DNA of 29,636 bases. Origin: a virus. The stretch is from the IMG/VR virus record IMGVR_UViG_3300011116_000444, positions 1-29,636 of that record. One strand, written 5' to 3'. The notes under the pieces were generated by a model, which saw only the letters and a program-made list of their open reading frames with translations, searched no databases and was not told where the DNA came from. The translations under genes were made by a program, and so were the position numbers. Below are positions 1 through 29,636 of the stretch, one piece after another (within the stretch, counting starts at the first letter, position 1; each line of letters opens with the position of its first letter).

Positions 1-1
1 T

Positions 2-1294
2 ACCTTAATGTTTAACGCTACTGGTATCGTGGCAGTCAACGCTGTAATGGAATACACCAAAGAACGTATCATTATGTGCGTTAACGACAAGGTGTATGAG
101 TTTGCTACAACAGCAACTTCACTACCTTCTGCGGTCTATTCACACAATGACCCAGACCATATCTTTACTAGCATCACCTCATCAGGTGCTGCAATCTATG
201 TTGCAGGCTACGGTGGTATCCAGTCAAACATCTATAAGTTTACGCTGACTACAGCAGGTGCTATGCCTACGCTGACCAGTGCTATTACTGCAGCAGAACT
301 GCCAGTAGGTGAAGTTTGCTACCGCATCTATTACTACCTTGGCTATATGGCTATCGGTACAAGCCTTGGCTTGCGAGTAGCGGCAGTATCAGATACTGAC
401 GGGTCTATTAACTACGGCCCACTTATCTTTGAAACAGATCAACCTGTCTACGATGTAGCAGGCTATGACAAGTACCTCTGGTGTACTACTGGCGTAGACG
501 GTAACCCTGGCGTAAGCCGCGTTGACCTTGGACAACAAGTAGGAACTACCCTTGTCTTTGCCTACGCTTGGGACTTGTATGACCCAAATACAACTGGCTT
601 TGTTACTACATCTTGTTCATTCTCAGGCAATACAAACCGCCTAGTATTTTGTACAGCTAACAACGGTACAACTGATGGCAAGATTTATATTGAGTCAGCA
701 TCAGTCCTAGTACCTGCTGCAACACTACGCGTTGGCTACATTCGATATAACACACTTGAGAATAAAATCTTTAAGTTCCTACAGCCACGTTATGAATCAA
801 TTAACGGCGCCTTGGCTATCTATTCGATAGACCAGTACAACAACGAAACTGCTATCGGTTCATTTGCACAAGGTGCAGACATCACCCAGATTGGTATTCC
901 ATACCCTGCTACACCTCAGCAGTACCTAAGTTTTAAGTTTGTAATGAACAGATCATCAACAGACTCAACTAAAGGACCACTCTTTACTGGCTACCAAGTG
1001 CGGTCACTGCCTTCTATTCCACGTCAACGCCTTATCCAATACCCAGTAATGCTTTACGACTTTGAGATGGATAAGTTTAACAACCCAGCAGGTTATGAAA
1101 CTTCAGCCTATAACCGTTTGCTCAATATGCAAGAGATTGAAAACCTTGGTGACCTTATCCGTGTGGAGGATTTCCGTACTGGTGAGTCATACCTTGGACT
1201 GATTGAAGAGATGGACTTTATTAACAAGACACCTACCGATAAGCGATATTCCGGATACGGTGGATTGCTCCTAGTCACAATAAGAACGGCATAA
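2..1294 (+). CDS. Tail-associated structural protein (5' partial)
   Basis: The frame is open to the left edge and the first internal ATG (position 8) has no ribosome binding site, so the true start is probably outside the window. About 430 residues are visible. The sequence is rich in Gly, Thr, Tyr and short beta-type stretches, with repeated Tyr/Gly turns that suggest a beta-propeller or beta-sandwich. The C-terminal third (VRSLPSIPRQRLIQYPVMLY, then a stretch ending LLVTIRTA) resembles tail-tip or baseplate-type proteins encoded just before the lysis genes in actinobacteriophages; that is family memory, not a search. The next gene starts 2 bp after the stop. The structural role is fairly secure from context, but the exact tail component is not known. 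Confidence 0.65.
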   Translation, partial: TLMFNATGIVAVNAVMEYTKERIIMCVNDKVYEFATTATSLPSAVYSHNDPDHIFTSITSSGAAIYVAGYGGIQSNIYKFTLTTAGAMPTLTSAITAAELPVGEVCYRIYYYLGYMAIGTSLGLRVAAVSDTDGSINYGPLIFETDQPVYDVAGYDKYLWCTTGVDGNPGVSRVDLGQQVGTTLVFAYAWDLYDPNTTGFVTTSCSFSGNTNRLVFCTANNGTTDGKIYIESASVLVPAATLRVGYIRYNTLENKIFKFLQPRYESINGALAIYSIDQYNNETAIGSFAQGADITQIGIPYPATPQQYLSFKFVMNRSSTDSTKGPLFTGYQVRSLPSIPRQRLIQYPVMLYDFEMDKFNNPAGYETSAYNRLLNMQEIENLGDLIRVEDFRTGESYLGLIEEMDFINKTPTDKRYSGYGGLLLVTIRTA

Positions 1295-1296
1295 GA

Positions 1297-1491
1297 ATGC
1301 AGGCACAAGATTACGCAACGGTAGCTGTAGCAGTCACAACTATTATCGGTGGTTTTGCTGCTGCTGTCAGATGGCTAGTCAAGCACTACCTCAATGAACT
1401 TAAACCCAATGGTGGAAGCTCAATAAAAGACTCCATTAAAAGACTTGAGGACCGCATTGACGATCTGTACAAGTTAATGGCAGAAAAGTAG
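1297..1491 (+). CDS. Small membrane protein with coiled coil, holin-like
   Basis: This 64-aa protein has one hydrophobic segment at about residues 7-25, rich in Val, Thr, Ala and Gly, followed by Arg/Lys and a charged helix (about residues 43-62, with Leu/Ile heptad spacing) that ends in AEK. One membrane segment plus a short cytoplasmic coil is common in phage membrane proteins next to endolysin genes, such as holins or holin partners. It lies between the tail gene (2 bp away) and the CHAP endolysin (9 bp away). No strong Shine-Dalgarno is seen before its ATG, so translation may be coupled to the tail gene. The holin role is inferred from position and topology; an accessory lysis or tail-anchoring role is also possible. 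Confidence 0.6.
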   Translation: MQAQDYATVAVAVTTIIGGFAAAVRWLVKHYLNELKPNGGSSIKDSIKRLEDRIDDLYKLMAEK

Positions 1492-1500
1492 AGGACAACA

Positions 1501-2001
1501 ATGGGCCAGCGTAATCAATTCTTAATGACAGCACGTGCTGAGATTGGCACAGTTGAAGGACCAAAGGACAATGAGACAAAGTATGGCGCGTTTACTAAGG
1601 CTAACTACCTACCTTGGTGCGGCAGTTTTGTTATGTGGTGTGCTCATCAGGTTGGTCTTAAGATCCCAAATGTCGTAAGCACAGCAACAGGTGCTAGTAA
1701 GTTTCAAGGCATCGGTGGTTGGTCTAATGCTGAGACAGCAAAGCCTAAGCCTGGCGACCTAGCCTTCTTTGATTTCCAAGAGGGCGGTACACCTATTGAC
1801 CACGTAGCCATCGTTGTCAAGGACAACCTAGATGGCACAGTAACCACCATTGAGGGTAACACTTCAGGTGATAAAAAGAAGTCTTCATCAGAGCGCAATG
1901 GTGGAGAAGTAGCACAGAAGGTACGCGCATATAAGACCAATAACAAGAAACAGTTAAAGGTTTTTATCGTTGGCTTCGGGTCACCGAAGTTCAAAGACTA
2001 A
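1501..2001 (+). CDS. CHAP-domain endolysin (peptidoglycan amidase/endopeptidase)
   Basis: This 166-aa protein is a single CHAP (NlpC/P60-like cysteine amidohydrolase) domain. The catalytic Cys is Cys40 in WCGSFVMWCA, the His is His101 in DHVAIV, and the third polar residue is in EGNT (Glu118/Asn120). These are the expected motifs in the expected order. The enzyme would cut amide bonds in peptidoglycan at the end of infection. There is no signal peptide, so it needs a holin, and candidates lie on both sides. No separate cell-wall-binding domain is visible; the basic C-terminal tail (KTNNKKQLK) may help wall contact. An AGAGG sequence just upstream supports the ATG at 1501. Confidence 0.9.
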   Translation: MGQRNQFLMTARAEIGTVEGPKDNETKYGAFTKANYLPWCGSFVMWCAHQVGLKIPNVVSTATGASKFQGIGGWSNAETAKPKPGDLAFFDFQEGGTPIDHVAIVVKDNLDGTVTTIEGNTSGDKKKSSSERNGGEVAQKVRAYKTNNKKQLKVFIVGFGSPKFKD

Positions 2002-2010
2002 GGAGAAGTA

Positions 2011-2220
2011 ATGAAGTTCAATAAAAAAGTACTAGATATGTGGGCTAAGTGGTTTGTGTCTAACGCACTCACCGCAGTAGTGATCATCGGTAAGTCACCA
2101 CTTGAATTCTCATCAGCAGATTGGAAGCACGCAGCTAACGCACTTTGGTTAGCGCTAGTCCCAGTAGTAATTGCTTGGGCTAACCCTAAGAACGAATTGA
2201 CGATGACCGTCAAGAAGTAA
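2011..2220 (+). CDS. Holin candidate (two membrane segments)
   Basis: This 69-aa protein has a basic N-terminus (MKFNKKVLDMWAKW), a first hydrophobic stretch at about residues 14-27, a short polar linker with an acidic residue, and a second hydrophobic stretch at about residues 44-57 (LWLALVPVVIAW). It ends in a charged tail (NPKNELTMTVKK). The last membrane segment followed by W-x-N-P-K resembles the small two-helix holins of actinobacteriophages (r1t-like type, by recollection). It lies 9 bp after the endolysin with a clear AGGAG ribosome binding site, and it is the last gene before a strong terminator. Together with the 1297 gene it completes a lysis cassette. Confidence 0.7.
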   Translation: MKFNKKVLDMWAKWFVSNALTAVVIIGKSPLEFSSADWKHAANALWLALVPVVIAWANPKNELTMTVKK

Positions 2221-2240
2221 AGTTTGACTGCGAGGCTATC

Positions 2241-2280
2241 GGCCCCTGGTTCTCTTCGGAGAATCGGGGGCCTCTTTTTT
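2241..2280 (+). terminator. Rho-independent terminator after the lysis genes
   Basis: A 14-bp stem (2241-2254 with 2259-2272, two G-T wobbles) is closed by a TTCG tetraloop and followed directly by a tract of mostly T (2273-2280). It lies 20 bp after the last lysis gene and ends rightward late transcription. Confidence 0.92.
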
Positions 2281-2281
2281 G

Positions 2282-2329
2282 TTGCCTAAAAGAACAGAAC
2301 CCCTACGGGCCGCGAAGACCGTAGAGGTT
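2282..2329 (-). terminator. Hairpin, likely terminator for the leftward HNH transcript
   Basis: An 11-bp stem pairs 2298-2308 with 2319-2329. Read as minus-strand RNA the only imperfection is a G-U wobble, while read on the plus strand it is an A-C mismatch, so the element fits the leftward direction better. The leftward tail (2297 to 2288) is T-rich (CTGTTCTTTT). With the terminator at 2241 it separates the convergent lysis and HNH transcripts. A further weak inverted repeat (2344-2349 with 2361-2366) lies between it and the HNH stop. Confidence 0.55.
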
Positions 2330-2372
2330 TTGTCCAGCACTCAGGCAAGTACTTATGTTCCTTGCCCGGTAC

Positions 2373-2726
2373 TTAAAAAATACCAGAATTGGAATCGTTG
2401 TTCAAGTGTGTCTTGAGCCTGTGGCAGTTAGCACAGAGCGTCTGTAGGTTAGACGGGTCATTGTTCCACCTGTCCCCGTCTATGTGATCGACGTCGAGCT
2501 GACTGATATGTACTGGCTTGAAGTCACAGTGCTGGCAGTAGTCCTTCTTGTGGACTGCGTAAGGGTATAAGAGTTTGTTATGGGCTTTAATGTAGACAGT
2601 CTTGCACTTGTATCGTGCCTTAAGACTGGCTCTTTTTGCATCTCTAAGTTTGATTTTAGTTGGGCCACAGACCGAGCATACGCCCGTCCGTTCTTCTTCG
2701 TTAATCTGCGAAAGTCTGTGCTTCAT
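2373..2726 (-). CDS. HNH endonuclease with zinc-binding cysteines
   Basis: The protein is about 117 aa from the ATG at 2726; a GTG at 2741 would add five residues. The C-terminal half holds a complete HNH motif: LDVDHIDGDRWNNDP, then NLQTLCANCHRLKTH. The paired Cys motifs CQHC and CANC should bind a structural zinc. An N-terminal CSVCG pair makes a second possible zinc site. HNH proteins of this size in phages are either free-standing homing endonucleases or packaging nucleases. Here the gene is on the opposite strand to its late-gene neighbours, far from terminase and bounded by a terminator, which favours a homing-type selfish gene. Its start overlaps the end of the zinc-ribbon gene at 2701. 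Confidence 0.85.
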   Translation of the reverse strand: MKHRLSQINEEERTGVCSVCGPTKIKLRDAKRASLKARYKCKTVYIKAHNKLLYPYAVHKKDYCQHCDFKPVHISQLDVDHIDGDRWNNDPSNLQTLCANCHRLKTHLNNDSNSGIF

Positions 2727-2934
2727 ACCTGTCAGGTTCACACGGTACTCGTACTAGAGCACCGCAAGAAAAGCAGGTAGCGTCTAGGAAATACCAGGAT
2801 AGCTCGTAGTCATCAAAGGACGCTGCGACGTTGAATACTTGAGAGCCACAGATGCACACGTGGACTGGTCCTAAGTCCCTTAAATCGGCTCCAGTGACCT
2901 GTGGTAACCCTCGCAGAGGGTTCCTGTGCTTCAT
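2701..2934 (-). CDS. Small zinc-ribbon protein
   Basis: From the ATG at 2934 this is 77 aa. It has a CxC pair (Cys27, Cys29) and a CxxC pair (Cys54, Cys57) around a predicted beta region (FDDYELSWYFLDATCF), which makes one likely zinc ribbon. The frame is open to a GTG at 3030, but that extension runs through hairpin-rich DNA and has no ribosome binding site, so I prefer the inner ATG, which also lacks a clear Shine-Dalgarno. The pattern looks like a conserved small actinophage protein of unknown function. It overlaps the HNH gene downstream and is transcribed away from the proteasome-like gene. Confidence 0.65.
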   Translation of the reverse strand: MKHRNPLRGLPQVTGADLRDLGPVHVCICGSQVFNVAASFDDYELSWYFLDATCFSCGALVRVPCEPDRYEAQTFAD

Positions 2935-2963
2935 TCTTGGCAGGGTTGGTAGACGGAGGGACA

Positions 2964-3077
2964 AGGTAACCTGTCGGTTACCTACTGACTGCGCCCGTGA
3001 AGGGCGCCCTGTCTGTTTCTGCTCGCTCACGCTCGCAATTGTACACAGACACCTGCCTAGTATGTGTCTTGCGACAC
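2964..3077. promoter_or_regulatory. Divergent intergenic region with three inverted repeats
   Basis: Three hairpins or dyads lie between the leftward zinc gene and the rightward proteasome-like gene. The first is 8 bp around TGTC (2964-2971 with 2976-2983). The second is 6 bp around GTGAA (2991-2996 with 3002-3007). The third is 5 bp around TTGC (3064-3068 with 3073-3077), which ends 11 bp before a -10-like element. They are candidate operators or RNA hairpins for divergent promoters. Confidence 0.45.
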
Positions 3078-3085
3078 GCCAAGAC

Positions 3086-3100
3086 TGGTAAGATACTTTA
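3086..3100 (+). promoter_or_regulatory. Extended -10 promoter for a leaderless early transcript
   Basis: A TGG-TAAGAT sequence (extended -10; hexamer at 3089-3094) ends 6 bp before the ATG at 3101, so transcription would start at or next to the A of the start codon. No Shine-Dalgarno is present in this gap. No good -35 hexamer is seen at 16-18 bp (TTGCGA lies at only 14 bp). Leaderless mRNAs are common in Actinobacteria, so the fit is plausible. Confidence 0.5.
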
Positions 3101-3661
3101 ATGACAACACTAGTAGGTATTCAAGGCTCAGACTTTGTAGTCTTCGCGGCCGATAGTCAGATCACTGACGGTGACCAACGCATAATCTCGGTGGAAACAC
3201 CCAAGATTATCAGTACTGGTAAGTATCTTCTTGGTCTTACTGGTGACTCACGTCCAGGTGACATCCTTGCCTACGCGTGGAAGCCACCGCTATATCGTGG
3301 TGAAAATCCCGTGAAGTTTATGGGAGCCAAGGTGCTACCCAGTATGTCAGCTGCGTTCAAAGAAGGTAACTACGAGATAGATAACAAGGAGATGAACTTC
3401 TCGTTCCTTATCTCATTCAATGCCAACCTGTTCTCAATCGGTGGCGACCTGTCCTTTAACACATCTGAGCGTGGCCTGTTCTCTGCAGGCTCCGGTGGAA
3501 ATTATGCCCTTGGGTACTTGTATTCCTTGCCAAGTAAGAATTACAATAAGGTCTTAACGGCAAGTGTGGTAGCAGAAGAGGCAGTCAGGATTGCATCCTT
3601 ACTGGATATCAATACGCATCCACCAATACAAGTAATAGCACAAGTGAGGATGGATAAATGA
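3101..3661 (+). CDS. Proteasome beta / HslV-like Ntn hydrolase
   Basis: This 186-aa protein has the hallmarks of the proteasome beta/HslV peptidase family. It begins MTTLVGIQGSDFVVFAADSQ; removal of Met1 would expose Thr2 as the N-terminal nucleophile. Asp18 (mature Asp17), Lys35 (near Lys33) and Ser131 in SAGSGG (near Ser129) match the other active-site positions, and LLGLTGDSR fits the core after the second strand. There is no propeptide, as in HslV. It is the first gene of the replication-region operon and probably leaderless. No alpha subunit, HslU or Mpa-like ATPase is encoded here, so it may assemble alone or with host parts. Peptidase activity is inferred from the intact residues; the substrate is unknown. 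Confidence 0.82.
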   Translation: MTTLVGIQGSDFVVFAADSQITDGDQRIISVETPKIISTGKYLLGLTGDSRPGDILAYAWKPPLYRGENPVKFMGAKVLPSMSAAFKEGNYEIDNKEMNFSFLISFNANLFSIGGDLSFNTSERGLFSAGSGGNYALGYLYSLPSKNYNKVLTASVVAEEAVRIASLLDINTHPPIQVIAQVRMDK

Positions 3662-3765
3662 AAGAGTTGATACTGGTAGCAATCGGTAGTTTTGTATTAG
3701 GTTTTATCGCAGCTTACTGCTTTGATACTTTCCTAACCTGGAAGGATGACCGCAAGTGGCAATGA
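3658..3765 (+). CDS. 35-aa single-pass membrane peptide
   Basis: The ATG at 3658 overlaps the stop of the proteasome-like gene (ATGA). The peptide starts MKELILVAIGSFVLGFIAAY, forms one hydrophobic helix (about residues 4-26, with Gly spacing), and ends in a charged tail (KDDRKWQ). Its stop overlaps the GTG start of the next gene. This position between two coupled genes and the clean membrane helix support a real gene. The function is unknown. Confidence 0.6.
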   Translation: MKELILVAIGSFVLGFIAAYCFDTFLTWKDDRKWQ

Positions 3766-4004
3766 CACAAGATGAGTTATTAGCAGCAATAGATAAGATT
3801 TACTTAGATGGATTTGATGGTGCTCTTATTGATGCACTTCGTGCGGTAGTAAATTTTCATAAGCCATACACTATGGATGATGACGAGGATGGGGAACCAG
3901 GTTGTTCTTGTATTCCGCAACTTCCAGCTTTCTTAAACCCTTACCCTTGTCCAACAGTGCAAGTTATTCAGGAGGTGTTGACTCTTGGCAATACAGGATC
4001 CTAA
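3756..4004 (+). CDS. Small acidic Cys-containing phage protein
   Basis: This 82-aa protein has an N-terminal helix (MTQDELLAAIDKIY) and a second helix (ALIDALRAVVNFHKP), then an acidic loop (DDDEDGE) and two Cys (GCSC), ending with PYPCPTVQVIQEVL. The layout 'ALRAVVxxHKP ... PCPTxQxI' recalls a conserved actinophage family of unknown function. The start is GTG at 3756, with AAGGA about 10 bp upstream; an ATG two codons later is possible. The C-terminal codons contain the AGGAGG that serves the next gene, which overlaps by 20 bp. Confidence 0.7.
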   Translation: MAMTQDELLAAIDKIYLDGFDGALIDALRAVVNFHKPYTMDDDEDGEPGCSCIPQLPAFLNPYPCPTVQVIQEVLTLGNTGS

Positions 4005-4944
4005 AGAATTACTGCTTCACGTACTGCATTCTCAAGATGCCAGTCGTGACCGCAGTATGCAGACTGAGGTAGGACCATCTGAGATTGGTGGCTGTAAGCG
4101 CAAGGTCTGGTACAGACTCAACGCACAACCACATACAAATGATAACCAATCAAAGCTTGCAGCCATTATGGGTACTGCTATTCACGCAGCCATTGAAGAG
4201 GCTATCGGTGCTATTGATCCTGAAGGTAAAGAATACTTGGTGGAAACTGAGGTTGCCTACGGTGATATGAAAGCACACGTGGATTTATTTATACCTAGCT
4301 CTGGCGCAGTCGTTGACTGGAAGACATCTAAGATTAAGAACCTTGGTTACTTCCCATCAAACCAACAGCGCTGGCAAGTACAGCTATACGGTTACTTGCT
4401 ATCTAAGAATGGCTATGAAGTTAAGACAGTTAACCTTGTAGCAATAGCACGTGATGGGTCTGAGAAGGACATCAAGGTACATACAGAACCTTATGATGAA
4501 GTGATGGCACTTGCTGCTTTGTCTTGGCTTGCCAATGTCAAGGCTAGTACTGTGCTACCAGAGCCTGAAAAGGATCAGTCATTCTGCAAAGACTACTGCC
4601 AGTACTACGATGCAACAGAACAGATGGGTTGCGGTGGTCTTAAGAAAGAACGTATCGTCCTTAGTGAAGTCGTGATTGAGGACGTAGAAGTTGACAAGCA
4701 CGCACTGCACTACTTACAGTTAGATAGCAAGATTAAAGAGCTGGAAAAGGAAAGAGAAACCTTAAAGGAATCTTTAATTGGAAGTACTGGTACTACTGCG
4801 AGTGGTATCGAAATCAGTTGGACAATAGTCAAAGGACGTGAGTCAGTTGATGCAAAGGAAGTTGAGAAACTTCTAGGATTCGTACCCAAGGTTGTTGGTA
4901 ATGAATCTACAAGACTAAACATCAAATCTATCGGAGGAAAATAA
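3985..4944 (+). CDS. Cas4/RecB-like PD-(D/E)XK exonuclease, TTG start
   Basis: This 319-aa nuclease has the RecB/Cas4 motifs in order: Cys37 in GGCKRKVWYRL, His67 in GTAIHAAIEE, Asp100 in HVDLFI, Asp111-x-Lys113 in VVDWKTSK, and QVQLYGYLL at 131-139. Cys201, Cys205 and Cys216 together with Cys37 could hold an iron-sulfur cluster as in Cas4 and AddB. A charged coil (LDSKIKELEKERETLKESL) follows. The start is TTG: AGGAGG at 3970-3975 ends 9 bp before it and no ATG/GTG fits. The likely role is 5' or 3' end resection for phage recombination, or processing of replication intermediates, as part of the operon with helicase and resolvase-like genes. Confidence 0.85.
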   Translation: MAIQDPKELLLHVLHSQDASRDRSMQTEVGPSEIGGCKRKVWYRLNAQPHTNDNQSKLAAIMGTAIHAAIEEAIGAIDPEGKEYLVETEVAYGDMKAHVDLFIPSSGAVVDWKTSKIKNLGYFPSNQQRWQVQLYGYLLSKNGYEVKTVNLVAIARDGSEKDIKVHTEPYDEVMALAALSWLANVKASTVLPEPEKDQSFCKDYCQYYDATEQMGCGGLKKERIVLSEVVIEDVEVDKHALHYLQLDSKIKELEKERETLKESLIGSTGTTASGIEISWTIVKGRESVDAKEVEKLLGFVPKVVGNESTRLNIKSIGGK

Positions 4945-5319
4945 ATGGCTGCAAACGAGAACACAAAGTTCCAAATCAACTACAAGTTGAATGACGGAAC
5001 TCTTATCAATCTTTACGCTACAGATGTAAAGGATCTTGAGACAGGTCTTATGGACCTATCAATGGTGGCAACACTTATCAAGTCAACATCAACAGAACTA
5101 GCAGGCGGTAACGCTACAGCTACAGCAGTGCAGAACATTCAAGCACAGTTCACAGCAACACCAGTTGCTGCACCGGTTGAACAGCCTGGTGCTAAAGCCT
5201 GTAAGCACGGAGCGATGGCCTTTAAGACAGGCACATCAGCACGTGGACCTTGGCAGGGTTATATGTGTGCAGCACCCAAGGGTGCATTAGATAAGTGCGA
5301 GACTATCTGGGTCCGATAA
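4945..5319 (+). CDS. Conserved phage protein next to the exonuclease (possible ssDNA-binding role)
   Basis: This 124-aa protein has a beta-type N-terminal half (FQINYKLNDGTLINLYA), an Ala/Thr/Pro-rich linker (about 70-88) and a C-terminal Cys/His module (ACKHGAMAF, GYMCAAPKG, DKCETIWV) that may bind a metal. GGAGGAAA gives a strong ribosome binding site directly before the ATG. Proteins with this C-terminal signature often sit between the Cas4-like nuclease and helicase genes in actinophages (recollection). A role as a recombination or ssDNA-binding partner is a guess from position only. Confidence 0.65.
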   Translation: MAANENTKFQINYKLNDGTLINLYATDVKDLETGLMDLSMVATLIKSTSTELAGGNATATAVQNIQAQFTATPVAAPVEQPGAKACKHGAMAFKTGTSARGPWQGYMCAAPKGALDKCETIWVR

Positions 5320-5322
5320 CTT

Positions 5323-5583
5323 ATGCGAGGGCCTTGGAATTTTGAGGATCCACGCTGTAAGAATATAGACACAGAAATCTTTTTCCCACCAGAGGCAGAA
5401 CATCCACGAGAGATAAATTATATTTTATCTATCTGCGGTAACTGCAAACACCAAGTTGAGTGTGCTGATTGGGGAATCAAGAACGAACGCTTTGGTATCT
5501 GGGGTGGATTAACTCACGGTAAACGAGCACACATTCGTAAGCTCAAAGGTATAGTCATTCCGTTTGGAGAGTTTAGTGCTTGA
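5323..5583 (+). CDS. whiB: WhiB-family iron-sulfur transcription factor
   Basis: This 86-aa protein has the four WhiB cysteines: Cys12, then Cys38, Cys41 and Cys47 (CGNC...VEC). The turn FGIWGG (57-62) and a basic tail (HGKRAHIRKLKG) follow. WhiB proteins bind a 4Fe-4S cluster, contact region 4 of the housekeeping sigma factor and redirect RNA polymerase; they are restricted to Actinobacteria and their phages. It lies inside the replication operon, 3 bp after the previous gene, and overlaps the helicase start. It is probably used to reprogramme host promoters or to block superinfection, as known for phage WhiB proteins such as the one in mycobacteriophage TM4. Confidence 0.92.
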   Translation: MRGPWNFEDPRCKNIDTEIFFPPEAEHPREINYILSICGNCKHQVECADWGIKNERFGIWGGLTHGKRAHIRKLKGIVIPFGEFSA

Positions 5584-6454
5584 TTTACAGCGTGCGTGGG
5601 GAACAGTCCTCACTAAAGCAACGCCTCTTCCTGATGTATGGCTAGCGCTAGCAGAGAAGCAGATTAAGTTCCGTAGGGGACAGGTCTGTATGGTAGCTGC
5701 AGCACCTAACGCTGGTAAGTCTATGTTCTCATTGATCTATGCGGTAAAGGCTAAAGTACCTACGCTGTTCTTTTCAGCAGATACTGATACCACTACTGTG
5801 ATGCTTAGAGCAGCAGCACACGCATCAGGTCACACGCAAGTTAACGTGGAGCAGAATCTATCTTCTGATTCACACTTCTACGATGGCTACTTTGATAAGT
5901 TAAAACATATCAAGTGGGTCTTTGACTCCAGTCCGTCACTCGATGATATCGAGTTGGAGATTAAGGCATACGTAGAGTTGTACGGCCAAGCCCCTGAGTT
6001 GATCATCATAGATAACCTTATGAATGTAGCTGCTGAGACAGACAACGAATGGGCTGGGCTTCGTGCAATTATGATGGAGCTTCACGATATGGCACGTAAG
6101 ACTGAAGCCGGCGTACTGGTACTGCACCACGTCAGTGAGCAGTCAGAGTACGGTAGTCCAACAGAACCACCAGCACGTCGTGCTATTCACGGTAAGGTCA
6201 GTCAACTACCAGCACTGATCCTTACCTTGGGCTACAACCCTGAGTACAATGAACTTAAGATTGCTGCAGTAAAGAACCGCTTTGGTCCACACGCTGCAGA
6301 TGGCAAGACCTATGCAATCCTTACTGTCAGCTATGCTAACTGTCAGATATCAGATAAGAACGCATACGGTGCAATGCTGGCAAGGGATGCACGAGCAGGC
6401 TACACTGGTAACTACATACCAGAAGATGAATACGGACACGAGGTGGCGGTGTAA
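5576..6454 (+). CDS. RecA-fold (DnaB/KaiC-like) replicative helicase ATPase
   Basis: The protein is about 292 aa from GTG 5576. That start has GGAGAG at 5566-5571 and overlaps the WhiB stop by 8 bp; a TTG at 5564 would add four residues. The Walker A motif is AAAPNAGKS (Lys48 from the GTG start), Walker B is ELIIIDNLMN (about 142-151), and VLVLHHVSE fits the DnaB-type H4 region after it. The N-terminal DnaB domain is missing, so it is a single RecA-core protein like many small phage helicases or RadA-like ATPases. Its neighbours (split primase, nucleases) support a replication-fork helicase. Hexamer formation and partner choice cannot be read from the sequence. Confidence 0.82.
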   Translation: MLDLQRAWGTVLTKATPLPDVWLALAEKQIKFRRGQVCMVAAAPNAGKSMFSLIYAVKAKVPTLFFSADTDTTTVMLRAAAHASGHTQVNVEQNLSSDSHFYDGYFDKLKHIKWVFDSSPSLDDIELEIKAYVELYGQAPELIIIDNLMNVAAETDNEWAGLRAIMMELHDMARKTEAGVLVLHHVSEQSEYGSPTEPPARRAIHGKVSQLPALILTLGYNPEYNELKIAAVKNRFGPHAADGKTYAILTVSYANCQISDKNAYGAMLARDARAGYTGNYIPEDEYGHEVAV

Positions 6455-6624
6455 TGGCTAGTAGAGAGTACCAACATATGCAGAATGAGATCAAACAACT
6501 CAAGGCTGATATGGCTAACCTGGTAATGGCTTTGATTGAACTCAAAGTATTTAAGATTAAGATTGACAACAACGGACAAGCCATCTATGACACAGGTAAA
6601 GATGAGCAGTCCGAAGTACAATAA
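6454..6624 (+). CDS. 56-aa coiled-coil peptide
   Basis: The ATG overlaps the helicase stop (TAATG). The product starts MASREYQHMQNEIKQLKADM and keeps a heptad-like pattern of Met/Leu/Ile to about residue 38, then has a polar acidic tail. Its 3' end overlaps the resolvase-like gene by 23 bp. The tight packing on both sides supports a real gene. A small helical partner of the helicase or nuclease is possible; the function is unknown. Confidence 0.6.
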   Translation: MASREYQHMQNEIKQLKADMANLVMALIELKVFKIKIDNNGQAIYDTGKDEQSEVQ

Positions 6625-6958
6625 GGCCAAAGGCGCAGCCTTTGAGATAGATGTAATGAAATGGTTTCGTGGTCTTGGAGTACTGGTAGAGCGCTTGCGC
6701 TTAGCTGGCAAGGACGACGAAGGAGATTTAGTTGTAGTTGTTTCGGGACAAACCTACATACTAGAACTCAAGAACACGGCAAGACTAGACCTGCCGGAGT
6801 TCTGGAGGCAAGCAGAAGTTGAGGCGCTTAACTACGCTAAGGCTCGTGGTATTGGGGAAGTGCCACTGCATTATGTTGTAGTTAAGCGTCGCAACGCTGG
6901 CATAGAAAAGGCTTGGGTGGTCCAAGATCTAACCCAATGGTTAAAGGAGAAGCAATAA
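6602..6958 (+). CDS. Holliday-junction-resolvase-like PD-(D/E)XK nuclease
   Basis: From ATG 6602 this is 118 aa, the usual size of Hjc-like or VRR-type resolvases. The motifs are Glu15 in KGAAFEIDVMKWF, Asp42 in DDEGDLVV, and Glu55-x-Lys57 in YILELKN, followed by a helix with FWRQAEVEALNYAK and a strand with HYVVVKRR. This is the E...D...ExK pattern of archaeal/phage Holliday junction resolvases. The long upstream extension of the frame overlaps the coiled-coil gene and is unlikely to be used. The product probably cuts branched DNA left by recombination or before packaging. Confidence 0.75.
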   Translation: MSSPKYNKAKGAAFEIDVMKWFRGLGVLVERLRLAGKDDEGDLVVVVSGQTYILELKNTARLDLPEFWRQAEVEALNYAKARGIGEVPLHYVVVKRRNAGIEKAWVVQDLTQWLKEKQ

Positions 6959-7170
6959 TGGCATCAGCTATTAGACCTCTTAAGAGTAGACGCCGTACCG
7001 CACAGCGCGGTAAGCGAATGACACAATCCCAGCGATGGGGAAAGGTAACAATAATGACACCAGTACCAGAAGGAATCATCAGCACATCAACAGGCCCAGC
7101 AGAACCAACAGAATCAGTAGTAGAAGAAGCTATTGAAGAAGCTGTCGAAGAGGAACTTGACCAAGCGTGA
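6958..7170 (+). CDS. Small protein, basic head and acidic tail
   Basis: This 70-aa protein starts at an ATG that overlaps the previous stop (TAATG), with AAAGGAG upstream. Residues 1-30 are strongly basic (RPLKSRRRTAQRGKRM) and could bind nucleic acid. The C-terminus is almost all Glu/Ala/Val (EEAIEEAVEEELDQA), predicted helical. I do not recognise the family. Its stop overlaps the next GTG start (GTGA). Confidence 0.65.
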   Translation: MASAIRPLKSRRRTAQRGKRMTQSQRWGKVTIMTPVPEGIISTSTGPAEPTESVVEEAIEEAVEEELDQA

Positions 7171-7340
7171 TCTGCGTAAATTGCACTAGAGCAGGCGAGG
7201 AGAACAAAGCCAATCATTTGAAGCGTGCTGCACACTGGCACGAGAAGTGCGAGGGATGCGAATGCCAGCACAAGACTGGAGCAGGGTACGTAAGGGTGGT
7301 AAGTTCAAAGGAAAAGTTGACGCAAACGACATCCCCATAG
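7167..7340 (+). CDS. 57-aa zinc-finger-like protein
   Basis: The GTG start overlaps the previous stop (GTGA). The product starts MICVNCTRAGEENKANHLKR and contains CVNC (Cys3, Cys6), then CEGCEC (Cys28, Cys31, Cys33) and QHKTGAGYV. The pattern of CxxC plus CxxCxC-QHKTG recalls a small Cys-rich actinophage family. It overlaps the primase zinc gene by 79 bp in another frame; that long overlap is odd, but both products look protein-like. Confidence 0.6.
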   Translation: MICVNCTRAGEENKANHLKRAAHWHEKCEGCECQHKTGAGYVRVVSSKEKLTQTTSP

Positions 7341-7639
7341 ATGCCATCGTCAGATTCTTTGGCGGTGAAGTAAAAGAGGGTAAGTCAGCTAGCGTCCGGT
7401 GCTGCTTACATACAGACAGTAGACGATCTGCTGTGATGAATACGTACGATAACTTGTACTACTGCCACACCTGCGGTAAAGGTGGCAATGCAGCTAACTT
7501 AGTGTGCATACTAGAGAACTTGGAGTTTAACGATGGCCTCAAACGTGCAATCGAAATTGCAGCTGGAAGCGGCGTTGCGATACGCACAACAGATAAGTCC
7601 AGAGGCAATCGTCGCGCTAGCAGAACGTGGGATATCTGA
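7262..7639 (+). CDS. Primase zinc-binding (CHC2-type) subunit
   Basis: From the ATG at 7262 (GAGGG at 7251-7255) the product is 125 aa; GTG 7247 and ATG 7256 are alternatives. It contains a DnaG-type zinc finger: RCCLHTDSRRSAVMNTYDN, then YYCHTCGKGGNAANLV, a C-x2-H ... C-x2-C arrangement. This domain recognises template sequence in primases. The TOPRIM catalytic part is encoded by the next gene in the +1 frame with a 107-bp overlap, so the primase is split. The tail after about residue 95 (AGSGVAIRTTDK) is low in conserved features and lies in the overlap. Confidence 0.8.
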   Translation: MPAQDWSRVRKGGKFKGKVDANDIPIDAIVRFFGGEVKEGKSASVRCCLHTDSRRSAVMNTYDNLYYCHTCGKGGNAANLVCILENLEFNDGLKRAIEIAAGSGVAIRTTDKSRGNRRASRTWDI

Positions 7640-8183
7640 AGAGGTAGCTGCGCTCTATATGCTGGGCAGTGTGACTGATCCTATGAACGGTCACGAGATG
7701 GCTGATGGGTGGATATCTATTCCATACATCACTGCTATGAACCACTGCGTAGGCTTCAAGTTTCGTAGGTTAGATGATGGTAAGCCTAAGTATGGTTCAC
7801 CTACTGGGCAGAAGGCACACCTTTACAATGTAGTTGACTGCACTATTTTAAGTAAGCACATCGTTGTATGTGAAGGTGAGTTAGATACAGTCATAGTCTC
7901 TGGCGTGCTGGGTATCCCAGCAGTGGGTATCCCAGGAGTGCAGGCTTGGAAGCCACACTTTGCTAAGTTACTTAATGGCTATGACAGTGTCTATGTTGTA
8001 GGTGATAATGACGTCAAGGAAGATGGCTCTAATCCTGGAGCTGAGTTTGCTAAGCGCGTGGCGTCTGAGGTATTAAACAGTGTAATTGTTACACTTCCTC
8101 CCAATATGGACATTAACGACTACTACTTAGCCTATGGTGAGGAAGCGACCAAGACTATGTTAGTAGGAGAGCAGAATGGATAA
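7533..8183 (+). CDS. Primase TOPRIM-domain subunit
   Basis: This 216-aa protein has a TOPRIM core: Glu114 in VVCEGELD and Asp157-x-Asp159 in VYVVGDNDV, with the Gly-rich GIPAVGIPGVQAWK between them. The N-terminal part (MNGHEMADGWISIPY, GFKFRRLDDGKPKY) matches the catalytic lead-in of DnaG-like primases. A GGAG at 7522-7525 precedes ATG 7533, so it can be made on its own. Together with the zinc subunit it should prime DNA synthesis for the helicase of this operon. The long overlap with the zinc gene leaves room for a frameshift fusion product as well. Confidence 0.85.
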   Translation: MASNVQSKLQLEAALRYAQQISPEAIVALAERGISEEVAALYMLGSVTDPMNGHEMADGWISIPYITAMNHCVGFKFRRLDDGKPKYGSPTGQKAHLYNVVDCTILSKHIVVCEGELDTVIVSGVLGIPAVGIPGVQAWKPHFAKLLNGYDSVYVVGDNDVKEDGSNPGAEFAKRVASEVLNSVIVTLPPNMDINDYYLAYGEEATKTMLVGEQNG

Positions 8184-8292
8184 GGCAGAATGGCAGCAGA
8201 TGATACAGACTTTGCATACTATGGGCTTCCACATCTTGGAAATCAACGTAGAGAACGAGACACTGCTGATATGTCCAACCGCAACCCGTTAG
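8176..8292 (+). CDS. 38-aa peptide between primase and MazG-like genes
   Basis: The ATG overlaps the primase stop by 8 bp and has AGGAGAG directly upstream, the best ribosome binding site at this junction. The product starts MDKAEWQQMIQTLHTMGFHI: an amphipathic helix, followed by an alternating strand (LEINVENETLLICP). No family is recognised. If it is real, the MazG-like gene starts at ATG 8271 inside its 3' end. Confidence 0.5.
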   Translation: MDKAEWQQMIQTLHTMGFHILEINVENETLLICPTATR

Positions 8293-8579
8293 TAGATCAC
8301 CTTGCAGTAGTTGGCTACCGTGCAGGTGGTGTATCTACTGATGACCTTACATCTTTCATTGAATCCTTTGCATCCCTGCGTGCAAGCCGTGTGCGTGGTG
8401 TGGGAGCAGACCAGTATGCGATAGCACAAGGGCAGAAGTTCGAGTCCTTTACTACCAGTGACACCATTAAAGAATTGATTGAAGAGCTGGCTGATGCCAG
8501 CAACTACATAGACTTCCTTGCTATCAAACTGCTGAACCTCCAGCACACTATAGATTTGGTGCTACCTGACTGTGACTGA
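8271..8579 (+). CDS. MazG-like nucleotide pyrophosphohydrolase-type protein
   Basis: From ATG 8271 the product is 102 aa; ATG 8190 would add 27 residues that look like an out-of-frame reading of the 38-aa gene. The key segment is IKELIEELADASNYIDFLAI, an EELxDxxNY helix typical of MazG-like and phage dATP/dGTP pyrophosphohydrolase helical bundles. The first conserved Glu pair is less clear (QKFESFTTSD). If active it would hydrolyse (d)NTPs or alarmone-like nucleotides, altering nucleotide pools. The gene overlaps the sigma-like gene by 8 bp. Confidence 0.6.
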   Translation: MSNRNPLVDHLAVVGYRAGGVSTDDLTSFIESFASLRASRVRGVGADQYAIAQGQKFESFTTSDTIKELIEELADASNYIDFLAIKLLNLQHTIDLVLPDCD

Positions 8580-9204
8580 ACTTAACCCAAGTATCTACGA
8601 CATCGTACCTAGTATCGCACGCGTTGTGCATAACCAATACAACAAGTGGGTAGAGCGTGATGATATCAAGCAGGAGTGCATACAGTGGGCGCTTACTCGC
8701 GTTGAATATATCAACAGTCAATTAGAAGTAGAAGATACTACTGAGCGCAGACATAACGAGCAGAAGATAGCGTGGCAAATGAAGCGTGTAGCAGAGCGCT
8801 ACGCACGCAAGGAGAAGGCAGTCAAGTCTGGTTATCAGCAAGGCGATGAAGCGTTCTATCAGATAGGTACGCTGGGTCAGCTACTACCCTTTGTTATTGC
8901 ATCAGTACTGGATGGTACTGTGATTGAGCAGGCGCAAGAGATGATTAAGGATGGGCAACCAAAGGGATCATCAAGTCCTGCAGAAGGTGGCAACCTACTG
9001 GCAATGCTGCTTGATATTAAGAAAGGTTACGAAGGGTTAGAGCAGGAAGACCAGCGCATATTGATGCTGCGCTACCACGAGAACCTTACCCTTGCACAGA
9101 TTGGTGAGATACTAGAGTGCCACCTGACTACAGCAGATCGCAGATGCGACCACGCTTTGCGTGAGCTGAACTCCAAACTCGGTGGGCCGAGTCCATACCA
9201 ATGA
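8572..9204 (+). CDS. Sigma-70-family-like (ECF-type) factor
   Basis: The product is 210 aa from GTG 8572. The N-terminal part (VHNQYNKWVERDDIKQECIQ) resembles sigma region 2 (core-binding helix, 'DDIxQE' pattern). The C-terminal part (LEQEDQRILMLRYHENLTLA, then QIGEILECHLTTADRRCDHA) is a sigma region 4 helix-turn-helix. Between them is a longer, less conserved linker with a Gly/Ser-rich stretch. It would let the phage direct host RNA polymerase to its own promoters, together with WhiB. The first Arg/Lys-rich region could also fit a sigma-like DNA-binding protein that does not replace sigma, so promoter function is inferred. Confidence 0.7.
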   Translation: MTELNPSIYDIVPSIARVVHNQYNKWVERDDIKQECIQWALTRVEYINSQLEVEDTTERRHNEQKIAWQMKRVAERYARKEKAVKSGYQQGDEAFYQIGTLGQLLPFVIASVLDGTVIEQAQEMIKDGQPKGSSSPAEGGNLLAMLLDIKKGYEGLEQEDQRILMLRYHENLTLAQIGEILECHLTTADRRCDHALRELNSKLGGPSPYQ

Positions 9205-9356
9205 CATTTAGTTTCAAGTGTATCTGTGGTGTAACTGTATCTGCTGACTCAGAGCGTCAGCTCTTTGCTTTACTTAAGCGTCACGCCAAGAGCAGTGAAA
9301 TACATAAGGCTCAGGGTTGGGAAGGGCATAAAGGTTATGGCAATGGTGATGAATGA
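9201..9356 (+). CDS. 51-aa protein with CxC motif
   Basis: The ATG overlaps the sigma stop (ATGA). The product starts MTFSFKCICGVTVSADSERQ: a Cys-x-Cys in a strand-turn, a helix with FALLKRHAKSS, and a Gly/His-rich tail (GWEGHKGYGNGDE). It could be half of a zinc ribbon with His ligands (His29, His36, His43). It overlaps the following nuclease-like gene by 14 bp. Confidence 0.6.
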   Translation: MTFSFKCICGVTVSADSERQLFALLKRHAKSSEIHKAQGWEGHKGYGNGDE

Positions 9357-9732
9357 ACTCATCCTTTTCGACTTTCTTAAACTTAATCTATACCCAGACT
9401 TAGAGCGAGCACCTGGTATCTATGATGCCTTTGACTGCACCAGTGCCAAGGCCGGTCACTTCATTGAACTGAAGTGTCGCCAAACCCATTATTCTACGCT
9501 ACTTATAGAGCAGATGAAGTACCGCAAGCTCATCACGCAGGCATACCACCGTGACCTACTACCCTTCTATATCAACAGCACACCGCTTGGTATCTACTCC
9601 TTTGATCTGACAGAGATAGATGAGCCTGAGTGGTTCATCCACGAGATGCCAGCAACAACAGAGTTTGAGAACAGCAACAAGGTAGAGAAGGTAGTTGGTT
9701 ACTTAGATACAGAGGAGGCTATCAGGCTATGA
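9343..9732 (+). CDS. Putative PD-(D/E)XK-type endonuclease
   Basis: The product is about 129 aa; AAAGG at 9330-9334 favours ATG 9343, with ATG 9337 and 9349 also possible. The stretch GIYDAFDCTSAKAGHFIELK gives Asp28/Asp31 followed by Glu42-x-Lys44, the D...ExK core of this nuclease fold, with a following helix (LLIEQMKYRKLITQA). The later part (YSFDLTE, MPATTEF, VEKVVGYL) resembles conserved phage proteins of unknown function. A role in host DNA degradation or recombination is inferred from the motif only. Confidence 0.5.
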   Translation: MVMNELILFDFLKLNLYPDLERAPGIYDAFDCTSAKAGHFIELKCRQTHYSTLLIEQMKYRKLITQAYHRDLLPFYINSTPLGIYSFDLTEIDEPEWFIHEMPATTEFENSNKVEKVVGYLDTEEAIRL

Positions 9733-9905
9733 CATACGAATACGAGTGCGCTAAGTGTGGTGACAGATACACAATGGAACGCAGGATGAGTGATCCAGAA
9801 GAGTTTCCGCAGTGCAGTCTCTGCCACAAACCTATGAGTCGCTTGTGGTCTGCTCCTAGTATTGTCTTTAATGCACCTGGTTTCTACAGTACGGATAACA
9901 AATGA
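9729..9905 (+). CDS. FmdB-type zinc-ribbon protein
   Basis: This 58-aa protein starts MTYEYECAKCGDRYTMERRM. It has two CxxC pairs (Cys7/Cys10, Cys29/Cys32) and ends with a signature like SAPSIVFNAPGFYSTDNK. That is the FmdB/Zn-ribbon_8 pattern (YEY-x-C-x-x-C-G ... P-x-I-x-F-x-x-x-G-F-Y-x-T-D). The ATG overlaps the previous stop (ATGA), and its own stop overlaps the methyltransferase start. Members occur widely in phages, with a suspected regulatory or RNA-polymerase-related role that is not proven. Confidence 0.85.
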   Translation: MTYEYECAKCGDRYTMERRMSDPEEFPQCSLCHKPMSRLWSAPSIVFNAPGFYSTDNK

Positions 9906-10471
9906 CATATCCTAATTGGTTTGAGTATGTGCAACCTAACTTCGAGGAGTTCCTTACTCCACTAGCAGGCAAGGATGACCTTCTCCTACTCCAGCTTGGT
10001 GTCTTTACAGGAGACGCTAGCGTATGGATAGCTGAGAATATCCTTACTGGTAAGAGTGGCTGGCTTATAGATGTTGATACTTGGCAAGGTAGTGACGAGG
10101 CTGATCATAAGTCAATGGACTTTGATGATGTTTATGAAGTGTACAAAAATAAAACAAAAATGTACAAAACTATTAAGCACTTCAAGTCCACTACTACTTG
10201 GCACTTGACTAGCGTAAGGCGTGAGCCTTGCTATGATTTCATCTACATAGATGCAGACCATACAACTGTCGGTGTCATACTTGATGCTGAACTAGCGTGG
10301 CCACAGTTAAAGTCTGGTGGCATTATGGCCTTCGATGATTACACTTGGGTTCACGAGTCCGGTGATCCTCGCCTTGCACCGCAGGTTGGTATCGATCTCT
10401 TTCTCCACCGTCATCTAGGTAACTACGAGTTGCTCGCTAAGAACCACCAAGTGTGGGTGAGAAAGCACTAA
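9902..10471 (+). CDS. SAM-dependent methyltransferase (class I)
   Basis: This 189-aa protein has a Rossmann-type SAM site: LLQLGVFTGDASVWIAENIL (motif I, variant G-x-F-x-G), then the acidic end of strand 2 (GWLIDVDTW) and YDFIYIDADHTT with a following ELAWPQLKSGGIMAFDDY. The pattern is like Methyltransf_24/macrocin O-methyltransferase-type enzymes, which act on small molecules or sugars rather than DNA; no DNA-methylase NPPY motif is present. It is the last gene of the rightward module and converges with the leftward operon. The substrate is unknown; modification of virion or host glycans is one possibility. Confidence 0.8.
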   Translation: MTYPNWFEYVQPNFEEFLTPLAGKDDLLLLQLGVFTGDASVWIAENILTGKSGWLIDVDTWQGSDEADHKSMDFDDVYEVYKNKTKMYKTIKHFKSTTTWHLTSVRREPCYDFIYIDADHTTVGVILDAELAWPQLKSGGIMAFDDYTWVHESGDPRLAPQVGIDLFLHRHLGNYELLAKNHQVWVRKH

Positions 10472-10500
10472 CCCCCACCGGAAAGAGGTAACGGTGAGGG
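10472..10500 (-). terminator. Hairpin between convergent operons
   Basis: A 9-bp stem (10472-10480 with 10492-10500) has a G-U wobble when read leftward and an A-C mismatch when read rightward, so it suits the minus-strand transcript better. No T tract follows on either strand, so it is a weak or Rho-assisted terminator candidate. The rest of the gap to 10538 holds no gene; an AGGAGG at 10518-10523 has no convincing start codon behind it. Confidence 0.35.
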
Positions 10501-10538
10501 ATAGCTGTGCTTCGAAAGGAGGGTGCTGTTAAAGTGTA

Positions 10539-10949
10539 TCAGTACCAGCCTCGTTTGTGGTGGGCGAGAGCGCGACACGCACTCCCTGAATAGCGGTGGT
10601 TAAGGTATCTAAGGCCGTGTAAGACTTGGAGTTCAGGTCTGCTACTACGCTCTCCAAGGAGCTGAGCAATTCCGTAAGCCGTACTTCGTTTATTGTCGGC
10701 AAGGTGGTCAAACCTGCTCTCACGGGTCCATAGGGTGACAAGGCACGCTGTCTCTCTCTTCGTATAGCCGAGAGCGTGACTATATTCGATTGTGATTCGT
10801 TTATTCTCACGCTTCTCCTCCATTGTTGCTTTTGTACGAGCTGTGATCACGGGCTTCGTTGCTGTGTTCAACGGTGGAAGCGGGTCGTAGACCCACATCA
10901 GAAGTATTGCCGTCAATATCAAGCCACTTACGACCTTGCGTTTCGTCAT
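10539..10949 (-). CDS. Exported transglycosylase (SLT)-like muralytic enzyme
   Basis: This 136-aa protein starts with a signal anchor (MTKRKVVSGLILTAILLMWV, helix about 7-22). A short linker leads to a lysozyme-like domain: TACLVTLWTRESRFDHLADN (Glu77 as probable catalytic acid), STAYGIAQLL (GIAQ at 93-96), QVLHGLRYLNHRY, and CRALAHHKRGWY at the end. This is the order seen in transglycosylase SLT/RpfB-type small domains. GGAGAAGG upstream supports the ATG at 10949, which means a 143-bp overlap with the basic protein upstream. It is a second wall-cutting enzyme far from the CHAP endolysin and may act in wall opening during entry or in remodelling. Confidence 0.75.
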   Translation of the reverse strand: MTKRKVVSGLILTAILLMWVYDPLPPLNTATKPVITARTKATMEEKRENKRITIEYSHALGYTKRETACLVTLWTRESRFDHLADNKRSTAYGIAQLLGERSSRPELQVLHGLRYLNHRYSGSACRALAHHKRGWY

Positions 10950-11091
10950 TTGCCTTCTCCTGTTCTAACAATTCCTTGTAGTCATCGGGGTAGGCATTAG
11001 CCAACCGTGCCAGAGCGCGATCTCTCGCCCGTCTGTAGTTACGCTGGCGTACCGCCATATTTACAGCAGTAGCTATTCTTCTATCGTTCAT
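10807..11091 (-). CDS. Conserved basic phage protein; N-terminus may be longer
   Basis: From ATG 11091 the product is 94 aa, with a basic helix (RQRNYRRARDRALARLANAY), then YKELLEQEKANDETQGRKW and a conserved-looking LDIDGNTS. The same frame stays open upstream to a stop at 11173-11175 and encodes a protein-like stretch (ADDLLASNDSYLTGKLLNDY) that matches my memory of the N-terminus of this actinophage family, yet it has no ATG, GTG or TTG. The real protein may thus start at a CTG (11151) or by a shift from the gene upstream. GAGAGGGAGA precedes ATG 11091. The last 40 or so residues overlap the start of the muralytic gene. Function unknown. Confidence 0.7.
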   Translation of the reverse strand: MNDRRIATAVNMAVRQRNYRRARDRALARLANAYPDDYKELLEQEKANDETQGRKWLDIDGNTSDVGLRPASTVEHSNEARDHSSYKSNNGGEA

Positions 11092-11155
11092 TCTCTCCCT
11101 CTCGTAATCATTGAGTAGCTTACCAGTAAGGTAGCTGTCATTACTAGCCAGTAGG

Positions 11156-11398
11156 TCATCGGCTAGCCTCTCTCACTATCGTAGTTATATCTAAGGGTTG
11201 CCCTACTAATTGAGCGTCTTCATCGTCACTCTCCCACCCCGATACTAAGATGCGCTTAGCGGTTGATGATCTGGCTATCCACGCGAGAGCTTCTCTCTCA
11301 CTATTGCCACCCCACTCAGCATTGCCCCGTTCATCTACCACCTCATACAAGAGTATTAGGCTGGATTTAGGCGGGTGAAAGCTAATTACATTACTCAT
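11156..11398 (-). CDS. Conserved small actinophage protein
   Basis: This 80-aa protein has strands LILLYEVVDERGNAEWGG, a helix (SEREALAWIARS), then KRILVSGWESDDEDAQLVGQ and PLDITTIV. The ordered pattern 'LYEVxDExG ... W ... VSxWExxxEDAxLxxxPxDIT' recalls a family common in actinobacteriophages with no known role. The start overlaps the stop of the preceding gene (ATGA), with GGAGAG upstream. Its TGA stop is the possible +1 shift site discussed for the next gene. Confidence 0.7.
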   Translation of the reverse strand: MSNVISFHPPKSSLILLYEVVDERGNAEWGGNSEREALAWIARSSTAKRILVSGWESDDEDAQLVGQPLDITTIVREASR

Positions 11399-11691
11399 TT
11401 ACCACTCTCCAATTCATAGGCATAGCAATCTAAATCGTTTAGGTGAGCTTCTTCTACCTTACATACCTCACAGTATTCGCCATCTTCCTCTGGAAAGAGC
11501 TGATCCCAGCACGCAGGATGAGTGCCAGAGATAAGCACTTCTCTATCTCCCGCGTTCATATCGGGGAAGGCGCTCTGGATATTCTCTCCCGCTTGCCAAC
11601 TTTCAACCGCTTGGCGATCTAAGCTCCAGACTTCATAGTTACCGCAGACCCCGCAGGTTCTGGTCTTTACTAGAATGGTGTCGTCACTCAT
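11395..11691 (-). CDS. Zinc-ribbon protein with two Cys modules
   Basis: This 98-aa protein has CGVCG near the N-terminus (Cys13, Cys16), a helical middle (QAVESWQAGENIQSAFPDM), then a conserved-looking GDREVLISGTHPACWDQLF, and a second module YCEVCKVEEAHLNDLDC. The middle part recalls a conserved actinophage small protein; the second Cys module may be a local extension. It overlaps the next gene by ATGA and the previous one by 8 bp. It probably binds one or two zinc ions; the role is unknown. Confidence 0.7.
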   Translation of the reverse strand: MSDDTILVKTRTCGVCGNYEVWSLDRQAVESWQAGENIQSAFPDMNAGDREVLISGTHPACWDQLFPEEDGEYCEVCKVEEAHLNDLDCYAYELESGK

Positions 11692-11830
11692 TGGATGTTT
11701 CCAATTCTCTTGCTTTCTCTAATGCGCGTTTCTTTGTACTAAAGTGCCATAATTGACAATCTTTCTTAGGATTAAGGGCAACACCCCACCCTTTGCCGTC
11801 TAATTTATAGACCGTTATCTCATTACTCAT
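11684..11830 (-). CDS. 48-aa small protein
   Basis: The ATG at 11830 is chosen because GGGAGAAG lies directly upstream; the open frame further up is inside the 41-aa gene. The product starts MSNEITVYKLDGKGWGVALN and continues with KKDCQLWHFSTKKRALEKAR. The pattern of two or three strands then a helix is like small phage inhibitors or double-strand-DNA mimics, but I do not recognise it. Confidence 0.55.
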   Translation of the reverse strand: MSNEITVYKLDGKGWGVALNPKKDCQLWHFSTKKRALEKARELETSNE

Positions 11831-11948
11831 CTTCTCCCTCTCCTTCTTCTTCGATACCGAATAGGCGCGAGAGCGCACTATTAGCCCTATTAAGGGTAGC
11901 GATAGCCTCGTTCAGCTCTTGATTCATTAGCTCTTCCATATTAGTCAT
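11823..11948 (-). CDS. 41-aa acidic helical peptide
   Basis: The product starts MTNMEELMNQELNEAIATLN and ends SRLFGIEEEGEGEDE. It is one amphipathic helix plus an acidic tail; the tail codons are also the Shine-Dalgarno for the next gene. It overlaps both neighbours by 8 bp. The function is unknown. Confidence 0.55.
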   Translation of the reverse strand: MTNMEELMNQELNEAIATLNRANSALSRLFGIEEEGEGEDE

Positions 11949-12171
11949 TCAATTCAACCTCTTCCCCTGCTAGTAGTAATGTAACGATAGTTTGATCTGA
12001 TAGTGCCACTATACCCTGCACCCACCCCTGCTCTTTAGCCTCTTCAATAGCTAATTCTTTAGCTTCCGAGCTTAAGTTGCCGGTATATTCATCTAAACAT
12101 ATTTGCACTCTGATATTAAAGTCCCAGTAATCTCCTACGAAAGTGACTTTATATTCATAGTAATTACTCAT
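11941..12171 (-). CDS. Conserved small actinophage protein
   Basis: The product is 76 aa from ATG 12171, which overlaps the stop of the gene before it (ATGA). It starts MSNYYEYKVTFVGDYWDFNI, then IRVQICLDEYTG and a helix with SSEAKELAIEEAKEQGW. The pattern 'YYEYxVTFVGDYWDF' recalls a conserved actinophage protein of unknown function. The predicted fold is a small alpha/beta sheet. Confidence 0.65.
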   Translation of the reverse strand: MSNYYEYKVTFVGDYWDFNIRVQICLDEYTGNLSSEAKELAIEEAKEQGWVQGIVALSDQTIVTLLLAGEEVELND

Positions 12172-12335
12172 AGCTGGCACCCACAACCACTACTTAATGG
12201 CACTAGGTGATCTCCGCATAACGGAGTCATTAGGTCACACTTTACATTGGGGAATTCGTGCTTAGCCTCGCATATTGAACACATACCATATTCGATAGAG
12301 TCAATAGCTTCTTTTATTGTCTTATATGTAGTCAT
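12168..12335 (-). CDS. 55-aa Cys-rich zinc-binding peptide
   Basis: The product starts MTTYKTIKEAIDSIEYGMCS. It has CSIC (Cys19, Cys22), then Cys33 and Cys40 in VKCDLMTPLCGDH, and CGCQL at the end. Six cysteines and several His give one or two metal sites. Both ends overlap the neighbours by ATGA, which supports the call strongly. Confidence 0.65.
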   Translation of the reverse strand: MTTYKTIKEAIDSIEYGMCSICEAKHEFPNVKCDLMTPLCGDHLVPLSSGCGCQL

Positions 12336-12610
12336 TCGCTTTCTCCCTCTACTATTGTGAATGATCCGTAATCTGCTACTTCATTGCCATAGTTTGCTCG
12401 CGCCTTCTCTATAGCTCCCTCGATATCGCTTGCCTTAATGGTGGCATTAAATACCATTGCATACTCTTTCATAGCTTCTCCCTCTTTCTCTATACAGGTG
12501 GGGCAGATATTGCCCTCTCCCTCTTGATCGTCAAAGTAATCTTCGCACTCCGCACACTTCACCTCATTGAGCTGGTGAAAAGTCCAGGAGTCTCCCGCGT
12601 AATAGCTCAT
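12332..12610 (-). CDS. Zinc-ribbon plus alpha/beta domain protein
   Basis: This 92-aa protein has CAEC (Cys19, Cys22) and CPTC (Cys36, Cys39) in its first half, a typical zinc ribbon. The second half begins at Met47 (MKEYAMVFNATIKASDIEGA) and looks like a separate small alpha/beta domain (strand, helix IEGAIEKARANYG, strand FTIVEG). It may be a fusion of two small phage modules. The C-terminal EGESE is encoded by the ribosome binding site of the next gene. Confidence 0.65.
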   Translation of the reverse strand: MSYYAGDSWTFHQLNEVKCAECEDYFDDQEGEGNICPTCIEKEGEAMKEYAMVFNATIKASDIEGAIEKARANYGNEVADYGSFTIVEGESE

Positions 12611-12843
12611 TATTCTCCCTCTCCCGCGTCTATCTTGTGCCAGATATGGTAATTCTCTATCAGCTTCTCAATGATCTCTATACAATTAAAATCGCTATAA
12701 GCACTAGATTCTAATTGTGATGCTCTTACTATCAGCTCAAGGGTGTGCCCGTCTATTGCGTCTATACCTTCTACATATTCGCTGTAGCTCGCAAAGCTAT
12801 CGGCTAGCTCTACTAGCTTGCTATCTGGCATTAAATCGGTCAT
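12610..12843 (-). CDS. 77-aa helical acidic protein
   Basis: The product starts MTDLMPDSKLVELADSFASY and is mostly helical and acidic (ELIVRASQLESSAY, CIEIIEKLIENYHIWH), ending in GEGE. ATGA and TAATG overlaps join it to the genes on both sides. No family is recognised. Confidence 0.6.
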   Translation of the reverse strand: MTDLMPDSKLVELADSFASYSEYVEGIDAIDGHTLELIVRASQLESSAYSDFNCIEIIEKLIENYHIWHKIDAGEGE

Positions 12844-12947
12844 TTACTTTCTCCCTCTTTCCCTAGTTGGTAGGCTCTCTCACAATTCCAGCAAAAGCCT
12901 TGCTTGCTTACTTCATCTATCTCATAACCGCAATTTTTACATCTCAT
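12840..12947 (-). CDS. 35-aa zinc-ribbon peptide
   Basis: The product starts MRCKNCGYEIDEVSKQGFCW and has exactly two CxxC pairs (Cys3/Cys6 and Cys19/Cys22), the minimum for a zinc ribbon. ATGA overlaps on both ends support it. Confidence 0.65.
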   Translation of the reverse strand: MRCKNCGYEIDEVSKQGFCWNCERAYQLGKEGESK

Positions 12948-13192
12948 AAGTAGCTCTCTTCAAGATAATCATCCGTGAGCTGATCTAGTAGGGATGCAAG
13001 AGAGTCTCCCTCTTTATCGTCATCCCATTCAAGCTCCCAATCGGGAGTGTCTTTACCGTCTAGCATTAGGTAATAACCGTCATAGCTATCCCAATGCAAA
13101 AGCGCGGAATACTCCACGCCCTCTCTCTCAAATGTAACCCGCTTATCGTAGGCGGTATCTTGCTTAGTAACGCTCTTAATTGTTATAGCCAT
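12944..13192 (-). CDS. 82-aa acidic alpha/beta protein
   Basis: From the ATG at 13192 (CAAGGAT upstream) the product begins MAITIKSVTKQDTAYDKRVT, followed by strands with YSALLHWDSYDGYYLMLDG and an acidic end (WELEWDDDKEGDSLASLLDQ). It is rich in Asp and Tyr. It could be a DNA-mimic-type inhibitor, but this is only a composition argument. It is the first gene after a 115-bp gap with hairpins. Confidence 0.6.
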   Translation of the reverse strand: MAITIKSVTKQDTAYDKRVTFEREGVEYSALLHWDSYDGYYLMLDGKDTPDWELEWDDDKEGDSLASLLDQLTDDYLEESYL

Positions 13193-13215
13193 ATCCTTGC
13201 CCTCTCTCTCCCTCG

Positions 13216-13294
13216 CCCGCAAGCTAGCGGGTAGGTCTGCCCTAATGGTTAGGTGCAGACTACCGCACTCTCCCCTAGTGTTGCAAGAGAGTGC
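13216..13294 (-). promoter_or_regulatory. Three consecutive stem-loops in an operon gap
   Basis: The 114-bp gap between two small genes holds three stem-loops. They are 5 bp (13216-13220 with 13227-13231), a 14-15 bp bulged stem (13231-13245 with 13249-13263, one bulged G and one bulged T, loop TGG), and a perfect 8-bp stem (13265-13272 with 13287-13294). None has a T tract. They may stabilise the mRNA, mark a processing site, or act on translation of the next gene. Confidence 0.5.
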
Positions 13295-13306
13295 GATAGT
13301 ACGCGT

Positions 13307-13459
13307 CTAATTTATTGAGTAGCTTGCATCCTTTGCAACGCTCTCGCCATATTGCTCCGCAATGATCTCTCTCGCTCGCGCAATAGCCTCGCTATCGCCT
13401 ATAGCCTCAAGCGAGATCGCCTCACCTTTGAGATCAACTAGCACGGTGAAATCTTTCAT
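13307..13459 (-). CDS. 50-aa small protein
   Basis: The product starts MKDFTVLVDLKGEAISLEAI and has a helix with DSEAIARAREIIAEQYG, a beta-beta-alpha arrangement. The ATG overlaps the stop of the gene before (ATGA). It resembles other short phage alpha/beta proteins (strand FTVxV, helix AIARAxExI) of unknown function. Confidence 0.6.
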   Translation of the reverse strand: MKDFTVLVDLKGEAISLEAIGDSEAIARAREIIAEQYGESVAKDASYSIN

Positions 13460-13635
13460 AGCTCATCCTCTCCGCATTCGCATAGATGCCCGCACGAATA
13501 ACAGACATAAGCGCCCGTAAAGTGTAAGCTGTAACCGTAATGCCTTTTTCCATTCATATCCTCTCCGTAGTACCTCCCGCGCTCATCCTGTAGGGTCGCT
13601 CCGTCATAGGCTCTAGTCTGCTCTAGGGTAATCAT
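13456..13635 (-). CDS. 59-aa Cys-rich protein
   Basis: From ATG 13635 (ATGA overlap) the product begins MITLEQTRAYDGATLQDERG and ends with a Cys cluster (YVCYSCGHLCECGEDEL): Cys-x2-Cys and Cys-x-Cys, a likely zinc knuckle. The middle is rich in Tyr/Gly. The upstream extension of the frame overlaps the previous gene and is not needed. Confidence 0.6.
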   Translation of the reverse strand: MITLEQTRAYDGATLQDERGRYYGEDMNGKRHYGYSLHFTGAYVCYSCGHLCECGEDEL

Positions 13636-14063
13636 TCGCTCTCCCCCTCTTCTGTATTCTGGAAGGCTTGATCGGCTACCGCATCCCATAATTGACGCAT
13701 AGCACAGAAGAGATATTGAGCGTGCAGATCGGTGATGCTAGGGTAATCTCGCCCGCCATTCATATCCTGTACCTCAGCATCTAGCTCATTGCTAGCCCAT
13801 AGGCTTAGCTCTTGCACGCGCTTATTTATATTGCTGTAATAATCCTCACACTCACTATTGGCAAAGTCTGCCCCTAGATCACGGAGATCGTCTAGCGTGT
13901 ACTCACGCTCACGGTCTAAGAATTCCTGCATCCGTTGCGCGGTATCTTTGATTTCACCTAGCCAGCTAGCCCCGCCCGCAATATCGGGCAGAAGGTTGAA
14001 GATATCGTACAGCTCGCCCGCCTCAATCTTGCACAGCGTAGCGGTTAATTGCTTACCATTCAT
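13632..14063 (-). CDS. 143-aa helical protein
   Basis: The product starts MNGKQLTATLCKIEAGELYD and is mainly helical (DTAQRMQEFLDREREYTLDD, NINKRVQELSLWASNELDAE, YLFCAMRQLWDAVADQAF). AAGAGGCAAGG gives a ribosome binding site. I do not recognise the family. It follows the clamp gene after a 100-bp hairpin-containing gap. The EEGESE end encodes the next Shine-Dalgarno. Confidence 0.6.
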   Translation of the reverse strand: MNGKQLTATLCKIEAGELYDIFNLLPDIAGGASWLGEIKDTAQRMQEFLDREREYTLDDLRDLGADFANSECEDYYSNINKRVQELSLWASNELDAEVQDMNGGRDYPSITDLHAQYLFCAMRQLWDAVADQAFQNTEEGESE

Positions 14064-14111
14064 AGCCTTGCCTCTTCTCTTTCATATTAGGGCGATCTAC
14101 CCTCCCCCACC

Positions 14112-14156
14112 CTCTCGCCTTAGCGAGAGAGTGAGAGATAGCCTACCGCGTAGGTT
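14112..14156 (-). promoter_or_regulatory. Two hairpins after the clamp gene
   Basis: A perfect 7-bp stem with a 4-nt loop (14112-14118 with 14123-14129) and a 5-bp stem with a 3-nt loop (14142-14146 with 14150-14154, extendable by a wobble and an A-T pair) lie between the clamp stop and the 143-aa gene. There is no T tract; this may be a partial terminator or processing site. Confidence 0.4.
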
Positions 14157-14164
14157 AGCCTCCC

Positions 14165-14779
14165 CTATTTGATACGCATAGGCATTAGGATCGCGCTCCA
14201 ATCAACCGCGCTATCGTTTTGGATGATGATATTCATAGGCTTACCATTGCCCGCAAAGTGGATGCTCACGCCTTTGCCTTTGCCCGCGATCTTTGCATAA
14301 TCTGCAAAGAATGAAGGGTTAAAGGTAGCTATCTCTTGCCCTACTAGTGGAGCGCTACCGTCTAGATACTTTTCATAGGGCGGATAAGTGCCAGCTACAA
14401 GGCTCACGGTTACAGCGTTACCGTGCGTGGATACGCTCAACATATCGCCTAGGTGAGAGAGAGTAACAGGCACAGTATTAGCTCGCGCTCCCTCGCCTTT
14501 AAGTAGGGCAAGGATGCGTTTAACATCTGCAAGCGCTACAAGGCTTGCGGGTAGCGTCTGCCCGCTAGTCTCAAGCGCAATAGCTCCGTGGATCAAGCGG
14601 TAACGATCCGTTGCGGTAGCGGTTAGGTGGATACCCGTAGCCTCAAGGCGCACGGTATTGAGTACGGGTAGATCATTCTTAGCGTGAGCGTGAGTCATAG
14701 CTCCCGCAAGTAGATCGCTAAGATCGCCTAGCTTAACCGTTGCGGTAGATAGCTCTTGAGCTGTAGTTACTGTGTCCAT
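14165..14779 (-). CDS. DNA sliding clamp-like protein (DnaN family, short)
   Basis: This 204-aa protein has a clamp-like layout: NDLPVLNTVRLEATGIHLTA followed by TDRYRLIHG (the 'TDxYRL' of DnaN), a central LADVKRILALLKG helix, TVPVTLSHLGDMLSV and VAGTYPPYEKYL, FNPSFFADYAKIAGKGKGVS, and a C-terminal SAILMPMRIK similar to the last strand of bacterial beta clamps. Bacterial DnaN has three domains in about 370 aa. This is enough for about two, so it may form a trimer like PCNA or T4 gp45, or be a remote variant. No DNA polymerase is in the window, so the partner is encoded elsewhere or by the host. It may also compete for host clamp partners. Confidence 0.75.
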   Translation of the reverse strand: MDTVTTAQELSTATVKLGDLSDLLAGAMTHAHAKNDLPVLNTVRLEATGIHLTATATDRYRLIHGAIALETSGQTLPASLVALADVKRILALLKGEGARANTVPVTLSHLGDMLSVSTHGNAVTVSLVAGTYPPYEKYLDGSAPLVGQEIATFNPSFFADYAKIAGKGKGVSIHFAGNGKPMNIIIQNDSAVDWSAILMPMRIK

Positions 14780-14943
14780 TACGCTACCGCCTTTACTCTT
14801 ACGCGAGATATGCGGAGGCGTGTCATAGGCTCATTCTCCGCATAGGTGCGGAGCTGATCTAACGCCTCGGATCGTGTTGCCTCGGTGGTGAGTACATCCC
14901 ACCCATATCCATAATTGCCTTGTAGCTCATATTCATATTGCAT
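14779..14943 (-). CDS. 54-aa conserved phage protein
   Basis: From ATG 14943 (AGAGGCAAAG upstream) the product begins MQYEYELQGNYGYGWDVLTT, then a helix (EATRSEALDQLRTYAENEP) and a strand with RLRISRVRVKA. The 'YEYELQGNYGYGWDVLTTE' motif is one I associate with conserved small proteins of actinophages and their hosts, without known function. It overlaps the clamp start by 1 bp. Confidence 0.7.
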   Translation of the reverse strand: MQYEYELQGNYGYGWDVLTTEATRSEALDQLRTYAENEPMTRLRISRVRVKAVA

Positions 14944-14987
14944 CTTTGCCTCTTTCATTTTCTTTATTCTGCTAGTTGCAGACCGCA

Positions 14988-15011
14988 ACGCTAGGGAATT
15001 ACCCCTAGCGT
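14988..15011 (-). promoter_or_regulatory. 9-bp perfect stem-loop upstream of the 54-aa gene
   Basis: The arms 14988-14996 and 15003-15011 pair without mismatch around a 6-nt loop. It lies 45 bp before the ATG at 14943 and has no T tract, so it is a candidate processing or translation-control hairpin. Confidence 0.45.
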
Positions 15012-15031
15012 CACGGTACGCCACTAGCTGG

Positions 15032-15163
15032 CTAATAATCTATCCCGCGTAGCTTGCAATATATCCAGTAGCTAACCTCGACTATTGCCCATAGTGCAAC
15101 GCCAGCGAGAATATAGCCCGCGATCATAAGCAACGCGCCTAGCGCATAGATAACCTCAAGCAT
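15032..15163 (-). CDS. 43-aa single-pass membrane protein
   Basis: The product starts MLEVIYALGALLMIAGYILA and runs on as a long hydrophobic helix (about residues 4-34), ending CKLRGIDY. Its ATG overlaps the stop of the zinc peptide upstream by 8 bp. No strong ribosome binding site is seen, so translation is probably coupled. Confidence 0.6.
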   Translation of the reverse strand: MLEVIYALGALLMIAGYILAGVALWAIVEVSYWIYCKLRGIDY

Positions 15164-15269
15164 TAGACCGCTCGCATATATCGCATATATTCGAGCCTAG
15201 GAAAAAAAGCTCGGGCAATAGGCGTAAGCACTTTGCGCACATAATGTACTCAATCTTATGGCGTGGCAT
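15156..15269 (-). CDS. 37-aa zinc-ribbon peptide
   Basis: The product starts MPRHKIEYIMCAKCLRLLPE and has two CxxC pairs (Cys11/Cys14 and Cys29/Cys32) around a hydrophobic core (LFFLGSN). The ATG overlaps the previous stop (TAATG). The size and spacing suit a minimal zinc ribbon. Confidence 0.65.
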   Translation of the reverse strand: MPRHKIEYIMCAKCLRLLPELFFLGSNICDICERSNA

Positions 15270-15823
15270 TAGCGATTATCCTCATTAGCTGGCAATTCTT
15301 GCGTGCGTGTCAATTCTGCAACTACTTTACTGTGCAATTCTTGCGCCATAATTGCGAAAGAATTAGGCGCTAAGCCTTGATCAAATATGCGTAGTAATAA
15401 CTTAGCTAGTGAATAGTCGCGTGCTAGACCGTTAGCGAGCGTTGCAAGCGCTCCCGCGCTATCGCCTAGGCGGTAAATATAGCTAGCTAGCACGGTCTCC
15501 ACGGGATACGCTGGCAATTCCGCGCTAATAATAAGTGCAGATAAACAGCGCAAGATATTTGCAACGCTTTCAACGCTTAACCCTTTACTAGATAATCCCA
15601 TAAGGTAATCGCGTAGCTGTAGGTTATTTTCTAGCGCGTAAGCGATTATATGTAAATCATCTAACGAAATTAGTGCGCTGTAATCGAAATCGCCTTCATT
15701 ATATTCTGGCTTATCTATAATAAAGGTGTTATGTGTTGCGATCTGCTTAATAACCTTATCTAGGGTTAGCTTAGCCTCGCCTGTAGTAATTGAATCAAGG
15801 TCTAACGCTGTAGCTGTAGTCAT
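15269..15823 (-). CDS. DUF4192-like conserved protein (tentative)
   Basis: The product is 184 aa and mostly helical. The stretch DDLHIIAYALENNLQLRDYL, then SVESVANILRCLSALIISAE, VETVLASYIYRLGDSAGALA, DYSLAKLLLRIFDQGLAPNS and a closing MAQELHSKVV recall actinobacterial and actinophage proteins of DUF4192 type, in which an Ala-rich helical array is shared with a longer host protein. I am not sure of the family. Four tetratricopeptide-like helix pairs are plausible. It follows the first gene of the leftward operon with a TAATG overlap. Confidence 0.65.
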   Translation of the reverse strand: MTTATALDLDSITTGEAKLTLDKVIKQIATHNTFIIDKPEYNEGDFDYSALISLDDLHIIAYALENNLQLRDYLMGLSSKGLSVESVANILRCLSALIISAELPAYPVETVLASYIYRLGDSAGALATLANGLARDYSLAKLLLRIFDQGLAPNSFAIMAQELHSKVVAELTRTQELPANEDNR

Positions 15824-15984
15824 TATTCAACCTTCCCGATAAGTGTTAGCACGCTACGGTAAGCGGTGATCTTGCCCCGCTGATATGTAATAAATTCAGC
15901 TGATAAATCCTCACCTGTACTTCTTACAAGCGCATTACTTAACAGCTCGCGCACTTCAGCGCGTATCTCTTGAATTGTGTCCAT
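15823..15984 (-). CDS. 53-aa first gene of the leftward operon
   Basis: The product starts MDTIQEIRAEVRELLSNALV, then EDLSAEFITYQRGKITAYRS and VLTLIGKVE: helices with charged faces. AGAGG lies before the ATG. As the promoter-proximal gene of a long operon it could be a regulator, but no HTH is obvious. Confidence 0.6.
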   Translation of the reverse strand: MDTIQEIRAEVRELLSNALVRSTGEDLSAEFITYQRGKITAYRSVLTLIGKVE

Positions 15985-16029
15985 ATTGAGCCTCTTTCAA
16001 TAAATGCACGGGGCTATCCCGTTAGCAAT

Positions 16030-16059
16030 AGTGTAGGGGTAGCTACCCTATTAGCGCAA
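16030..16059 (-). promoter_or_regulatory. Promoter with palindromic operator for the leftward operon
   Basis: Read leftward: TTGCGC (16059-16054), an 18-bp spacer, TACACT (16035-16030). The spacer contains a perfect 12-bp palindrome GGGTAGCTACCC (16037-16048), so a repressor bound there would block the promoter. Transcription would start near 16023, about 40 nt before the first gene. Promoter similarity is moderate (4 of 6 at each hexamer). Confidence 0.4.
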
Positions 16060-16060
16060 C

Positions 16061-16260
16061 GCTATCGGGCTAGCAATTAGATCGTGGCGAGCTGGCTACA
16101 CGGTAGACATTAGGCGCGGTTATGTCTAACGCGTTAGGTCTAGGCGGTTAGTTGATAGGTCTATGGATCGCGGTATCGCTGGAGCTATCGGGTTAGTTGG
16201 ATCGCAATAGCTGGCAGATAGTTAAGCGGTTAGGGCTATGGGGTTAGATCGTGCCAGCTT
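16061..16260. repeat. Degenerate repeat cluster (GGTTAG and GCTATCGGG words)
   Basis: Three imperfect copies share the order GCTATcGGGtTAG, GATCG, AGCTGGC: 16061-16098, 16184-16215 and 16235-16260 (the last with GTGCCAGCTT). GGTTAG occurs four times in 102 bp (16146, 16191, 16228, 16242). A 7-bp inverted repeat TAGACAT/ATGTCTA (16104-16110 with 16122-16128) lies among them. No gene is seen. The layout fits an iteron-type origin or a multi-site operator. Confidence 0.5.
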
Positions 16261-16464
16261 GAGAGAGTGCATTGCTAATGGCTTAGGGTCTGCCCGTTAT
16301 GTAGTCTGCCTGCCAGCCTTGCCCAACACGGCAGACATTCGCCCCGTATCTGCCTAGACATAAGCCGTTCAACTGTCTAACTGTACGGTATACCCTTAGA
16401 CCTACGCGGAAAGGGCGACCCCCTGTGTTAAACTTTTATGGCGTGCGGGTATATACTCCCCAAA

Positions 16465-16496
16465 CAAATATATTTGCTAAAGTGAAACGGATCCAA
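16465..16496 (-). promoter_or_regulatory. Leftward promoter candidate with 12-bp palindrome
   Basis: Read leftward: TTGGAT (16496-16491), an 18-bp spacer and TATATT (16472-16467). The -10 lies inside a perfect palindrome CAAATATATTTG (16465-16476). A further palindrome GTATATAC lies at 16449-16456. Transcription from here would give a long leader across the repeat cluster. Confidence 0.35.
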
Positions 16497-16525
16497 TATG
16501 CAGCTTGACCTGCACTTATACTGTA

Positions 16526-16541
16526 TGTGATTCAATTCACA
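16526..16541. promoter_or_regulatory. CRP-type operator TGTGA-N6-TCACA
   Basis: An exact TGTGA (16526-16530), 6 bp, TCACA (16537-16541), extended by one more A/T pair on each side (16525 and 16542). This is the consensus for cAMP receptor proteins, including the actinobacterial type. It lies in the AT-rich middle of the divergent control region. A TATAGT -10-like hexamer on the + strand (16581-16586) is about 59 bp from the centre to a start point, near the class I spacing; no good -35 is seen. Confidence 0.55.
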
Positions 16542-16604
16542 TTTGTAAAACGCAAACGACTGTTTTTTTAGCGCCTTATATATAGTAGGGGAGTAAAACG
16601 GGGA

Positions 16605-16682
16605 AGTGGTCCGGTTTACGAACCCTACGCTTCGGGTAGAACCCTTCGCGTAGCCCCCTAGGGCGAAGCGCCCAGTACCACT
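16605..16682 (+). other. 78-nt cloverleaf-like inverted-repeat element
   Basis: Four helices in cloverleaf order: an outer stem of 6 bp (16605-16610 with 16677-16682), arm 1 of 4 bp with loop TACG (16613-16616, 16621-16624), arm 2 of 6 bp (16625-16630, 16648-16653) with a symmetric TTC/TTC internal loop and a GGG/CCC inner stem (16634-16636, 16642-16644), and arm 3 of 5 bp with loop AAG (16661-16665, 16669-16673). Alternative long stems are possible (16628-16634 with 16664-16670). It lacks the T-loop, D-loop and CCA features of a tRNA. It is either a structured leader RNA or a DNA recognition site near terminase. Confidence 0.4.
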
Positions 16683-16792
16683 AAGCGGGCCATAGTTCTA
16701 TCTAAATATAGATCACTGGTATATCAGTATGTGAGACAATCTGACTAGTAAAATTATACAATCCCTAGTATAAAAGAAGAGCCATCACGGCG

Positions 16793-16811
16793 GGTGAATT
16801 ACAAATTCACC
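16793..16811. promoter_or_regulatory. 8-bp inverted repeat with 3-bp centre
   Basis: GGTGAATT and AATTCACC flank ACA without mismatch. It fits a dimeric repressor operator or a tight hairpin, about 100 bp upstream of the terminase start. TATACA (16755-16760) and TATAAA (16769-16774) just upstream are possible -10 elements. Confidence 0.5.
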
Positions 16812-16816
16812 TAGCA

Positions 16817-16842
16817 GACGTCACCACGTCGGCCGATTTTTT
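16817..16842 (+). terminator. Hairpin plus T6, first attenuator-like element
   Basis: A 5-bp stem (16817-16821 with 16826-16830), then TCGGCCGA (palindrome, 16829-16836) and six T (16837-16842). It is a weak terminator on its own but suggestive with the second T6 element just downstream. Confidence 0.35.
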
Positions 16843-16846
16843 ACAA

Positions 16847-16897
16847 GCCCAAGAGAGATCCCTAGCTACGGCTATATCGCTTGGGCCTACATTTTTT
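16847..16897 (+). terminator. Branched hairpin plus T6 just before terminase
   Basis: A 7-bp stem GCCCAAG/CTTGGGC (16847-16853 with 16880-16886) encloses a 4-bp hairpin (16863-16866 with 16871-16874, loop TACG) and is followed 5 nt later by six T (16892-16897). It ends directly before the terminase ribosome binding site (AGGGAG, 16898-16903), as expected for an attenuator. Confidence 0.45.
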
Positions 16898-16909
16898 AGG
16901 GAGCATCAC

Positions 16910-18769
16910 GTGGCAGAGAACTCAGCAGATATAGCTAAGAGGATTATCCTCGGTTGTGTGGCAGAAGGTATGACCATTGACGCCGCTTGCGGCAGCGCTG
17001 GCAAGTCAATGAAGACCTACGAGTACTACCGTCGCACCGATAAGGTATTTGCAGACAAGGTAGATCGAACACGGCTCGGCCTGAAGGATAAGCAGTTCCA
17101 AGGTGGAGATGTCCACGATATTGACTTTATAGAATTCCGCAAGCAATTCCTACACAGCCAGACCTTTCCGCATCAAATAAACTTAATAGATGTGATTGAG
17201 GGCAGAGAGCCTAGTTGGCTCCACCCCAGTATGAAGTTCGAGCCAGGACTGGCTAGTAATAGAGTCCTGATTAACATACCGCCCAACCACGCCAAGTCCA
17301 TTACGGTCACCGTAGACTATGTGACGTGGAAGGTAGCTCAGAACCCCAACTATCGAATCCTGATAGTTTCCCAGACGCAGCAACTAGCCGCCGACTTTCT
17401 CTACGCCATCAAGCAAAGACTAACGCATCCTATGTATGCAGACCTCCAAAGTGCTTATGCTGCTGGTGTAGGGTTTAACTCCAAGTCTGCATCCTGGCAG
17501 GCAACCCGTGTCACCTTTGGTGATGAGCTTCGTGAGTCATCTGAAAAGGACCCGAACATCGAGGCCGTCGGTATCGGCGGTCAGATTTACGGCAAGCGTG
17601 CCGATATGATTATTGTCGATGACGCGGTCACCTTAAAGAACGCTAATGAGTTTGAGAAGCAGATTCGCTGGCTGACCCAAGACGTGCGATCTCGTTTGAA
17701 CCCTACCGGCAAGTTGGTAGTTATCGGAACCCGTGTAGCATCCGTTGACCTATACAAGGAACTACGCAACGAAGACCGATACCCAGGCGGTCAAGTCCCT
17801 TGGAAGTATCTGGCTATGCCAGCCCTACTTGAGATAGATGAGGACCCCGACAAGTGGGTTACCTTATGGCCAGCCTCTGATGCTCCATTTGATGGACAAG
17901 AAGAAACTGATAAGAACGAAGACGGTCTATATCCTAGATGGTCTGGTCGTAACTTATATAACGAACGCCAAGCTATGGATGCAGGAACCTGGGCGCTGGT
18001 CTACCAGCAACAGGACGTATCCGAGAACGCTGCCTTTGACCCAGTATGTGTTCGTGGCTCTATGGACGGAATGCGTAAAGCAGGACGGCTGGAGATGGGC
18101 CACCCAGGTCATCCTAAAGACTTAACAGGTTTTAGTTTTATCTGCGGTATGGACCCAGCGATTGTTGGAGACACGGCTGCTGTCTGCTACGCCATTGACC
18201 GTAATACTTCTAAGCGCTACATCGTAGATGTTATTAAGATTACGCGGCCCTCACCTCAGCAGATCCGTGACATCATTATTAACTGGACGCAGCTATACAG
18301 CCCGTCCGAGTGGATTATTGAGAAGAACGCCTTCCAGGCTTTCCTTACTCAGGATGAAGGCATCCGTATGTTCCTTGCAGGACGCGGTGTGGTTCTTAAA
18401 GAACACCATACTGGTTCTAACAAGTGGGACTCAGGCTTTGGTGTTGCCTCTATGGCAACGCTCTTTGGTACTAAGCAGGTTGACGGTAAGCACCATCGAG
18501 ATAACCTGATACATCTACCTAGTGATCAGACAGAGAACATCAAGGCTCTAGTAGAGCAGTTGATTACGTGGACGCCAACGACTAAGGGTAAGACCGATAT
18601 CGTGATGGCGCTCTGGTTCTGTGAGATCCGAGCACGTGAGATGCTCAACTACGGCCAGTACGCAACGCATCACCTCAAGAATCCTTTCCTATCTCGTGCA
18701 GAGCTAGGCAAGCGAGTGGTCATCAATATAGATGAAGCACTTGCAGCACAAAACACAACATTCGCCTAG
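16910..18769 (+). CDS. terL: Terminase large subunit with N-terminal HTH
   Basis: The product is 619 aa from GTG 16910 with AGGGAG upstream. Residues 1-55 (IILGCVAEGMTIDAACGSAG, SMKTYEYYRRTDKVFADKVD) look like a small-terminase-type helix-turn-helix. The ATPase part has a Walker A variant PPNHAKS (124-130), Walker B ADMIIVDD (231-238) and motif III-like VVIGTR. The RNase-H-like nuclease part has FICGMDPAIVGDTAAV (Asp415), SEWIIEKNAFQAF (Glu471) and TDIVMALWF near the end. It would pump and cut DNA at the portal. No separate small terminase gene is seen, so the HTH may take over DNA recognition. Confidence 0.92.
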   Translation: MAENSADIAKRIILGCVAEGMTIDAACGSAGKSMKTYEYYRRTDKVFADKVDRTRLGLKDKQFQGGDVHDIDFIEFRKQFLHSQTFPHQINLIDVIEGREPSWLHPSMKFEPGLASNRVLINIPPNHAKSITVTVDYVTWKVAQNPNYRILIVSQTQQLAADFLYAIKQRLTHPMYADLQSAYAAGVGFNSKSASWQATRVTFGDELRESSEKDPNIEAVGIGGQIYGKRADMIIVDDAVTLKNANEFEKQIRWLTQDVRSRLNPTGKLVVIGTRVASVDLYKELRNEDRYPGGQVPWKYLAMPALLEIDEDPDKWVTLWPASDAPFDGQEETDKNEDGLYPRWSGRNLYNERQAMDAGTWALVYQQQDVSENAAFDPVCVRGSMDGMRKAGRLEMGHPGHPKDLTGFSFICGMDPAIVGDTAAVCYAIDRNTSKRYIVDVIKITRPSPQQIRDIIINWTQLYSPSEWIIEKNAFQAFLTQDEGIRMFLAGRGVVLKEHHTGSNKWDSGFGVASMATLFGTKQVDGKHHRDNLIHLPSDQTENIKALVEQLITWTPTTKGKTDIVMALWFCEIRAREMLNYGQYATHHLKNPFLSRAELGKRVVINIDEALAAQNTTFA

Positions 18770-18777
18770 GAGGCAAA

Positions 18778-18969
18778 ATGGCACTAACACCAAGCTACAC
18801 AACCTCAACAGAGGCAACAGAAGTAGAACAGACTTATATTGACAAGGGCGCTGTAAAGATGCCTCAGATCAACCCAATGGTTGACGCTAAGTACGCTGCT
18901 GGTAAAGCACAAGCACTAGCAACCGACAAGGTCGAATGGCCAACTAAGGTCGCCGGTCTTACTAACTAA
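18778..18969 (+). CDS. 63-aa small structural-module protein
   Basis: The product starts MALTPSYTTSTEATEVEQTY and contains VKMPQINPMVDAKYAAGKAQ. It is low in hydrophobic residues and probably partly disordered. AGGAGG is directly upstream. It lies between terminase and portal with 8-bp gaps, so it may be a head-completion or scaffolding aid; the function is unknown. Confidence 0.65.
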   Translation: MALTPSYTTSTEATEVEQTYIDKGAVKMPQINPMVDAKYAAGKAQALATDKVEWPTKVAGLTN

Positions 18970-18977
18970 GGATTCCA

Positions 18978-20726
18978 ATGCTGAATATCAAAGAGGTAAC
19001 CGCTAAGGTAACTCGCCTACAGACCAAATACGCAGCGCGTGATGGTCGTATGCGTGACGTCCTTTCGGTACGTCAGGGTGACATCTCAAAGGTGTACCCA
19101 TCTATGTTTTCTGATGAGTACCCAAAGCCACTCGTCGCTAACATCATTGACGTCGCCGCACGCGACCTTGCAGAATCTATGGCACCACTGCCATCATTTA
19201 ACTGTTCAGCATCTAATACTGTCTCTGATACAGCCCGTAAAGCTGCAGACCTTCGTGGTCGTATTGCAAACTTCTATGTAGACAGATCAGAACTAGGCGT
19301 ACAGATGTATACCGGTGCTGATTGGTATAACACCTACGGAATGCTTATTGGTCGCGTTGAACTTGATTATGAGAACGACAACCCCATCATTAAGTTGATT
19401 AACCCGTTCGGTTCTTACCCAGAAATTGACCGCTTTGGTCGCTGTTTATCATTAACTCAGATTGTGGGTATGGATGCACAGACCTTGGCGTCTATGTACC
19501 CTGAGTTCTACAACGATATTGTTGGACGTAACCAGTACACACCAGGTTCTCCTTACCTATCTCTAGTGCGTTACCACGATAAAGACCAAGATCTTATCTA
19601 CTTACCAGAGCGTAAAGACCTAGTTCTTTCTAATACACCTAACCCAATCGGTGAATGTATGGTCCGTGTGGCTATGCGTCCATCTATTGATGGTGAAGCA
19701 CGTGGTCAGTACGATGACGTACTAGGCGTACAGCTTGCTCGTGCTCGTTTTGCAGTCCTACAGATTCAAGCAGCAGAGAAATCTATCCAAGCACCTATTG
19801 CTATCCCACAGGATGTGCAGGAACTTGCTCTCGGACCAGATTCTATTATGCGTTCTGCTAACCCACAGGGTATCCGTCGCGTTCCACTTGAACTTCCAGC
19901 CGGTGTATTCGGTGAATCAGGTGTCCTAGAGCGTGAACTTCGTACCGGTGCTCGCTATCCAGAGACTCGTGGTGGTAATTCAGACGCTTCTATCGTTACA
20001 GGTCGTGGCGTACAAGCCCTACAGGCTGGTTTTGATACACAGATTAAGGCAGCACAGTCACACTTTGCCCGTATGTTCGTAGAACTTATCGGACTTTGCT
20101 TTAAGACTGACGAAAAAATATTTGATCATAGAGTTAAAGAGATTCGTGGCGTCGATGACGGCACACCATACACAATTAAGTACAGCCCAGCTAAAGCAAT
20201 CAACGGTGATTACACCGTAGATGTCCGTTACGGCATTATGTCTGGTATGAATCCAAACAACGCAACAGTGGCTCTGCTACAGATGCGTTCAGACAAGCTT
20301 GTTTCACGCGACTATGTCCGTCGTGAACTTCCTATCGAGATTAACGTCGGTCAGGAAGAACAGAAAGTTGATATTGAAGAGATGCGCGATGCACTACGTG
20401 CAGCGATTGGGCAGACTGCTCTTGCTATTCCACAGATGGTGGCGCAAGGACAAGACCCTTCTAAGATTCTCGGCTCCTTTGCGGAAATGATTAAAGGCCG
20501 TCAAAAGGGTATGAGTATTGAAACTGTTGTGGAGAAGGCGTTTACGCCAGAACCTCAGCCTGAGACAGCAGCGATGCAGCCTCAGCCCCCAGTAGCAGGT
20601 ATGGCTCCCGCCTCTGCCTCGCAGCCAAGTATGGAACAACCTGGCGGTGCAGCCCCTGCTGCTGGCGGTCCACAAGGCAAACCAGATATCGCATCATTGC
20701 TCGCTTCAATCGGCGGCGCGGCATAA
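18978..20726 (+). CDS. Portal protein
   Basis: This 582-aa protein starts MLNIKEVTAKVTRLQTKYAA. The stretch RDVLSVRQGDISKVYPSMFS, then VANIIDVAARDLAESMAPLP and DWYNTYGMLIGRVELDY matches portal proteins of actinobacteriophages as I remember them. A long helical middle (VQLARARFAVLQIQAAEKSI) precedes the FARMFVELIGLCFK region. The C-terminus (about 525-575) is rich in Pro, Gln, Ala and Gly. It would form the dodecameric ring at one vertex and contact terminase. Confidence 0.85.
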   Translation: MLNIKEVTAKVTRLQTKYAARDGRMRDVLSVRQGDISKVYPSMFSDEYPKPLVANIIDVAARDLAESMAPLPSFNCSASNTVSDTARKAADLRGRIANFYVDRSELGVQMYTGADWYNTYGMLIGRVELDYENDNPIIKLINPFGSYPEIDRFGRCLSLTQIVGMDAQTLASMYPEFYNDIVGRNQYTPGSPYLSLVRYHDKDQDLIYLPERKDLVLSNTPNPIGECMVRVAMRPSIDGEARGQYDDVLGVQLARARFAVLQIQAAEKSIQAPIAIPQDVQELALGPDSIMRSANPQGIRRVPLELPAGVFGESGVLERELRTGARYPETRGGNSDASIVTGRGVQALQAGFDTQIKAAQSHFARMFVELIGLCFKTDEKIFDHRVKEIRGVDDGTPYTIKYSPAKAINGDYTVDVRYGIMSGMNPNNATVALLQMRSDKLVSRDYVRRELPIEINVGQEEQKVDIEEMRDALRAAIGQTALAIPQMVAQGQDPSKILGSFAEMIKGRQKGMSIETVVEKAFTPEPQPETAAMQPQPPVAGMAPASASQPSMEQPGGAAPAAGGPQGKPDIASLLASIGGAA

Positions 20727-20744
20727 CTTCTAAGGGGGTGAAAT

Positions 20745-20885
20745 ATGAACAAGGGATCACAAGCACCAGCACCAATGTCTAAGCCAATTCACGGCGCATC
20801 AGGAGCAGGAGCAAAGGTAACAGGTGGCGACGTAAAGCAGCCTTTCGCTGGAGCAGCAAAGCCAGGTAAGAAAGTAAAGAAGTAA
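20745..20885 (+). CDS. 46-aa Ala/Gly/Lys-rich peptide
   Basis: The product starts MNKGSQAPAPMSKPIHGASG and ends GKKVKK. It is low-complexity and basic, probably disordered. A strong AAGGGGGTGAAAT lies before its ATG. It may bind DNA or the portal; no family is recognised. Confidence 0.6.
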   Translation: MNKGSQAPAPMSKPIHGASGAGAKVTGGDVKQPFAGAAKPGKKVKK

Positions 20886-20913
20886 ACAACTTTTACGAAG
20901 CGAGGTGTGCTGG

Positions 20914-21132
20914 ATGGATAACAATAAAGTTCGTCGTCCAGTACGCTTCGCTGACTTCTTAGTTGTAGGTGCAGAACTTACATATAATATAATGCAGGTA
21001 TTTACGGCAGCGACAGAAGATTTACTAGAACTATCTATCTATAACGCAAACCGGAAAACAGAATTAAACAAGGTCTGGGAAGACTTTGCTACAGATTTAG
21101 AAACTATTCAGGAGGATACAGATGGCGCTTGA
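20914..21132 (+). CDS. 72-aa helical protein
   Basis: The ATG at 20914 follows GAGGTG with 8 bp spacing; a GTG at 20905 is less likely. The product starts MDNNKVRRPVRFADFLVVGA, then a helix with VFTAATEDLLELSIYNANRK and an acidic tail. It overlaps the next gene by 11 bp, and its AGGAGG-like codons (CAGGAGGATAC) form the next ribosome binding site. It may be a head-module accessory protein. Confidence 0.65.
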   Translation: MDNNKVRRPVRFADFLVVGAELTYNIMQVFTAATEDLLELSIYNANRKTELNKVWEDFATDLETIQEDTDGA

Positions 21133-21553
21133 AGATAGCACCAACCCTATTCGGGGTGTATCAGGTCCTGGACCATACGCAAAGCGTACAGATCTTTCAT
21201 ACAAGTCACAGTCTTACGGTGACGGAGTTGCATACGATGCAGCCAAGTCTGGTGCTCCACTAGCAACAGCACCAAAGTCACCAATGCTTTCACAAGCTCC
21301 ACAGGTTCGTCCAACGCAGCCTGCAGTTACAGGATTGTTTGAGCCAACACAACGTCCTAATGAGCCAGTAACACACGGTATTGATATGGGTGCAGGTGGA
21401 GGATCAGAAGTTCTTTCAATGCGTAAACCTGATGACACAAACTTTATGGCAAGCATTCAATCTGCCAAACCAGTTCTTGCTTATATTGCAGACCTGCCTA
21501 ATACTTCACCTGAAACTCGCGCAGCGATTAAACAGTTATGGGATATGCAGTGA
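21122..21553 (+). CDS. Conserved structural-module protein, Pro/Gly-rich
   Basis: This 143-aa protein starts MALEDSTNPIRGVSGPGPYA, then SYKSQSYGDGVAYDAAKSGA and GLFEPTQRPNEPVTHGIDMG; the last 40 residues form a helix (NTSPETRAAIKQLWDM). The 'GPGPYxxRTD ... SYGDG ... GLFxPTxRPNEPVT' order recalls a conserved actinophage protein located between portal and capsid. A strong AGGAGG is upstream. Role unknown, probably virion assembly. Confidence 0.7.
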   Translation: MALEDSTNPIRGVSGPGPYAKRTDLSYKSQSYGDGVAYDAAKSGAPLATAPKSPMLSQAPQVRPTQPAVTGLFEPTQRPNEPVTHGIDMGAGGGSEVLSMRKPDDTNFMASIQSAKPVLAYIADLPNTSPETRAAIKQLWDMQ

Positions 21554-24500
21554 GCATATGGAACAGAATTGGTGATGTAGCTTCAACAGCTGCTAAAGGT
21601 GCATTTAATTTTGGCGAAGATGTAGTCAAATCTCAAATTGCCATTCCACGTTTTGCTTGGGATATTGGTACTGCAATTTGGAATAGTCCAACTGACTATA
21701 ACAACTTTATGCAATCTGCAAAAGTTGCAACTGAAAAAGCTGGTAAAGATTTAATTAAGCCACTTGCTGACGCAGGCGGTGCGATTATGAAGGTGCCAGG
21801 AGTACAGCCAGCACTTGAGCGCATTAACTATATTAACCAGAATTATATTCGTGAGCCTCTCACAACTATCGCACTTGTACAAGGTGATGTTAACGCAGGA
21901 CGCGCTTCATTCTTTGACCCTAACGAGTGGAAAAAAGCATTCCAAGGTGCTCAAGATATATCTTTTGGTCAGGCTGTTGTTAGTCAGTACCGTTCATATT
22001 ATGATCCTAAGTTTAACGTCTATGACCCACGCCAGCGTGAACAAGCATTTAAGAATAGCGCTTGGGGTCGATGGACTTCAGGTAGCGTAGATACTCTTGC
22101 ACAAATCTTTGGCGATGTAACACTTGTAGCCGGTAAAGCAACTAAAGTTCTTAAAGCTAGTGAACTTGTATCAGGCGCACTTAAAAGTGGCGATGTTATT
22201 GCTAAGGCAGCAGAAGATGTTACTAAGGCTCAGTATGGCGTAAACAATCGTTTTACTAAGGTACTAGATGACTTTACTAAGAATGATTCTGTATACGCTA
22301 TAAACCATCCAATGGTTAAGTCATCAGATCAGCCAGCACTGCTTGCTCATCTTCTTGGTCAGTCTACTGATAAAGATACAACTGCTCTTATTTTGCGTTC
22401 TGCTATGGCAGATCCTGCAGCTATGGATGAACTTGCACTTCGTCGCGCTGATATGAAGGATGCACTTGCTGCCGCTCGTGCTGAACTATCTTCAGTTGAC
22501 GAATATAAGTTATTTTCAGCACCAGACGGAACAGGAATGATTCCATTCCTTAATGACAACCCTGCTGTTATTGCAGATGCTGAGGCTAACTACGCAGCTC
22601 TTGCTAAAGCAGATGAAAGCTTTGCAAAGATGATGGGCCTTGGACAAGGTGGCGGTGCTCTTACACGCACAACCGGCAAACTAGGTCAAGGCTTAGAAGA
22701 TTTTGTAGCGCAAGCACGCTCAATGCGTTTTTACGATAAGAATGTTGGAAGCCCAAACATTGAGGTATTCCAACCAACACCTTTCCATCGTTTATATCAA
22801 AAGATTTCTTGGGCAGAAAACGAACGCCCATCAGGTTTAGTAGATTTTAACGACGCAGATTCATACAAGGAAGTTGTCGCTACTCTTGAACGCCTTCGTC
22901 CTTCTAACGCTGTTAAGGGCACACCGTCTTCTTTGAAGCGTATGGGTGTCATTGACGATGAGAAGGCAAATAAGCTTCTTGATGATTATATGAAGGCCGC
23001 TACACCAGAAGCACGTCAAATTGCTGCACTCAACATTGAGAGCACTGGTATTCGATCACTTGCTGCAAAGTACGGTGTAGACGAAAAGATTGCAGATGAC
23101 CTTTACAACACATACAAGGGTGCTCGTCAATCCGGTCTGCGCTCTATCAAGGACAAGGGCTTTATGGTTGACCTTGATGAATCAATCATAAAGGTTCCTC
23201 AGCTTGAGTCTCAAACAGGCGATTACCTTCCAATGATGGACTTTGAGTTGATGAACCGACTCCTCAAAGAGAACGCATCTACATTACGCCGATTTGGTGC
23301 AAACTTTACAAACCCAGTAATTCACTATGCTGACCTTTTCCAAGATGCTTTTAAGGCTGGAGCTTTGATGCGTCTTGGATATACAATCCGTAACGGTGTT
23401 GATTCACAGCTTCGTATTATGTCAGCCCTTGGTGCGCTTACAACAATGCGTCATATTGGTCCTGGTCTTAAGAACATTGTCAATAACTCAAAACGAGTTC
23501 CTACTCGTCTAGTTGATCGTTACTTGCCAGTGCATAGCGGTATGACTATTAGAACAGTACAACAATCGTCTACTATGGTTATCCGAGAACTAGATGCTCT
23601 CAAGACGCGTATTGGTGAGGTTGAGGCAAAGGCTTCCTTGTATCCAGACAATCTTGATATTGCCGGTGAACTTAATACTCTTAAACTTCTACAAGAAGAG
23701 AAGCTATCTGTTTACAACAGTTATGCAGAGACTATTAACCGCGCCAAAACAAAGGCTCCTAAAGACCGTATCGGTACTGGTTCATACAAGATAACCACAA
23801 CTGACGGACAAGAGTACATAATTCCAGATGCTTTTGGTGGACCACTTGGAGAAATGTTCCGTAAGATTGCATCTTCTCAGAACTCATTCCAGCGTTTGGC
23901 TGAGAGCAACAGTGAAATGTATGCTCGCAAGTTGCAGACCAAGGGCTTTGGCGTAGTAAAGCCAACAGACCCAGGTTACTTTGAGCAGTGGGCACAGACC
24001 CTACGCCAGCAGTTTGGTAACGCAGCAGTTGTTAAGAAGTTAGCAGCGGGAGAGACTCCTGAAGACATTACTCGCTGGCTAGTAGGATCACCAGAAGGAC
24101 GTGACCTTCGCCGTCGTCTTGGCATTGCTTCAAAAGAATCAGCAGAATACGTCACACGAATCAATGGATTCTTTGACAACTATTTGCCAGCATCATCTGG
24201 ACTACGTTCTAAATTGCGTGATGTCACAGCAGAAGATTTGCGTTCAGCATTTCCAGACCCAACAACTTTGCCTACAGTTCACGGCCACGTACTTGAGGAA
24301 GCGCTAAGCAACACAGCGACTCTTAAGGGACGCGAAATTATCAATGGAGTGTTCCATTTCCTTGGAACTTTGCCTGAAGATACTTGGGCACGTAACCCAC
24401 TTTATGTTCAGCTCTATCGTGATGAGGCTCGACGCCGTATCAACATTATTGCAGAACTCAAGGGTGGAAGACTTTCAGCTGCAGATCAAGAAGCTGCTAT

Positions 24501-26205
24501 GGCTGCTTCTCACAAGGTTGCAGTTCGTGAGATGAAGGGCATTCTCTTTAATATTGAGCGCCGTACAAACCTTGCTACTGCTATGAAGTACATCAGTCCA
24601 TTTTTCTCAGCACAGGAAAACGCTTACAAGACTTGGCTTAAGTTGGCTGTTGCTAACCCAGCGATTGTTAACCGTGGTTACAACGTATGGCAAGCACCTA
24701 ACCGCTCAAGCCTTGTAACAGATCAAGATGGAAATGTTGTACCAGAAGGACAGACTTCAGGTAACGACATTATCTGGATTAGTGTTCCAAAGGCTGTACA
24801 GAATCTACTTCCTGGTGTTAGTTCATTGACTGAAATGGGCATCCCAAAGCAATCACTTGATATTATCTTCCAAGGTGGTATGGATGTTCTTTACAACAAA
24901 GGCAACCCAAATGCTTTCAGCGACATCTTCCCAGTAGGGCCTTATGTTGCAGTACCTGTTGGTGAGATTGTAAAAAAGAAACCTTCGTTTGAAGACGCTC
25001 TTAAATGGGCAATTCCTTACGGCGCTCCAAAGACAGCAATATCAGGATTCTTACCTGCTTGGGTCAATAAAGCTCAAGTAGCAAAAGACGGTCTTGATGA
25101 TGACCAGTTCTTAAAGATTTATGATCTTATCTCAGCGACAGAACAGACTCGCGCTAAGCGTAACGGTTTGCCTCCTGTAAATCCTGACAAGATAATGAAG
25201 ATGACTCAGGATTATTGGAAGATGCGTATTGCAGCAAACCTTATTCTTCCGTTTGCTCCACGCTTTAACAGCCCATACGCTTATTACATTGATAAGTCTC
25301 GTGAGTACAAGCGCAAGTTTGGTATGGAAGCAGATGCTAAGTTCTTTGCAGACTTCCCAGAGTACTTTGCTTTTACAGCTTCAACATCTAACAACCCTGG
25401 TAAAGTAGACTACACACAGGCTGCTGTTAAGAATATCGATAAGTACCCAGACTTGATTTCAACTCTATACGGAATTGAACCTAAACTCATTGGCACAATC
25501 GTTAATGAGAAGGATGGATACAAGTTCTCACAGGCTGCATACCAGTACCTTTACAACAAGAGAATCTCACCTAACTCTAAGGAAAAATTCCTTTCAGGCA
25601 AGGACCCGCTTACTGCTCAAAAGGCTAACGAAGCGGAAAAGGGTTGGATTGTTTATAGCCAATTCCGTGATGCTCTTGATGAAGAATTACAAACTCGTTT
25701 CCAAAATGGAATAATTCAAGCACCTGTCATTACAGCAAAAGGCGCAGAAGACCTTGCTGCTATTAAGTCAGCTGTTATTGATAAACTATCCGCTGAAACA
25801 GATGCTAATGGCAAGCCAATCTTTGATGAGAAGACAGGAACAATTAAGCCTTCGGCTTGGTACCTTGACTATCAGGATCAGGATGGGTCAAAGACTAACA
25901 AAGTTGTAACAGGTCTTAACGCTATCCTTAATGACGATAAATTTATGAAAGACCACAAGAATAGTGCTACTTGGAAATCAGTAGGAGTTTACTTTGATTT
26001 TCGTAAGGCTATTGCCGAAGAACTTGCTAAGCGTGAAGTCAAGTCAATCGATGCTAAGGCAAACGTAGACCTTCGTGCTATCTATGACGCAGCAGTAAAG
26101 AAATTAAAGACAGACGACCCACTTGGGTTTGCTCCACTGTATGAAAGATTCCTCACACAAGACCTAGTATTTGATAAGTACTTAACTCCAAAGGCGGGTA
26201 AATAA
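21550..26205 (+). CDS. Giant virion-associated protein (1551 aa)
   Basis: The start is GTG 21550, which overlaps the previous stop (GTGA); an in-frame ATG at 21538 would add four residues. The protein is long and largely helical, with conserved-looking blocks such as RNGVDSQLRIMSALGALTTM, ATAMKYISPFFSAQENAYKT, LKLAVANPAIVNRGYNVW, PYGAPKTAISGFLPAWVNKA and WKMRIAANLILPFAPRFNSP. I see no clear peptidase, lysozyme or polymerase motif. A protein of this size between portal and scaffold suggests an internal virion or ejection protein, or a very large polyvalent protein carried into the cell with the DNA. This is an inference from size and place. Confidence 0.75.
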   Translation: MSIWNRIGDVASTAAKGAFNFGEDVVKSQIAIPRFAWDIGTAIWNSPTDYNNFMQSAKVATEKAGKDLIKPLADAGGAIMKVPGVQPALERINYINQNYIREPLTTIALVQGDVNAGRASFFDPNEWKKAFQGAQDISFGQAVVSQYRSYYDPKFNVYDPRQREQAFKNSAWGRWTSGSVDTLAQIFGDVTLVAGKATKVLKASELVSGALKSGDVIAKAAEDVTKAQYGVNNRFTKVLDDFTKNDSVYAINHPMVKSSDQPALLAHLLGQSTDKDTTALILRSAMADPAAMDELALRRADMKDALAAARAELSSVDEYKLFSAPDGTGMIPFLNDNPAVIADAEANYAALAKADESFAKMMGLGQGGGALTRTTGKLGQGLEDFVAQARSMRFYDKNVGSPNIEVFQPTPFHRLYQKISWAENERPSGLVDFNDADSYKEVVATLERLRPSNAVKGTPSSLKRMGVIDDEKANKLLDDYMKAATPEARQIAALNIESTGIRSLAAKYGVDEKIADDLYNTYKGARQSGLRSIKDKGFMVDLDESIIKVPQLESQTGDYLPMMDFELMNRLLKENASTLRRFGANFTNPVIHYADLFQDAFKAGALMRLGYTIRNGVDSQLRIMSALGALTTMRHIGPGLKNIVNNSKRVPTRLVDRYLPVHSGMTIRTVQQSSTMVIRELDALKTRIGEVEAKASLYPDNLDIAGELNTLKLLQEEKLSVYNSYAETINRAKTKAPKDRIGTGSYKITTTDGQEYIIPDAFGGPLGEMFRKIASSQNSFQRLAESNSEMYARKLQTKGFGVVKPTDPGYFEQWAQTLRQQFGNAAVVKKLAAGETPEDITRWLVGSPEGRDLRRRLGIASKESAEYVTRINGFFDNYLPASSGLRSKLRDVTAEDLRSAFPDPTTLPTVHGHVLEEALSNTATLKGREIINGVFHFLGTLPEDTWARNPLYVQLYRDEARRRINIIAELKGGRLSAADQEAAMAASHKVAVREMKGILFNIERRTNLATAMKYISPFFSAQENAYKTWLKLAVANPAIVNRGYNVWQAPNRSSLVTDQDGNVVPEGQTSGNDIIWISVPKAVQNLLPGVSSLTEMGIPKQSLDIIFQGGMDVLYNKGNPNAFSDIFPVGPYVAVPVGEIVKKKPSFEDALKWAIPYGAPKTAISGFLPAWVNKAQVAKDGLDDDQFLKIYDLISATEQTRAKRNGLPPVNPDKIMKMTQDYWKMRIAANLILPFAPRFNSPYAYYIDKSREYKRKFGMEADAKFFADFPEYFAFTASTSNNPGKVDYTQAAVKNIDKYPDLISTLYGIEPKLIGTIVNEKDGYKFSQAAYQYLYNKRISPNSKEKFLSGKDPLTAQKANEAEKGWIVYSQFRDALDEELQTRFQNGIIQAPVITAKGAEDLAAIKSAVIDKLSAETDANGKPIFDEKTGTIKPSAWYLDYQDQDGSKTNKVVTGLNAILNDDKFMKDHKNSATWKSVGVYFDFRKAIAEELAKREVKSIDAKANVDLRAIYDAAVKKLKTDDPLGFAPLYERFLTQDLVFDKYLTPKAGK

Positions 26206-27095
26206 TGGCTGACTCAACGAGTAAACTTGCCGACCTCTTAAAAGGTATGGGCATTGTCGTTCCAGTACCCAAGCCTGCAACTTCAACTAAGAAGCCACTC
26301 AAAAGCGGTATTTACACAGCAACTCAAACTTCTTCAACAATTCCTAATGATAATTCTATTGTAAGCACAATTAACAATGTATTTCAACAGTATTACGGAA
26401 GAGACGCAAATCAGACTGAAATATCTGACTGGCTACCTCAGCTTAAGAGTCAGTACACAGATAAAGCTGGCAGGCCACAAACTACTGTAAAGTACACATA
26501 CAAAAATGGTCAGTTAGTAAACACTGAAACTCTTACAGCGCAGGGTGAAGACCCTAAACTCTGGCTTGATGACAAGATTAAGGCTCGCGTACAGCGAGGA
26601 CTTGTAGATGTTAATGCGCTTAATATCCCAGAAGGACCAACAGGTCAATATTTTGTAGCAGTCAAAAAATTGGCGGCAAACAATGGAATTAACCTTTCAG
26701 ATAGCGCAGCAAGAAGCTACGCTACAAATATCGTGTCCGGTGTAATTGACCAAAACACTGCATATAATACTATCCGTGAATCTGCAGCAAATGCTTTCCC
26801 TTCCCTTGGTGAGAAAATTAAACAGGGCATTGACCTTAAGACTTTGGCTGATCCATATATTCAGTCAATGAGTAATATCCTTGAAATACCAGATACTGGT
26901 ATTGACTTGTTTGACCCTAAGATTCGTAGTGCTATGGCTTTCACAACACCAGACGGTAAGGTTGGAACCAAGTCAATCTACGATTTTGAGAAAGAACTAC
27001 GTCAAGACCCGCGTTGGCAGTACACAAATAATGCACGTCAGCAAGCAGCAAGTGTTGCTACGACAGTGCTCAAAGACTTTGGATTTATGGGGTAA
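26205..27095 (+). CDS. Structural or internal virion protein (296 aa)
   Basis: The ATG overlaps the stop of the giant gene (TAATG). The N-terminus starts MADSTSKLADLLKGMGIVVP with a Pro/Thr/Lys-rich linker. The rest is helical, with VFQQYYGRDANQTEISDWLP and DSAARSYATNIVSGVIDQNT and a late AFPSLGEKIKQGIDLKTLAD. The last block, LADPYIQSMSNILEIPDTGI, is a pattern seen in internal proteins of some actinophages (recollection). It probably partners the giant protein. Confidence 0.65.
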   Translation: MADSTSKLADLLKGMGIVVPVPKPATSTKKPLKSGIYTATQTSSTIPNDNSIVSTINNVFQQYYGRDANQTEISDWLPQLKSQYTDKAGRPQTTVKYTYKNGQLVNTETLTAQGEDPKLWLDDKIKARVQRGLVDVNALNIPEGPTGQYFVAVKKLAANNGINLSDSAARSYATNIVSGVIDQNTAYNTIRESAANAFPSLGEKIKQGIDLKTLADPYIQSMSNILEIPDTGIDLFDPKIRSAMAFTTPDGKVGTKSIYDFEKELRQDPRWQYTNNARQQAASVATTVLKDFGFMG

Positions 27096-27097
27096 TA

Positions 27098-28387
27098 ATG
27101 GCTATCGCACCAGAAGAAGGTATAACTCCAGCAGAAGCACGCGCTGCTACAGAAGCAGCTCGTAAAGCAACTGCAGCACAAAATGCAGCAGATGAAACTG
27201 CAAGAATTGCAGAATCAGATGCACGCCTTAGAGCACGTATTGCACCTGCTCCTTCTGTGCCAGAAGTGCCAGTTGTTCCTGAAACACCTAAAAAAGATAC
27301 TGGTATCCCAGCAACAAATGATAGAACTCAACCACCAGGAGAAGCTCGTAAGGGCTACAAATGGCGATGGGTTTCTATGTCAAAAACTAATAATCCATAT
27401 GGCGGCGAATGGCGCGAAGAATGGGCAGGTGGAACTGGTGATGGCGGAGACACTGGAACAGGATCAGGTTCTAAAACTCCAGATACAACTGGAGCAGACC
27501 TTCTTAAACAACAGCAACAGCAAGAACGTGTTAGCGCATTTAACATCCTTAAAGATGAATTTACTAAGTATGGCCTTGGTTCTTTAGTAGAAGGTATTAG
27601 AAAACTTCTTACTGATGGAACTCCTGCATCTGAGTTTGCTCTCAAATTACGTGAGACTCCAGAATATGTAGCACGCTTTAAGGCTAATGAAGCTCGTATT
27701 GCAGCAGGACTTACAGCCCTTAGCCCAGCAGAGTATGTTGCTATGGAAGACCAGTACCAGAACATTATGCGTAACTATGGACTTCCTGCTTCTTATTACA
27801 CCAAAGACACTACTGGTAAACAAGTAGGATTTGAAAAGTTTCTTGCTAACGATGTATCAGCATCCGAATTAGAAGACCGTATTGCCACAGCGCAACAGCG
27901 TGTGCTTAATTCTAACCCTGAAGTTCTTCAGGCTCTTAAGCAGTTCTATCCTGATATTAATAATGCAGATATCCTTGCTTATACTCTTGATCCACAGAAC
28001 GCTTTGACTAACATCAAGCGTAAGGTTACAGCAGCTGAGATTGGTGGAGCAGCACTTGCTCAGGGTCTACAGGCTCAAGGCGGTACAGCAGAATCACTTG
28101 CAGGTATGGGTATTACTAAGGCTCAGGCTCAGCAAGGTTACACAGAGATTGCTGGCGTTTTGCCACGTGCATCTCAATTATCTGATATTTACAACCAAGG
28201 TCCTTACACACAGCAGACTGCAGAAGCAGAAGTATTTAATACAGCAGGTGGCGCAGCAGCTACTGCAAAGCGCAAGAAACTTAGCGCTCTTGAACAAGCA
28301 ACATTTAGTGGCCAATCAGGTGTTGGCGCACTAGGACGAGATAAGTCTTTGTACGGACAATCATACGGCCAACAGGGCCAGTACTAA
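27098..28387 (+). CDS. Structural or internal virion protein (429 aa)
   Basis: The product starts MAIAPEEGITPAEARAATEA (Ala/Glu helix), has a Pro-rich linker (PEVPVVPETPKK), a Gly/Thr/Asp-rich segment (about 110-130) and a poly-Gln KQQQQQE, then a helical half (FNILKDEFTKYGLGSLVEGI, SASELEDRIATAQQRVLNSN, MGITKAQAQQGYTEIAGVLP). It ends in a Gln/Gly/Tyr-rich tail (GQSYGQQGQY). Its helical half seems built like that of the 296-aa protein just before it (YYGR/LGSL-type helices, late acidic loop), which may mean an old duplication; I could not align them. It is the last gene before a 123-bp structured gap. Confidence 0.65.
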   Translation: MAIAPEEGITPAEARAATEAARKATAAQNAADETARIAESDARLRARIAPAPSVPEVPVVPETPKKDTGIPATNDRTQPPGEARKGYKWRWVSMSKTNNPYGGEWREEWAGGTGDGGDTGTGSGSKTPDTTGADLLKQQQQQERVSAFNILKDEFTKYGLGSLVEGIRKLLTDGTPASEFALKLRETPEYVARFKANEARIAAGLTALSPAEYVAMEDQYQNIMRNYGLPASYYTKDTTGKQVGFEKFLANDVSASELEDRIATAQQRVLNSNPEVLQALKQFYPDINNADILAYTLDPQNALTNIKRKVTAAEIGGAALAQGLQAQGGTAESLAGMGITKAQAQQGYTEIAGVLPRASQLSDIYNQGPYTQQTAEAEVFNTAGGAAATAKRKKLSALEQATFSGQSGVGALGRDKSLYGQSYGQQGQY

Positions 28388-28397
28388 ACTAGACCTA

Positions 28398-28479
28398 CCT
28401 TAAGACAGACCGGCGCTTAAGGAGTGAACCTAAGACCGGTAGTGGGAGCCATATAACAATCCCCAAAGTTATATGTGGC
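28398..28479 (+). promoter_or_regulatory. Structured leader before scaffold and capsid genes
   Basis: A 7-bp stem CCTTAAG/CTTAAGG (28398-28404 with 28416-28422) has ACCGG (28409-28413) in its loop that can pair with CCGGT (28436-28440), the geometry of an H-type pseudoknot. A second stem follows (28448-28457 with 28468-28479, about 10 bp with a 2-nt bulge). No T tract follows, so it is not a classical terminator. Confidence 0.45.
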
Positions 28480-28510
28480 CTGCGTTAACTATATGAATGG
28501 GAGATGGACT

Positions 28511-28981
28511 ATGTCCAATTTCGAGTACGAGGATGACGACGACGAAGTAACCACACAGGATACTTCTGGTAATGATGTCGTTAAACAGTTGCGTAAAGCA
28601 AACAAGCAAAAGGAAAAAGAACTAGCTGAGCTTCGTGCACAGTTTGAGGGAATTTCCAAAGCACAGAGAGAACGATCCATTAAGGACGTCCTCGAATCTC
28701 GCGGAGTAAATAGCAAGATTGCTAAATTTATTCCATCGGACGTAGACTCAACTGAAGAGTCTTTGTCTAAGTGGTTAGACGAAAACGGAGACGTTTTTGG
28801 CTTTACCACTGAATCCAACCAGCCTGTCGTTGATCCAGCCCAAGCTGCAGCGTATAAGAAGATGAATAATGTTACTGACCAAGGGCTAACGCCTGATGCG
28901 TCAGATGACATTATGCGCAAACTTATGTCTGCTAACAGCAAGGAAGAGCTGGATGACATTATTCGACAGTCTGGACTCTAA
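28511..28981 (+). CDS. Scaffold protein candidate
   Basis: From ATG 28511 (GGGAG at 28499-28503) the product is 156 aa. It starts MSNFEYEDDDDEVTTQDTSG, very acidic, then a charged coiled coil (VVKQLRKANKQKEKELAELR). The tail has SDDIMRKLMSANSKEELDDI. A short acidic, coiled-coil protein just before the major capsid gene is the usual place and build of a scaffolding protein. The frame extends up to a GTG at 28475, but that part lies in the structured leader. Confidence 0.8.
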   Translation: MSNFEYEDDDDEVTTQDTSGNDVVKQLRKANKQKEKELAELRAQFEGISKAQRERSIKDVLESRGVNSKIAKFIPSDVDSTEESLSKWLDENGDVFGFTTESNQPVVDPAQAAAYKKMNNVTDQGLTPDASDDIMRKLMSANSKEELDDIIRQSGL

Positions 28982-29003
28982 CTAACCGAAAGGCATAACC
29001 TAA

Positions 29004-29636
29004 ATGGCAGTTCCAGGTGGTACACTCACCGGTACATCCGCGATTAGCAACCTAGTCCAAACAGCGTACGATCAGTACGTTCGTATGGCACTTCGTAGCA
29101 TTCCAGTAATGCGTGCTCTTGCAGATGTAAAGCCGGTACAGCAAGCAATGCCAGGTTCATCAGTTGTATTCTCGATCTATTCAGACCTCGCTCAGGCGAC
29201 ATCTACTTTGACAGAAACATCAGATGTATCTTCTATTGCTCTTGGTAACCCTAACCAGATTACCGTTACACTGAACGAATACGGCTCAGCCGTAACAACT
29301 ACAAAGAAGCTCAATATGACTTCTTTCAACGATGTTGATACAGCTCTTGCTGACATCATCGCTTACAACGCTGCAGACTCAATCGATGCTGTTGTAGCAG
29401 CTGTGCTTACAGGCGCAGGTTCTACAAACATCATCTACGGTGGACTTACAGCGACATCAACAAACACAATTACAGCAGCAGCAACAATGCGTGTTCAGGA
29501 CATCCGTGAGGCTGTTACAGAACTCCGCACAAACAAGGCTTTGCCTCGTATTGGCGAGCTTTATGCTGCTTACCTCCACCCACGTCAGACAGCCGATCTT
29601 CGTGCTGAAAATGGTACAGGTGGATTCCAGGACCTC
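29004..29636 (+). CDS. Major capsid protein, N4-gp56 family (3' partial)
   Basis: The gene starts at ATG 29004 and is open to the right edge (211 codons visible). The sequence AVPGGTLTGTSAISNLVQTA, then DQYVRMALRSIPVMRALADV, QQAMPGSSVVFSIYSDLAQA, ITVTLNEYGSAVTTTKKLNM and DVDTALADIIAYNAADSIDA matches the N4-gp56-type capsid family: a variable N-terminus, a strand with PGSSVVF and the NEYG-A-T turn. It should be HK97-fold. The family is found in phages of several tail types, so the virion type cannot be read from it. Confidence 0.88.
   Translation, partial: MAVPGGTLTGTSAISNLVQTAYDQYVRMALRSIPVMRALADVKPVQQAMPGSSVVFSIYSDLAQATSTLTETSDVSSIALGNPNQITVTLNEYGSAVTTTKKLNMTSFNDVDTALADIIAYNAADSIDAVVAAVLTGAGSTNIIYGGLTATSTNTITAAATMRVQDIREAVTELRTNKALPRIGELYAAYLHPRQTADLRAENGTGGFQDL

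Follow-up and report, generated by a model that had tools for sequence, protein, structure and literature searches.

What does a virus do with a proteasome-like peptidase encoded in front of its replication genes, and is the enzyme likely to be intact? The question arises from a 29.6-kb virus contig, the whole of which (29 636 nucleotides) was analysed here and is referred to as the window. The protease gene and its neighbors are arranged as follows.

2373–2741, minus strand: divergent HNH endonuclease on the 5' side of the protease, bordering the promoter region
3101–3661, plus strand: proteasome-like Ntn peptidase gene, ATG start, 186 aa
3658–3765, plus strand: microprotein of 35 aa, predicted to have a single transmembrane (TM) segment, whose start overlaps the protease stop (ATGA)
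3762–4004, plus strand: 80-aa ORF, ATGA-coupled to the microprotein and missing in most relatives
3985–4944, plus strand: Cas4/RecB-like exonuclease of the same operon (PF01930, phrog_1674)
4945–5319, plus strand: mycobacteriophage L5 gp49-like protein of the same operon (PF25690)
5323–5583, plus strand: WhiB-like regulator, a marker of actinobacterial hosts (PF02467)
5564–6454, plus strand: DnaB-like helicase, the only nearby ATPase and not an unfoldase

The window virus is a common freshwater virus of actinobacteria, of the approximately 40-kb, WhiB-encoding type related to phages E7 and F5, and its long relatives are records of 38–42 kb. Besides DnaB, the Cas4/RecB exonuclease, the L5 gp49-like protein and WhiB, the contig encodes TerL, portal, endolysin, a scaffold-like protein, a sigma-like factor and primase. 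Its TerL and portal share 47 and 52% identity, respectively, with those of LanE43-AprE7, which is the cultured 'Ca. Planktophila' phage E7 (PMC10202952), and the G+C content is 46.1% in the window versus 44.8% in E7. The protease has homologs in E7 and in the sister phage F5 (about 30% identity). We infer that the host is actinobacterial, probably a member of the Nanopelagicales. Elsewhere in the window, a clamp-like ORF (14165–14779, minus strand) matches DNA polymerase processivity factor and 'RusA-like' PHROGs, labels that conflict with each other.

The protease is followed, in order, by the 35-aa ORF, the 80-aa ORF, the Cas4/RecB exonuclease, the gp49-like gene, WhiB, DnaB, a resolvase and the primase. 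A preliminary description of this DNA had placed the protease first in the replication operon, with neither an alpha subunit nor a regulator ATPase near it, and both statements hold: the divergent HNH gene lies 5' of the protease and the replication genes after it, the proteasome homolog is present in a single copy per genome in 12 of 12 phage records, and the HslU/ClpX-type AAA_2 domain (PF07724) was found in none of the 12. In a search for AAA unfoldases with PF00004 and PF07724 in 12 phage genomes, the only AAA matches were to the DnaB gene of E7-type genomes.

The N terminus of the window protein reads MTTLVGIQGSDFVVFAADSQ, starting with MTTLVG, and the predicted catalytic set of the 186-aa protein comprises the nucleophile Thr2 (Thr1 after Met removal), Asp18, Lys35, Gly48, Ser131 and Asp169. 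Among 78 window-type sequences, T2, T3, D18, K35, G45, G48, G130, S131, G132, D169 and T172 are invariant; of these, T2, D18, K35, G48 and S131 correspond to the Thr1, Asp17, Lys33, Gly47 and Ser129-type residues expected in the proteasome-like family. A 66-row alignment that reaches phage and bacterial proteins down to ~25% identity (about 25–35%) still shows D18, K35, G48, G130, G132 and G138 as invariant and T2 as at least 90% conserved. The protein scores 29.2 bits against Pfam PF00227 (curated cut-off, 22.4) and is a clear member of PHROG_1040 ('peptidase HslV family', E 6.5e-22), an automatic, remote-homology group without an assigned role. The first 64 IMG/VR contigs contain copies of the protease that are 70–92% identical, and a wider pattern search showed that at least 440 IMG/VR contigs encode a relative. 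Because related copies are many and the median pN/pS is 0.20 (77 relatives), which indicates purifying selection, the protease gene is maintained as a protein.

An AlphaFold2 model built from the 66-row alignment is a confident proteasome fold (pLDDT 93.7, pTM 0.90). This model, which is of the monomer, contains both helix pairs, H1/H2 (50–58, 70–88) and H3/H4 (133–142, 151–168), and lacks a connectase-type insertion. Foldseek ranked the Thiobacillus BPH (Betaproteobacteria proteasome homolog) at the top (E 3.3e-11, TM 0.76), with HslV next, and in VIA-align BPH (Z 20.5, rmsd 2.8, 174 aligned) came out ahead of an archaeal beta subunit (Z 20.0) and Mtb PrcB (Z 19.1). Since several of the VIA-align Z scores tie within 1, the fold alone cannot choose the nearest family. 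The sequence profile of the family, unlike the fold, does point to a nearest solved relative, namely BPH and then HslV: compared with PDB sequences, it gave 2.2e-37 for BPH, about 1e-17 for HslV and about 1e-8 for eukaryotic beta subunits. The preliminary description, which had read the gene as a phage-borne proteasome/HslV-like peptidase whose catalytic residues are all in place, is thus borne out by PF00227, PHROG_1040 and the predicted Ntn fold alike, and a predicted structure of some other fold, which it had named as grounds for refutation, was not what the model gave; Thr2, Asp18, Lys35 and Ser131 stand where it had put them, each invariant in the 78 window-type sequences. With good confidence, the window gene is predicted to encode an intact threonine-nucleophile enzyme.

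Two elements precede the gene.

3064–3078, plus strand: conserved imperfect palindrome GTGTCTTGCGACACG, seen in 27 of 37 distinct ATG contexts
3086–3094, plus strand: extended -10-like box TGGTAAGAT of conserved geometry, ending 6 nt before the ATG

The sequence TGNTANNNT ends 6–7 nt before the ATG in 34 of the 37 distinct ATG contexts (shuffled mean, 0.75), and a Shine–Dalgarno-like match at normal spacing was found in only four of these 37. Because the -10/ATG geometry is conserved and Shine–Dalgarno-like matches are few, the protease mRNA is predicted to be leaderless. The Met-Thr-Thr start without a propeptide, also noted in the preliminary description, agrees with this ATG, whose spacing from the box is conserved among relatives. 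A plain sigma-70 scan of the promoter region detected no -35/-10 pair, so that the promoter assignment is drawn solely from the conserved extended -10 geometry. Just upstream of the -10-like box, GTGTCTTnCGACACG occurs in 27 of the 37 contexts and GACACGC is kept in 35; the palindrome, present as a single copy in the window, is possibly an operator or a substitute for the -35 element. The segment 3064–3100 is likely to form a leaderless promoter unit, and such a unit is found before inserted genes too.

These inserted genes accompany an unusual replacement of the start codon. The first codon of the protease is AUC or AUA in nine of the first 64 contigs (five distinct contexts), namely ATC in L007 (1438), L012 (3945), L015 (8001), L020 (3603), L055 (2280), L038 (8001), L039 (8001) and L041 (1524), and ATA in L049 (8001). 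At these loci an Endonuclease VII-type HNH gene or a 51-aa ORF lies exactly between the leaderless-type promoter and the protease; the inserted gene is the one that begins at the leaderless ATG, its 3' end overlapping the start of the protease, and GAGG or GGAG is located 6–8 nt before the AUC or AUA. The pairwise pN/pS of these copies is 0.08–0.25, which argues that they are still maintained, and initiator tRNA at AUC or AUA would still yield Met-Thr, so that the nucleophile would be kept. L049 has an alternative start, an in-frame ATG five codons upstream, and L010, with a TTG start, carries a different ORF at the site of the inserted genes. A programmed frameshift as the source of the AUC-start proteins was considered at two junctions, where no slippery site was seen by eye. 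In L002 and L003 (just before 2663 and 8001, respectively), the leaderless-type ATG opens an ORF of ~19 aa, and the protease follows its stop with GTG.

A maximum-likelihood tree of 52 rows, which includes some long branches and does not resolve the deep branching order, united the window-type rows with L219 and L220 in one clade (100/99). The E7-type (99/97) and DSL-LC01-type (97/94) proteins form clades of their own, and four BPH rows branch separately (94/97). Another clade (100/99) consists of MTC-type proteins of Rhizobium and Streptomyces plasmids together with those of Moorella, Geobacillus, Vibrio and Aeromonas phages. We take this MTC-type clade to be AAH-like (AAH, the alpha-proteobacterial and actinobacterial homolog), judging by the taxa it contains rather than by the alignment of the authors who described AAH; the window-type rows fall outside it. 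Judging from the tree, the window-type protease appears to be a phage-only clade outside both BPH and the AAH-like clade. The protein is best explained as a member of the compact 'group I' branch of proteasome-like proteins (HslV/BPH/AAH/PPH). Group-I-like homologs occur in phages of Planktophila, Arthrobacter and Microbacterium, in a freshwater Actinomycetia phage and on hundreds of contigs. Two side observations concern single loci. At L196 (1002–1157), the E7-type homolog is only 52 aa long before a stop (frameshift or decay). In Aeromonas phage 4L372XY, gp205 and gp206 (L238, 2959–4355) are adjacent, very different paralogs of the PHROG HslV family with 183 and 275 aa, possibly the two subunits of a viral particle.

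Proteins of this kind are already known, since PHROGs names a 'peptidase HslV family' and Fuchs, Alva and Lupas described proteasome homologs in phages in 2021, among them PPH, AAH and others (PMC8665760). What had not been described before is the present virus branch, where the gene sits in the genome and what the protease does. Within the literature searched, viral proteasome-like proteins have been described from sequence only, their function and assembly being left open there. The present branch is abundant, with at least 440 contigs, keeps its catalytic residues intact and has relatives in phages E7 and F5; because these two can be grown on a 'Ca. Planktophila' host in culture, they allow tests of what a viral proteasome homolog does.

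Overall, the data are best explained by an ATPase-independent threonine peptidase of early infection, a reading that in our judgment has about an even chance of being right. Its starting point, shown by the sequence, is an intact, single-copy peptidase gene under purifying selection. Transcribed from its own promoter, the gene would yield a leaderless mRNA, the first of its operon and probably early in infection, as the conserved -10/ATG geometry suggests, and host methionine aminopeptidase would then strip Met1 and free the Thr. The propeptide-less BPH offers a precedent, because Met removal exposes Thr1 of Cm-BPH, as found by mass spectrometry (PMC5777263). These first three steps are, in our view, likely. 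The subunits would then assemble by themselves, with a small double ring that lacks alpha subunits as the most likely product, a step to which the fold and the conserved H1–H4 lend a fair probability. Since no phage AAA+ unfoldase was found, the enzyme would either act independently of ATP, on unfolded or short substrates, or borrow a host chaperone or unfoldase. Its role would be the removal or processing of host (or early phage) proteins during takeover, and this last part we propose tentatively.

The position of the E7-type homolog, in the late/head operon after the portal, fits poorly with an early role. Window-type contigs share a conserved block, protease-(microprotein)-Cas4-gp49-WhiB-DnaB, headed by the protease, whereas the gene immediately following the portal is the homolog in 78 of the 83 E7/DSL-type loci examined (e.g. 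L224, 7500–8036; L137, L154, L173, L187, L200 and L209), and five loci, DSL-LC01-like ones among them, have no adjoining portal. The place directly after the portal is the classical slot of prohead proteases. Since a PHROGs scan of the head-operon proteins recognized no prohead protease, but did find a scaffold-like protein and the major head protein, a capsid role is a live rival: the protein, with its one homolog per genome, would be a protease of proteasome fold that matures heads or processes the scaffold, and window-type phages would supply it from another operon. We consider this improbable. The same TerL-portal-143-1555-scaffold module exists in window-type phages but lacks the protease, which is in the early operon instead, and a protease is often dispensable where the scaffold is a separate protein. 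The homologs of Arthrobacter, Microbacterium, Ochrobactrum, Geobacillus and Vibrio phages and of DSL-LC01 are outside head operons, and in most annotated phages the homolog has early or metabolic genes around it, such as those for thymidylate synthase, PhoH, ligase, MazG and WhiB. The window-type order and these other phages speak against a capsid role as the general role of the family. A combined version, in which freshwater actinophages have an Ntn capsid protease, portal-adjacent in E7-like phages and in the early operon of window-type ones, that is also a working mini-proteasome, seems to us still harder to believe. If true, it would add an Ntn-type capsid protease and a working virus-encoded mini-proteasome at once; to our knowledge, this enzyme class is not known for capsid maturation. 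Given the position next to the portal, virion proteomics could be used to check for a capsid role.

The activity itself can also be read otherwise than in the preferred account of an early peptidase. Fuchs et al. stress that homology implies neither assembly nor proteolysis, connectase being a monomeric ligase, so the same fold can be that of a ligase (PMC8665760). BPH is inert on standard peptides and casein, yet epoxomicin binds its Thr1 (PMC5777263); because this nearest characterized relative is inert in assays, peptidase activity does not follow from an intact site. Furthermore, helix H4 is shorter in E7-type models (11 residues versus 18). A connectase-like or otherwise specialized Ntn enzyme, i.e. 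a ligase or a peptidase that processes a single substrate, working as a monomer or a small oligomer, would accommodate these points, but the presence of both H1/H2 and H3/H4 and the lack of a connectase-type insertion make it unlikely. Another target would be the host 20S proteasome, which the viral protein might mimic or poison, or whose PrcA rings or Mpa it might dock on, redirecting Pup-tagged substrates. WhiB marks an actinobacterial host, and actinobacteria commonly have PrcA and PrcB, as this host may; the model superposes on Mtb PrcB, as it does on all beta subunits. However, the sequence is nearest to BPH and HslV rather than PrcB, and homologs exist in phages of Vibrio, Aeromonas and Geobacillus, which as a rule have no 20S proteasome. 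A decoy poisoning the host particle, as raised in the preliminary description, would need no active site, whereas every active-site residue here is under purifying selection, and we regard interference with the host proteasome as quite improbable. Finally, the microprotein might anchor or gate the peptidase at the membrane. In 81 loci the ORF after the protease is almost always of the microprotein family (core GF..AY..D..L; pN/pS 0.30 in the 35-aa set), with the ATGA overlap in 50, and the TM segment was called by eye from the sequence. The microprotein is a candidate partner of the protease; however, co-occurrence is a weak link because the whole block is syntenic, an 84-aa ORF takes its place next to the homolog in E7-type loci, and the conservation of its C-terminal tail is inflated by overlap with the Cas4 start codon, seen in several relatives. 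Membrane action is therefore very improbable in our estimation.

Among known systems, BPH (5ovs, 5ovt and 5ovu) is the best match by profile, Foldseek and VIA-align. It shares with the window protein the lack of a propeptide, the catalytic set (Thr1, Asp17, Lys, Gly and Ser) and the lack of a known ATPase partner, but the two are only 20–24% identical in structural alignments, belong to separate clades and differ in that the window protein is phage-borne. HslV (ClpQ) is alike in fold, catalytic residues and the GSGG.YAL motif; in contrast, the window protein scores 31.1 bits against the TIGR03692 cut-off of 157.75, and the phage genomes have no HslU. The actinobacterial 20S beta subunit PrcB also has the same fold and catalytic residues, but TIGR03690 (bacterial 20S beta, NCBIfam) gave no match to the window protein at E 0.1, and the latter has neither a propeptide nor an alpha partner gene in the phage. 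Kinship with the host PrcB, another suggestion of the preliminary description, therefore found no support, and we rejected an origin from it as unlikely on the NCBIfam scores and the profile ranking.

PPH is likewise phage-borne and without an ATPase, but has ~140 aa and no helix H2, whereas the window protein has 186 aa and includes H2 (residues 70–88). AAH shares the group I size and fold and is also found in phages, but the MTC-type clade of Rhizobium and Streptomyces plasmid proteins is separate and supported (100/99). Fuchs et al. could find no Actinobacteria-specific phage encoding AAH (PMC8665760), and thus the window-type protease adds an actinophage branch to the proteasome homologs of viruses.
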